Of a DNA stretch of 38,177 nucleotides, positions 1 through 38,177 are shown piece by piece; the first letter of the stretch is position 1; every line of letters starts with the position of its first letter. Both the position numbers and the translations under genes were made by a program. The notes below the pieces were generated by a model. The model saw only the letters and a list, made by a program, of their open reading frames with translations. It did not search any database and had not been told where the DNA came from. Source of the DNA: Chloroflexota bacterium (GTDB taxonomy: Bacteria > Chloroflexota > Anaerolineae > Anaerolineales > Villigracilaceae); NCBI GenBank assembly GCA_016865985.1, contig VGNO01000005.1, forward strand, positions 1-38,177, written 5' to 3'.

Positions 1-1251
1 CTTGTGCCCAATATGATACTCGAACTCTTCCCGGAAGCGCCGGATGGCAGAACGCGCCGGGTTGACCAGCGCCGCGCCCATCGGGCAGAAGGTGATGCCG
101 TCGATGCCGGCTGCCGTGTCCAGGATGGTCTCGATGTCGTGCTGGCCGCCCTTGCCGCGTTCGATCCGCTCGAGCAGTTCGTACAGGCGCAGCGAACCGA
201 TCCGGCAGGGGGTGCACTGGCCGCAGGATTCATGGGCGAAGAATTTCGCCAGCCGCCGGGCGGCCTCCACCATGCAGGTGGTCTCGTCCATGACGATGAT
301 GGCGCCGGTCCCCAGTTCCGAGCCGGCAGCCTTGAGGGTCTCGAAGGCCAGTGGGACATCGATCTTGTCCGCCGTAAGGATGGGCGTGGAGGCGCCGCCT
401 GGGATGACCGCCTTCAACCGCCGCCCGTCCCGGATGCCGCCGGCGTGTTCGTAGATGACCTCGCTCAGTGAGACGCCGAGCGGCAGTTCGTAGTTGCCGG
501 GGCGGTTGACGTGCCCGCTGACCGAGAAGATCTTCGGGCCTTTGCTTTCGGCGGTGCCGATCGAGGCGAACCAGTCCGCCCCGCGGCTGATGATGTTGGG
601 GATGCAGGCCAGGGTCTCGATGTTATGCACCAGGGTCGGCAGGCCGAACAGGCCGGTCTGGGTCGGGTAGGGCGGTTTCAGGCGCGGGTAGCCCGGCTTG
701 CCCTCCAGCGATTCGATCATGGCCGTCTCTTCGCCGCAGATGTAAGCCCCCGCCCCGCGGTGGACGGAGATGTCGAGGTCCAGCCCGGAGCCGAGGATAT
801 CCTGGCCGAGGAAGCCGTGCTCGTAGGCGTCGGCGATGGCTTTGATCCAGCGTTTGACGCCCAGGAAGAACTCGCCCCGGATGTAGACGTAGGCCCGGCT
901 GGCGCCGACGGCGTAGGCGGCGATGAGCACGCCTTCGATGATCTGGTGCGGGTCGCGTTCCACGATCTCGCGGTCCTTGAAGGCGCCGGGCTCGCCTTCG
1001 TCCGTGTTGACTGCCACGATCTTGGGCAGGCTGCGTCCGGGGGGCATGAATCCCCACTTGACGCCCGCCGGAAAGCCGGCCCCGCCTCGCCCGCGCAGGC
1101 CGGAGCGCTTGACGATCTCGATCACCTCCTGCGGCGGGAGGGCGAATGCCTGGCGCACGGCCTGGTAACCGCCATGCTCCAGGTAGGTGGCGATCTTCTC
1201 CGAACCGGGGCGGTGGATGTTGCGGGTCAGGACGGGTTCGAAAGCGGTCAC
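1..1251 (-). CDS. nuoF: NADH dehydrogenase subunit NuoF (3' end beyond window)
   Basis: This is the FMN- and NADH-binding subunit that passes electrons from NADH to a 4Fe-4S cluster, as in complex I or soluble NuoEF modules. 417 codons are open without a stop up to the window edge, so perhaps only the last few residues are missing. Residues 51-60 read GLRGRGGAGF (FMN site), CGEETAMIESLEG lies at 172-184 (NADH site), and C343, C346, C349 and C389 fit the N3 4Fe-4S cluster. It starts with GTG, and that codon overlaps the TGA of the upstream nuoE-like gene (GTGA), so the two are translationally coupled. Unlike the NuoF-like protein at 4993-6927 it has no N-terminal thioredoxin-like domain, and any C-terminal extension lies outside the window. 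It resembles complex I NuoF more than HydB. Whether nuoG follows cannot be seen. Confidence 0.93.
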   Translation of the reverse strand, partial: MTAFEPVLTRNIHRPGSEKIATYLEHGGYQAVRQAFALPPQEVIEIVKRSGLRGRGGAGFPAGVKWGFMPPGRSLPKIVAVNTDEGEPGAFKDREIVERDPHQIIEGVLIAAYAVGASRAYVYIRGEFFLGVKRWIKAIADAYEHGFLGQDILGSGLDLDISVHRGAGAYICGEETAMIESLEGKPGYPRLKPPYPTQTGLFGLPTLVHNIETLACIPNIISRGADWFASIGTAESKGPKIFSVSGHVNRPGNYELPLGVSLSEVIYEHAGGIRDGRRLKAVIPGGASTPILTADKIDVPLAFETLKAAGSELGTGAIIVMDETTCMVEAARRLAKFFAHESCGQCTPCRIGSLRLYELLERIERGKGGQHDIETILDTAAGIDGITFCPMGAALVNPARSAIRRFREEFEYHIGHK

Positions 1252-1694
1252 TCGCTGCCGAGCCTTTCGAGCAGGGCGTCGATGCTCTCCAGGGTCATGC
1301 GCTCATAGAGTTCGTCATTGATGCGCAAGGCGGGCGCGGTCCCACAGGAGGCGATGCACTGCACCACTTCGAGCGTGAAGCGGCCGTCGGGGGTTGTCCC
1401 GCCGGGTTTGATCTTCAACTTGCGGGAGACATGGTCGATGATCGTCTCGGCCCCGTCCACCAGGTAGCAGGAGAGCCCTTCGCAGACCTGGATGCGATAT
1501 TTCCCCTGCGGTTCCAGTTTGAACATGGTATAGAAACTTGCGGTGGCGCGCACCTGTCCGGGGGACAGGCCCAGCCGGCCGGCCACGCGTTGGATGGCCT
1601 GTGGGCTGAGCCAGCCATATTGCTCCTGGGCAATGTAGAGTGCGGCCAATAAGCGGCTGCGATTTTGGGTTGCGGCTTGCGGATTGGTTGCCAT
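1248..1694 (-). CDS. nuoE: NuoE-like 2Fe-2S subunit (second copy)
   Basis: This 148-residue thioredoxin-like protein carries a 2Fe-2S cluster and partners NuoF in NADH oxidation. The four ligands are C71, C76, C113 and C117 (C-x4-C and C-x3-C), with the typical FYTMF segment before them. The ATG at 1694 gives the family's usual length. A longer upstream reading overlaps the ferritin-like gene and shows no homology, so I reject it. The gene lies 22 bases after that ferritin-like gene and overlaps nuoF by GTGA. It is a diverged paralog of the NuoE-like protein at 6938-7405. It probably serves the adjacent NuoF rather than the formate dehydrogenase, but that is inferred from position only. Confidence 0.92.
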   Translation of the reverse strand: MATNPQAATQNRSRLLAALYIAQEQYGWLSPQAIQRVAGRLGLSPGQVRATASFYTMFKLEPQGKYRIQVCEGLSCYLVDGAETIIDHVSRKLKIKPGGTTPDGRFTLEVVQCIASCGTAPALRINDELYERMTLESIDALLERLGSE

Positions 1695-1716
1695 GGATAA
1701 TCCCGGGTTACGCCCG

Positions 1717-2208
1717 TCAACCACCCCATGGCATCTGGGCGTATTCTTCGAACGCCTTGTCGTGGAGCTGCCTGAAGAATCGTTCGTGGCTGCGTTCCCA
1801 GGAGGCAAGCATCTCCAGCGCCGGTTTCGCGCGATCGTCTGATTTTTGGGCGGCCATCTCATAGAATTCGGCGAAATCGCGTTCGATGAGGTATGCCATG
1901 CGCAACACGGGCAGGTCGGGCGCCATCGCCTCCAGGGTGGTTTGCCCGATCATTTCCGATTCGGCGCGTTGGGTGAAAAAACCGGCTTGTTGCATTGCCT
2001 CACCCAGGGCGGTATTGGGTGGTCCGCCGCCATCCAAGGTTGCTATCTGGGCCTGGATAAACTCGATGTGTTTTTGTTCTTCGGCCGCCAGTTGCTTGAA
2101 GGCATTGACGGCCGCTGCATGGCTCAGGCGTTCGGCGTTCTGTTCAAAGAAGCGTTTGCCTTCGAATTCGCGCTGTAGAGCATATTCATAGATCCTGCGT
2201 ATGTCCAT
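1717..2208 (-). CDS. Ferritin-like (rubrerythrin-type) diiron protein
   Basis: This 163-residue, almost wholly helical protein has the spacing of a four-helix ferritin-like domain. Two E-x-x-H motifs are visible, E44-x2-H47 and E138-x2-H141, plus glutamates on the first helix (E14, E16) and third helix (E109, E114) that could complete a diiron site. It lacks the C-terminal rubredoxin domain of classical rubrerythrins, so it would need another electron donor. The ATG at 2208 is chosen because GGAGAGG stands just upstream; an ATG at 2220 lies inside that ribosome binding site. It sits between fdhA and the second nuoE in the same operon. A role in peroxide or oxygen protection of the oxygen-sensitive iron-sulfur and selenium enzymes is likely but inferred. 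Confidence 0.8.
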   Translation of the reverse strand: MDIRRIYEYALQREFEGKRFFEQNAERLSHAAAVNAFKQLAAEEQKHIEFIQAQIATLDGGGPPNTALGEAMQQAGFFTQRAESEMIGQTTLEAMAPDLPVLRMAYLIERDFAEFYEMAAQKSDDRAKPALEMLASWERSHERFFRQLHDKAFEEYAQMPWGG

Positions 2209-2289
2209 TTTCCTCTCCATGGACCCGGGAACCATCGACTTCCGACACAGGCGCTTCCCTTTTACGGGTTGCGAAACGAAGAATTCAGC

Positions 2290-4989
2290 CTATCCTTCGA
2301 CCGCCTTTTCGATTTTCACGGCGCAGGCCTTGTATTCTGCTGTTTTGGTTTCCGGGTCGAATACGTTGTTGGTGAGCCAGTTTGCATTTCCTTCACGGAA
2401 GTGGAAGGTCATCCAGACCAGTCCCGGCGGGACCTCCTCGGTCACCCTGGCCTTGACCTTGACCGATCCGCGCCGTGAACTGATGACCACATATTCGGCA
2501 TCAGCAACGCCAAGCCTGGCGGCGTCAGCCGGTGAAATATCGGCAAGTTCCTCCGAAAGCAGCGCGTTGAGACCGGCCCTGCCCGTCTGGGTCCGGGTGT
2601 GATAGTGGTACAGGCGTCGCCCAGTGCTCAGGACGAATGGATATTCCTCATCCTCGACTTCTGCCGGCGGTGTCCAGTCGATGGCCTTGAACAACCCCTG
2701 GCCGCGGGCGAACTTGCCCCCCTTGTGCAGGAACCTGGTCCCGGGGTGGTCGAGGCTGGGGCAGGGCCATTGCAGGCCATCCTGTTCCAAGCGTGCGTAT
2801 TTTATCCCGGCCAGCGCCGGGGCAAGCGCTGATATCTCGTTGTCCCAGATTTCCCGGGCGCTGCTCGACGGCCATTCGTGGCCCATGTGCCTGGCCAGTT
2901 CCTTGAACACCCACCAGCCTGGTTTCGCCAGCCCCGGGGCTTCCTTGATCTGTCGCACGCGGTTCACCCGGCGCTCGCTGTTGGTGAAGGTCCCCTCGCC
3001 TTCGGACCAGGCGGTGGAAGGAAGGATGACGTGCGCGAAACGGGTGGTTTCGTTTGGAAAGATATCGCAGCACACGAGGAATTCGGCTGAAGCAAGCTGG
3101 CGCTCCACGTGGGTGATGTTCGGTTCCGAGTTCGCCAGGTTCTCGCCCAGGATGAAGAAGCCCCGGATTTTTTTGGAGGGAAGGCCTTCCATCATATCCG
3201 GCATCATGAGCCCGAACTTTTCAGGGAGGTTTTTTGCTCCCCATGCCTGGGAAAACTTGGCGTTGCTTTCCGGGTTGGTCACGCTCTGATAACCGACGTA
3301 TATCCCGGGCAGCGCCCCCATGTCGCATGCGCCCTGGACGTTATTCTGCCCGCGCAGCGGATTGACCCCGCCGCCTTCCATGCCGACGTTACCGAGCAGC
3401 ATCTGGAGGTTGGCGATCGACATGACGTTGTTTTTACCGCAGGTATGTTCTGTAATGCCAAGGGTATAACAAAGCATCCCGGGCTTGACCTCCGCCATGG
3501 TGCGGGCGATCTCCTTGATGGTCTCCACCGAAACCCCGGATATCTGGGCGGCCCGTTCCGGGGGATACTCCATTACTTTCGATTTCAAGTCGTCGAAGTC
3601 GGCGCAGTTCGCCTCCACGTAAGCCTTATCGTAAAGGTCTTCCGTGAGCAGGACATGCATGATCCCATTGAGGAGCGCCACGTCCGAGCCGACCTTGATC
3701 TGGGCAAAGATGTCGGCTTTCCGGGCGAGGGCGTGTTTCCGGGGGTCGACAACGATGAGCCTTGCGCCCTTCTTCAGGGCGCGCTTGACGAAATAGGCCG
3801 CCACAGGATGGGCCTCGGTCATGTTGGTGCCGACCAGGATGAAAAGTTTGGCGTTTTCGAATTCGCTGAACGAGTTTGTCATCGCGCCCGAACCAAATGA
3901 TGTTGCCAGACCGGCAACGGTGGGGGCGTGTCAGGTACGGGCGCAATTGTCTATGTTGTTTGTGCCCAGCGCCTCCCTGAACAGTCTCTGCATATAGTAC
4001 GAATCCTCGTTGATGCTGCGCGAGCAACTCACCCCGGCCAGGGCGTCCGGCCCGGATTCCTGGATGATCTGCTTGAATTTGGTCGCGATCAAACCCAGGG
4101 CTTCATCCCAACCGGCTTCCCGGAAACCGTCCCCATCCCGGATGAGGGGAGTCGTAAGGCGGTCCTTCGAATAGATAAAATCATAGCCGAAGCGGCCTTT
4201 CACACACAGGAAACCCCGGTTCGGCTCGGCGCCATCGACGCCCTTGACCCGGACGATCTGGTCGCCCTTGACGTGCAGTTCGAGTTGGCAGCCTACCCCG
4301 CAGTAGGGACAGGTGGTCCTTACTTTTCTTACTTCCCAGATCCGGCCTTTGCCAAGGGCCTTTTTCTCGGTGAGCGCGCCGGTCGGACAGACGGACACAC
4401 AACTGCCGCAGAACTCGCATGGGCTGTCCTGCATGACGCTGTCGGCGCCGAAACCGATGTAGGCATTGAAGCCGCGGTAGAAGACGCTGATGGCCTCCAC
4501 ATCGTTGATGTACTGGCAGGCGCGCACGCAGCGGCGGCACAGGATGCACTTGTTGCGATCCACCTGGATGAAAGGGTTGGGGTCGGTGATGGGGTAGCGG
4601 TGCTGGGCGCCCTTGAAGCGGTCGCCTTTGACGCCGTACTCATAGGCCAGGTCCTGCAGCATGCAGTCGCCGGTTGCGTCGCAGGTCATACAGTCGAGGG
4701 GGTGGTCGGAGATGAGCAGTTCAAGCGTGAACTTGCGGGCGGCCACCACCCGCTCCGAGCGGGTATGTATCACAAGCCCTTCGGCGGCTGGGTAGGTGCA
4801 GGCCGGGTGCAGGGAGCGCTGTTTTTCGATCTCCACCAGGCAGATGCGGCAGGCGCCCTCGGGCGGCAGGGCCGGGTGTTCGCACAATACCGGGATGGAG
4901 ATGCCGGCCTGGCGCGCCGCCTGCAGGATGGTCTGGCCGTATTCGGCCTGGACTTGTTTTCCGTCGATGGTCATGTTGACGATGGTCAT
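2290..4989 (-). CDS. fdhA: Selenocysteine formate dehydrogenase, alpha subunit
   Basis: This molybdenum or tungsten bis-MGD enzyme interconverts formate and CO2. It is one 899-residue protein read through an in-frame UGA at codon 353 (3933-3931). The sequence runs NIDNCART-U-HAPTVAGL, matching the Sec-His active site of the family. Domains in order: a 2Fe-2S ferredoxin (C36, C47, C50, C64); a NuoG-like His-Cys cluster (H96, C100, C103, C109); two 4Fe-4S sites (C148, C151, C154, C158 and C191, C194, C197, C201); then the molybdopterin domain with its own 4Fe-4S (C227, C230, C234, C262) and U353-H354. This N-terminal wiring is that of NAD(P)-linked or electron-bifurcating soluble enzymes, and the NuoE/NuoF-like genes directly upstream fit. 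The ATG lies 3 bases after the upstream stop. Function requires SelA, SelB and tRNA-Sec elsewhere in the genome. Confidence 0.95.
3902..3930 (-). promoter_or_regulatory. Bacterial SECIS element of fdhA
   Basis: Immediately after the UGA (3933-3931) the transcript can form a hairpin with stem GUUGCC (3918-3913), loop GGUCU (3912-3908) and stem GGCAAC (3907-3902). The loop starts 18 bases after the UGA. As I recall the E. coli fdhF SECIS, both this distance and the GGUCU loop are the same there; SelB recognises that apical loop. The hairpin lies inside the coding region, as bacterial SECIS elements do, so it also encodes PTVAGLA of the active-site segment. Confidence 0.9.
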
Positions 4990-4992
4990 GGC

Positions 4993-6927
4993 TCATTCCC
5001 TTTCCGACACCACGGCTGCTTCGGTCCCGGCCGGGTGGGTTTCGGTCTTATGCACCGGATGGATGGCGCCCAGGTTGCAGACGTCGTAACAAGCGCCGCA
5101 CTGGATGCACTTCAACTGGTCGATGATATGCGGCTGTTTCTTCTCGCCGTGGATGGCATCCTCCGGGCAGGCTTTCAGGCAAAGTCCGCAGCCCGGGCAT
5201 TCGACGGCATTGATCTCGAGCGAGAACAACCCCTGGCAGACGCCAGACGGGCAGAACTGCTCCCGGATGTGGGCTTCGTATTCCTGGCGGAAGAAGCGCA
5301 GCGAGGCCATCACCGGGCCGGGCGTCAACTGCCCCAGGGCGCAGATGGAGGCTTCTTTCATGTTCTGCGAGATGTACTCGATCTCGGCCAGGTCTTCCAT
5401 CCTCCCCTGGCCGGCGGCGATGCGGGTCAGCGCTTCCAGCAGGCGCTGCCCGCCGATGCGGCAGGGGACGCACTTGCCGCACGATTCGGCCGAGGCGAAG
5501 GTCAGGAAATAACGGGCGAACTCGACCATGCAGGTGTCCTGGTCGACCACGATCATGCCGCCCGAACCCATTGTGGCCCCGGCCTCGGTCAGCGAGTCGA
5601 AGTCCACCGGCGTATCCAGGGCGCTTTCCGGCAGGCAACCGCCGAGCGGACCGCCGGTCTGGACTGCCTTGAACTGTTTCTTCTTCGGGATGCCCCCGCC
5701 GACATCGTAGATGATCTCGCGCAGGGTGATGCCCATCGGCACTTCGATCAGGCCGGTATTCTTGATGTTGCCAGTCAGGGCGAAGACCGCCGTGCCGGTG
5801 GATTTCTCGGTGCCGATGCCGCTGAACCAATCCGCCCCGTGCAGGACGATCTGGGGCGTCATGCCGTAACTCTTGACGTTGTTGACATTGGAGGGACAGT
5901 TCCACAGGCCGGAGACGGCCGGGAACGGCGGGCGGGGGCGCGGCTCGCCGCGCCTGCCCTCGATCGAGGCGATCAGCGCCGTCTCCTCGCCGCAGACGAA
6001 GGCGCCGGCGCCTTCCTTGACGTGCAATTCGAAGGAAAAGCCGGAGCCGAGGATGTCCGCCCCCAGCAGCCCCAGCCCGTGCGCCTGGGCGATGGCTTTC
6101 TCCAGGCGGGTGATGGCCAGCGGGTACTCGGCGCGACAGTAAATATATCCCTCCTGCGCGCCGATGGCGTAGGCGGCGATCGCCATGCCTTCCAGCAGGC
6201 AATGCGGGTCGCCCTCCAGCACCGAACGGTCCATGAAGGCCCCGGGGTCGCCCTCGTCGGCGTTGCAGATGACATATTTCGGGTTGCCGCGCGCCCTGCG
6301 GCAGAACTCCCACTTGACGCCGGTCAGGAAGCCGGCCCCGCCCCGGCCGCGCAGCCCGGAATCCTTCATTTCCTCGATCACTTCGTCCGGCTGCATGGAG
6401 AGCGCCTTGGCCAGTCCCAGGTAACCATCGGCGGCGATGTATTCCTCGATCGCCTCCGGGTCGATCATGCCGCAGTTGCGCATGGCGATGCGCACCTGCT
6501 TTTCGTAGAAAGGGAGTTGCTGGTAGGTGGGGATGCCCGATTCGGGCGGGAGGCCGTCTTCGCTCATCTGCGCCAGGGTGGATTTCGCGATGACCTGGCC
6601 GTTGACCAGGTGTTCCGCGACGATCTGCCCGGCCATTCCCGGTTTGACGTTGGCGTAGGTGACCCGCGGCCGCCCAGGCAGGAGGATGTCGACCAGCGGC
6701 TCGCGTACGCACATGCCGATGCAGCCGACCCCGGCGACGGTCGCCTGGACCTGTCGGGCGGAGAGTTCGGCGCGCAGGGCGTCGGCCACTTCGGAAGCCC
6801 CGGCGGCGATGCCGCAGGTGCCCATACCGACCAGGATGCGCGCCTCCCGGCTGCGCCGCCCGGCAAGTTCCGCCTGGACCCGGCTGCGGAATTGCTGGAG
6901 ATCTACGGGATTTCTGAAGATGCTCAT
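4993..6927 (-). CDS. NuoF/HydB-like diaphorase subunit with extra Fe-S domains
   Basis: This 644-residue FMN-containing diaphorase links NAD(P)H to its partner enzyme. It has an N-terminal thioredoxin-like 2Fe-2S domain (C38, C69, C73), the FMN site GLRGRGGAGF at 191-200, an NADH site containing CGEETAL, and the NuoF 4Fe-4S motif SCGKCVPC. At the C terminus are two ferredoxin-type 4Fe-4S motifs (CPGCGLCLKAC and CIQCGACYDVC). This three-part layout is that of HydB of bifurcating hydrogenases and of partner subunits of NAD(P)-dependent formate dehydrogenases. I place the start at the ATG at 6927, 10 bases after the preceding stop. An in-frame ATG at 6963 would overlap the nuoE-like gene. fdhA follows after 3 bases. 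Most likely this is the electron-transfer subunit of the formate dehydrogenase complex. Confidence 0.92.
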   Translation of the reverse strand: MSIFRNPVDLQQFRSRVQAELAGRRSREARILVGMGTCGIAAGASEVADALRAELSARQVQATVAGVGCIGMCVREPLVDILLPGRPRVTYANVKPGMAGQIVAEHLVNGQVIAKSTLAQMSEDGLPPESGIPTYQQLPFYEKQVRIAMRNCGMIDPEAIEEYIAADGYLGLAKALSMQPDEVIEEMKDSGLRGRGGAGFLTGVKWEFCRRARGNPKYVICNADEGDPGAFMDRSVLEGDPHCLLEGMAIAAYAIGAQEGYIYCRAEYPLAITRLEKAIAQAHGLGLLGADILGSGFSFELHVKEGAGAFVCGEETALIASIEGRRGEPRPRPPFPAVSGLWNCPSNVNNVKSYGMTPQIVLHGADWFSGIGTEKSTGTAVFALTGNIKNTGLIEVPMGITLREIIYDVGGGIPKKKQFKAVQTGGPLGGCLPESALDTPVDFDSLTEAGATMGSGGMIVVDQDTCMVEFARYFLTFASAESCGKCVPCRIGGQRLLEALTRIAAGQGRMEDLAEIEYISQNMKEASICALGQLTPGPVMASLRFFRQEYEAHIREQFCPSGVCQGLFSLEINAVECPGCGLCLKACPEDAIHGEKKQPHIIDQLKCIQCGACYDVCNLGAIHPVHKTETHPAGTEAAVVSERE

Positions 6928-6937
6928 GGCGGTCTCG

Positions 6938-7405
6938 CTACTCCAGTTTCTGAAGTTGTTCAATCAGGGCGGCGGATTCGGTCTGGCCGTAGACCTTGTC
7001 GTCCACGACGGCGATCGGCGCCAGTCCGCATGAACCGAGGCAGTAGACGATCTCCATCGAGTACTTGAAATCCGGGTCGCTGCCGCCGGGTTTGACGTTC
7101 AGGGCTTCCTCGATCCCTTCCACGATCTTGGCCGCCCCGCGCACGTGGCAGGCGGTGCCGTCGCAGACTTTGACCAGGTGCCGGCCGCGGCGGGTGAGGC
7201 GGAACTGGGCGTAGAAGGTCGCCACGCCGTACAGGCGGCTGGCGGAGATGCCGGTTCCCTTCGAGATGGCCAGCAGCGCTTCCCTGGGCAGGTAGCCGAA
7301 GGCTTCCTGGGCGCGCTGGAGGATCGGGATGACGGCCCCCTTCTGGTCTTTGAAGTCCTCCAGGATGCGGTCGAGCGGCGCGAGGTCCATTGCAGGTACT
7401 GCCAT
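6938..7405 (-). CDS. NuoE/HydC-like 2Fe-2S subunit (first copy)
   Basis: This 155-residue thioredoxin-fold 2Fe-2S protein is the small partner of the HydB-like subunit that follows. Ligands are C81, C86, C122 and C126, in the motifs VCDGTAC and YCLGSCG. The start at 7405 follows a strong AAGGAGG ribosome binding site. A longer reading to 7555 would run through the promoter and is rejected. It is the first gene of the redox operon and lies about 30 bases downstream of a good sigma-70-type promoter. Together with the next two genes it forms the HydC-HydB-FdhA set expected of a soluble NAD(P)- and possibly ferredoxin-linked formate dehydrogenase. Confidence 0.93.
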   Translation of the reverse strand: MAVPAMDLAPLDRILEDFKDQKGAVIPILQRAQEAFGYLPREALLAISKGTGISASRLYGVATFYAQFRLTRRGRHLVKVCDGTACHVRGAAKIVEGIEEALNVKPGGSDPDFKYSMEIVYCLGSCGLAPIAVVDDKVYGQTESAALIEQLQKLE

Positions 7406-7439
7406 AACGGGTCTTCCTCCTTTGGCGGGAGATACAAAA

Positions 7440-7468
7440 AGTGTATCCGCATCGGGGAGGAACGTCAA
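7440..7468 (-). promoter_or_regulatory. Sigma-70-type promoter of the formate dehydrogenase operon
   Basis: On the minus strand the -35 box TTGACG (7468-7463) and -10 box TACACT (7445-7440) are separated by exactly 17 bases. Transcription should begin near 7433, leaving a short leader of about 28 bases that contains the AAGGAGG ribosome binding site of the NuoE-like gene. This is among the best promoter matches in the window. Confidence 0.7.
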
Positions 7469-7805
7469 ATAATGAATGTCACCCCCCTTGCACGCCGAAT
7501 TTACCTGTTTGCCGGGCGCGTTGCAGGATCCCATGCGTGCGCGAGCGGCTCCCACGCCTGCCGGTGGCTGGTGGGATCCGCTGGTGCATTATGAAGGACG
7601 GGCCCTGCCAATTGATCCAGGGACCTCCGGCGATAGTATTTGCAGGGCGGGTTGGTTATCCGCCGAAGGTCGAATTGATGACTGCGCCGGAAGCAATGGG
7701 ATCGTGCAGGATAATATGCAGACAGGCTCCCATGCCCGTTCATCTACGGGATGGGATACGGGATGGGAGCCGGGTCGTGATGGACCGGAGTCTTCCGGAT
7801 ACAGT
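7469..7805. other. Gene-free spacer rich in inverted repeats
   Basis: There is no credible gene between the end of the HD-GYP gene and the promoter of the redox operon. Two perfect inverted repeats are present: GGATCCCA/TGGGATCC at 7526-7533 and 7572-7579, and GGCTCCCAT/ATGGGAGCC at 7725-7733 and 7763-7771. The second encloses a nested CCCGT/ACGGG hairpin and a short ACGGGATGGGAT direct repeat. GGCTCCCA recurs near 7547. The arms are related to each other in sequence. The region could be an operator array or a structured RNA, but I recognise no known family. Confidence 0.5.
7785..7798 (-). terminator. Weak hairpin after the HD-GYP gene
   Basis: CCGGA-AGTC-TCCGG (on the plus strand) lies 8 bases beyond the HD-GYP stop codon. 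The stem is only 5 bp and no T-run follows, so a terminator role is uncertain. Confidence 0.25.
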
Positions 7806-10541
7806 TTACTCCCCGCTCCCCATCATCTCCAGGAAGGCCCTCGCCACCTGCGGATCGAACTGCTTCCCGCTCTCGGCCTGGATGTATTCGAGCGTCTTTT
7901 CCTTCGTCCAGGCTTGGCGGTAGGGCCGGTCGGAGGTCAGGGCGTCGTAGACATCCACGATGGCAAAGATGCGCGCCGCCGGCGGGATCTGTTCCCCTTT
8001 CAGGCCGCGCGGGTAACCGGAGCCGTCCCATTTTTCGTGATGGCAGTAGGGGATGTCCAACGCCGGGCGCAGGTACCTGACCTGGGAGAGCATATCGTAA
8101 GCGAACTGGGGATGGCGGCTCATCACCTCCCATTCCTCGTCAGTTAACTTACCCGGCTTGAGCAGGATGGCGTCCGGCACGCCCATCTTGCCCATGTCGT
8201 GCAGCAGCGCCCCGCGCCGGATGGGAACCAGTTGTTCTTCGCTCATGCCCATCCGGCGCGCCAGGCCGACGGTCAGGTCGGTGACGCGTTTCGTATGGCC
8301 TTCGGTCTCCTTGTCGCGCAGGTCCATGGCCAGCGACCAGCCTTCGATGGTATTGTCGTAGGCCATCACCAGGTCCAGGTTGGCGCGGGTCAAGCCTTCG
8401 AAAAGGGAGGCATTATCCACGGCGATGGCGACCTGCCCGGCCAGGATCTGGAGGAAGTTCAGCCATTCGTCGTCCACCGGGCGGTGGGCGCGCAGGAAGA
8501 CCTCCAGCACGCCCTTGACCTGTCCTTTTGTGATGAGAGGTACGCCGTGGTAGCAGGTGAATCCCTCGCCGGCCAGCAGGCCGCTACGTGCGAAGCCTGC
8601 GGTATCGCTTTGCAGGTCGTAGACGCTGACCGGGATCCGCTCGAGGGCGGCGCGCCCGGCGTGGCCCTCGCCCAGGCGCAGGCGCGAGCGTTCGATGGTT
8701 TTTTCGCGGAAGCCGCGCCCGGCGGCATATTCCAGCGCCTGGGTGTGCGGATCGAGCAGCAATACGGCGGCGGCTTCCGCTTCCATTTGTTCGATAACTT
8801 GTTGGAGCGAAAGGTCCAGCGTCAATTGCAGGTCGAAACTTCCGCTGATGGCCTGGTCGATGGCGTGCAGGGCCTCGATGTGCTGCAGGCGGCGCAGGGT
8901 CTCGGCTTCCGCCTGCTTGCGCCCGGTGATTTCCTGGGAAAGGATGAGAATACCTTCCGGGATGGGCTGGATGCTCAGTTCGAACCAGCCATGAGAGCCA
9001 TCTGGATAGATGAACTCGTTTTCCAGATGCTGTACCAGGCGTTCCTTCATGCAACATTCCAGGGCGGCAAAGAGGGGGGTCTTTTCGATGCCCGGATACA
9101 TCTCCATCATGGTGTGTCCCAGCAGTTCTTCCTTTTCTCTTTGCCCGTGCCGCGCGGCGATATCATTCAGGTAGAGATAGCGCCAGTCGGGCCCGATGAT
9201 CTGGACTCCCTCCAGCATGTTGTCCAGCGTCGAGCGGTAACGCTGCTCGGCAAGTTTCTGTTCACTGATATCGCGCATCATACCAAAGAGCGCCTCCCCT
9301 TCGCGCCAGGCGCTCAGGAGCACGGAACACGGCTGCCCGTCCCGCCGCAGCAATTCCACCTCGAAGTTCCTGACCTGTTTCTCCCGTTGCAGGATCTCCA
9401 GCAAGTGGACGCGGTCCTGCGGATCCTTGTACCGGTCCATGACCTTCGTCCCGACCAGTTCGGAGGCTGAATCGAAGCCGAGGATGCGCGCCAGTTCCTG
9501 GTTGGCAAAGAGGATGGCGCCCTCCAGGCTGGTCTGGTAGACGCCGGTCAGGGCGTTCTCCACCAGGGTGCGGTAGCGGTTTTCGGAAACGCCCAGGGCG
9601 GTCGTCCGTTCGACGACCTGTTCTGCCAGGACGCGGTTGGCATCCTGTAATTGGGTCTCCATCGGCGAAAGCAACCGGATGGTTTTCCAGGTGAAGAGGG
9701 CGAAGAGGCAGGTGAACAGCACGCTGCGGATGGCGTTCATCGTGTCCGCGCCATAGAGATTTGCCCGCTGGCCGGCCAGCGCCAGGAGGTCCAGCGCAAA
9801 GGGGATCACGAAGGTGGCGAGCAACAAGCGGCGGGCCGTTATACCGGCGATCCCGCCTCCCAGAAAGGCGGCGGTCAATTCCCAGTCGGGCCGCGCCAAA
9901 AAAACCCCGACGAACATCAAGGCGAAACCGGCCATCGTATGCAAAGCCATGGTCGTGAATTGGGCGATGCCCCCATAAAAAGGGGTGACATCATGGATAT
10001 ACCCGGCCAGGGCCAGGATGATGACCAGGCCTTCCCCGAGCATCAGGACCTGCGCCGGGTGGAAGCCGCGCCTGGTCTTCAGGTCCAGCAGGCAAAATGT
10101 CAGCCCGAGCAGCAGGAAACTCAAGGCTGTGTTGGGCGCCATCCGGCCGGGGTAGGTCGTCTGTACTGCGCCGGCCGCTTCATCGAACAATAACTGGTCG
10201 ATGCCCAGGTCCCAGTGGAAGGCGTACTCTGCCAGGGTGAGCAGGCCGAGCAGTGAGACGAGCCCGGCGCAAGCCTGGCCCGCCAACCGCGCCCACTTAC
10301 CGCCGGTCCGGGTGGGCCGCGAGAGCAGCAAAAGGGCCAGGCCGCTGAGGATAAAGGCGGCGGCTGTGTTGGCTTTCATGGTCACAAAGCCCGGCAGGAC
10401 ACTCTTCAAGAGCGGGATGTCCAATGCCCAGCCGGCCAGCGCCAAGACCCCCAGCAGGCAAGCCAGGACGGATGCCATCCAGGAGATGGTCTTGCTCCGC
10501 GCCATCAGGCGGTCTTCGTTCGACGATGGATGGTCAGCCAT
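7806..10541 (-). CDS. Membrane PAS-PAS-GAF-HD-GYP c-di-GMP phosphodiesterase
   Basis: This 911-residue protein probably degrades cyclic di-GMP in response to a membrane or cytoplasmic signal. The first 290 or so residues hold about seven to eight hydrophobic membrane segments. Two PAS domains (about 320-560), a GAF domain (about 575-725) and a C-terminal HD-GYP domain (about 735-905) follow. The HD-GYP signatures are intact: LLHDMGKMGVPD, HHEKWDGSGYP and DVYDALTSDRPYR. The ATG at 10541 is preceded by AAGGAG at 8 bases spacing, so the upstream ATG/TTG options are rejected. It is the last gene of the long minus-strand signalling run, 81 bases after cpaF. Its HD-GYP domain closely resembles that of the REC-HD-GYP protein at 12290-13288, so the two are paralogs. 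The substrate is inferred from the family. Confidence 0.92.
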   Translation of the reverse strand: MADHPSSNEDRLMARSKTISWMASVLACLLGVLALAGWALDIPLLKSVLPGFVTMKANTAAAFILSGLALLLLSRPTRTGGKWARLAGQACAGLVSLLGLLTLAEYAFHWDLGIDQLLFDEAAGAVQTTYPGRMAPNTALSFLLLGLTFCLLDLKTRRGFHPAQVLMLGEGLVIILALAGYIHDVTPFYGGIAQFTTMALHTMAGFALMFVGVFLARPDWELTAAFLGGGIAGITARRLLLATFVIPFALDLLALAGQRANLYGADTMNAIRSVLFTCLFALFTWKTIRLLSPMETQLQDANRVLAEQVVERTTALGVSENRYRTLVENALTGVYQTSLEGAILFANQELARILGFDSASELVGTKVMDRYKDPQDRVHLLEILQREKQVRNFEVELLRRDGQPCSVLLSAWREGEALFGMMRDISEQKLAEQRYRSTLDNMLEGVQIIGPDWRYLYLNDIAARHGQREKEELLGHTMMEMYPGIEKTPLFAALECCMKERLVQHLENEFIYPDGSHGWFELSIQPIPEGILILSQEITGRKQAEAETLRRLQHIEALHAIDQAISGSFDLQLTLDLSLQQVIEQMEAEAAAVLLLDPHTQALEYAAGRGFREKTIERSRLRLGEGHAGRAALERIPVSVYDLQSDTAGFARSGLLAGEGFTCYHGVPLITKGQVKGVLEVFLRAHRPVDDEWLNFLQILAGQVAIAVDNASLFEGLTRANLDLVMAYDNTIEGWSLAMDLRDKETEGHTKRVTDLTVGLARRMGMSEEQLVPIRRGALLHDMGKMGVPDAILLKPGKLTDEEWEVMSRHPQFAYDMLSQVRYLRPALDIPYCHHEKWDGSGYPRGLKGEQIPPAARIFAIVDVYDALTSDRPYRQAWTKEKTLEYIQAESGKQFDPQVARAFLEMMGSGE

Positions 10542-10622
10542 GGGTGGCGCTCCTTGCATCCACATTCGAATGCAGGATCAGATACCATGAGCGATATTGA
10601 TTGCTGCGGGTCGGCTCCATTC

Positions 10623-11936
10623 CTACCTCCGTCGGTTGCGCTCCATCACATCGGCAATGCTGGCGCCGAAGACTTCCGGCCCCAGTTTGAAGCCGGCCAC
10701 TTCCAGGCGCGGCCCGAAGAGCGGGCGGATGCCGGTCGGTTTGAGTTCGCCGAGGGCCTTGCCGTCGGCGTCCACGCCGGTCTGTTCGTACTTGAAGATG
10801 TCGGTCAGCACGACCGTATCGCCTTCCATCCCGGCCACTTCGGTGATGGCGGTCACTTTGCGTGAGCCGTCCTTGAGGCGCGTCTGCTGGACGATGATAT
10901 CCACCGCCGAGGCGATCTGCTGGCGGATGACCTTGACCGGCAGGTCCATCCCGGCCATCATCACCAGCGTCTCGAGGCGCGAGATGGCGTCGCGCGGCGA
11001 GTTGGCGTGGACGGTGGTCAGCGAACCGTCGTGGCCGGTGTTCATCGCCTGGAGCATGTCGAGCGCCTCTCCGCCCCGGCACTCGCCGACCACGATCCTA
11101 TCCGGGCGCATGCGGAGCGAGTTGCGCACCAGGTCGCGGATGGTCACCTCGCCGCTGCCGTCCAGGTTGGGGGTCTTGGTCTCCAGCCGGACGATGTGTT
11201 CCTGCTGGAGTTGGAGTTCGGCGGCGTCTTCGATGGTCACGATGCGCTCGTTATCCGGGATGAAACCGGAGAGGACGTTGAGCAGGGTGGTCTTGCCGGA
11301 ACCGGCGCCGCCCGAGATCACCACGTTCAGCCGCCCGACGACGCAGGCGCGCAGGAATTCGGCCATGCGGACGGTCATCGACTCGTACTGGACCAGGTCG
11401 TCCATCCGCAACTTGTCCTTGCGGAACTTGCGGATGGTGATGGACGGCCCGTCGATGGCGACCGGGAAGATGACGGCGTTGACCCGCGAGCCGTCCGGCA
11501 GGCGGGCATCCACGGTCGGGCTGTCGGCGTCCACCCGCCGGCCGAGCGGCAGGATGATGCGTTCGATGACCCGCACCACGTGTTCGTTGCCGTCGAAGGC
11601 GACCTTGGCCCGTTCCAGGCGGCCTTTCTTTTCCACATAGACCTTCTGCGGCCCGTTGACCATGATCTCGCTCACTTCCGGGTCGTCCAGCAGGGGCTGG
11701 ATCGGGCCGTAACCGGCCACCTCGTCCAGGACGGTTGCGAACAGGCGCTGGCGCAGTTCGTCCGGCAGGTTCAGGCGGGTCTGGTTGTAGGCTTCCTGCA
11801 ACCTGGCAGCCAGCGCCTGGCGCCTCTTTTCAGGGCCGGCAGCCACCAGGTCGGCCGCCGCCACCTGCTCGGTCAGGTAGTTGCGCAACTTGGCCAGGTC
11901 CGGGCCCGAGATGCCCGGCTGGGAGGCGGCGCTCAT
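10623..11936 (-). CDS. cpaF: CpaF/TadA-type secretion ATPase
   Basis: This 437-residue protein is a hexameric ATPase of the type that powers Flp/Tad pilus assembly. The Walker A motif GGAGSGKTT is at 209-217, the Walker B region RIVVGECRGGEA at 280-291, and the His box GHDGSLTTVHAN at 301-312. The N-terminal domain of the family (about 1-185) is complete. Its ATG overlaps the stop of the preceding small gene as ATGA, so the pair is translationally coupled. No tadB, tadC, prepilin or peptidase genes are nearby, so it is an orphan here. It stands among c-di-GMP enzymes, which suggests control of a pilus encoded elsewhere, or a non-pilus role. Confidence 0.93.
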   Translation of the reverse strand: MSAASQPGISGPDLAKLRNYLTEQVAAADLVAAGPEKRRQALAARLQEAYNQTRLNLPDELRQRLFATVLDEVAGYGPIQPLLDDPEVSEIMVNGPQKVYVEKKGRLERAKVAFDGNEHVVRVIERIILPLGRRVDADSPTVDARLPDGSRVNAVIFPVAIDGPSITIRKFRKDKLRMDDLVQYESMTVRMAEFLRACVVGRLNVVISGGAGSGKTTLLNVLSGFIPDNERIVTIEDAAELQLQQEHIVRLETKTPNLDGSGEVTIRDLVRNSLRMRPDRIVVGECRGGEALDMLQAMNTGHDGSLTTVHANSPRDAISRLETLVMMAGMDLPVKVIRQQIASAVDIIVQQTRLKDGSRKVTAITEVAGMEGDTVVLTDIFKYEQTGVDADGKALGELKPTGIRPLFGPRLEVAGFKLGPEVFGASIADVMERNRRR

Positions 11937-12229
11937 GCGGCCCCTGCCTGGTGGATATCGGCCAGGGCGGCGACCCACACCACCTGGTCGCGCCGGATGG
12001 CGATGAAGTCGGAGCGGAAGAGCGGCCGCCCGTCCGGCTCGCAGATGGTGGCGTCGGTGACGGCCAGGAACGGTTCCGGGGCGTCGAGTTCGTCCTTCAG
12101 GCGGTTGTCGCGCCGGATGTGCAGGCGGCCTTCGACCAGGTTGGTCGCGGTGCGGATGCGCGCCGGCAGGTCCGATTTGGAGACGACCGGGGTGAAGATC
12201 TTTCCTTTTTCATCGAATTCGAGGGTCAT
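11933..12229 (-). CDS. Conserved small protein coupled to CpaF
   Basis: This 98-residue soluble protein has no recognisable catalytic motif. Its sequence suggests a small beta-rich fold with a charged middle (HIRRDNRLKDEL) and a hydrophobic end (DQVVWVAAL). A GGAGG ribosome binding site stands 5 bases before the ATG, and its TGA overlaps the ATG of cpaF. That coupling suggests it works with the ATPase, for example as a regulator or adaptor. I cannot name the family with confidence, and the functional link is inferred from the gene overlap alone. Confidence 0.75.
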   Translation of the reverse strand: MTLEFDEKGKIFTPVVSKSDLPARIRTATNLVEGRLHIRRDNRLKDELDAPEPFLAVTDATICEPDGRPLFRSDFIAIRRDQVVWVAALADIHQAGAA

Positions 12230-12262
12230 ATCAACCTCCAGGTTGGTCCAGGGACTGCTTCG

Positions 12263-12275
12263 CCCCCGGAGGGGG
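12263..12275 (-). terminator. GC-only hairpin between signalling genes
   Basis: CCCCC-TCC-GGGGG lies in the 60-base gap after the REC-HD-GYP gene and before the cpaF pair. It has no T-run. It may slow polymerase or mark the boundary between two transcription units, but it is not a convincing intrinsic terminator. Confidence 0.25.
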
Positions 12276-12289
12276 TTCGCAGAAAATTA

Positions 12290-13288
12290 TCAGTCCGCGT
12301 CCAGTTCGATGAGCGCCAGGAACTTCTCCACGATGGACGGGTCGAAGCGCTGGCCGGCGTTGGCGCGGATGTAATCGAGCGCCTCCTCGGTCACCCAGGC
12401 CGATTTGTAGGGGCGCTCGCTCAGCAGGGCGTCCCAGACATCGGCGATGGCAAAGCAGCGCGCCGCCAGCGGGATCTCCTCCCCCTGCAGGCCGAGCGGG
12501 TATCCGCCGCCGTCCCAGCGTTCATGGTGGTGGTAGGGGATCTCCAGCGCCGGGCGCAGGTATTCGATGGACGAGAGCCACTCGTGGGCATAGATCGGGT
12601 GCAGGCGCATGATGCGCCATTCGGCCTCGCTCAGTTTCCCTTCGTTGAGCAGGATCGAGTCGGGGATGGCCATCTTGCCGATATCGTGCAGCAGCGCCCC
12701 GCGCCGGATGTGGACGAGCGCCTCGCCTGCGATGCCGACCGACCGCGCCAGGCGCAGGGTCATTTCGGTCACGCGCTGGGTGTGGCCTTCGGTCTCCTTG
12801 TCGCGGATGTCGAGCGCCCGCACCCAGCCTTCGATGGTGGTGTCGTAGGTCTTCTGCAACTCGAAATAGGCTTTTTCGATGCGGGCGTGTTCGTCGCGCA
12901 GTTTGCGGTAGCGGTTGAGGCGCAGGATGGTGCGCACCCGCACCCGCATCTCGGTGCGGTCGAAGGGCTTCGAGATGAAATCGTCCACGCCGGCTTCGAT
13001 GCCGCGCAGGCGCGACTCGCGGTCGTCGAGGGCCGAGATCATGATGATCGGCGCCTCGGCCAGCGCCGGGTCGGCGCGCAGCCGGTCGCAGACCTCGTAC
13101 CCGTCCATGCCGGGCATCATCACATCCAGCAGGACCAGGTCCGGTTGGAGTTGGCGCGCCAGGTCCAGCCCTTCCGTCCCGTTGCTGGCGAAGACCAGCC
13201 GGTAGCCCTGGTCCAGCAGCAGCGATTCGATCGATTTCTGGGCCGAGGCTTCATCGTCGATGATGAGGATGGTTCCAACGATTTCCAT
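12290..13288 (-). CDS. Response regulator with HD-GYP output (c-di-GMP phosphodiesterase)
   Basis: This 332-residue protein couples a receiver domain to cyclic di-GMP breakdown. The receiver is at 1-120, with phospho-acceptor D55, acidic pair D11-D12 and K107. The HD-GYP domain (about 150-325) has HD at 201-202 and HHERWDGGGYP at 254-264. I give the ATG at 13288. A TTG two codons earlier (13294) has better spacing from AAGGAG and may be the true start. It lies 19 bases after the NarL-type regulator gene, so it is probably in the same operon as the kinases. Its receiver and linker are strikingly like those of the REC-histidine kinase at 13988-15064. The likely phosphodonor is one of the neighbouring kinases (inferred). 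Confidence 0.93.
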   Translation of the reverse strand: MEIVGTILIIDDEASAQKSIESLLLDQGYRLVFASNGTEGLDLARQLQPDLVLLDVMMPGMDGYEVCDRLRADPALAEAPIIMISALDDRESRLRGIEAGVDDFISKPFDRTEMRVRVRTILRLNRYRKLRDEHARIEKAYFELQKTYDTTIEGWVRALDIRDKETEGHTQRVTEMTLRLARSVGIAGEALVHIRRGALLHDIGKMAIPDSILLNEGKLSEAEWRIMRLHPIYAHEWLSSIEYLRPALEIPYHHHERWDGGGYPLGLQGEEIPLAARCFAIADVWDALLSERPYKSAWVTEEALDYIRANAGQRFDPSIVEKFLALIELDAD

Positions 13289-13307
13289 GATCAAACAAGG
13301 CTCCTTG

Positions 13308-13991
13308 TCATTCGCCAGTCCCCCGGTTGTGGTTGACCGGCGAATCGAGTTGCACCAGGCCGCGCTGGATGGCGAAACGCACCAGTTCGGCCTGGGATTT
13401 GATGTTCAATTTATGCATCATATTGGCGCGGTGCACTTCCACCGTGCGCGGGCTGAGGAACAGTTTCTCGGCAATGGCGGCGTTGGTGTTGCCCTCGGCG
13501 ATCATTTGCAGCACCTGCCGTTCGCGGGTGGTAAGGGCATTGTATGGATCGTCCGAGCCGTCCTTCGGGTTGAGCAGCGCTTCCAGCACCTGGTTGGAGA
13601 TGGCCGGGCTGAGGTAGCGCCGGCCCTGCATCACGGCCTGGATGGCCTGGATGATCTCCTCCTGGTCGGCGTCCTTCAGGATGTAGCCGCTGGCGCCGCA
13701 TTTGAGGGCGCGTACGGCGTAACTGGAACTGGCGTGCATCGACAGGATGACGATGCGGGTCTCGATCTTGCGCTGCGTGATCTGGCGGGTGGCCTCCAGG
13801 CCGTTCAGGTTGGGCATCGAGATGTCCATCAGGACGACATCCGGCTGCTCCTTTTCGGCCAGTTCCACCGCCTCGGCCCCGTCGGCGACCTCGCCGACGA
13901 CGATGAAGCCGGGCCGGGCTTCGAGCAGGGCGCGCAGGCCCTGGCGCACCAGGCGGTGGTCGTCCGCCAGCAGGACGCGGATGGTCTTCAT
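13308..13991 (-). CDS. NarL/FixJ-family response regulator
   Basis: This 227-residue DNA-binding response regulator has a receiver domain at 1-120 with acidic residues D10-D11, phospho-acceptor D56 and the conserved lysine in YILKDAD. A LuxR-type helix-turn-helix follows at about 150-215 (LTTRERQVLQMIAEG, then SPRTVEVHRANMMHKL). The ATG overlaps the stop of the REC-HisKA_3 kinase gene as ATGA, the usual arrangement of a cognate NarX/NarL-like pair. Target promoters are unknown. The 5' leaders of this operon and of its neighbours are candidates. Confidence 0.95.
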   Translation of the reverse strand: MKTIRVLLADDHRLVRQGLRALLEARPGFIVVGEVADGAEAVELAEKEQPDVVLMDISMPNLNGLEATRQITQRKIETRIVILSMHASSSYAVRALKCGASGYILKDADQEEIIQAIQAVMQGRRYLSPAISNQVLEALLNPKDGSDDPYNALTTRERQVLQMIAEGNTNAAIAEKLFLSPRTVEVHRANMMHKLNIKSQAELVRFAIQRGLVQLDSPVNHNRGTGE

Positions 13992-15064
13992 GTCTGGGTA
14001 CCCTCCTTTTCGACAACCAATGGGAATGTGGCCGTCAGGCGCGTCCCGCGGCCGGGCGTGGACTGCAGGTCGAGCGCGCCGCCTGCCATGCGCGCCCGTT
14101 CCTGCATCCCGGACAGGCCGGTGGAGACGCGCCCGGGCTGGCGCAGGGCCTCCAGGTCGAAGCCCTGGCCGTCATCTTCGATTTCGAGCGCCAGTTGCCC
14201 CGGCGTCTCGGCAAGGTGCAGGCGCACCCGGCTGGCCCCGGCATGGCGGGCGATGTTCGTCAGCGCCTCCTGGGCGATGCGGAAGGCGGCGGTCTCCATT
14301 GCGGGCGGGAAACGCCGGTCGCCGCTCTCGTCGAAATTGCAGTCGAGTTGCAAACCGCTCTGTTCGCGGAACCGGCCGGCCAGCCAGGCGAGCGCCGGGT
14401 GGAGGCCGAAATCGTCCAACATGCCCGGGCGCAGGTTGAGCGACAGGTCGCGCATCCGGGCGATCAAGTCGCCGATGGCGCCCAACGCCAGGTCGAGGCG
14501 GCCGGCGGAGGACGGGTCGCTGGCCTGGTTGCGCGCCTGCCCGACCAGCATCTTCAACCCGGTCAGGGACTGGCCGATCTCGTCATGCAGTTCGACCGCC
14601 AGGTTGCGCCGTTCCTGTTCCTGGACGGCGATGACCTGCTGCGAGAGTTGGCGCAGTTTCTCGCGTTCCTCGAGCAGGGCATGGTAGCGGTTGAGGCGGG
14701 TGATGGTGCGGACGCGCGCCCGCAATTCGGCGCGGTTGAACGGCTTGGAGATGAAATCATCCGCCCCCGATTCCAGGCCGGCCAGGCGGGATTCGGCGTC
14801 GTCGAGGGCGGTCACCATCACCACCGGCATCTCAGCCAGTCCCGGGCGGGCGCGCAGGCTGCGGCAGACATCGAAACCGTCCATGCCCGGCATCATCACG
14901 TCCAGCAGGATGAGGTCCGGCTTGAGGCGTTCGTCCAGGGCCAGGGCTTCCTCGCCGCTGCCGGCCAGCGCCAGTTCGTAGCCCTGGTTGACCAGCAGCG
15001 ATTCGAGCGCCTTCCGTCCGGAGGGGGTATCATCGACGATCAGCACCAGCGGGTATCTATCCAT
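13988..15064 (-). CDS. REC-HisKA_3 histidine kinase
   Basis: This 358-residue kinase has an N-terminal receiver instead of a sensor. The receiver carries D11-D12, D55 and K107 (about residue 1-120). A short coiled linker leads to a HisKA_3 dimerisation domain with phospho-acceptor H160 in ERRNLAVELHDE, and a C-terminal HATPase with NIARHAG and DDGQGFD motifs. It would be switched by phosphate from another kinase, most simply the 2,064-residue hybrid kinase encoded 10 bases upstream, and then phosphorylate the NarL-type regulator that overlaps its stop. That order of relay is an inference from gene order. Confidence 0.93.
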   Translation of the reverse strand: MDRYPLVLIVDDTPSGRKALESLLVNQGYELALAGSGEEALALDERLKPDLILLDVMMPGMDGFDVCRSLRARPGLAEMPVVMVTALDDAESRLAGLESGADDFISKPFNRAELRARVRTITRLNRYHALLEEREKLRQLSQQVIAVQEQERRNLAVELHDEIGQSLTGLKMLVGQARNQASDPSSAGRLDLALGAIGDLIARMRDLSLNLRPGMLDDFGLHPALAWLAGRFREQSGLQLDCNFDESGDRRFPPAMETAAFRIAQEALTNIARHAGASRVRLHLAETPGQLALEIEDDGQGFDLEALRQPGRVSTGLSGMQERARMAGGALDLQSTPGRGTRLTATFPLVVEKEGTQT

Positions 15065-15074
15065 GGATGAACCT

Positions 15075-18000
15075 CTATCGTTCCGGTCGGGTGGCGTGTT
15101 TTTCGAGCAGTTCGTGGATCACCTGCGCCAGTTTTTTCATGCTGACCGGCTTCGAGAGATACTCGTTGGCGCCGGCTTGCAGGCAGCGTTCCCGGTCGCC
15201 CTGCATGGCGAGGGCGGTCAGCGCCACCACCGGCGTCGATTGTAAGCCGGGCATGGCGCGCAGGCGGCGGATGGCCTCCAGCCCGTCCAGTTTCGGCAAC
15301 TGGATGTCCATCAGGATGATGTCGGGACGCTCGGCCTGGGCGAGTTCGACCGCCGCCAGCCCATCTGCAGCCGGTACGACCCGCAGGCCCTTGGCCAGCA
15401 GGTAGTCGCAGGTGATCTCGAGCGTGACCGGGTTGTCCTCGGCCACCAGCGCCAGCGGCGCTCCGCCGGGCGCATCCTGCCCGGGGAGGTCCCCGGCTTG
15501 CGAGGCTGGCGGTCCGCCGGCAGGCATTTCGGGCGGCTGGAGCGGGGCCCTGTCCGACTGGAGGGCGGGCAGGGTGAAGTAGAAGCGGCTGCCCTTGCCG
15601 GGGCGGCTGCGCACGCCGGTCGTCCCGCCGTGCAGTTCCACCAGGCGCTTGACGAGCGTCAGCCCCAGGCCGGTGCCGCCGTACTGGCGTGAGAGCGAGT
15701 TGTCGAGTTGTTCGAAGGGCTGGAAGAGGCGCGCCTGGTCGTCGCGTGAGATGCCGATGCCGGTATCGCGCACGCTGAAGCGGATACCTTCCTTTTTCTC
15801 GTGGTAGGTCACGTCCAGCCAGACCTGCCCGCCTTCCGGGGTGAATTTGACGGCGTTCGAGAGCAGGTTGACCAGCGCCTGTTTCAGGCGGCGTTCGTCG
15901 CCCACCAGCGGCGGCAGGCCGCCGGCGATGGCGGTGATGGTCTTGATATCCTTCTTCGATGCCTGCTGTTTCACCATCCGCAGCGCCGACTGGCACAGGT
16001 TTTCGACGTTGACCAGGCCCGGCTGGAGTTCGAACTTCTCGGCTTCGATCTTGGAAAGGTCGAGGATGTCGTTGATCAGTTCCAGCAGGTGACGGCCGCT
16101 GTCGGTGACGGTCTGCAGGGTTTCGAGTTGCGCTTTCTGCAGGCTGCCGTAGACGCCTTCCGACAATGATTCGGAGAGGGTCAGGATGGCATTGAGCGGG
16201 GTGCGGATCTCGTGGCTCATGCTGGCCAGGAAGGCGCTCTTGGCGCGGTTGGCGGCCTCGGCCAGGGCGGTCGCCTGGCGCAGGGCGGCTTCCGATGACT
16301 TGCGCTCGGTGATATCGCGGTTGGAGATGCGCCGCCCCAGGTAACTGCCGTCGGCGGCGAAGACGGCGCGGCAGATGTGCTGGATCCAGCGCTCGCTCCC
16401 GTCCCGCGCCCGGATGCGGAATTCCACTTGCTGGACATCTTCTTGGACACCGCCAGTACATTCGTTGTGCTGCCGCCAGGTCTCCCGGTCATCCGGGTGG
16501 ATGATCCGCTGCAGCAGGGCGGGGTTCCTGGCGAAGCGTTCGGCGCTGTACCCGCTGACCCGTTCGACCGAGGGCGACATGTAGACGATGCGCCCCTCCT
16601 GGTCGCGCCAGTATTCCCAGTCGTAGGTCCAGTCGGCGACGGTGCGGAACTTCTCCTCGCTGGCCCGCAGCGCCTCGGTGCGCTCCTGCACCATCATTTC
16701 GAGTCCATCCTGGTAGGCGTTCAACGCATCCTCCACCTGCCTGCGGACGGCGATCTCCTGCTGGGCTTCCTGGTAGAGGCGGGCGTTCTGGAAGGCCAGC
16801 GCCGCCTGGCCGGTGAAGGCCTCCAGCAGCAGCCGGTGCTCGTGGCGGTAGAAATTGGGTTCATGGTGGGTGATCGAGAAGAATGCCGCCACCCGCTCGT
16901 TGATGATGATCGGCGCCCCGGCCCATGAGCGGACGCGGCCAGCGCCCTGTATCTTTTTCCAGCCGGGGTAGGCGCGCACATCCGGGATGACCAGCGGCTG
17001 CTTCTCCCCTGCCATCCAGCGCAGGTTTTCGGTCGTCTCCAGGTCGAATTGATGGCCGAGATACCTTGTGGTCCTGCCGGATGGGTCCCCATCGTTCGCG
17101 GCAAGCGTGCGAAGGCGGGCGACGGCGGCGCGTTTTCCGTCCGGTCCGACCAGCAGGATGGCGGCCTCGTCGAAGGGCAGCACGCCTTCCAGCGCTGCCA
17201 GCAGGCCTTCCTGCACTTCTTCGAAGTCGAGGCTGCGGCTGAGCGAGGCGCCGGCGCCCAACGCCTGGCGCAGCGCCTCCGAGATGCGGCGCTGGTCGCG
17301 CTCGGCCTGGTAGAGACGGGCGTTCTCGAGGGCGGTGGCGGCCTGGGCGGCGACAGTCTCCAGCAGGCGCAGTTCCTGTTCGTTGAACCCCGAGACCCGG
17401 GCGCTTTCGATGGCGATCGAACCGATGGTCTTTTCCCCGGCCTTGAGCGGCACATACATACCGGAGCGGATGCCTGGATAGGTGGGGGTATAACGGGCGT
17501 CCTGGCGCACATCGGGGCACAGGACGCTCTCCCCATGCTGGAATACCCAGTCGTTGAGTCCATTGCTGGCCAGGGAGGCTTTGCGGCGGAGTCTGGCGCG
17601 CTGGGCAGCCTGTTCGGCTTCGCCCAGGCCTGGATGGCTGACTGCCAGCGCCTCCATCCGGGAATGGAGCGGGTCCCACTGGCGGATGACGGCGTGGCGC
17701 CAGTCCAGTTTTTGGATGAGGCTATCGATGGTCTTTTGTCCGATCTGGCGCGGTTCGAGCAGGCCGGCCAGCGCCTGGCTGTTCTCGTAGAGCGCTTCCA
17801 GTTCGTTCATCCGGTGCAGGATCTCGTGTTCGGCCTGCTTGCGCTCGGTGATATCCTGGACTGTGCCGATGCCGCGCAGCGGGGTCCCGTCGGGGCTGAA
17901 CTCTAGTTCGGCCAATTCACGCACCCAGCGCGCCTGTCCTTTGACGATGATACGGTGCTCGATGTCGTATGGCGCGCCCTGGAGCGCCTGCTGCCAGGCA

Positions 18001-21000
18001 TGATCGACCTGTTCCCGGTCCTCGGGATGGACGGTTTTCAGGAAATCATCGTAGATCATCCTGGTTTCGGGTTTTATGTCGAAGATGCGGTAGGTCTCTT
18101 CCGACCAGGCGAGTCGATCGGCGGGGATGTCCAGCGTCCAGGAGCCGAGATGGGCTACCGATTGGGCCCGGATGAGGGTCTTCTCGCTGTCCCTGAGGGC
18201 TGATTCGGCCTGCTTACGCCCGCTGATGTCCCGCCCGCTGCCCAGGATGCTGGATGGCGTACCGCTCGCATCGCGGATCAGGACGAAAGTGTTGTCGCTC
18301 CAGAAGGAAGTTCCATCCTTGCGGAAGAATTCCAGTTCCAGGGCGATCGGCGACTCCTGTCCGGGGCGCCCGGTCGCCTCCAGTGACAGGGCGGCAGCGA
18401 AGGCCTGCATCGCTCGGTCGAACGATTCAGGCGTCATCTGCCGCTCGAGCGGCAGGTCGTTCAGTTCCTCGAGCGTGTAGCCGCGCAGCCGGGTGACGGA
18501 GGGGCTGATGTAGAGCGCTTTCAGGTTCAGGTCCATCAGCCAGACCGTATCGCTCATGTTCTCCGCCAGCATGCGGTAGCGCTCCTCGGAGGCGCACAGT
18601 TGTTCTTCGTTTTTCCGGCGCAGGCTGACATTCTGTTTGATGGCAATGAAGTGGGTGATCCTGCCCTCATCCCCGACCAGGGGGGTGATGGTCATCTCAT
18701 CGTTGTAGAGGCTGCCATCCTTCTTCTTGTTGACCAGTTCTCCATGCCAGACCTGCCCGGCCAGGATCGTTTCCCACAGGTTCTTGTAGAACGGGTCGTC
18801 ATGGCGGCCGGATTTCATCAGGCGCGGGTTTTGCCCCTGCACCTCCGCCAGGGTGTAGCCGGTCAGTTCTGTAAAGGCCGGGTTGACCCACTGGATGGCG
18901 CCTTCCCGGTCGGTGATGACGATGGCGTTGGCGGCCACTTCGAGCGCCGCCGATTGCAGGCGCAACTGGGCTTCGGCCTGCTTGCGCTGGCTGATATCCG
19001 AGACGATCACCTGCACGGCCGGTTTGCCCGAGTACGTAAGGCTGGTGGCCATCACTTCCACATCCACCGGCGTCCCGTCCAGTTTTACATATACATCCTC
19101 GGCCGGGTAGAGGCCGGTCTCGCCCGCCATCATGCGCTGGATGCGCTGGCGGGAGCGTTCCAGCCCATCCGGATGGATGATCCCGGCGATCGGTTTGCCG
19201 ATCAGGTCTTGTTCCGAATCGGCCCCCAGCAGGCGCGCCCCGGCCGGGTTGGCGAAGACCAGCCTGCCTTCGGAATGGACCGCGATCCCGACCGGCGCCA
19301 GTTCGAGCAGCCTCCGGTAGCGCTCTTCACTCTCCCGCAGGGCGTCCTCGACCTGCTTGCGTTCGGTGATGTCCTGCACGGTACCGGTTACTTTGTACAG
19401 GACGCCCTGCGCGTTTTCGAGTAATTGCGTCTGTTCCTGTACGAAACGGACCTCTCCGTTGGGGAGGAGGATGCGGTGGTCGATGCAGGCGGCTTTCTTC
19501 TCCTCCAGCATCTTCGACCGCTTTCTCAGGAATTCCTCCTTGTCCTGCGGGTGGATGACGGCTTCGAATGCTTCTGGCGATGGTTCGAAGGTCCCAGGCG
19601 ATACGCCGAAGATGCGGTAGACCTCGTCGGACCAGGAGATGGTTTTTGCTTCCAGGTCCCACTCCCAACTGCCGATATGCGCCAGTTCCTGCGCCTCGCG
19701 CAGGCTGCGTTCGCTGGCGGCCAGTTTTTCCCCAGCCTGCCTGCGCTCGGAGATATCGCGCACCACGCTCTGGATGTGGAGCGGCCGGCCGTGTTGGTCG
19801 CGCACCAGTTCGACATTGATCTCGACCGGGAGGATCGTCCCGTCTTTCCTGCGGAAGAAGCGCTCATATAACGGGATATGTTCGCCTGCCAGCAGGCGTT
19901 GGATGACCTGGCTGCTCTTTTCACTTTCGGCGGAGGTCTCCTTGACCGACAGGCCGATTATTTTATCGCGGCTATATCCCAGCAGGTCGGCAGCGCGCTG
20001 GTTGACATCCAGGTGGCGTCCTTCGAGGTCGAGGATGAAGATGGCGTCATGGGTCTGGTCGAAGAGGGCGCGGTAGCGTCCTTCGGCTTCCTGTTGAGAC
20101 TCTTCGGCCCGCTTGCGTTCGGTGATGTCCCGCGAAACCCCGTATATGCCGAGCAGGTTGCCGGCTGCGTCCCGCATGCCTTTGATCCGGTTTTCCATCC
20201 AGACAATGGAACCGTCCTTGTGATAGTACTGCACCTCGACCGTCAGCGTGCGGTCGGGTGGATTGTCGCCGGCGGTTTCGTTCAACAATTCCCTCTGCAA
20301 GGTATCCAGGACCTCCCGCAGCGACTCGGGAGGCATCATCTCCTCCAGCGACTGGCGCATCCGTTCTTCCGGGGTAAAACCGAGCAGCCGTTCGATGGAT
20401 GGGCTGACATAGGTGGTCTCGAGCGTCAGGTCGACCGTCCAGACGATATCGCCCATGTTCTCGGCCAGGAAGCGGTACTTCTCCTCGCTCTCACGCAGCG
20501 CCTGCTCGGCCTGCTTGCGGGCGGTGATATCGCGATTGGAGGCGCGCACACCATGGTCGCGCCCGTCGGCGGTGGCGATGTGCTGGCAGACGTGGGATAC
20601 CCAAATCGCCCTCCCGTCCCGGCGCAGGAGTCGGAAATCGATCCGTTCCGGGGCGGCCTGCGGGTCGCGCTCGAAATGCCGGAGCACGATTTCCCGGTCG
20701 TCGGGGTGGATGATGGAAGGCAGAAATTGCGGGTCATCGATGAAACGCTGCGACGGGTAACCGGTGATGCGTTCGGCGGAGGGCGAGCAGTAGCGCCATT
20801 TCCCATCCGGCCCGACCCAATACTCCCAATCGTAAGTGAAATCGGCCACGGTGCGGTAGCGCGCCTCGCTCTCGGCCAGCGCCATTGCCGCCTGGCTCTT
20901 CTCTGCCGCCCGGCGGATGGCGAGCAGCACCTGGTCGACATCGAAGGGTTTTTCGAAATAGGCGAAGGCTCCCAGGTGGATGGCCTGGATGGCCGAGTCC

Positions 21001-21269
21001 TGCGAGGCGTGACCGGTGAGCAGGATGCATTCCGTCTCCGGCGAGCCCTCCCGGATGCCGCGCAGCACCTCCAGGCCGGGCATGTCGCCCAGGCGCAGGT
21101 CGATCAGGGCGACAACCGGTTTTTCCTGGAGCGCCCAGGAGACGGCCTCCTGGCCGGAGGTGAAGGTCGTTGGCTGGAAGCCCTTGATGCTGAGGATGTC
21201 TCCCAGCAGTTTGCACATGTTGGGGTCATCGTCCAGCACCAGCAACCGGATCGGTTGGTTGGCATTCAT
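15075..21269 (-). CDS. Giant hybrid histidine kinase (REC-PAS8-GAF2-PAS-HisKA-HATPase-REC)
   Basis: This 2,064-residue protein is a soluble hybrid kinase with no clear membrane segment. An N-terminal receiver (1-120; D14-D15, D57, K107) is followed by eight PAS/PAC units, each ending in a DITxRKxAE-like linker. Two GAF domains, a ninth PAS unit, HisKA with [12 protein letters not shown], HATPase with DTGIGIS and GGTGLGL motifs, and a C-terminal receiver with [11 protein letters not shown] complete it. PAS 1 and 9, 2 and 7, and 4 and 8 are recognisable pairs, showing internal duplication and shuffling. The ATG at 21269 lies 45 bases after the double receiver gene. The reading frame is intact for 6.2 kb, so the length is real. 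The signal is unknown, and several ligands or redox cues may be integrated. Confidence 0.93.
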
Positions 21270-21314
21270 AACGCCTCGGCTTTCGTTTCCTTGCTTCGAT
21301 TGTTCCTTCGTTCA

Positions 21315-22073
21315 TCACCCTTGTTTCGCGTCCAGCGCCTGCCGCAGGCGTTGGATGCGCACCTCCCCCAGTTTTGCCAGCAGGTCCGGGATGATGAGCG
21401 GCTTGTAGAGGCAGGCGTAGGCATGGATGTCGAGCGCCTTCTGGATGGCTGAGGTCATCTCCTGGCGGTAGCCGGTGATCAGCAATACCGGCATGTCCGG
21501 GCAGCGGGCGCGCACTTCCCGCAGCACATCGTAACCGTTGATGCTGTTCAGTTTCATGTCCAGCAGCAGCACCTGGCACGGGTCGTCCACATGCTGCAGG
21601 ACCTGGTGAGGGTCGGTGACCTTGACCACCTGGTAACCGCGCCGTTCGAGGATGTCGCCCAGCGTCTGGCAGAAGGCCGGGTCGTCGTCCACGACCGTGA
21701 TGGTGCGCGACCTGGCCAGCGAGGCAAAAAAGGCGAGCGCCTGGTTGATATCGAGCGGTTTGCTCAGCACGCTCACCACGCCGCTCTCCCGGCCGCGCCG
21801 CACCACCTCCTCGGCGCTGTAGGCGGTCATCAGCGCCACCGGCAGGCCGGGCAGCAGTTTCTGTAGTTCTAGGTGCAGTTCCACCCCGTTCATGCCGGGC
21901 ATGCGGACGTCGGTCAGGACGCAATCGAAGGGGGCGGTGCGCGCCAGTTCGATGGCTTCCGCCGCCGAGCCGGCCTCGGCGATCTCGTATCCCTGGAGCG
22001 ACAGGATGTCGGCCAGGGTGCGCGTCATGCGCCGGTCGTCGTCCACGACCAGGATGCGAAGTTTCGGGTTCAT
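21315..22073 (-). CDS. Double receiver-domain protein
   Basis: This 252-residue protein consists of two receiver domains and no output domain. The first (about 1-118) has D11-D12, D55 and K105. The second (about 122-245) has D129-D130, phospho-acceptor D172 in LLLDMKLN and a YKPL lysine near the end. Its ATG overlaps the stop of the upstream kinase gene as ATGA, so it is the obvious phosphoryl acceptor of that kinase. With two acceptors and no effector it may act as a phosphate relay or sink toward the downstream hybrid kinase (inferred). Confidence 0.92.
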   Translation of the reverse strand: MNPKLRILVVDDDRRMTRTLADILSLQGYEIAEAGSAAEAIELARTAPFDCVLTDVRMPGMNGVELHLELQKLLPGLPVALMTAYSAEEVVRRGRESGVVSVLSKPLDINQALAFFASLARSRTITVVDDDPAFCQTLGDILERRGYQVVKVTDPHQVLQHVDDPCQVLLLDMKLNSINGYDVLREVRARCPDMPVLLITGYRQEMTSAIQKALDIHAYACLYKPLIIPDLLAKLGEVRIQRLRQALDAKQG

Positions 22074-24199
22074 GCTGCCTCCTCATTGGTTGGCAGGTAC
22101 AGGGTGAATGTGCAGCCGCGGCCCATTTCGCTCCTGACCTCGATCCGGCCGCCGTTGGCCTCGGCCAGTTTGCGGCTGACGGCCAACCCGAGGCCGATGC
22201 CGGTTGTCTTGGTGGTGAAGAGCGGTTCGAAGAGTCTCTCCATCTGTTCGGGAGGGATGCCCGGCCCGCTGTCGCCGATGGCGATCTCGACCATCTCACC
22301 CGATTCCCGTGCGCCGATCGTAAGTTCCCCGCCGTCCGGCATCGCCTGGCAGGCGTTGACCACCAGGTTGCCCAGCGCCTGGATCGCCTGCAGCGGGTCG
22401 ACGAATACCAGCGGCAGGCCGCGCCGGGCCTGGTTTGCCAGGCGGATGTTCCTGGCGGGCGGGAAGCGTTCCAGGGTCTGCTGGACCAGGTAAACCGGGG
22501 CGACCGCCTCGCGTTTCACCGCCTGGTGACGGGCAAAATCGAGCAGGTCGGTGATGATCTTCTCCGAAGTGCGGGTCTCGTTCTGGATGATCTCGATATA
22601 TTCCGCCACCTTGGCCGGCGCCTGCGGCTGTACCATTTTCAGGTAGATGGCGGCGTTCGAGATCACGCCCAGCGGGTTGCGCAGTTCGTGGGCGATGCTG
22701 CCCGCCAGTTGGCCCAGGGCGGCCAGCCGTTCCTGGCGGACGAGTTTCTCCTGCGCCTGGCGCAGTTCGCGGGTGCGGGCCTCGACGCGCAATTCCAATT
22801 CGGTATTGAGCGAGAGGAGTTGCTCCTCGGCCTGCCTCTGTTCGGTGATGTCCCGGGCGGTGGAGAGGGCGCCGCTCACCCTGCCTTGCCCGTCCTTGAG
22901 CGCCCGGCACCACCAGGCCAGCAGCCGTTTGGCGCCGTCCTGCCGTCGCTGCCAGGATTCGACATAGATCGTATTCTCATCGCCGTCGAACAGCGGTTCA
23001 ACCGTGCGGTAGGTATCCTGCTCGCCTTCGAAATAGGTTGCAGCCTCCCTCCCAAGCACATCTTTCCCAAAGAAAGCCAGGCCGGCCGGGTTGGCCCAGG
23101 TGTAGACTTTGTGGTCGTCCACTTCCATGACGATATCGGGTATGGCAGCCAGGAGCGCCTCCTGCCGGCTGCTCATGGCGCGTAACGACTCCTCTGCCTG
23201 GAATTTGGAGAGAGCAACTGCCAGGTAATCGGCCAGAGTCTCCCAAACGCTGATCCACCTGGCTGTGAACTGTCCCTTCCGTTTGTCGTTGAACTGGAGC
23301 AAGCCCAGCCGCAGCCCCCCTACGCGCAGGGGGATCAAAGCCACTGACTCGTAGCCCTCGCCATTACAACGGTTGCGGGTGCGCGTCTGCCGGTCGGTTT
23401 CGGTGGTGGTTGCCAGTAATTCTGTCGTGCAGTTGGTCCAAAAACTCCCTTTTTCTGTAAAAAACGGCTTGGCGGGATCGAACCGCCCGGAGATCACATT
23501 GCCGCACATGCATTCCAGGAGTGGCAGCCCCGAATCATCGAGGATTGGATGACCGTTCCTGTTGCGCAGGCAGAGTGAGTTCTCCAACAGGATATGTTCC
23601 TTTGGAAAACCACGCGTCTCATAATATGGATAATCGTTCTCCTGCCGCAGGCGGATGCCTACTGCCTCGCAGCCGGATATTTGCTGAATGAAATCTGTGG
23701 CAGCGCGGATCAATTGGCGGGGGTCCTTGCTGGTGTTCACCATGCCCAGGAATGCGACGGTCGTTCTCCACTCATCATCCAGGAGTTTCTGTTCCGTAAT
23801 ATCTCGCAGGATGCCCTGCCAGACCAAGGGATTCCCTGCCTCATCCCGGAAGAGGAGCGCCTCTTCCCGCACCCAGAGCGTGCGCTTGTCACGGGTCAAC
23901 AGGCGGTATTCGACCCAGAACGGCTCACCGCTCTGGTTGGTGCGGTCATCTTCTGCGATGACCATTGCCCGGTCGTCAGGGTGGATACGCTCCTTCCAGA
24001 AATCACGCTTATCCATCCATTTGGCGGGTGGAAACCCGGTCAACGCCTCGACCTGCGGGCTGATGTACAGCCGTTCGTGGCTGGCGGCTGATTCGGTATA
24101 GATGACCGATGGCGCCTGTTCCACCAGGGCGCGCCAGGGCGCCTCCCCCATCCGGCCGGATGCGCTGCGTTCTTTACTTGTGGGGGTTTTCCTGCTCAT
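22070..24199 (-). CDS. PAS-GAF-PAS histidine kinase
   Basis: This 709-residue cytoplasmic sensor kinase heads the signalling run. A PAS domain (about 20-140) is followed by a GAF domain (about 145-330), a second PAS (about 340-455), a coiled linker, HisKA with H504 in SIAHELRNPLG, and HATPase with NACQAMPDGG and GIGLGLAVSRKLAE. The GAF domain is cysteine-rich: C177, C210, C230, C232, C257 and C278, including a CMCG motif. That could bind a metal or iron-sulfur cluster. The ATG at 24199 is chosen because GGAG stands 6 bases upstream. An ATG at 24388 would add 63 residues with no domain character. It is coupled to the double receiver protein by an ATGA overlap. Confidence 0.92.
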   Translation of the reverse strand: MSRKTPTSKERSASGRMGEAPWRALVEQAPSVIYTESAASHERLYISPQVEALTGFPPAKWMDKRDFWKERIHPDDRAMVIAEDDRTNQSGEPFWVEYRLLTRDKRTLWVREEALLFRDEAGNPLVWQGILRDITEQKLLDDEWRTTVAFLGMVNTSKDPRQLIRAATDFIQQISGCEAVGIRLRQENDYPYYETRGFPKEHILLENSLCLRNRNGHPILDDSGLPLLECMCGNVISGRFDPAKPFFTEKGSFWTNCTTELLATTTETDRQTRTRNRCNGEGYESVALIPLRVGGLRLGLLQFNDKRKGQFTARWISVWETLADYLAVALSKFQAEESLRAMSSRQEALLAAIPDIVMEVDDHKVYTWANPAGLAFFGKDVLGREAATYFEGEQDTYRTVEPLFDGDENTIYVESWQRRQDGAKRLLAWWCRALKDGQGRVSGALSTARDITEQRQAEEQLLSLNTELELRVEARTRELRQAQEKLVRQERLAALGQLAGSIAHELRNPLGVISNAAIYLKMVQPQAPAKVAEYIEIIQNETRTSEKIITDLLDFARHQAVKREAVAPVYLVQQTLERFPPARNIRLANQARRGLPLVFVDPLQAIQALGNLVVNACQAMPDGGELTIGARESGEMVEIAIGDSGPGIPPEQMERLFEPLFTTKTTGIGLGLAVSRKLAEANGGRIEVRSEMGRGCTFTLYLPTNEEAA

Positions 24200-24569
24200 T
24201 GCCAACTCCAGTTGCAAGCGTCCACGAAGGTTTTGACTTGCAGAATGCTTCGAATGCTCCCGCGTCCATGACCGATGGAGGCACCGCCCGGGCCTGCGCG
24301 GGCCGCTTGGAGTCTGTCCCCATCCCCCGGCCATGCCGTTCGTGGCAGACTTCATCGGAAGGCCGGGATGCGATGGCTCCAATTCCATTGCCAGGGCCAG
24401 GTGGGAAGTACGTAGCCCCTTTAAAGATATACCCTTATGCCCCGGAAGGCAACATTTAACCGGAAAAGGCGCAGAGGATTACGTACATGTACTTACGGAA
24501 TCGAACCTTGCCGCGCCTGGAATCGAAAGCGCCGCCCGGAGGCGGTGGGTGAAGGGTTATGGACCAGGA
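24200..24569. other. Gene-free leader of the signalling operon
   Basis: No gene is supported here. The segment lies between the LysM gene stop and the PAS-GAF-PAS kinase start, both on the minus strand. It contains a short CCGCC-TCCG-GGCGG hairpin near 24530-24545 just past the LysM gene and a candidate promoter at 24424-24452. The roughly 220 bases between that promoter and the kinase form GC-rich inverted stretches, but I recognise no riboswitch family in them. Confidence 0.45.
24424..24452 (-). promoter_or_regulatory. Candidate promoter of the signalling operon
   Basis: On the minus strand TTGCCT (24452-24447) and TATCTT (24429-24424) are spaced by 17 bases. It would give a leader of about 220 bases before the PAS-GAF-PAS kinase. 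The match is moderate and this is the only candidate I find in the spacer. Confidence 0.35.
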
Positions 24570-26042
24570 CTAATTGCCGGCTGCCGGCTGGGAGGCAGTG
24601 ACGGGCTGCGGGACGGGCAGGTGGATAACCTGTCCCGGGGTGAGGGTCGTCCCGCCGGTCATCGGGTTGGCCGCCAGCAGGCTGGCCGGGGAGATCTTCC
24701 AATCGAAGGCGATCGTCTCGACCGTGTCGCCCCAGCGGACGGTGTAATCCTGCGGCAGGCCGTTGATGTGATATGTGACCCAGTCCCAGCGCATGATATC
24801 GAAACCGGTTGTACCGGTCTTCCCATACCCGCCGCCGTTCCATTCAGTATTGATGACGCCGCTCTTGCGGTCGCCCGGGGTGTAGAGGGCGACTTCGCTG
24901 ATGGAGCAGTTTGTGGAATTCTTGATCATGTTGGAGATAGTGAAGCGCGTCTGGTTGGCGTCGATCCCGGTCACCATGAAGATATGGTCATAGAGGCCGT
25001 CGTCCGGGATCTCATACAGGGTGGCAAAGGAGTAGATGACATCACCGGGATAGAGGTTGCCGTATGCCGCAAAGTCATAGCCTGGCATGGCCGCATCGGT
25101 GCGGATCAGGGTATAAGTATCGGGGTCGAACGTCCCCCACGGCTGGCCGTTCCAGCGTGGGTTAGCGCCGGTGAAGGCCCTGGCGCTGGCCGACCAGGAG
25201 CCGATGCGGTAGGGGAAGCCGTTGGCGTCGCGCAGGATCGTCCAGGCCAGCGGACCGCACATGGACGAGGCGCTCGGGTAACCGATCTCCTCCTTTGCGA
25301 CCCGGTTGGCTTCGGCGCAGTCGGCGGCCAGGTACTGCCGCCCGGCGGCCAGGAAATCGGGCGCCTGCCAGTCGAGGTCGAACATGGCGGCTACCGCCTC
25401 GCGGCTGGTATACCCCTGTTCGATCATCCAGTGGCAGGGCAGTTTCTTGATCACCGGATAGATGGTTGCGTCGCCTGGGGTCCCGTCCTTTTGCCAGTAG
25501 GCGCGGGCGTAACCGGCCCAGTCCGATTCGAAGACGCCGGGCGCCAGCGGGACGGCCAGCAGGCGGAAGTTGCCGCCGTAGGCCCGGAACCAGACGGCGA
25601 AGCCCTGGGTCAGGAAGATGGTCGCCACCCGGTCGCCGCGGTAGGTAAGCGGGTGCTGGAATTCGTTGAAGATGAATTCATAGGCATAGCGTTCCTGGCG
25701 CACATTCACGGTCTGTTGCAGTTCCCCGTTCCAGATCGAATAGGCCCGCCGCTCGTCCAGGTTGTATTCGCCCCCGAGCGCCGCCCGGACATTGGCCAGC
25801 ATCTCCTCCGGCGTCGATGCCGTTGCGGTGGCGGCTGCGCAACCGGCCGGGTTGCCGTAGGGGTAGGCCGGGGCGGGAGCCGCATCGGATTCGAGACCGA
25901 TCGTCTCCTGTCCCCAGGCCTGCATGGGGGCATCCACCCGGCGCGCCAGGGATTCAGCCGGGCGGGTGGCGGTGTATTCCCCGGTGGCGGCGACCGAGAA
26001 GAGGATGATCATGGAAAGGGCGGCGAGCATGGTTTTGTGCAT
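24570..26042 (-). CDS. Secreted LysM protein with a possible cysteine-peptidase fold
   Basis: This 490-residue exported protein has an N-terminal signal peptide (about 1-21). A large middle domain is followed by a C-terminal LysM domain (about 432-477) that would anchor it to peptidoglycan or another glycan. The middle region contains C262 in SSMCGPLAW, then YPGDVIYS (331-338) and H353 in YDHIFMVTG. This Cys, PGDVI, His order resembles CHAP or NlpC/P60-like peptidases, but the similarity is by eye and the catalytic claim is tentative. The ATG at 26042 has AGGAG upstream. The 5' leader carries a cyclic-di-GMP-I riboswitch and a terminator, so expression should follow c-di-GMP level. It likely acts on the cell envelope or matrix during a motile-sessile switch (inferred). 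Confidence 0.88.
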   Translation of the reverse strand: MHKTMLAALSMIILFSVAATGEYTATRPAESLARRVDAPMQAWGQETIGLESDAAPAPAYPYGNPAGCAAATATASTPEEMLANVRAALGGEYNLDERRAYSIWNGELQQTVNVRQERYAYEFIFNEFQHPLTYRGDRVATIFLTQGFAVWFRAYGGNFRLLAVPLAPGVFESDWAGYARAYWQKDGTPGDATIYPVIKKLPCHWMIEQGYTSREAVAAMFDLDWQAPDFLAAGRQYLAADCAEANRVAKEEIGYPSASSMCGPLAWTILRDANGFPYRIGSWSASARAFTGANPRWNGQPWGTFDPDTYTLIRTDAAMPGYDFAAYGNLYPGDVIYSFATLYEIPDDGLYDHIFMVTGIDANQTRFTISNMIKNSTNCSISEVALYTPGDRKSGVINTEWNGGGYGKTGTTGFDIMRWDWVTYHINGLPQDYTVRWGDTVETIAFDWKISPASLLAANPMTGGTTLTPGQVIHLPVPQPVTASQPAAGN

Positions 26043-26063
26043 TGCGTCTCACTCTCCTGCCGG

Positions 26064-26102
26064 AAAAACGAAAGGCCTGGTTTTGGGCAACCAAGCCTTT
26101 CG
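26064..26102 (-). terminator. Intrinsic terminator in the riboswitch expression platform
   Basis: The transcript can form a 14-bp hairpin: CGAAAGGC plus UUGGUU pairs with AACCAG plus GCCUUUCG around the loop GCCCAA, and U5 follows (26068-26064). It lies between the c-di-GMP aptamer and the LysM start codon, where only a regulated terminator makes sense. Confidence 0.88.
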
Positions 26103-26170
26103 AATATCCATGAGTGTGGACGCGCATGGAAGGACCATGCGGGCGCGCCGGTGGGCGCAGTTTTCATGTG

Positions 26171-26270
26171 TGACGTTCGGCGGCTTGGCGATCGTGGGCG
26201 CCTTGGCGCCTGTAGACCCGTAGCTTTGCGTCCCTGCCTTTCGACAGGTTTGCCTTTATCGGTGTCGAAA
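26171..26270 (-). ncRNA. Cyclic-di-GMP-I (GEMM-I) riboswitch
   Basis: The minus-strand RNA shows the class hallmarks in order. AUAAAGGCAAACC leads into stem CCUGUC (26248-26243), GAAA tetraloop (26242-26239) and stem GGCAGG (26238-26233). The invariant GACGCAAAGC follows (26232-26223), then a second arm capped by GGCGC-CAAG-GCGCC (26210-26197), and a closing GAUCGCC-AAGCCGCCGAA segment. UUCG (26269-26266) can pair with CGAA (26179-26176) as part of P1. A terminator lies 70 bases downstream, so it should work by transcription attenuation. Whether c-di-GMP turns the LysM gene on or off cannot be decided without folding the alternative antiterminator. Confidence 0.92.
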
Positions 26271-26409
26271 CCTTGCGGTCTGACTCTCCTTGGAAGTAAG
26301 GTTCAGGATTACGATATCAGGATACTGCAATCCCCGCCGGGAGGCTATTCGCCGCCCTACCTATTTCGACCTGCGGGGAAATACGTAGGGATTCCAGTTG
26401 CGGGACGGG

Positions 26410-26415
26410 TATAAT
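26410..26415 (+). promoter_or_regulatory. -10 box of the methyltransferase gene (leaderless)
   Basis: A perfect TATAAT ends 8 bases before the ATG at 26424, so transcription would start at or next to the start codon. No ribosome binding site is present and no good -35 box is seen at the usual distance. Confidence 0.6.
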
Positions 26416-26423
26416 CCGCCGCG

Positions 26424-27422
26424 ATGGACGAAGCCTCCCTGACCCGCCGCCTGTCCGCCGCGCTGGAAGCCCGCTCCAGCCTGTTCGACGACCGCCGCCA
26501 GGCCGCCTTCCGCCTCTTCAACGGCTTCACCGAGGGCTGCCCGGGGCTGACGGCCGACCTGTATGGCGCGACCCTGCTGCTCCAGGAGCATTGCGCCGGC
26601 CAGGGCGAGGGGGAGCGGCTGGCATCCCTGGCGCAGGCCTTCTACCTGGGACAACTGCCCTGGCTGCGGGCGGCCCTGTTCAAGAGCCGCAGCGGCGGGA
26701 CGGAAGCCGCCCGGCGCGGCCGGCTGGTGCATGGTCACGCCCCGGACCGGCAGGTGCGGGAGCACGGCGTCTCGTACGCCCTCGACCTGTCCCTCAACCG
26801 GGATGCCAGCCTGTACCTCGATACCCGCAACCTGCGCCGCTGGGCCATCGAACGCCTGGCCGGTAAGACCGTCCTGAATACCTTCGCCTACACCGGCAGC
26901 CTGGGTGTGGCCGCCCTGGCCGGCGGCGCCAGCCGGGTGGTGCACCTCGACCTGAACCGCGCCTTCCTCGACCTGGCAAAGGCTTCCTATGGCCTGAACG
27001 GATTCCCGGTGGACAAAGGGGATTTCCTGGCCGGGGATTTCTTCCCGCTCGCCGGCCGCCTCAAACGCCGGGGGGCGCGTTTCGATTGCGTCTTCCTCGA
27101 CCCGCCATTTTTCTCATCCACTTCGAAAGGCAGCCTCGACCTGGCCACCGACAGCGTCCGGCTGGTCAACAAAGTCCGCCCGCTGGCGGCGGACGGCGGC
27201 TGGATCGCGGCGGTCAACAATGCCGTCTACCTGGGCGGGCGGGAGTACTTTGCCTCACTGGATGCATTGTGCGGCGATGGATACCTCGAGATCGAAAGCC
27301 TCATCCCGGTCCCGCCCGATTTCACCGGTTTCCCGGAGACGACAGAAGGCGTCCCCATCACCGACCCGGCGCCGTTCAACCACTCGACCAAGATTGCCAT
27401 CCTGCGGGTGCGGCGCAAATAA
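26424..27422 (+). CDS. Class I SAM-dependent rRNA methyltransferase (RlmI-like)
   Basis: This 332-residue enzyme resembles the RlmI/RlmL group that methylates rRNA cytosine or guanine bases. The Rossmann-fold SAM site is at about 149-170 (VLNTFAYTGSLGVAALAGG), the acidic turn VVHLDLN at 172-178, and the catalytic-type motif FLDPPFF at 224-230. The N-terminal part is shorter than in RlmI and I cannot confirm a complete PUA domain. The ATG is preceded directly by a TATAAT box and no Shine-Dalgarno, consistent with a leaderless mRNA. It diverges from the riboswitch-controlled gene. The exact target base cannot be told from the sequence. Confidence 0.85.
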   Translation: MDEASLTRRLSAALEARSSLFDDRRQAAFRLFNGFTEGCPGLTADLYGATLLLQEHCAGQGEGERLASLAQAFYLGQLPWLRAALFKSRSGGTEAARRGRLVHGHAPDRQVREHGVSYALDLSLNRDASLYLDTRNLRRWAIERLAGKTVLNTFAYTGSLGVAALAGGASRVVHLDLNRAFLDLAKASYGLNGFPVDKGDFLAGDFFPLAGRLKRRGARFDCVFLDPPFFSSTSKGSLDLATDSVRLVNKVRPLAADGGWIAAVNNAVYLGGREYFASLDALCGDGYLEIESLIPVPPDFTGFPETTEGVPITDPAPFNHSTKIAILRVRRK

Positions 27423-27433
27423 CGCCGGGTAGC

Positions 27434-27463
27434 AAAATCCCCGGCCTGCCGGGCGCCGGGGAT
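27434..27463 (-). terminator. Terminator between convergent genes
   Basis: A perfect 9-bp stem ATCCCCGGC/GCCGGGGAT (27437-27445 and 27455-27463) is followed on the minus strand by TTTT. It lies 20 bases past the PilZ stop codon and 15 bases past the methyltransferase stop, so it may serve both, with the U-tract favouring the PilZ gene. Confidence 0.75.
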
Positions 27464-27482
27464 GCTCATCATGGGGGTAGTT

Positions 27483-27824
27483 TCAGGAGCCGTAGTGTTC
27501 CACGACCCGCTTCAGCACCGTCGCGTCGTGCTGGCCGATGCTGGTGATCTGGATGCCCGCGTTGTAGACATTGGGGACGATGGTGTCCATCCGGCACCAT
27601 TTCACCTGCCCGACAAAATAGATGAATTCCGTATCGGAAATATCGGGGGTGGTTTCGATCGAGAGGTTCATGGTTGCGCCGGTTGCCATGGTTTTCGAGC
27701 AATCCAGGTTTATCCCCTGGAGGGAGACGTCCGTCAGGTGCCCCACCAGGTGTTGGGTGTCGGCGTCGAAGACCCGGAAATAAAACCCCATCTTGCGCCG
27801 TTGTTGCCTTCGCCTTTCCTGCAT
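27483..27824 (-). CDS. PilZ-domain c-di-GMP receptor
   Basis: This 113-residue protein is a single PilZ domain. The arginine-rich start (QERRRQQRRKMGF) supplies the RxxxR motif and DVSLQG at about 32-37 supplies the D/N-x-S-x-x-G motif; both bind cyclic di-GMP in this family. There are no other domains, so it would act by contacting a partner. The ATG has AGGAG 6 bases upstream. It is a stand-alone gene ended by an intrinsic terminator. The nearby riboswitch and HD-GYP enzymes suggest it reads the same c-di-GMP pool. Its partner is unknown, and CpaF or an envelope process is only a guess. Confidence 0.88.
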   Translation of the reverse strand: MQERRRQQRRKMGFYFRVFDADTQHLVGHLTDVSLQGINLDCSKTMATGATMNLSIETTPDISDTEFIYFVGQVKWCRMDTIVPNVYNAGIQITSIGQHDATVLKRVVEHYGS

Positions 27825-28055
27825 AGTCCACTCCTGTCTCGAACGGTCGGTTGGATATTTTGCAGTTTATCACAGGATGCCCCATTCGTGGTAGGTTGCC
27901 GCCTTGGAGAGTCAGGGCTTTTACATTCTCCATATTCGCGAGGCTGAAGCCCCTGCCCGCCGCGAACTCTGCGCTCCCTGCGGTAAAAGGATCTGGGTCC
28001 GTCGAAGCAGCCCCTCCCCTGGCAGCCCCGTTCCCGGCCAAGGCGGCGCTGGTGG

Positions 28056-28061
28056 TATACT
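28056..28061 (+). promoter_or_regulatory. Candidate -10 box of the homocysteine methyltransferase gene
   Basis: TATACT lies 30 bases before the ATG, with AAGGAG (28079-28084) between them as ribosome binding site. The -35 region is poor. Confidence 0.4.
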
Positions 28062-28091
28062 CCGCATACCTCAACCCCAAGGAGCGTTCTC

Positions 28092-28973
28092 ATGTCTAGT
28101 TTCCTCGAGCGTTTGGCCCGGGGTGAAACCCTGGTCTCGGACGGCGCCACCGGCACAAATTTACAGAAAGTTGGCCTGAAGGCCGGGATGCACCCCGAAT
28201 CGTGGGTGATGGAGCAGCCGGAGAAGATCGTGGCGCTGGAACGGGCTTTCGTCGAAGCCGGGTCGGATATCATCCTGACCTGCACCTTCGGCGGGACGCG
28301 CCTGCGCCTGAAGGATACGCCCTACGCTGACCGCGTGGCCGATGTCAACCACCGGGCGGTGGAACTGGCGCGCCAGGCGGCTTCGGTCAGGCCGGAGGTG
28401 CTGGTGGCGGGTTCGTTGGGGCCGGTTGGGGGCCTGATGAAGCCCTACGGTCCGCTGGCGGTCGAGGAGGTCTCTGCGGCGTATGCCGAGCAGGCCAAGG
28501 CCCTGGTAGAGGCCGGGGTCGACCTGCTGGTGATCGAGACCCAGTTCGCCCTGGAGGAGGCCAAAGCCGCCCTGGAGGCTGCCCGCCAGGCCGGGGACCT
28601 GCCGCTGGTGGTCAGTTTCAGTTACGACCGCGGCCTGCGCACCATGATGGGCGTCAAACCGGAGCAGGTGGTGCGCACCTTCCAACCGCTGGGCGTGGCG
28701 GCCATCGGCGCCAATTGCGGCACAACCCTCGAGAACATGGAGGCCATCATCGAGGCCTATGCCGCAGCCGCCCCGGGGTTGCCGTTGTGGGCCAAGCCCA
28801 ACGCCGGGATGCCGGTCCTGGACGATGCCGGCGAGACGGTCTTCAACGTCATGCCGGAGGAGATGGGGGAGGCGGCGCGACGCAATGTGCTGGCCGGGGC
28901 GCGCATCGCTGGCGGCTGCTGCGGCAACTCCCCGGCGCATGTGGCGGCGATTGCAACGGCGGTGCGGGCCTAG
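28092..28973 (+). CDS. Homocysteine S-methyltransferase family protein
   Basis: This 293-residue TIM-barrel enzyme belongs to the zinc-dependent homocysteine methyltransferase family (MetH N-terminal domain, MmuM, BHMT). Zinc ligands are C209 in GANCGTT and C276-C277 in GGCCGNSP. SDGATGTNLQ at 16-25 and TCTFGGTR at 63-70 are the family's typical early motifs. It is only the homocysteine-binding half; no B12 or folate domain is attached. It would therefore use a small methyl donor or a separately encoded corrinoid protein, and the donor cannot be told. AAGGAG stands 7 bases before the ATG. It forms a single-gene unit here. Confidence 0.9.
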   Translation: MSSFLERLARGETLVSDGATGTNLQKVGLKAGMHPESWVMEQPEKIVALERAFVEAGSDIILTCTFGGTRLRLKDTPYADRVADVNHRAVELARQAASVRPEVLVAGSLGPVGGLMKPYGPLAVEEVSAAYAEQAKALVEAGVDLLVIETQFALEEAKAALEAARQAGDLPLVVSFSYDRGLRTMMGVKPEQVVRTFQPLGVAAIGANCGTTLENMEAIIEAYAAAAPGLPLWAKPNAGMPVLDDAGETVFNVMPEEMGEAARRNVLAGARIAGGCCGNSPAHVAAIATAVRA

Positions 28974-29026
28974 GCTCTGGCGCTAGAACGGACCGGGTGG
29001 GCTATGGTCCCGGATGAAAGACGAAA

Positions 29027-29056
29027 AACGGAGACTGCCAGGCTGCGGTCTCCGTT
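29027..29056 (+). terminator. Possible terminator after the homocysteine methyltransferase gene
   Basis: A perfect 9-bp stem AACGGAGAC/GTCTCCGTT encloses a 12-base loop about 55 bases after the stop. No real T-run follows on the plus strand. Confidence 0.4.
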
Positions 29057-29096
29057 CCTGTTGGCTGGCGGAGCATTGCCGCGCCGAACAGCCCAG

Positions 29097-29115
29097 AACG
29101 AGCATCGCTCGTTTT
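29097..29115 (+). terminator. Short hairpin with T4 upstream of the MerR gene
   Basis: AACGAGC-ATC-GCTCGTT is a perfect 7-bp stem whose end runs into TTTT. It may complete termination before the MerR promoter at 29161. Confidence 0.45.
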
Positions 29116-29160
29116 GAATACAGGACACTGTTTTCCCTGTTATGATTGCCCCGAATCCCC

Positions 29161-29191
29161 TTGACTCTCCTCCCACAGGAGGTTGTATAAC
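29161..29191 (+). promoter_or_regulatory. MerR-type promoter with 19-bp spacer and operator dyad
   Basis: TTGACT (29161-29166) and TATAAC (29186-29191) are separated by 19 bp, the over-long spacer typical of promoters that MerR proteins untwist. The spacer contains CCTCC-CACA-GGAGG (29169-29182), a perfect dyad that fits a MerR operator. Start of transcription would fall at about 29198, the ATG of the regulator itself. This indicates autoregulation. Confidence 0.75.
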
Positions 29192-29197
29192 ACGGGC

Positions 29198-30019
29198 ATG
29201 ATCCGGATCGGAGACTTTTCCAGGCTCAGTTGCGTTACCATCAAGGCGCTGCGCTTCTACGACGAGATGGGACTGCTCAAGCCCGTCCATGTGGACCGGC
29301 TCAACGGTTACCGCTACTACGAGTACGCGCAGTTGCCCCGCCTGCACCGCATCCTGGCGCTCAAGGAACTCGGTTTCTCGCTGGAGGAGATCGGCCGTCT
29401 CCTCGAAGGCGACCTGTCCGCTGAACAGATGCGCGGGATGTTGAAACTGCGCCAGGCGGATGTCAGGCAGAAGGTCCAGGAGGAAGCGGAACGCTTGCAA
29501 CGGGTGGAACAGCGGCTGAGACAGATCGAACAGGAGGATTCCATGTCCAAGTATGATGTCGTCATCAAGAAAGTCGAATCCATCAAGGTCGCATCGGTGC
29601 GGGGGGTGGTCCCCACGCCGCCGGAACAGGGTGGGCTGTGGCAGGAACTCGGCGAGTATCTCGACAGCCAGCGCGTCCGCGCCAGCGCGCCCTGCTTTGC
29701 CCTCTACCACGATGAGGAGCACCGCGAGCGTGATTGGGATATCGAGGCCTGCGAACCCATCACCGATGCGCTGCCGCCCAGCGGGAACGTCAAAGTGCGC
29801 ACCCTGCCGGCGGTCGAGACCATGGCCTGCACCGTACACCATGGCCCCTTCGTCACCATCGGGGAAGCCTACGATGCCATCCTGAAGTGGGTGGACGGGA
29901 ATGGCTACCGGGTGACGGGTCCCTGCCGCGAGGTCTATCTCCAGCCGCCGCAGCGCCGCGGCGACCAGGACGACCCCACCACCGTGACCGAGATCCAGTT
30001 CCCGGTGGCGAAAGCCTGA
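29198..30019 (+). CDS. MerR-family regulator with GyrI-like ligand-binding domain
   Basis: This 273-residue regulator has a MerR winged helix-turn-helix at about 1-70 (RIGDFSRLSCVTIKALRFYD, then GYRYYEY), a dimerising coiled coil at about 72-112, and a C-terminal GyrI-like (SOUL/BmrR-type) domain from about 118. Such proteins bind hydrophobic or cationic drugs and activate efflux genes. No efflux gene adjoins it. The start is the ATG at 29198. A TTG at 29183 would lie inside the promoter, and the only Shine-Dalgarno-like GGAGG is 15 bases away and is part of the operator. The mRNA is therefore probably leaderless. A strong terminator follows the gene. Confidence 0.9.
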   Translation: MIRIGDFSRLSCVTIKALRFYDEMGLLKPVHVDRLNGYRYYEYAQLPRLHRILALKELGFSLEEIGRLLEGDLSAEQMRGMLKLRQADVRQKVQEEAERLQRVEQRLRQIEQEDSMSKYDVVIKKVESIKVASVRGVVPTPPEQGGLWQELGEYLDSQRVRASAPCFALYHDEEHRERDWDIEACEPITDALPPSGNVKVRTLPAVETMACTVHHGPFVTIGEAYDAILKWVDGNGYRVTGPCREVYLQPPQRRGDQDDPTTVTEIQFPVAKA

Positions 30020-30042
30020 CAACCAACTTCGGAACTATGTTC

Positions 30043-30082
30043 ACTGGAGCGGCAGCAACCCTGCCGCTCCAGTACTTTTTTT
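30043..30082 (+). terminator. Strong intrinsic terminator of the MerR-family gene
   Basis: A perfect 13-bp stem ACTGGAGCGGCAG/CTGCCGCTCCAGT with the 5-base loop CAACC is followed by AC and seven T residues. It lies 24 bases after the stop codon. Confidence 0.92.
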
Positions 30083-30447
30083 GGCGGGACTGGCGAATAG
30101 ATGGTCTCCCCGTTGGGAGCAGTTGCGAAGACCGGCCACGGATTTCACGAATGGGCGCGAAATCTTCCCTTACCTTTCGTGAAAATTTGGGTAATTCGCG
30201 GCAAGTTATTGCGATCTGCTCTCGATAGGGAGATTACCGGCGAATAAAGTGGGTAAAAACAATAAAACGCACACCGTCCCGGTGTCCTGCCGGGAGAGAG
30301 TGAGGAGTTCGCGGAGAAAATCAAAAGAAATTCTCTGCGCACTTCGCGTACTCTGCAGTTAAAAAATATAAGATAACCCACCGTGTTAGGCGCTCCCTTT
30401 TTGGCATCCAGTGGGAGAAAAGGCGCAATTCATGTAAAATAGAGCCG
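30083..30447. other. Gene-free spacer with interspersed-repeat remnants
   Basis: No gene is supported here. Two tracts of low-complexity, partly self-complementary DNA are present. The first (about 30137-30207) has TTTCACGAA (30143-30151) facing TTCGTGAAA (30176-30184). The second (about 30305-30371) has GCGGAGAA (30311-30318) facing TTCTCTGC (30331-30338) and ends in an A-rich run. Between them is a small ACACCG-TCC-CGGTGT hairpin (30271-30285). Both tracts read like degenerate dispersed repeats I recall from environmental bacterial genomes. The glgA -10 box is at the right end. Confidence 0.5.
30435..30440 (+). promoter_or_regulatory. -10 box of glgA (leaderless)
   Basis: TAAAAT ends 7 bases before the glgA ATG, placing the transcription start at or beside the start codon. 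No ribosome binding site is visible, and no convincing -35 box stands 17 bases upstream. Confidence 0.5.
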
Positions 30448-31878
30448 ATGCCGCCTACAATCAACGTCCTCTTCCTGGCCGCCGAGGCCGAGCCCTTCGT
30501 CAAGGTCGGGGGCCTGGCCGACGTGGCCGGTTCCCTTCCAGGGGCCTTGCGCCGGCTGGAGAAGCCGATCCTGGATGTCCGGCTGGCGCTGCCGCTGCAT
30601 ACCGCCATCCAGGCCGAGTCGGCCACCCTCTACCCGGCGACCTCCTTCGACCTCTACCGCCGGGGGGGAAGCCTGCCGGTGCAGGTTTTCCAACTCAAGC
30701 GCGGCGGCATCCCGGTCTATTTCATCTCAGGCGGGCCGCTGCACGCCGCCCGCACCGTCTATTCCACCGACCTGGCCGCCGACCGTGAAAAATACGCCTT
30801 CTTCTCCCTGGCAGCGCTCGAACTGGCGCGCCGCCTGGATTGGCGGGTGGACATCCTGCACGCCAACGACTGGCATACCGCCCTGTCGCTCTATGCCTTG
30901 AAATCCCGCCGCAGCGACCCCCTGCTGCGGCGAATCCGTTCGGTATTGACCCTCCACAACCTGCCCTATATGGGCGGCGAAGGGCTGGATGTGCTGTCGG
31001 CTTACGGCCTGGCGCCGCTGGAGGACGAATCCCTGCCCGGCTGGGCGCGCAGTTCCCCCCTGCCGCTCGGCCTCTGGTCGGCCGACCGCATCGCGGCCGT
31101 CTCCCCGACCTACGCCAGGGAGATCCTGACGCCCGAATTCGGCTGCAGCCTGGAGGGTTTCCTGGAGGGGCGCGGCGACCGCCTGGCCGGCATCCTGAAC
31201 GGGCTGGACACGTCCGCCTTCGACCCGCAGACCGACCCGCACCTGGCGCTGCACTTCGACGCCGCCTCGCTGGAAAACCGCCCGGCGAACAAGTCCGCTT
31301 TGCAGGCGAAACTGGGACTGGACCAGGACCCCCGCCTGCCGCTCTTCGGCATGGTCGGGCGGGTGGACCCCCAGAAGGGTGTGGACCTGGCCCTGGAGGC
31401 GCTGCGCCGCCTGCCGCACCGCCGCTGGCAGGCGGCGCTGCTCGGTTCGGGCGTCCCCGAACTCGAAGCCGCCTCCCGCCAACTGGAAGCGGACTTCCCG
31501 GCCCGGGCGCGGGCTGTCACCCGCTACGACCCGGCGCTGGGGCGGCTGATCTACGGCGGTTCGGATATCTTCCTGATGCCTTCCCGCTATGAACCCTGCG
31601 GCCTGGCGCAGATGATCGCCATGCGCTACGGCTCGATCCCGCTGGCGCGCGCCACGGGCGGCTTGAAAGACACCATCCGGGACGGCGCGACCGGCTTCCT
31701 CGTCCCGGAAGCCAGTCTCGAGTCGCTCCTGTCCGTCACCAGCCGGGCGCTGGACCTCTATCCCGAAAAGGGGAAATGGGAGGCCATGCAGCGCGCCGGG
31801 ATGGCTGAGGACTTCTCCTGGGAGCGCCCGGCGCAGCAGTACGCCGCCTTGTATCAGTCACTGATGGAGGTAGTGTAA
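30448..31878 (+). CDS. glgA: Glycogen synthase (ADP-glucose type)
   Basis: This 476-residue GT5 enzyme transfers glucose from ADP-glucose to the growing alpha-1,4-glucan. The hallmark KVGGLADV motif is at 19-26. Further family motifs are HANDWHTAL, LTLHNLPYMGG, ILNGLD and the C-terminal nucleotide-sugar site SRYEPCGLAQMIAMRYGSIP. The length is usual for bacterial GlgA. It opens the glycogen cluster glgA-glgC-malQ on the plus strand. The start ATG directly follows a -10 box without a ribosome binding site. A palindromic repeat sits between its stop and glgC. Confidence 0.95.
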   Translation: MPPTINVLFLAAEAEPFVKVGGLADVAGSLPGALRRLEKPILDVRLALPLHTAIQAESATLYPATSFDLYRRGGSLPVQVFQLKRGGIPVYFISGGPLHAARTVYSTDLAADREKYAFFSLAALELARRLDWRVDILHANDWHTALSLYALKSRRSDPLLRRIRSVLTLHNLPYMGGEGLDVLSAYGLAPLEDESLPGWARSSPLPLGLWSADRIAAVSPTYAREILTPEFGCSLEGFLEGRGDRLAGILNGLDTSAFDPQTDPHLALHFDAASLENRPANKSALQAKLGLDQDPRLPLFGMVGRVDPQKGVDLALEALRRLPHRRWQAALLGSGVPELEAASRQLEADFPARARAVTRYDPALGRLIYGGSDIFLMPSRYEPCGLAQMIAMRYGSIPLARATGGLKDTIRDGATGFLVPEASLESLLSVTSRALDLYPEKGKWEAMQRAGMAEDFSWERPAQQYAALYQSLMEVV

Positions 31879-31891
31879 GGGATGACCAAAA

Positions 31892-31946
31892 CGTCCCGCA
31901 GGTTCAAACTGGTTGCATGGTCGGGTTCGGTCCAACCTGCGGGACG
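31892..31946. repeat. Palindromic repeat element, copy 1 (glgA-glgC spacer)
   Basis: Arms CGTCCCGCAGGTT (31892-31904) and AACCTGCGGGACG (31934-31946) are perfect 13-bp inverted repeats around a 29-base centre. The same arms occur at 37034-37087. The flank before the left arm (CCAAAA) mirrors the flank after the right arm of copy 2 (TTTGG), so the repeated unit is slightly longer than the arms. In the transcript it would form a stable hairpin just before the glgC ribosome binding site (GGAGG, 31954-31958). Confidence 0.85.
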
Positions 31947-31964
31947 ATCATTTGGAGGTGAGCG

Positions 31965-33216
31965 ATGAAGACCAGGGCTGTCATCATGGCCGGCGGCGAG
32001 GGCGCCCGTTTGAGCGTCCTGACCGCCAAACGCACCAAGCCGGCGGTGCCCTTCGCCGGCAAGTATCGCATCATCGATTTTGCGCTCTCGAACTGCGTCA
32101 ATTCCAACATCTTCGACATCATGGTGCTGGCGCAATACCGCCCGCAGTCCCTGATCGAACACATCGGCTCCGGCGGCTCCTGGGACCTGAACCGCGACTT
32201 CACCGGCGGCGTGCGCATCCTGACCCCGTATAAGGCGCGTTTCGACGCCGACTGGTACGAAGGCACGGCGGATGCCGTCCAGCAGAACTTCACCTTCATC
32301 AAGCGCGGCGCGCCCGACCTGGTGTTGATCCTCTCCGGCGACCACATCTACACCATGGACTACGAGCCGATGATCACCTTCCACCTCGACCAGCGCGCCG
32401 ACCTGACGATGGGCGCCATCCGCGTCCCGCTCGAGGAGGCCTCCCGTTTCGGCATCCTGGATGTGGACAAGAAATACCGGGTGCGGGCTTTCGTGGAGAA
32501 ACCTGAAAAGCCGCCCTCCAACCTGGTCAACATGGGCGTCTACCTGTTCAACCGCGAGGCGCTCGACCGCATCCTGTGGGAAGACCACCAACGGGAGGAC
32601 TCAGCCCACGATTTTGGCAAGGATATCCTGCCGCGCCTGGTGAAGGGCAAGGCGCGGGTCTATGCCTTCCCCTATACCGGCTACTGGATGGATGTCGGCA
32701 CGATGCACTCCTACTGGCAGGCGCACATGGACCTGCTTTCGCCCAACCCGCCCCTGAAACTCTACGACCGGCGCTGGGTCATCCACACCCGCACCGAGGA
32801 GCGCCCCCCAGTGCGCATCCCCGACAAGGCCTGCATCTTCGCCAGCATGGTGGCGGACGGTTGTTACATCCAGCAGGATGCGCGGGTCGAGAGCAGCGTC
32901 CTCTCGCCGGGCGTCATCGTCCGCCCGGGGGCGGTGGTGCGCGAGTCGATCATCCTGACCGACTGCGTCATCGAGGAGGGGGCGGTGGTGGAGCGCGCCA
33001 TTGTCGACAAGTACGTCACCGTCGGGCAGAATGCCCACATTGGGGGGGGCATCGCCAACCCCGATATCCAACTGGCGATCATTGGCAAGAACAGCCAGGT
33101 GCTGCCCGGCATGGTGGTGGAACCCGGCGCCACGATCGCCACCGATGTCATCCCTTCCGATTACGAAGGCTCTGTCATAAAATCCGGCGAAACCATTTCC
33201 ACCAAACGGAAGCCTT

Positions 33217-33227
<11 letters not shown>
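31965..33227 (+). CDS. glgC: Glucose-1-phosphate adenylyltransferase
   Basis: This 420-residue enzyme makes ADP-glucose from glucose-1-phosphate and ATP, the substrate of GlgA. The N-terminal nucleotidyltransferase domain has GGEGARLSVLT (10-20), KPAVPFAGKYRIIDF (25-39) and LSNCVNS. LSGDHIYTMDY and EGTADAVQQN follow, and a left-handed beta-helix domain fills the last 120 or so residues. GGAGG precedes the ATG by 6 bases. Its 3' end overlaps the malQ start by 11 bases, so the two are translationally coupled. The conserved GGRGSRL-type loop reads GGEGARL here. Confidence 0.95.
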
Positions 33228-34746
<1,519 letters not shown>

Positions 34747-34748
34747 AG

Positions 34749-34771
34749 ACCGACCTCATCAAGAGGCCGGT
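34749..34771 (+). terminator. Possible terminator of the glycogen cluster
   Basis: ACCG-A-CCTC / GAGG-C-CGGT forms an 8-bp stem with one mismatch and a 5-base loop, right after the malQ stop. Only scattered T residues follow. Confidence 0.4.
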
Positions 34772-34863
34772 TAGGATTCATATTATCCATACTTCCTTTG
34801 ATCGTTTCCCTCTCTAGGTGATTGGTTTGCTACACCGTCGTCATAGACTATCGTGTTAGTTGC

Positions 34864-36114
34864 TTATTTTTCGATTGGCAAGAGGTAGGTTTTATCATTC
34901 TTGAACTCATATTGGTCTTGGATTAGTTGCGGATTATAAATAAGTACATCATCTTTGAACTGTTCCCAGCTCATATGAGGGGCAACCTTGATTACTATCT
35001 GTGAATACACATCATAACGGCTACCAGAGTAATTTTCCAACTCATACGACCATTCGAAAATAATACTTTCAGGGGTTACTGTTGATAGAGATGGGTGTGG
35101 TGTGGCAGTCGTGGATATTGACAGTGCTGATGGCTCAGGTTGCACAATTGTCGTCTCCTCTACAAACGGCTCACTGATATCAAAGCTGCCGTGATATGAG
35201 ATTGGAATGCCCTCTAATGTTTCATAGCGGACCCAATAACTAAGAATCAATGGTTGTGATTGAGAATCATTTATGCAACGATTATTGAATGATTTGAGTA
35301 AAAAAGTGTAGGATTGTTCAAAAGGGATATCAACCGTGTCTTTCGTAACTAAGATATCAATAGGATAGCCATCCTTGTCTCTTAAGATGCCTATCATGCT
35401 TACGTCTTTCATCTCTAAATCACCAGTATTCGATATTGTCAACTTTATCTCATGCTCAGGATAGAGTATTGTGTTGAAAGTTTCAGCGATCCAATTCATG
35501 TTCTCAGAATAATCTTCTATGTTTATCGTGTAAGTATAGAAAAAGGATGCTTCATTGACACTCACGTTAGTTTTATTGCTATCCAGCAGCCTAATTCTGA
35601 AAGTATGAACTCTTGAATCAGATGCGCTAATAATTTTGCTAGGGGTTGCTAGATCAAATGAATTGTAGGCGACAAGAAATTTAATCGGATATTCTTTTAA
35701 TACGTTCCCCGATGAAGTTTCTAATGATAGTGTCGCTTTTGGAGCAAACCAGGTAGTATTTTGTCTATTCTCAAACTCAAGGGCAAGTAAATAATCTTGT
35801 TCAAGTTCGCTCGAACCGGCTGTTTCCCTGCATTGCAAAACAGTCGCTGAAGTCACAGACAAATTGTTTGGTAGACCTTCAACAACTATGTTCCAATTCC
35901 CTGCTTCAAGATTAATGATCCTATACTCAGGTGCTATGGTTTGTATTGGCGTAGGTGGTTGTGGGGCAAACAGTACACCTTGCAACAGCGATGTAACGCC
36001 ACTAATACACGCGAATATGATCGAACCAATTACTGCAATAACTATCAATATTCCAATACAACCTCCCCAGCCGTCATCTGAAACTGGAGTTAATTTAACC
36101 AGGAAATCGCCCAT
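34864..36114 (-). CDS. AT-rich membrane-anchored protein of unknown function
   Basis: This 416-residue protein has a short cytoplasmic start, one strong membrane segment at about 18-45 (GGCIGILIVIAVIGSIIFAC) and a long exported part rich in beta-strand, Ser, Thr and Asn. Near residues 320-355 a Pro/Ser/Thr linker precedes a small C-terminal domain ending in SWEQFKDDVLIYNPQL and YLLPIEK, which is faintly LysM-like. The ATG at 36114 has AGGAG 7 bases upstream; a start at 36153 lacks one. Base composition is far more AT-rich than every neighbour, which suggests recent acquisition. I do not recognise the family. It could be a surface or adhesion protein, but nothing proves that. Confidence 0.75.
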   Translation of the reverse strand: MGDFLVKLTPVSDDGWGGCIGILIVIAVIGSIIFACISGVTSLLQGVLFAPQPPTPIQTIAPEYRIINLEAGNWNIVVEGLPNNLSVTSATVLQCRETAGSSELEQDYLLALEFENRQNTTWFAPKATLSLETSSGNVLKEYPIKFLVAYNSFDLATPSKIISASDSRVHTFRIRLLDSNKTNVSVNEASFFYTYTINIEDYSENMNWIAETFNTILYPEHEIKLTISNTGDLEMKDVSMIGILRDKDGYPIDILVTKDTVDIPFEQSYTFLLKSFNNRCINDSQSQPLILSYWVRYETLEGIPISYHGSFDISEPFVEETTIVQPEPSALSISTTATPHPSLSTVTPESIIFEWSYELENYSGSRYDVYSQIVIKVAPHMSWEQFKDDVLIYNPQLIQDQYEFKNDKTYLLPIEK

Positions 36115-36445
36115 GGCATTGCTCCTATTATCAAAATGTGGAAAAGGAAGCAATATTGCTTTGTAAATAATTTGTCATACAGATTACACATACGTGGAAG
36201 GTGGCCTAACGAGTGCGAAAAATCTCAGTTCTGGATTTTCCATTAGGCAAGCATTTCATTACCGCTTGGTTAGAAAGTAAGGTTTTGCTCCATTGGAATG
36301 AGTTCATTTTATCTGTTTTCTGTAAACCTTACCATTTACACGATCTAGTTATTGAGTTTGTGCCTAACAGCGGTTATATGGCGGCAGGAAAAAGACCTTT
36401 GAACGGAGCAAGATGATTTCTGTCATTGTCATTATAGCATCCTTG
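36115..36445. other. AT-rich spacer with inverted repeats
   Basis: No gene is supported. The AT-rich composition of the upstream gene continues to about 36440 and then changes abruptly to GC-rich sequence. GCCTAA (36204-36209) faces TTAGGC (36243-36248), and inside them GAAAAATC (36217-36224) nearly complements GATTTTCC (36234-36241), giving a possible 45-base hairpin. A further GCCTAAC stands at 36362-36368. The right edge at about 36440 may be an insertion boundary. Confidence 0.45.
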
Positions 36446-36742
36446 TCAACCCTTCCCCTTCCGCACCGCCAGCCAGATGCCGGCCAGGATGAGCGCCCCG
36501 CCGTAGACCTTCAGCCAGCCGGGGTCCTCCTGCAAAAAGAGATAGGCCAGGATGGTCGAGCCGACCGGTTCGCCGAGGGTGGCGATGGCCACCAGCGAGG
36601 CCGGCAGGTAGCGCAGCGCCCAGTTGTAGGTCGTATGCCCGACCAACTGCGGGACGAGCGCCAGCAGGAGGACAATGGAACCCAGGGCAAGTTTTGTGGC
36701 GGGTTTCATCGACCGGGATTTTTCAAATGGTTGCGTTGCCAT
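36446..36742 (-). pseudogene. EamA-type transporter, C-terminal remnant
   Basis: About 80 residues match the end of a drug/metabolite (EamA) transporter: LVPQLVGHTTYNWALRYL, then LGEPVGSTILAYLFLQE and a last membrane segment ALILAGIWLAV. Full proteins have two EamA repeats and about 290 residues, so roughly the first 200 residues are gone. The remnant is still in frame with an ATG at 36742 that has AAGGAGG 3 bases before it. A 98-residue, three-helix peptide could therefore still be made. The residues before KLALGS do not look like EamA. It lies next to another truncated gene, which indicates deletion or rearrangement here. Confidence 0.75.
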
Positions 36743-36792
36743 AAGCCTCCTTGTTATCGAAGAAGAATCCTGGCGGGGTGTGTCCTGCGCCA

Positions 36793-37029
36793 TCAACGGC
36801 TGGTCCGGGCGGCGTACAGGAAACGGGCGTAGCCGATCTCGGCCGCGTCCTTGGTCAGTTCCACATTCACCCAGGCGGCCACATCCCCGAACGGACGGCC
36901 ACGGAACGGCCAGCGTGTTTTATCGGTCGTATGGAGCTTGGCGTCGGTGACCCGCTCCAGCGCCTCCCGCCACTCTGCCTCCAGTTTTCCGAGCCAGTTC
37001 CGGCCCCCATCGGGCGGGGGTTTTATAGA
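36793..37029 (-). pseudogene. DinB-like protein, C-terminal remnant
   Basis: Read on the minus strand this gives 78 residues ending RFLYAARTSR before a TGA. It includes NWLGKLEAEWREALERVTD and DVAAWVNVELTKDAAEIGYA, resembling the last third of DinB-family (DUF664-like) proteins. No start codon fits. An in-frame TGA stands at 37030-37032, right beside the left arm of the palindromic repeat at 37034. The N-terminal two thirds are absent upstream, where a lipoprotein gene lies instead. The break therefore coincides with the repeat element. The family assignment is by eye. Confidence 0.65.
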
Positions 37030-37033
37030 TCAC

Positions 37034-37087
37034 CGTCCCGCAGGTTTTGGAAAACCCGGCGGATCGCTGAATCCAACCTGCGGGACG
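37034..37087. repeat. Palindromic repeat element, copy 2
   Basis: Arms CGTCCCGCAGGTT (37034-37046) and AACCTGCGGGACG (37075-37087) are identical to those of copy 1 at 31892-31946, around a 28-base centre that differs in sequence. The right flank TTTGGCAT matches the reverse complement of the left flank of copy 1. It lies 22 bases after the lipoprotein stop codon, where its hairpin could end transcription, and abuts the DinB remnant. No transposase is near, so it behaves like a REP or MITE-type element. Confidence 0.85.
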
Positions 37088-37109
37088 TTTGGCATGGTCG
37101 GGCGAGCGC

Positions 37110-37565
37110 TCACCATCCGCCGATGTGGTATTCATACAGCAATGTTTCCAGTTCCTGCACATTGGGATCAGGGTGTTGTTCCCCGACCGGCCACGAAAGA
37201 TGCAGGATCGTCCCATCCGGGTAGTGAATGAACAGGTCCACGCAATTCACACAGCCCCGCGAGGCGGAGGTGGCAAGTGGGTACAACTGGGGATCGATGG
37301 CCCCGGCCGCGGCCCAGATCGCCTCGACCTGCTCCTCCGGCAGCGTCGCCTGGTCAATATGTACGTACGGTTCAAGTCCGCCGCTTGTATGCCCGCCTTC
37401 AACCTGCCCGTCGGGCATGAATTCGCAATATGCCAGGCCATCCTCCAGGGTCACGTGGATTCCCACCTTGCTGATCCCGGGCTGGGCTGCAGGACTGCAC
37501 GAAGAAAGAAGGGCGACTGTGATGACGGTGATGAATACTTGCATATTGTTCATAAGATTATCCAT
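37110..37565 (-). CDS. Small predicted lipoprotein of unknown function
   Basis: This protein of about 151 residues has a signal peptide ending in LLSSC, a lipobox, so it should be anchored to the membrane by the lipidated cysteine near residue 23. The mature part contains paired cysteines in GCVNCVD and a compact alpha/beta pattern, but I recognise no family. The ATG at 37565 is the best-supported choice; ATG codons at 37550 and 37541 are possible, and no clear ribosome binding site decides between them. It stands alone between degraded genes, with a palindromic repeat just past its stop. Confidence 0.65.
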   Translation of the reverse strand: MDNLMNNMQVFITVITVALLSSCSPAAQPGISKVGIHVTLEDGLAYCEFMPDGQVEGGHTSGGLEPYVHIDQATLPEEQVEAIWAAAGAIDPQLYPLATSASRGCVNCVDLFIHYPDGTILHLSWPVGEQHPDPNVQELETLLYEYHIGGW

Positions 37566-37703
37566 GTCGGGAGGGATCACCCGACCCCGCCCGGAGGTGC
37601 CGGAGGTCTCATGCCCCCTGGCGGCGGGATTGCAGCGTTAGTTGGGAGACCGGCGCCGAACGAGATCCTCCTGCAGTGATGAAGAACTCCAGGAGGACAA
37701 GTT

Positions 37704-37738
37704 GCCGGTTCCCCTGGGATGAATCCGGGGGAACCGGC
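37704..37738. terminator. Inverted repeat after the LamG-like gene
   Basis: GCCGGTTCCCC (37704-37714) and GGGGAACCGGC (37728-37738) form a perfect 11-bp stem with a 13-base loop, 25 bases past the stop of the minus-strand gene at 37763. No T-run follows on the minus strand, so termination would depend on the stem alone. Confidence 0.45.
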
Positions 37739-37762
37739 TTGTTGTTCCTGTTCCTGCTCGAT

Positions 37763-38177
37763 TTACGGTGTGACCACCGGTACCGGTACAGCCATCGAGC
37801 CAAATGGCGCTTCCAGGCCGCAGACGGAAATGGCGTCAAAGTAGAATATCCCGGCATCGGCTCCGCCGATCTGGAATGCACCGGGCGGGAGCGGCATATC
37901 ATCGATGACATCCACCACGACTTCCCCATCCAGCCAGACCTGGAGTCCTCCCTGGAATGTGGATATCTCCAGGTAATGCCATACGAGCGGTTCGAGGATC
38001 AGAGCCTTGTCGGCCAGGCCGGGCTTTCCAATTGTCCATACCCTGGTACCATCGGCATCCCAGATGGTTCGCTGTACGACGATATGCCGACCCGTGTTGA
38101 AGGAAATCGCATATCCGGACTGGCTGGTGGTGATCCCGCCGAACTTATTCGGTCCTGCGTTGTTCCAGCCCACGCCC
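37763..38177 (-). CDS. LamG/concanavalin-like domain protein (N-terminal part outside window)
   Basis: Only the last 137 or so residues are in the window; the frame is open to the edge, so the start lies beyond it. The visible part alternates short strands with Gly, Trp and aromatic residues: IGKPGLADKALILEPLVWHYLEI, then GGLQVWLDGEVVVDV and AGIFYFDAISV. This is typical of a LamG or laminin-G-like jelly-roll domain found in exported, carbohydrate- or surface-binding proteins. It ends in a valine-proline tail (AVPVPVVTP). Nothing more specific can be said from this fragment. An inverted repeat follows the stop. Confidence 0.7.
   Translation of the reverse strand, partial: GVGWNNAGPNKFGGITTSQSGYAISFNTGRHIVVQRTIWDADGTRVWTIGKPGLADKALILEPLVWHYLEISTFQGGLQVWLDGEVVVDVIDDMPLPPGAFQIGGADAGIFYFDAISVCGLEAPFGSMAVPVPVVTP

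Follow-up and report, generated by a model that had tools for sequence, protein, structure and literature searches.

A c-di-GMP-I riboswitch with a conserved putative antiterminator pairing, predicted to control the gene of a probably exported LysM protein in an Anaerolineae-type bacterium

The class I c-di-GMP switches of C. difficile have been reported to act as OFF switches, the one preceding zmpI/PPEP-1 included (PMC6200980, PMC11477304, PMC6366702), and in Bacillota tandem c-di-GMP-I switches precede genes for COG1305 transglutaminase-like putative cysteine proteases (PMC12452182). Here, we describe a locus of this general kind in the window, by which we mean the whole 38,177-nucleotide stretch of Chloroflexota DNA that was analysed. 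Using Infernal, we find a c-di-GMP-I (GEMM-I) aptamer at 26176-26264 on the minus strand, with a score of 76.2 bits (E 4e-15) against RF01051 and a match that runs over model positions 1-87, the full length of the model. The c-di-GMP-I-GGC model, RF03167, matches the same aptamer at 26175-26263 (minus strand) with 67.3 bits, so that the feature as a whole occupies 26175-26264; the scores exceed the respective gathering cut-offs of 35 and 59 bits. An earlier note made from the letters of this DNA had read a c-di-GMP-I aptamer here and had suggested the RF01051 search, and its reading holds: the match is on the minus strand and full length, the motifs GGCAAACC (26247-26254), GAAA (26239-26242) and GACGCAAAGC (within 26223-26234) are all located, and the interval that it gave, 26064-26270, correctly covers both the aptamer and the terminator described below. 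In Vc2 numbering, which places G20 at 26254 and A47 at 26227, the ligand-contact bases A18, G20, and A47 are all canonical, and the aptamer is predicted to bind c-di-GMP. It is the sole c-di-GMP-I match in the 3.2-Mb assembly; a search of the assembly for c-di-GMP-II aptamers gave 0 matches, as it did in the control genomes of the same search.

The aptamer lies in the 5' leader of a LysM gene and is followed by an expression platform. The stem at 26069-26102 (minus strand) comprises 14 pairs, one of them G.U, around a loop of 6, with a 5' arm at 26089-26102 (CGAAAGGCTTGGTT), a 3' arm at 26069-26082 (AACCAGGCCTTTCG), and a U5 tract at 26064-26068 (T5 in the DNA), in agreement with the 14-bp hairpin and U5 that had been noticed ahead of the start codon. 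The fold of 26064-26101 reaches -22.0 kcal/mol with a z of -5.3, and 0 of 200 shuffles folded equally well. This intrinsic terminator precedes a probable ribosome-binding site, AGGAG (26054-26058), and an ATG start codon (26042, minus strand). A promoter scan of 26000-26460 returned no sigma-70-like site. Separately, we observe two near-identical stretches, AGGAGAGTCAGACCGCAA on the 5' side of the aptamer (26273-26290) and AGGAGAGTGAGACGCAA on the 5' side of the start codon (26042-26058), which may be a matter of chance. Taken as a whole, we consider it probable that this is a canonical c-di-GMP-I riboswitch that works in the OFF direction by transcription attenuation, with a product that is most likely an exported, LysM-held, papain-like enzyme. 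The entire analysis is computational, and what we say on ligand binding, on the direction of control, on export, on enzyme activity, and on the control of the LysM gene by c-di-GMP is predicted.

The gene at 24570-26042 (minus strand) encodes a 490-residue protein with a hydrophobic N-terminus that is likely a signal peptide, a Cys/His/Asn domain at about residues 230-425, and a LysM domain (PF01476) at residues 433-476, which scores 30.7 bits against a cut-off of 20.9 (E 3e-7). The view that the product is an exported LysM protein is thus supported, and the possible Cys-His core of the earlier note is borne out by conservation, as C262 (in a CGPL motif), D334, H353, and N371 are invariant across 24 diverse homologues down to 22% identity. 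The corresponding minus-strand codons lie at 25257-25259 for Cys262, the proposed nucleophile, at 24984-24986 for His353, and at 24930-24932 for Asn371, and the conserved order Cys, His, Asn is that of the Amidase_6/CHAP hydrolases. When compared with Pfam and NCBIfam, the window protein gave no family above cut-off except LysM, with neither Amidase_6 nor CHAP matched, and a profile search of the PDB matched the LysM part alone. Several homologues show weak Amidase_6/CHAP matches, one of which (in L044) reaches the Amidase_6 cut-off, at 23.4 versus 23.2 bits. The invariant Cys/His/Asn residues, the weak matches in the relatives, and the C-terminal LysM domain together suggest that the product is likely an exported papain-like peptidoglycan hydrolase held on the wall by LysM. 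A LysM surface protein with a structural or adhesive role and an inactive papain-like domain would also suit a sequence with no Pfam or NCBIfam family beyond LysM and a poor AlphaFold2 model (mean pLDDT 41, built from four sequences), but we judge this reading unlikely, given that all four residues are invariant among such diverse homologues and that the domain is fused to another, Beta-lactamase2, which follows it in L037, L068, and L069. One distant LysM/Cys-domain homologue (L087:922-2553, in G494) carries an N-terminal stretch, SHGGGGAVD...HIH, that is reminiscent of zinc DD-peptidases (M15); the stretch has no Pfam match, and its residues are absent from the full-length family.

Homologous loci were collected from class-wide and family-wide protein searches and from named contigs. 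There are 12 full-length loci including the window, the others sharing about 53-65% identity across the part that matched, and homologues in G271 (33%) and G494 (30%) are further removed; viral contigs contained no relative. An aptamer lies upstream of the gene at 8 of the 12 full-length loci, namely the window, G407 (identified by position as MAG contig JANJTV010000100.1), G372, G327, G500, G534, G527, and G541, and since G372, G500, and G534 have tandem pairs and the window a single copy, the aptamers total 11. No aptamer is present at the loci of G522 and G508 or at either copy in G478 (MAG bin-243), and at these four loci not even a degenerate one was detected at E 5. In one of the bin-243 copies (L063:19-1641), a transposase-like open reading frame ends about 100 bases 5' of the LysM start codon. 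We also mapped riboswitch presence on a tree of 13 homologues, the backbone of which is weak and does not separate one gain from several losses. The distal aptamer of the G372 pair (L083:3311-3400) differs from the other 10 in having A at position 20 (AATAGCAAACC) and G at position 43. A change of such a kind in the binding pocket has been linked with c-AMP-GMP sensing (PMC9481103); the G372 pair may read two signals, or its distal copy may be decaying.

The comparison of these leaders points to the step at which the switch would act. In the window, the 3' strand of the aptamer (GCCAAGCC, 26182-26189, minus strand) can form 8 pairs, one of them G.U, with 26090-26097 (GGCTTGGT) in the 5' arm of the terminator, and this predicted antiterminator strand covaries in the homologues. 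Complementarity between the aptamer 3' strand and a downstream arm, usually the terminator 5' arm, is found in all 11 aptamer units, with compensating changes that give CCAAGCC/GGCTTGG in the window and in each distal unit (G500, G534, and G372), CCAGGCC/GGCCTGG in G327, and GGTCTGG as the partner in G407; the pairing contains bulges in the proximal units and in G541 and is CCAGA/TCTGG in G527. The units pair better with their own partners than with permuted ones (p about 1e-4 in a permutation test on 9 distinct units, which are related and not independent), and each arm outperforms random genomic 11- or 12-mers as a partner (p 0-0.005, with 0.005 for the 11-mer of the window), these position-specific and permutation p values being optimistic because the arms were picked with the pairing in view. 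An unbiased test of whole-leader complementarity against dinucleotide shuffles gives p values of 0.001-0.33, most single units yielding a weak signal, and in the G500 and G534 proximal units the best partner that it finds lies in another downstream stretch. When partial transcripts truncated ahead of the 3' arm are folded, each unit shows the 5' arm base-paired to the aptamer strand, mostly at 0.6-0.9 per base, with the G534 proximal unit rising from 0.2; in the window the mean probability is 0.70-0.72 per arm base, and the complete leader folds into the terminator. By computed pairing, then, the leader has both a terminator and a mutually exclusive antiterminator drawn from the aptamer. The platform differs in G527 and G541, the two units where a U-run terminator is unclear. 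The G541 unit (L085:3056-3144 and the leader after it) has an arm that can also pair with AAGGCG just 5' of the start codon; by its fold, and with no clear U-run, control in this unit may act on translation.

According to the mechanism that we propose, at low c-di-GMP the aptamer 3' strand GCCAAGCC would pair with GGCTTGGT in the emerging 5' arm, which would block the terminator and allow the LysM protein to be made. With c-di-GMP bound, the 3' strand would be held in the aptamer, the terminator would form, and transcription would stop before the start codon. The predicted OFF direction follows from the fact that the conserved pairing uses the aptamer's own 3' strand, which a bound aptamer cannot supply. 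The same point bears on the opposite arrangement, an ON switch in which the ligand favours read-through. Some c-di-GMP-I switches have been predicted or seen to be ON, for example in Desulfobacca (PMC9481103), and CD630_19900 of C. difficile rises with c-di-GMP (PMC6200980), but as the sole conserved alternative pairing that we found is a predicted antiterminator that ligand binding should block, we regard ON control of this gene as improbable. Loss of the response, with aptamer and terminator merely persisting, might be expected of a single copy in the genome and of a family in which 4 homologous loci have no aptamer, but it is very unlikely in view of the ligand-contact positions and the antiterminator pairing, kept with compensating changes over 8 loci.

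The subclass of the aptamer was considered separately, as cmscan ranks RF03167 first in its clan. It does so because the E-value of that model is lower, while the RF01051 score is 9 bits higher. The name GGC presumably denotes G20/G47/C92; the RF03167 consensus is GGGACGCGAA and the window reads GGGACGCAAA, so that the model has G where the window has A at the A47 equivalent, and A is likewise found there in the remaining 10 of 10 aptamers of the homologous loci. We therefore file the aptamer as canonical c-di-GMP-I and have dropped the GGC label, since A47 is retained and 76.2 bits for RF01051 exceed 67.3 bits for RF03167; the top label of Rfam is probably wrong here. A GGC variant with altered ligand specificity, favoured by the E-value ranking and opposed by both the scores and the A47 position, is very unlikely.

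The surroundings of the gene include proteins that may act on the signal itself. On the same strand as the LysM gene (minus), the window encodes a response regulator with an HD-GYP (HD_5) domain at 12290-13294 (PF13487, 2e-38) and a PAS/GAF protein with HD-GYP at 7806-10565 (PF13487, 1e-38), both probable c-di-GMP phosphodiesterases, as well as multi-sensor histidine kinases and response regulators. A gene for a T2SSE/CpaF-like secretion ATPase (10623-11978) lies between the two HD-GYP genes. Genome-wide, there are 10 GGDEF and 7 HD_5 matches, which indicates that c-di-GMP turnover is encoded, with synthesis via GGDEF; two of the seven HD_5 matches fall in this 38-kb contig, where 0.08 would be expected (P about 0.003). 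Genes for sensor kinases, response regulators, or c-di-GMP enzymes are also near the LysM gene at 9 of 10 other loci, with HD-GYP motifs in the neighbourhoods in G407, G500, and G534 and GGDEF motifs in those in G527 and G478. We treat this link as a lead because such genes may be common in such genomes. It is conceivable, though doubtful, that a conserved local circuit operates in Anaerolineae, in which a sensor-kinase/response-regulator cluster with HD-GYP phosphodiesterases lowers c-di-GMP and the riboswitch close by releases an undescribed family of LysM-anchored, papain-like hydrolases of the cell wall, in which case the hydrolase would perhaps serve dispersal or filament separation.

Our literature search returned no paper that joins a c-di-GMP riboswitch with a LysM protein, in line with the earlier view that the target appears undescribed, and, for Chloroflexi and c-di-GMP riboswitches, none on c-di-GMP signalling in Anaerolineae by title or abstract; such signalling seems to have received little study in these bacteria. 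Thus, the riboswitch belongs to a known class, and its LysM target gene appears undescribed. The locus offers a single gene on which the output of c-di-GMP can be tested in an uncultured bacterium of the Anaerolineae type, through the only c-di-GMP-I aptamer found in its genome, and it suggests that the product under control is a secreted protein, probably one active on the cell wall. With an OFF switch, the enzyme would be made as c-di-GMP falls, for example in cells leaving a sessile state. Among 30 high-scoring class-wide aptamer loci, many downstream proteins start like secreted ones as judged by eye, and this locus would add a case to the pattern of secreted enzymes that act at the surface and are under class I switches.

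Set beside known systems, the locus has precedents for its riboswitch class, for its platform, and for a target of this kind, and it is the target family that looks new by comparison with the literature. The Amidase_6 (PF12671) and CHAP (PF05257) families share the Cys-His-Asn order and, in several homologues, similarity in the His/Asn region, whereas the window protein matches neither and L044 alone passes the Amidase_6 threshold. The COG1305 loci of Bacillota share c-di-GMP-I control, often tandem, of a putative cysteine protease, but they belong to a different phylum and protein family, and the window aptamer is single. The zmpI/PPEP-1 (Cdi-1-12) and flgB (Cd1) switches of C. difficile share the class I aptamer, and that of zmpI/PPEP-1 also acts in the OFF direction, as ours is predicted to do, on the gene of a secreted enzyme that works at the surface; the product there is a zinc metalloprotease of adhesins, whereas ours is a LysM protein whose Cys/His/Asn core is papain-like, and no homology is claimed. 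Finally, the locus has in common with RF01051 riboswitches at large the full-length match, the canonical bases of the binding site, and a terminator platform ahead of the gene; the aptamer is an ordinary one, and what is new is the gene that it precedes.
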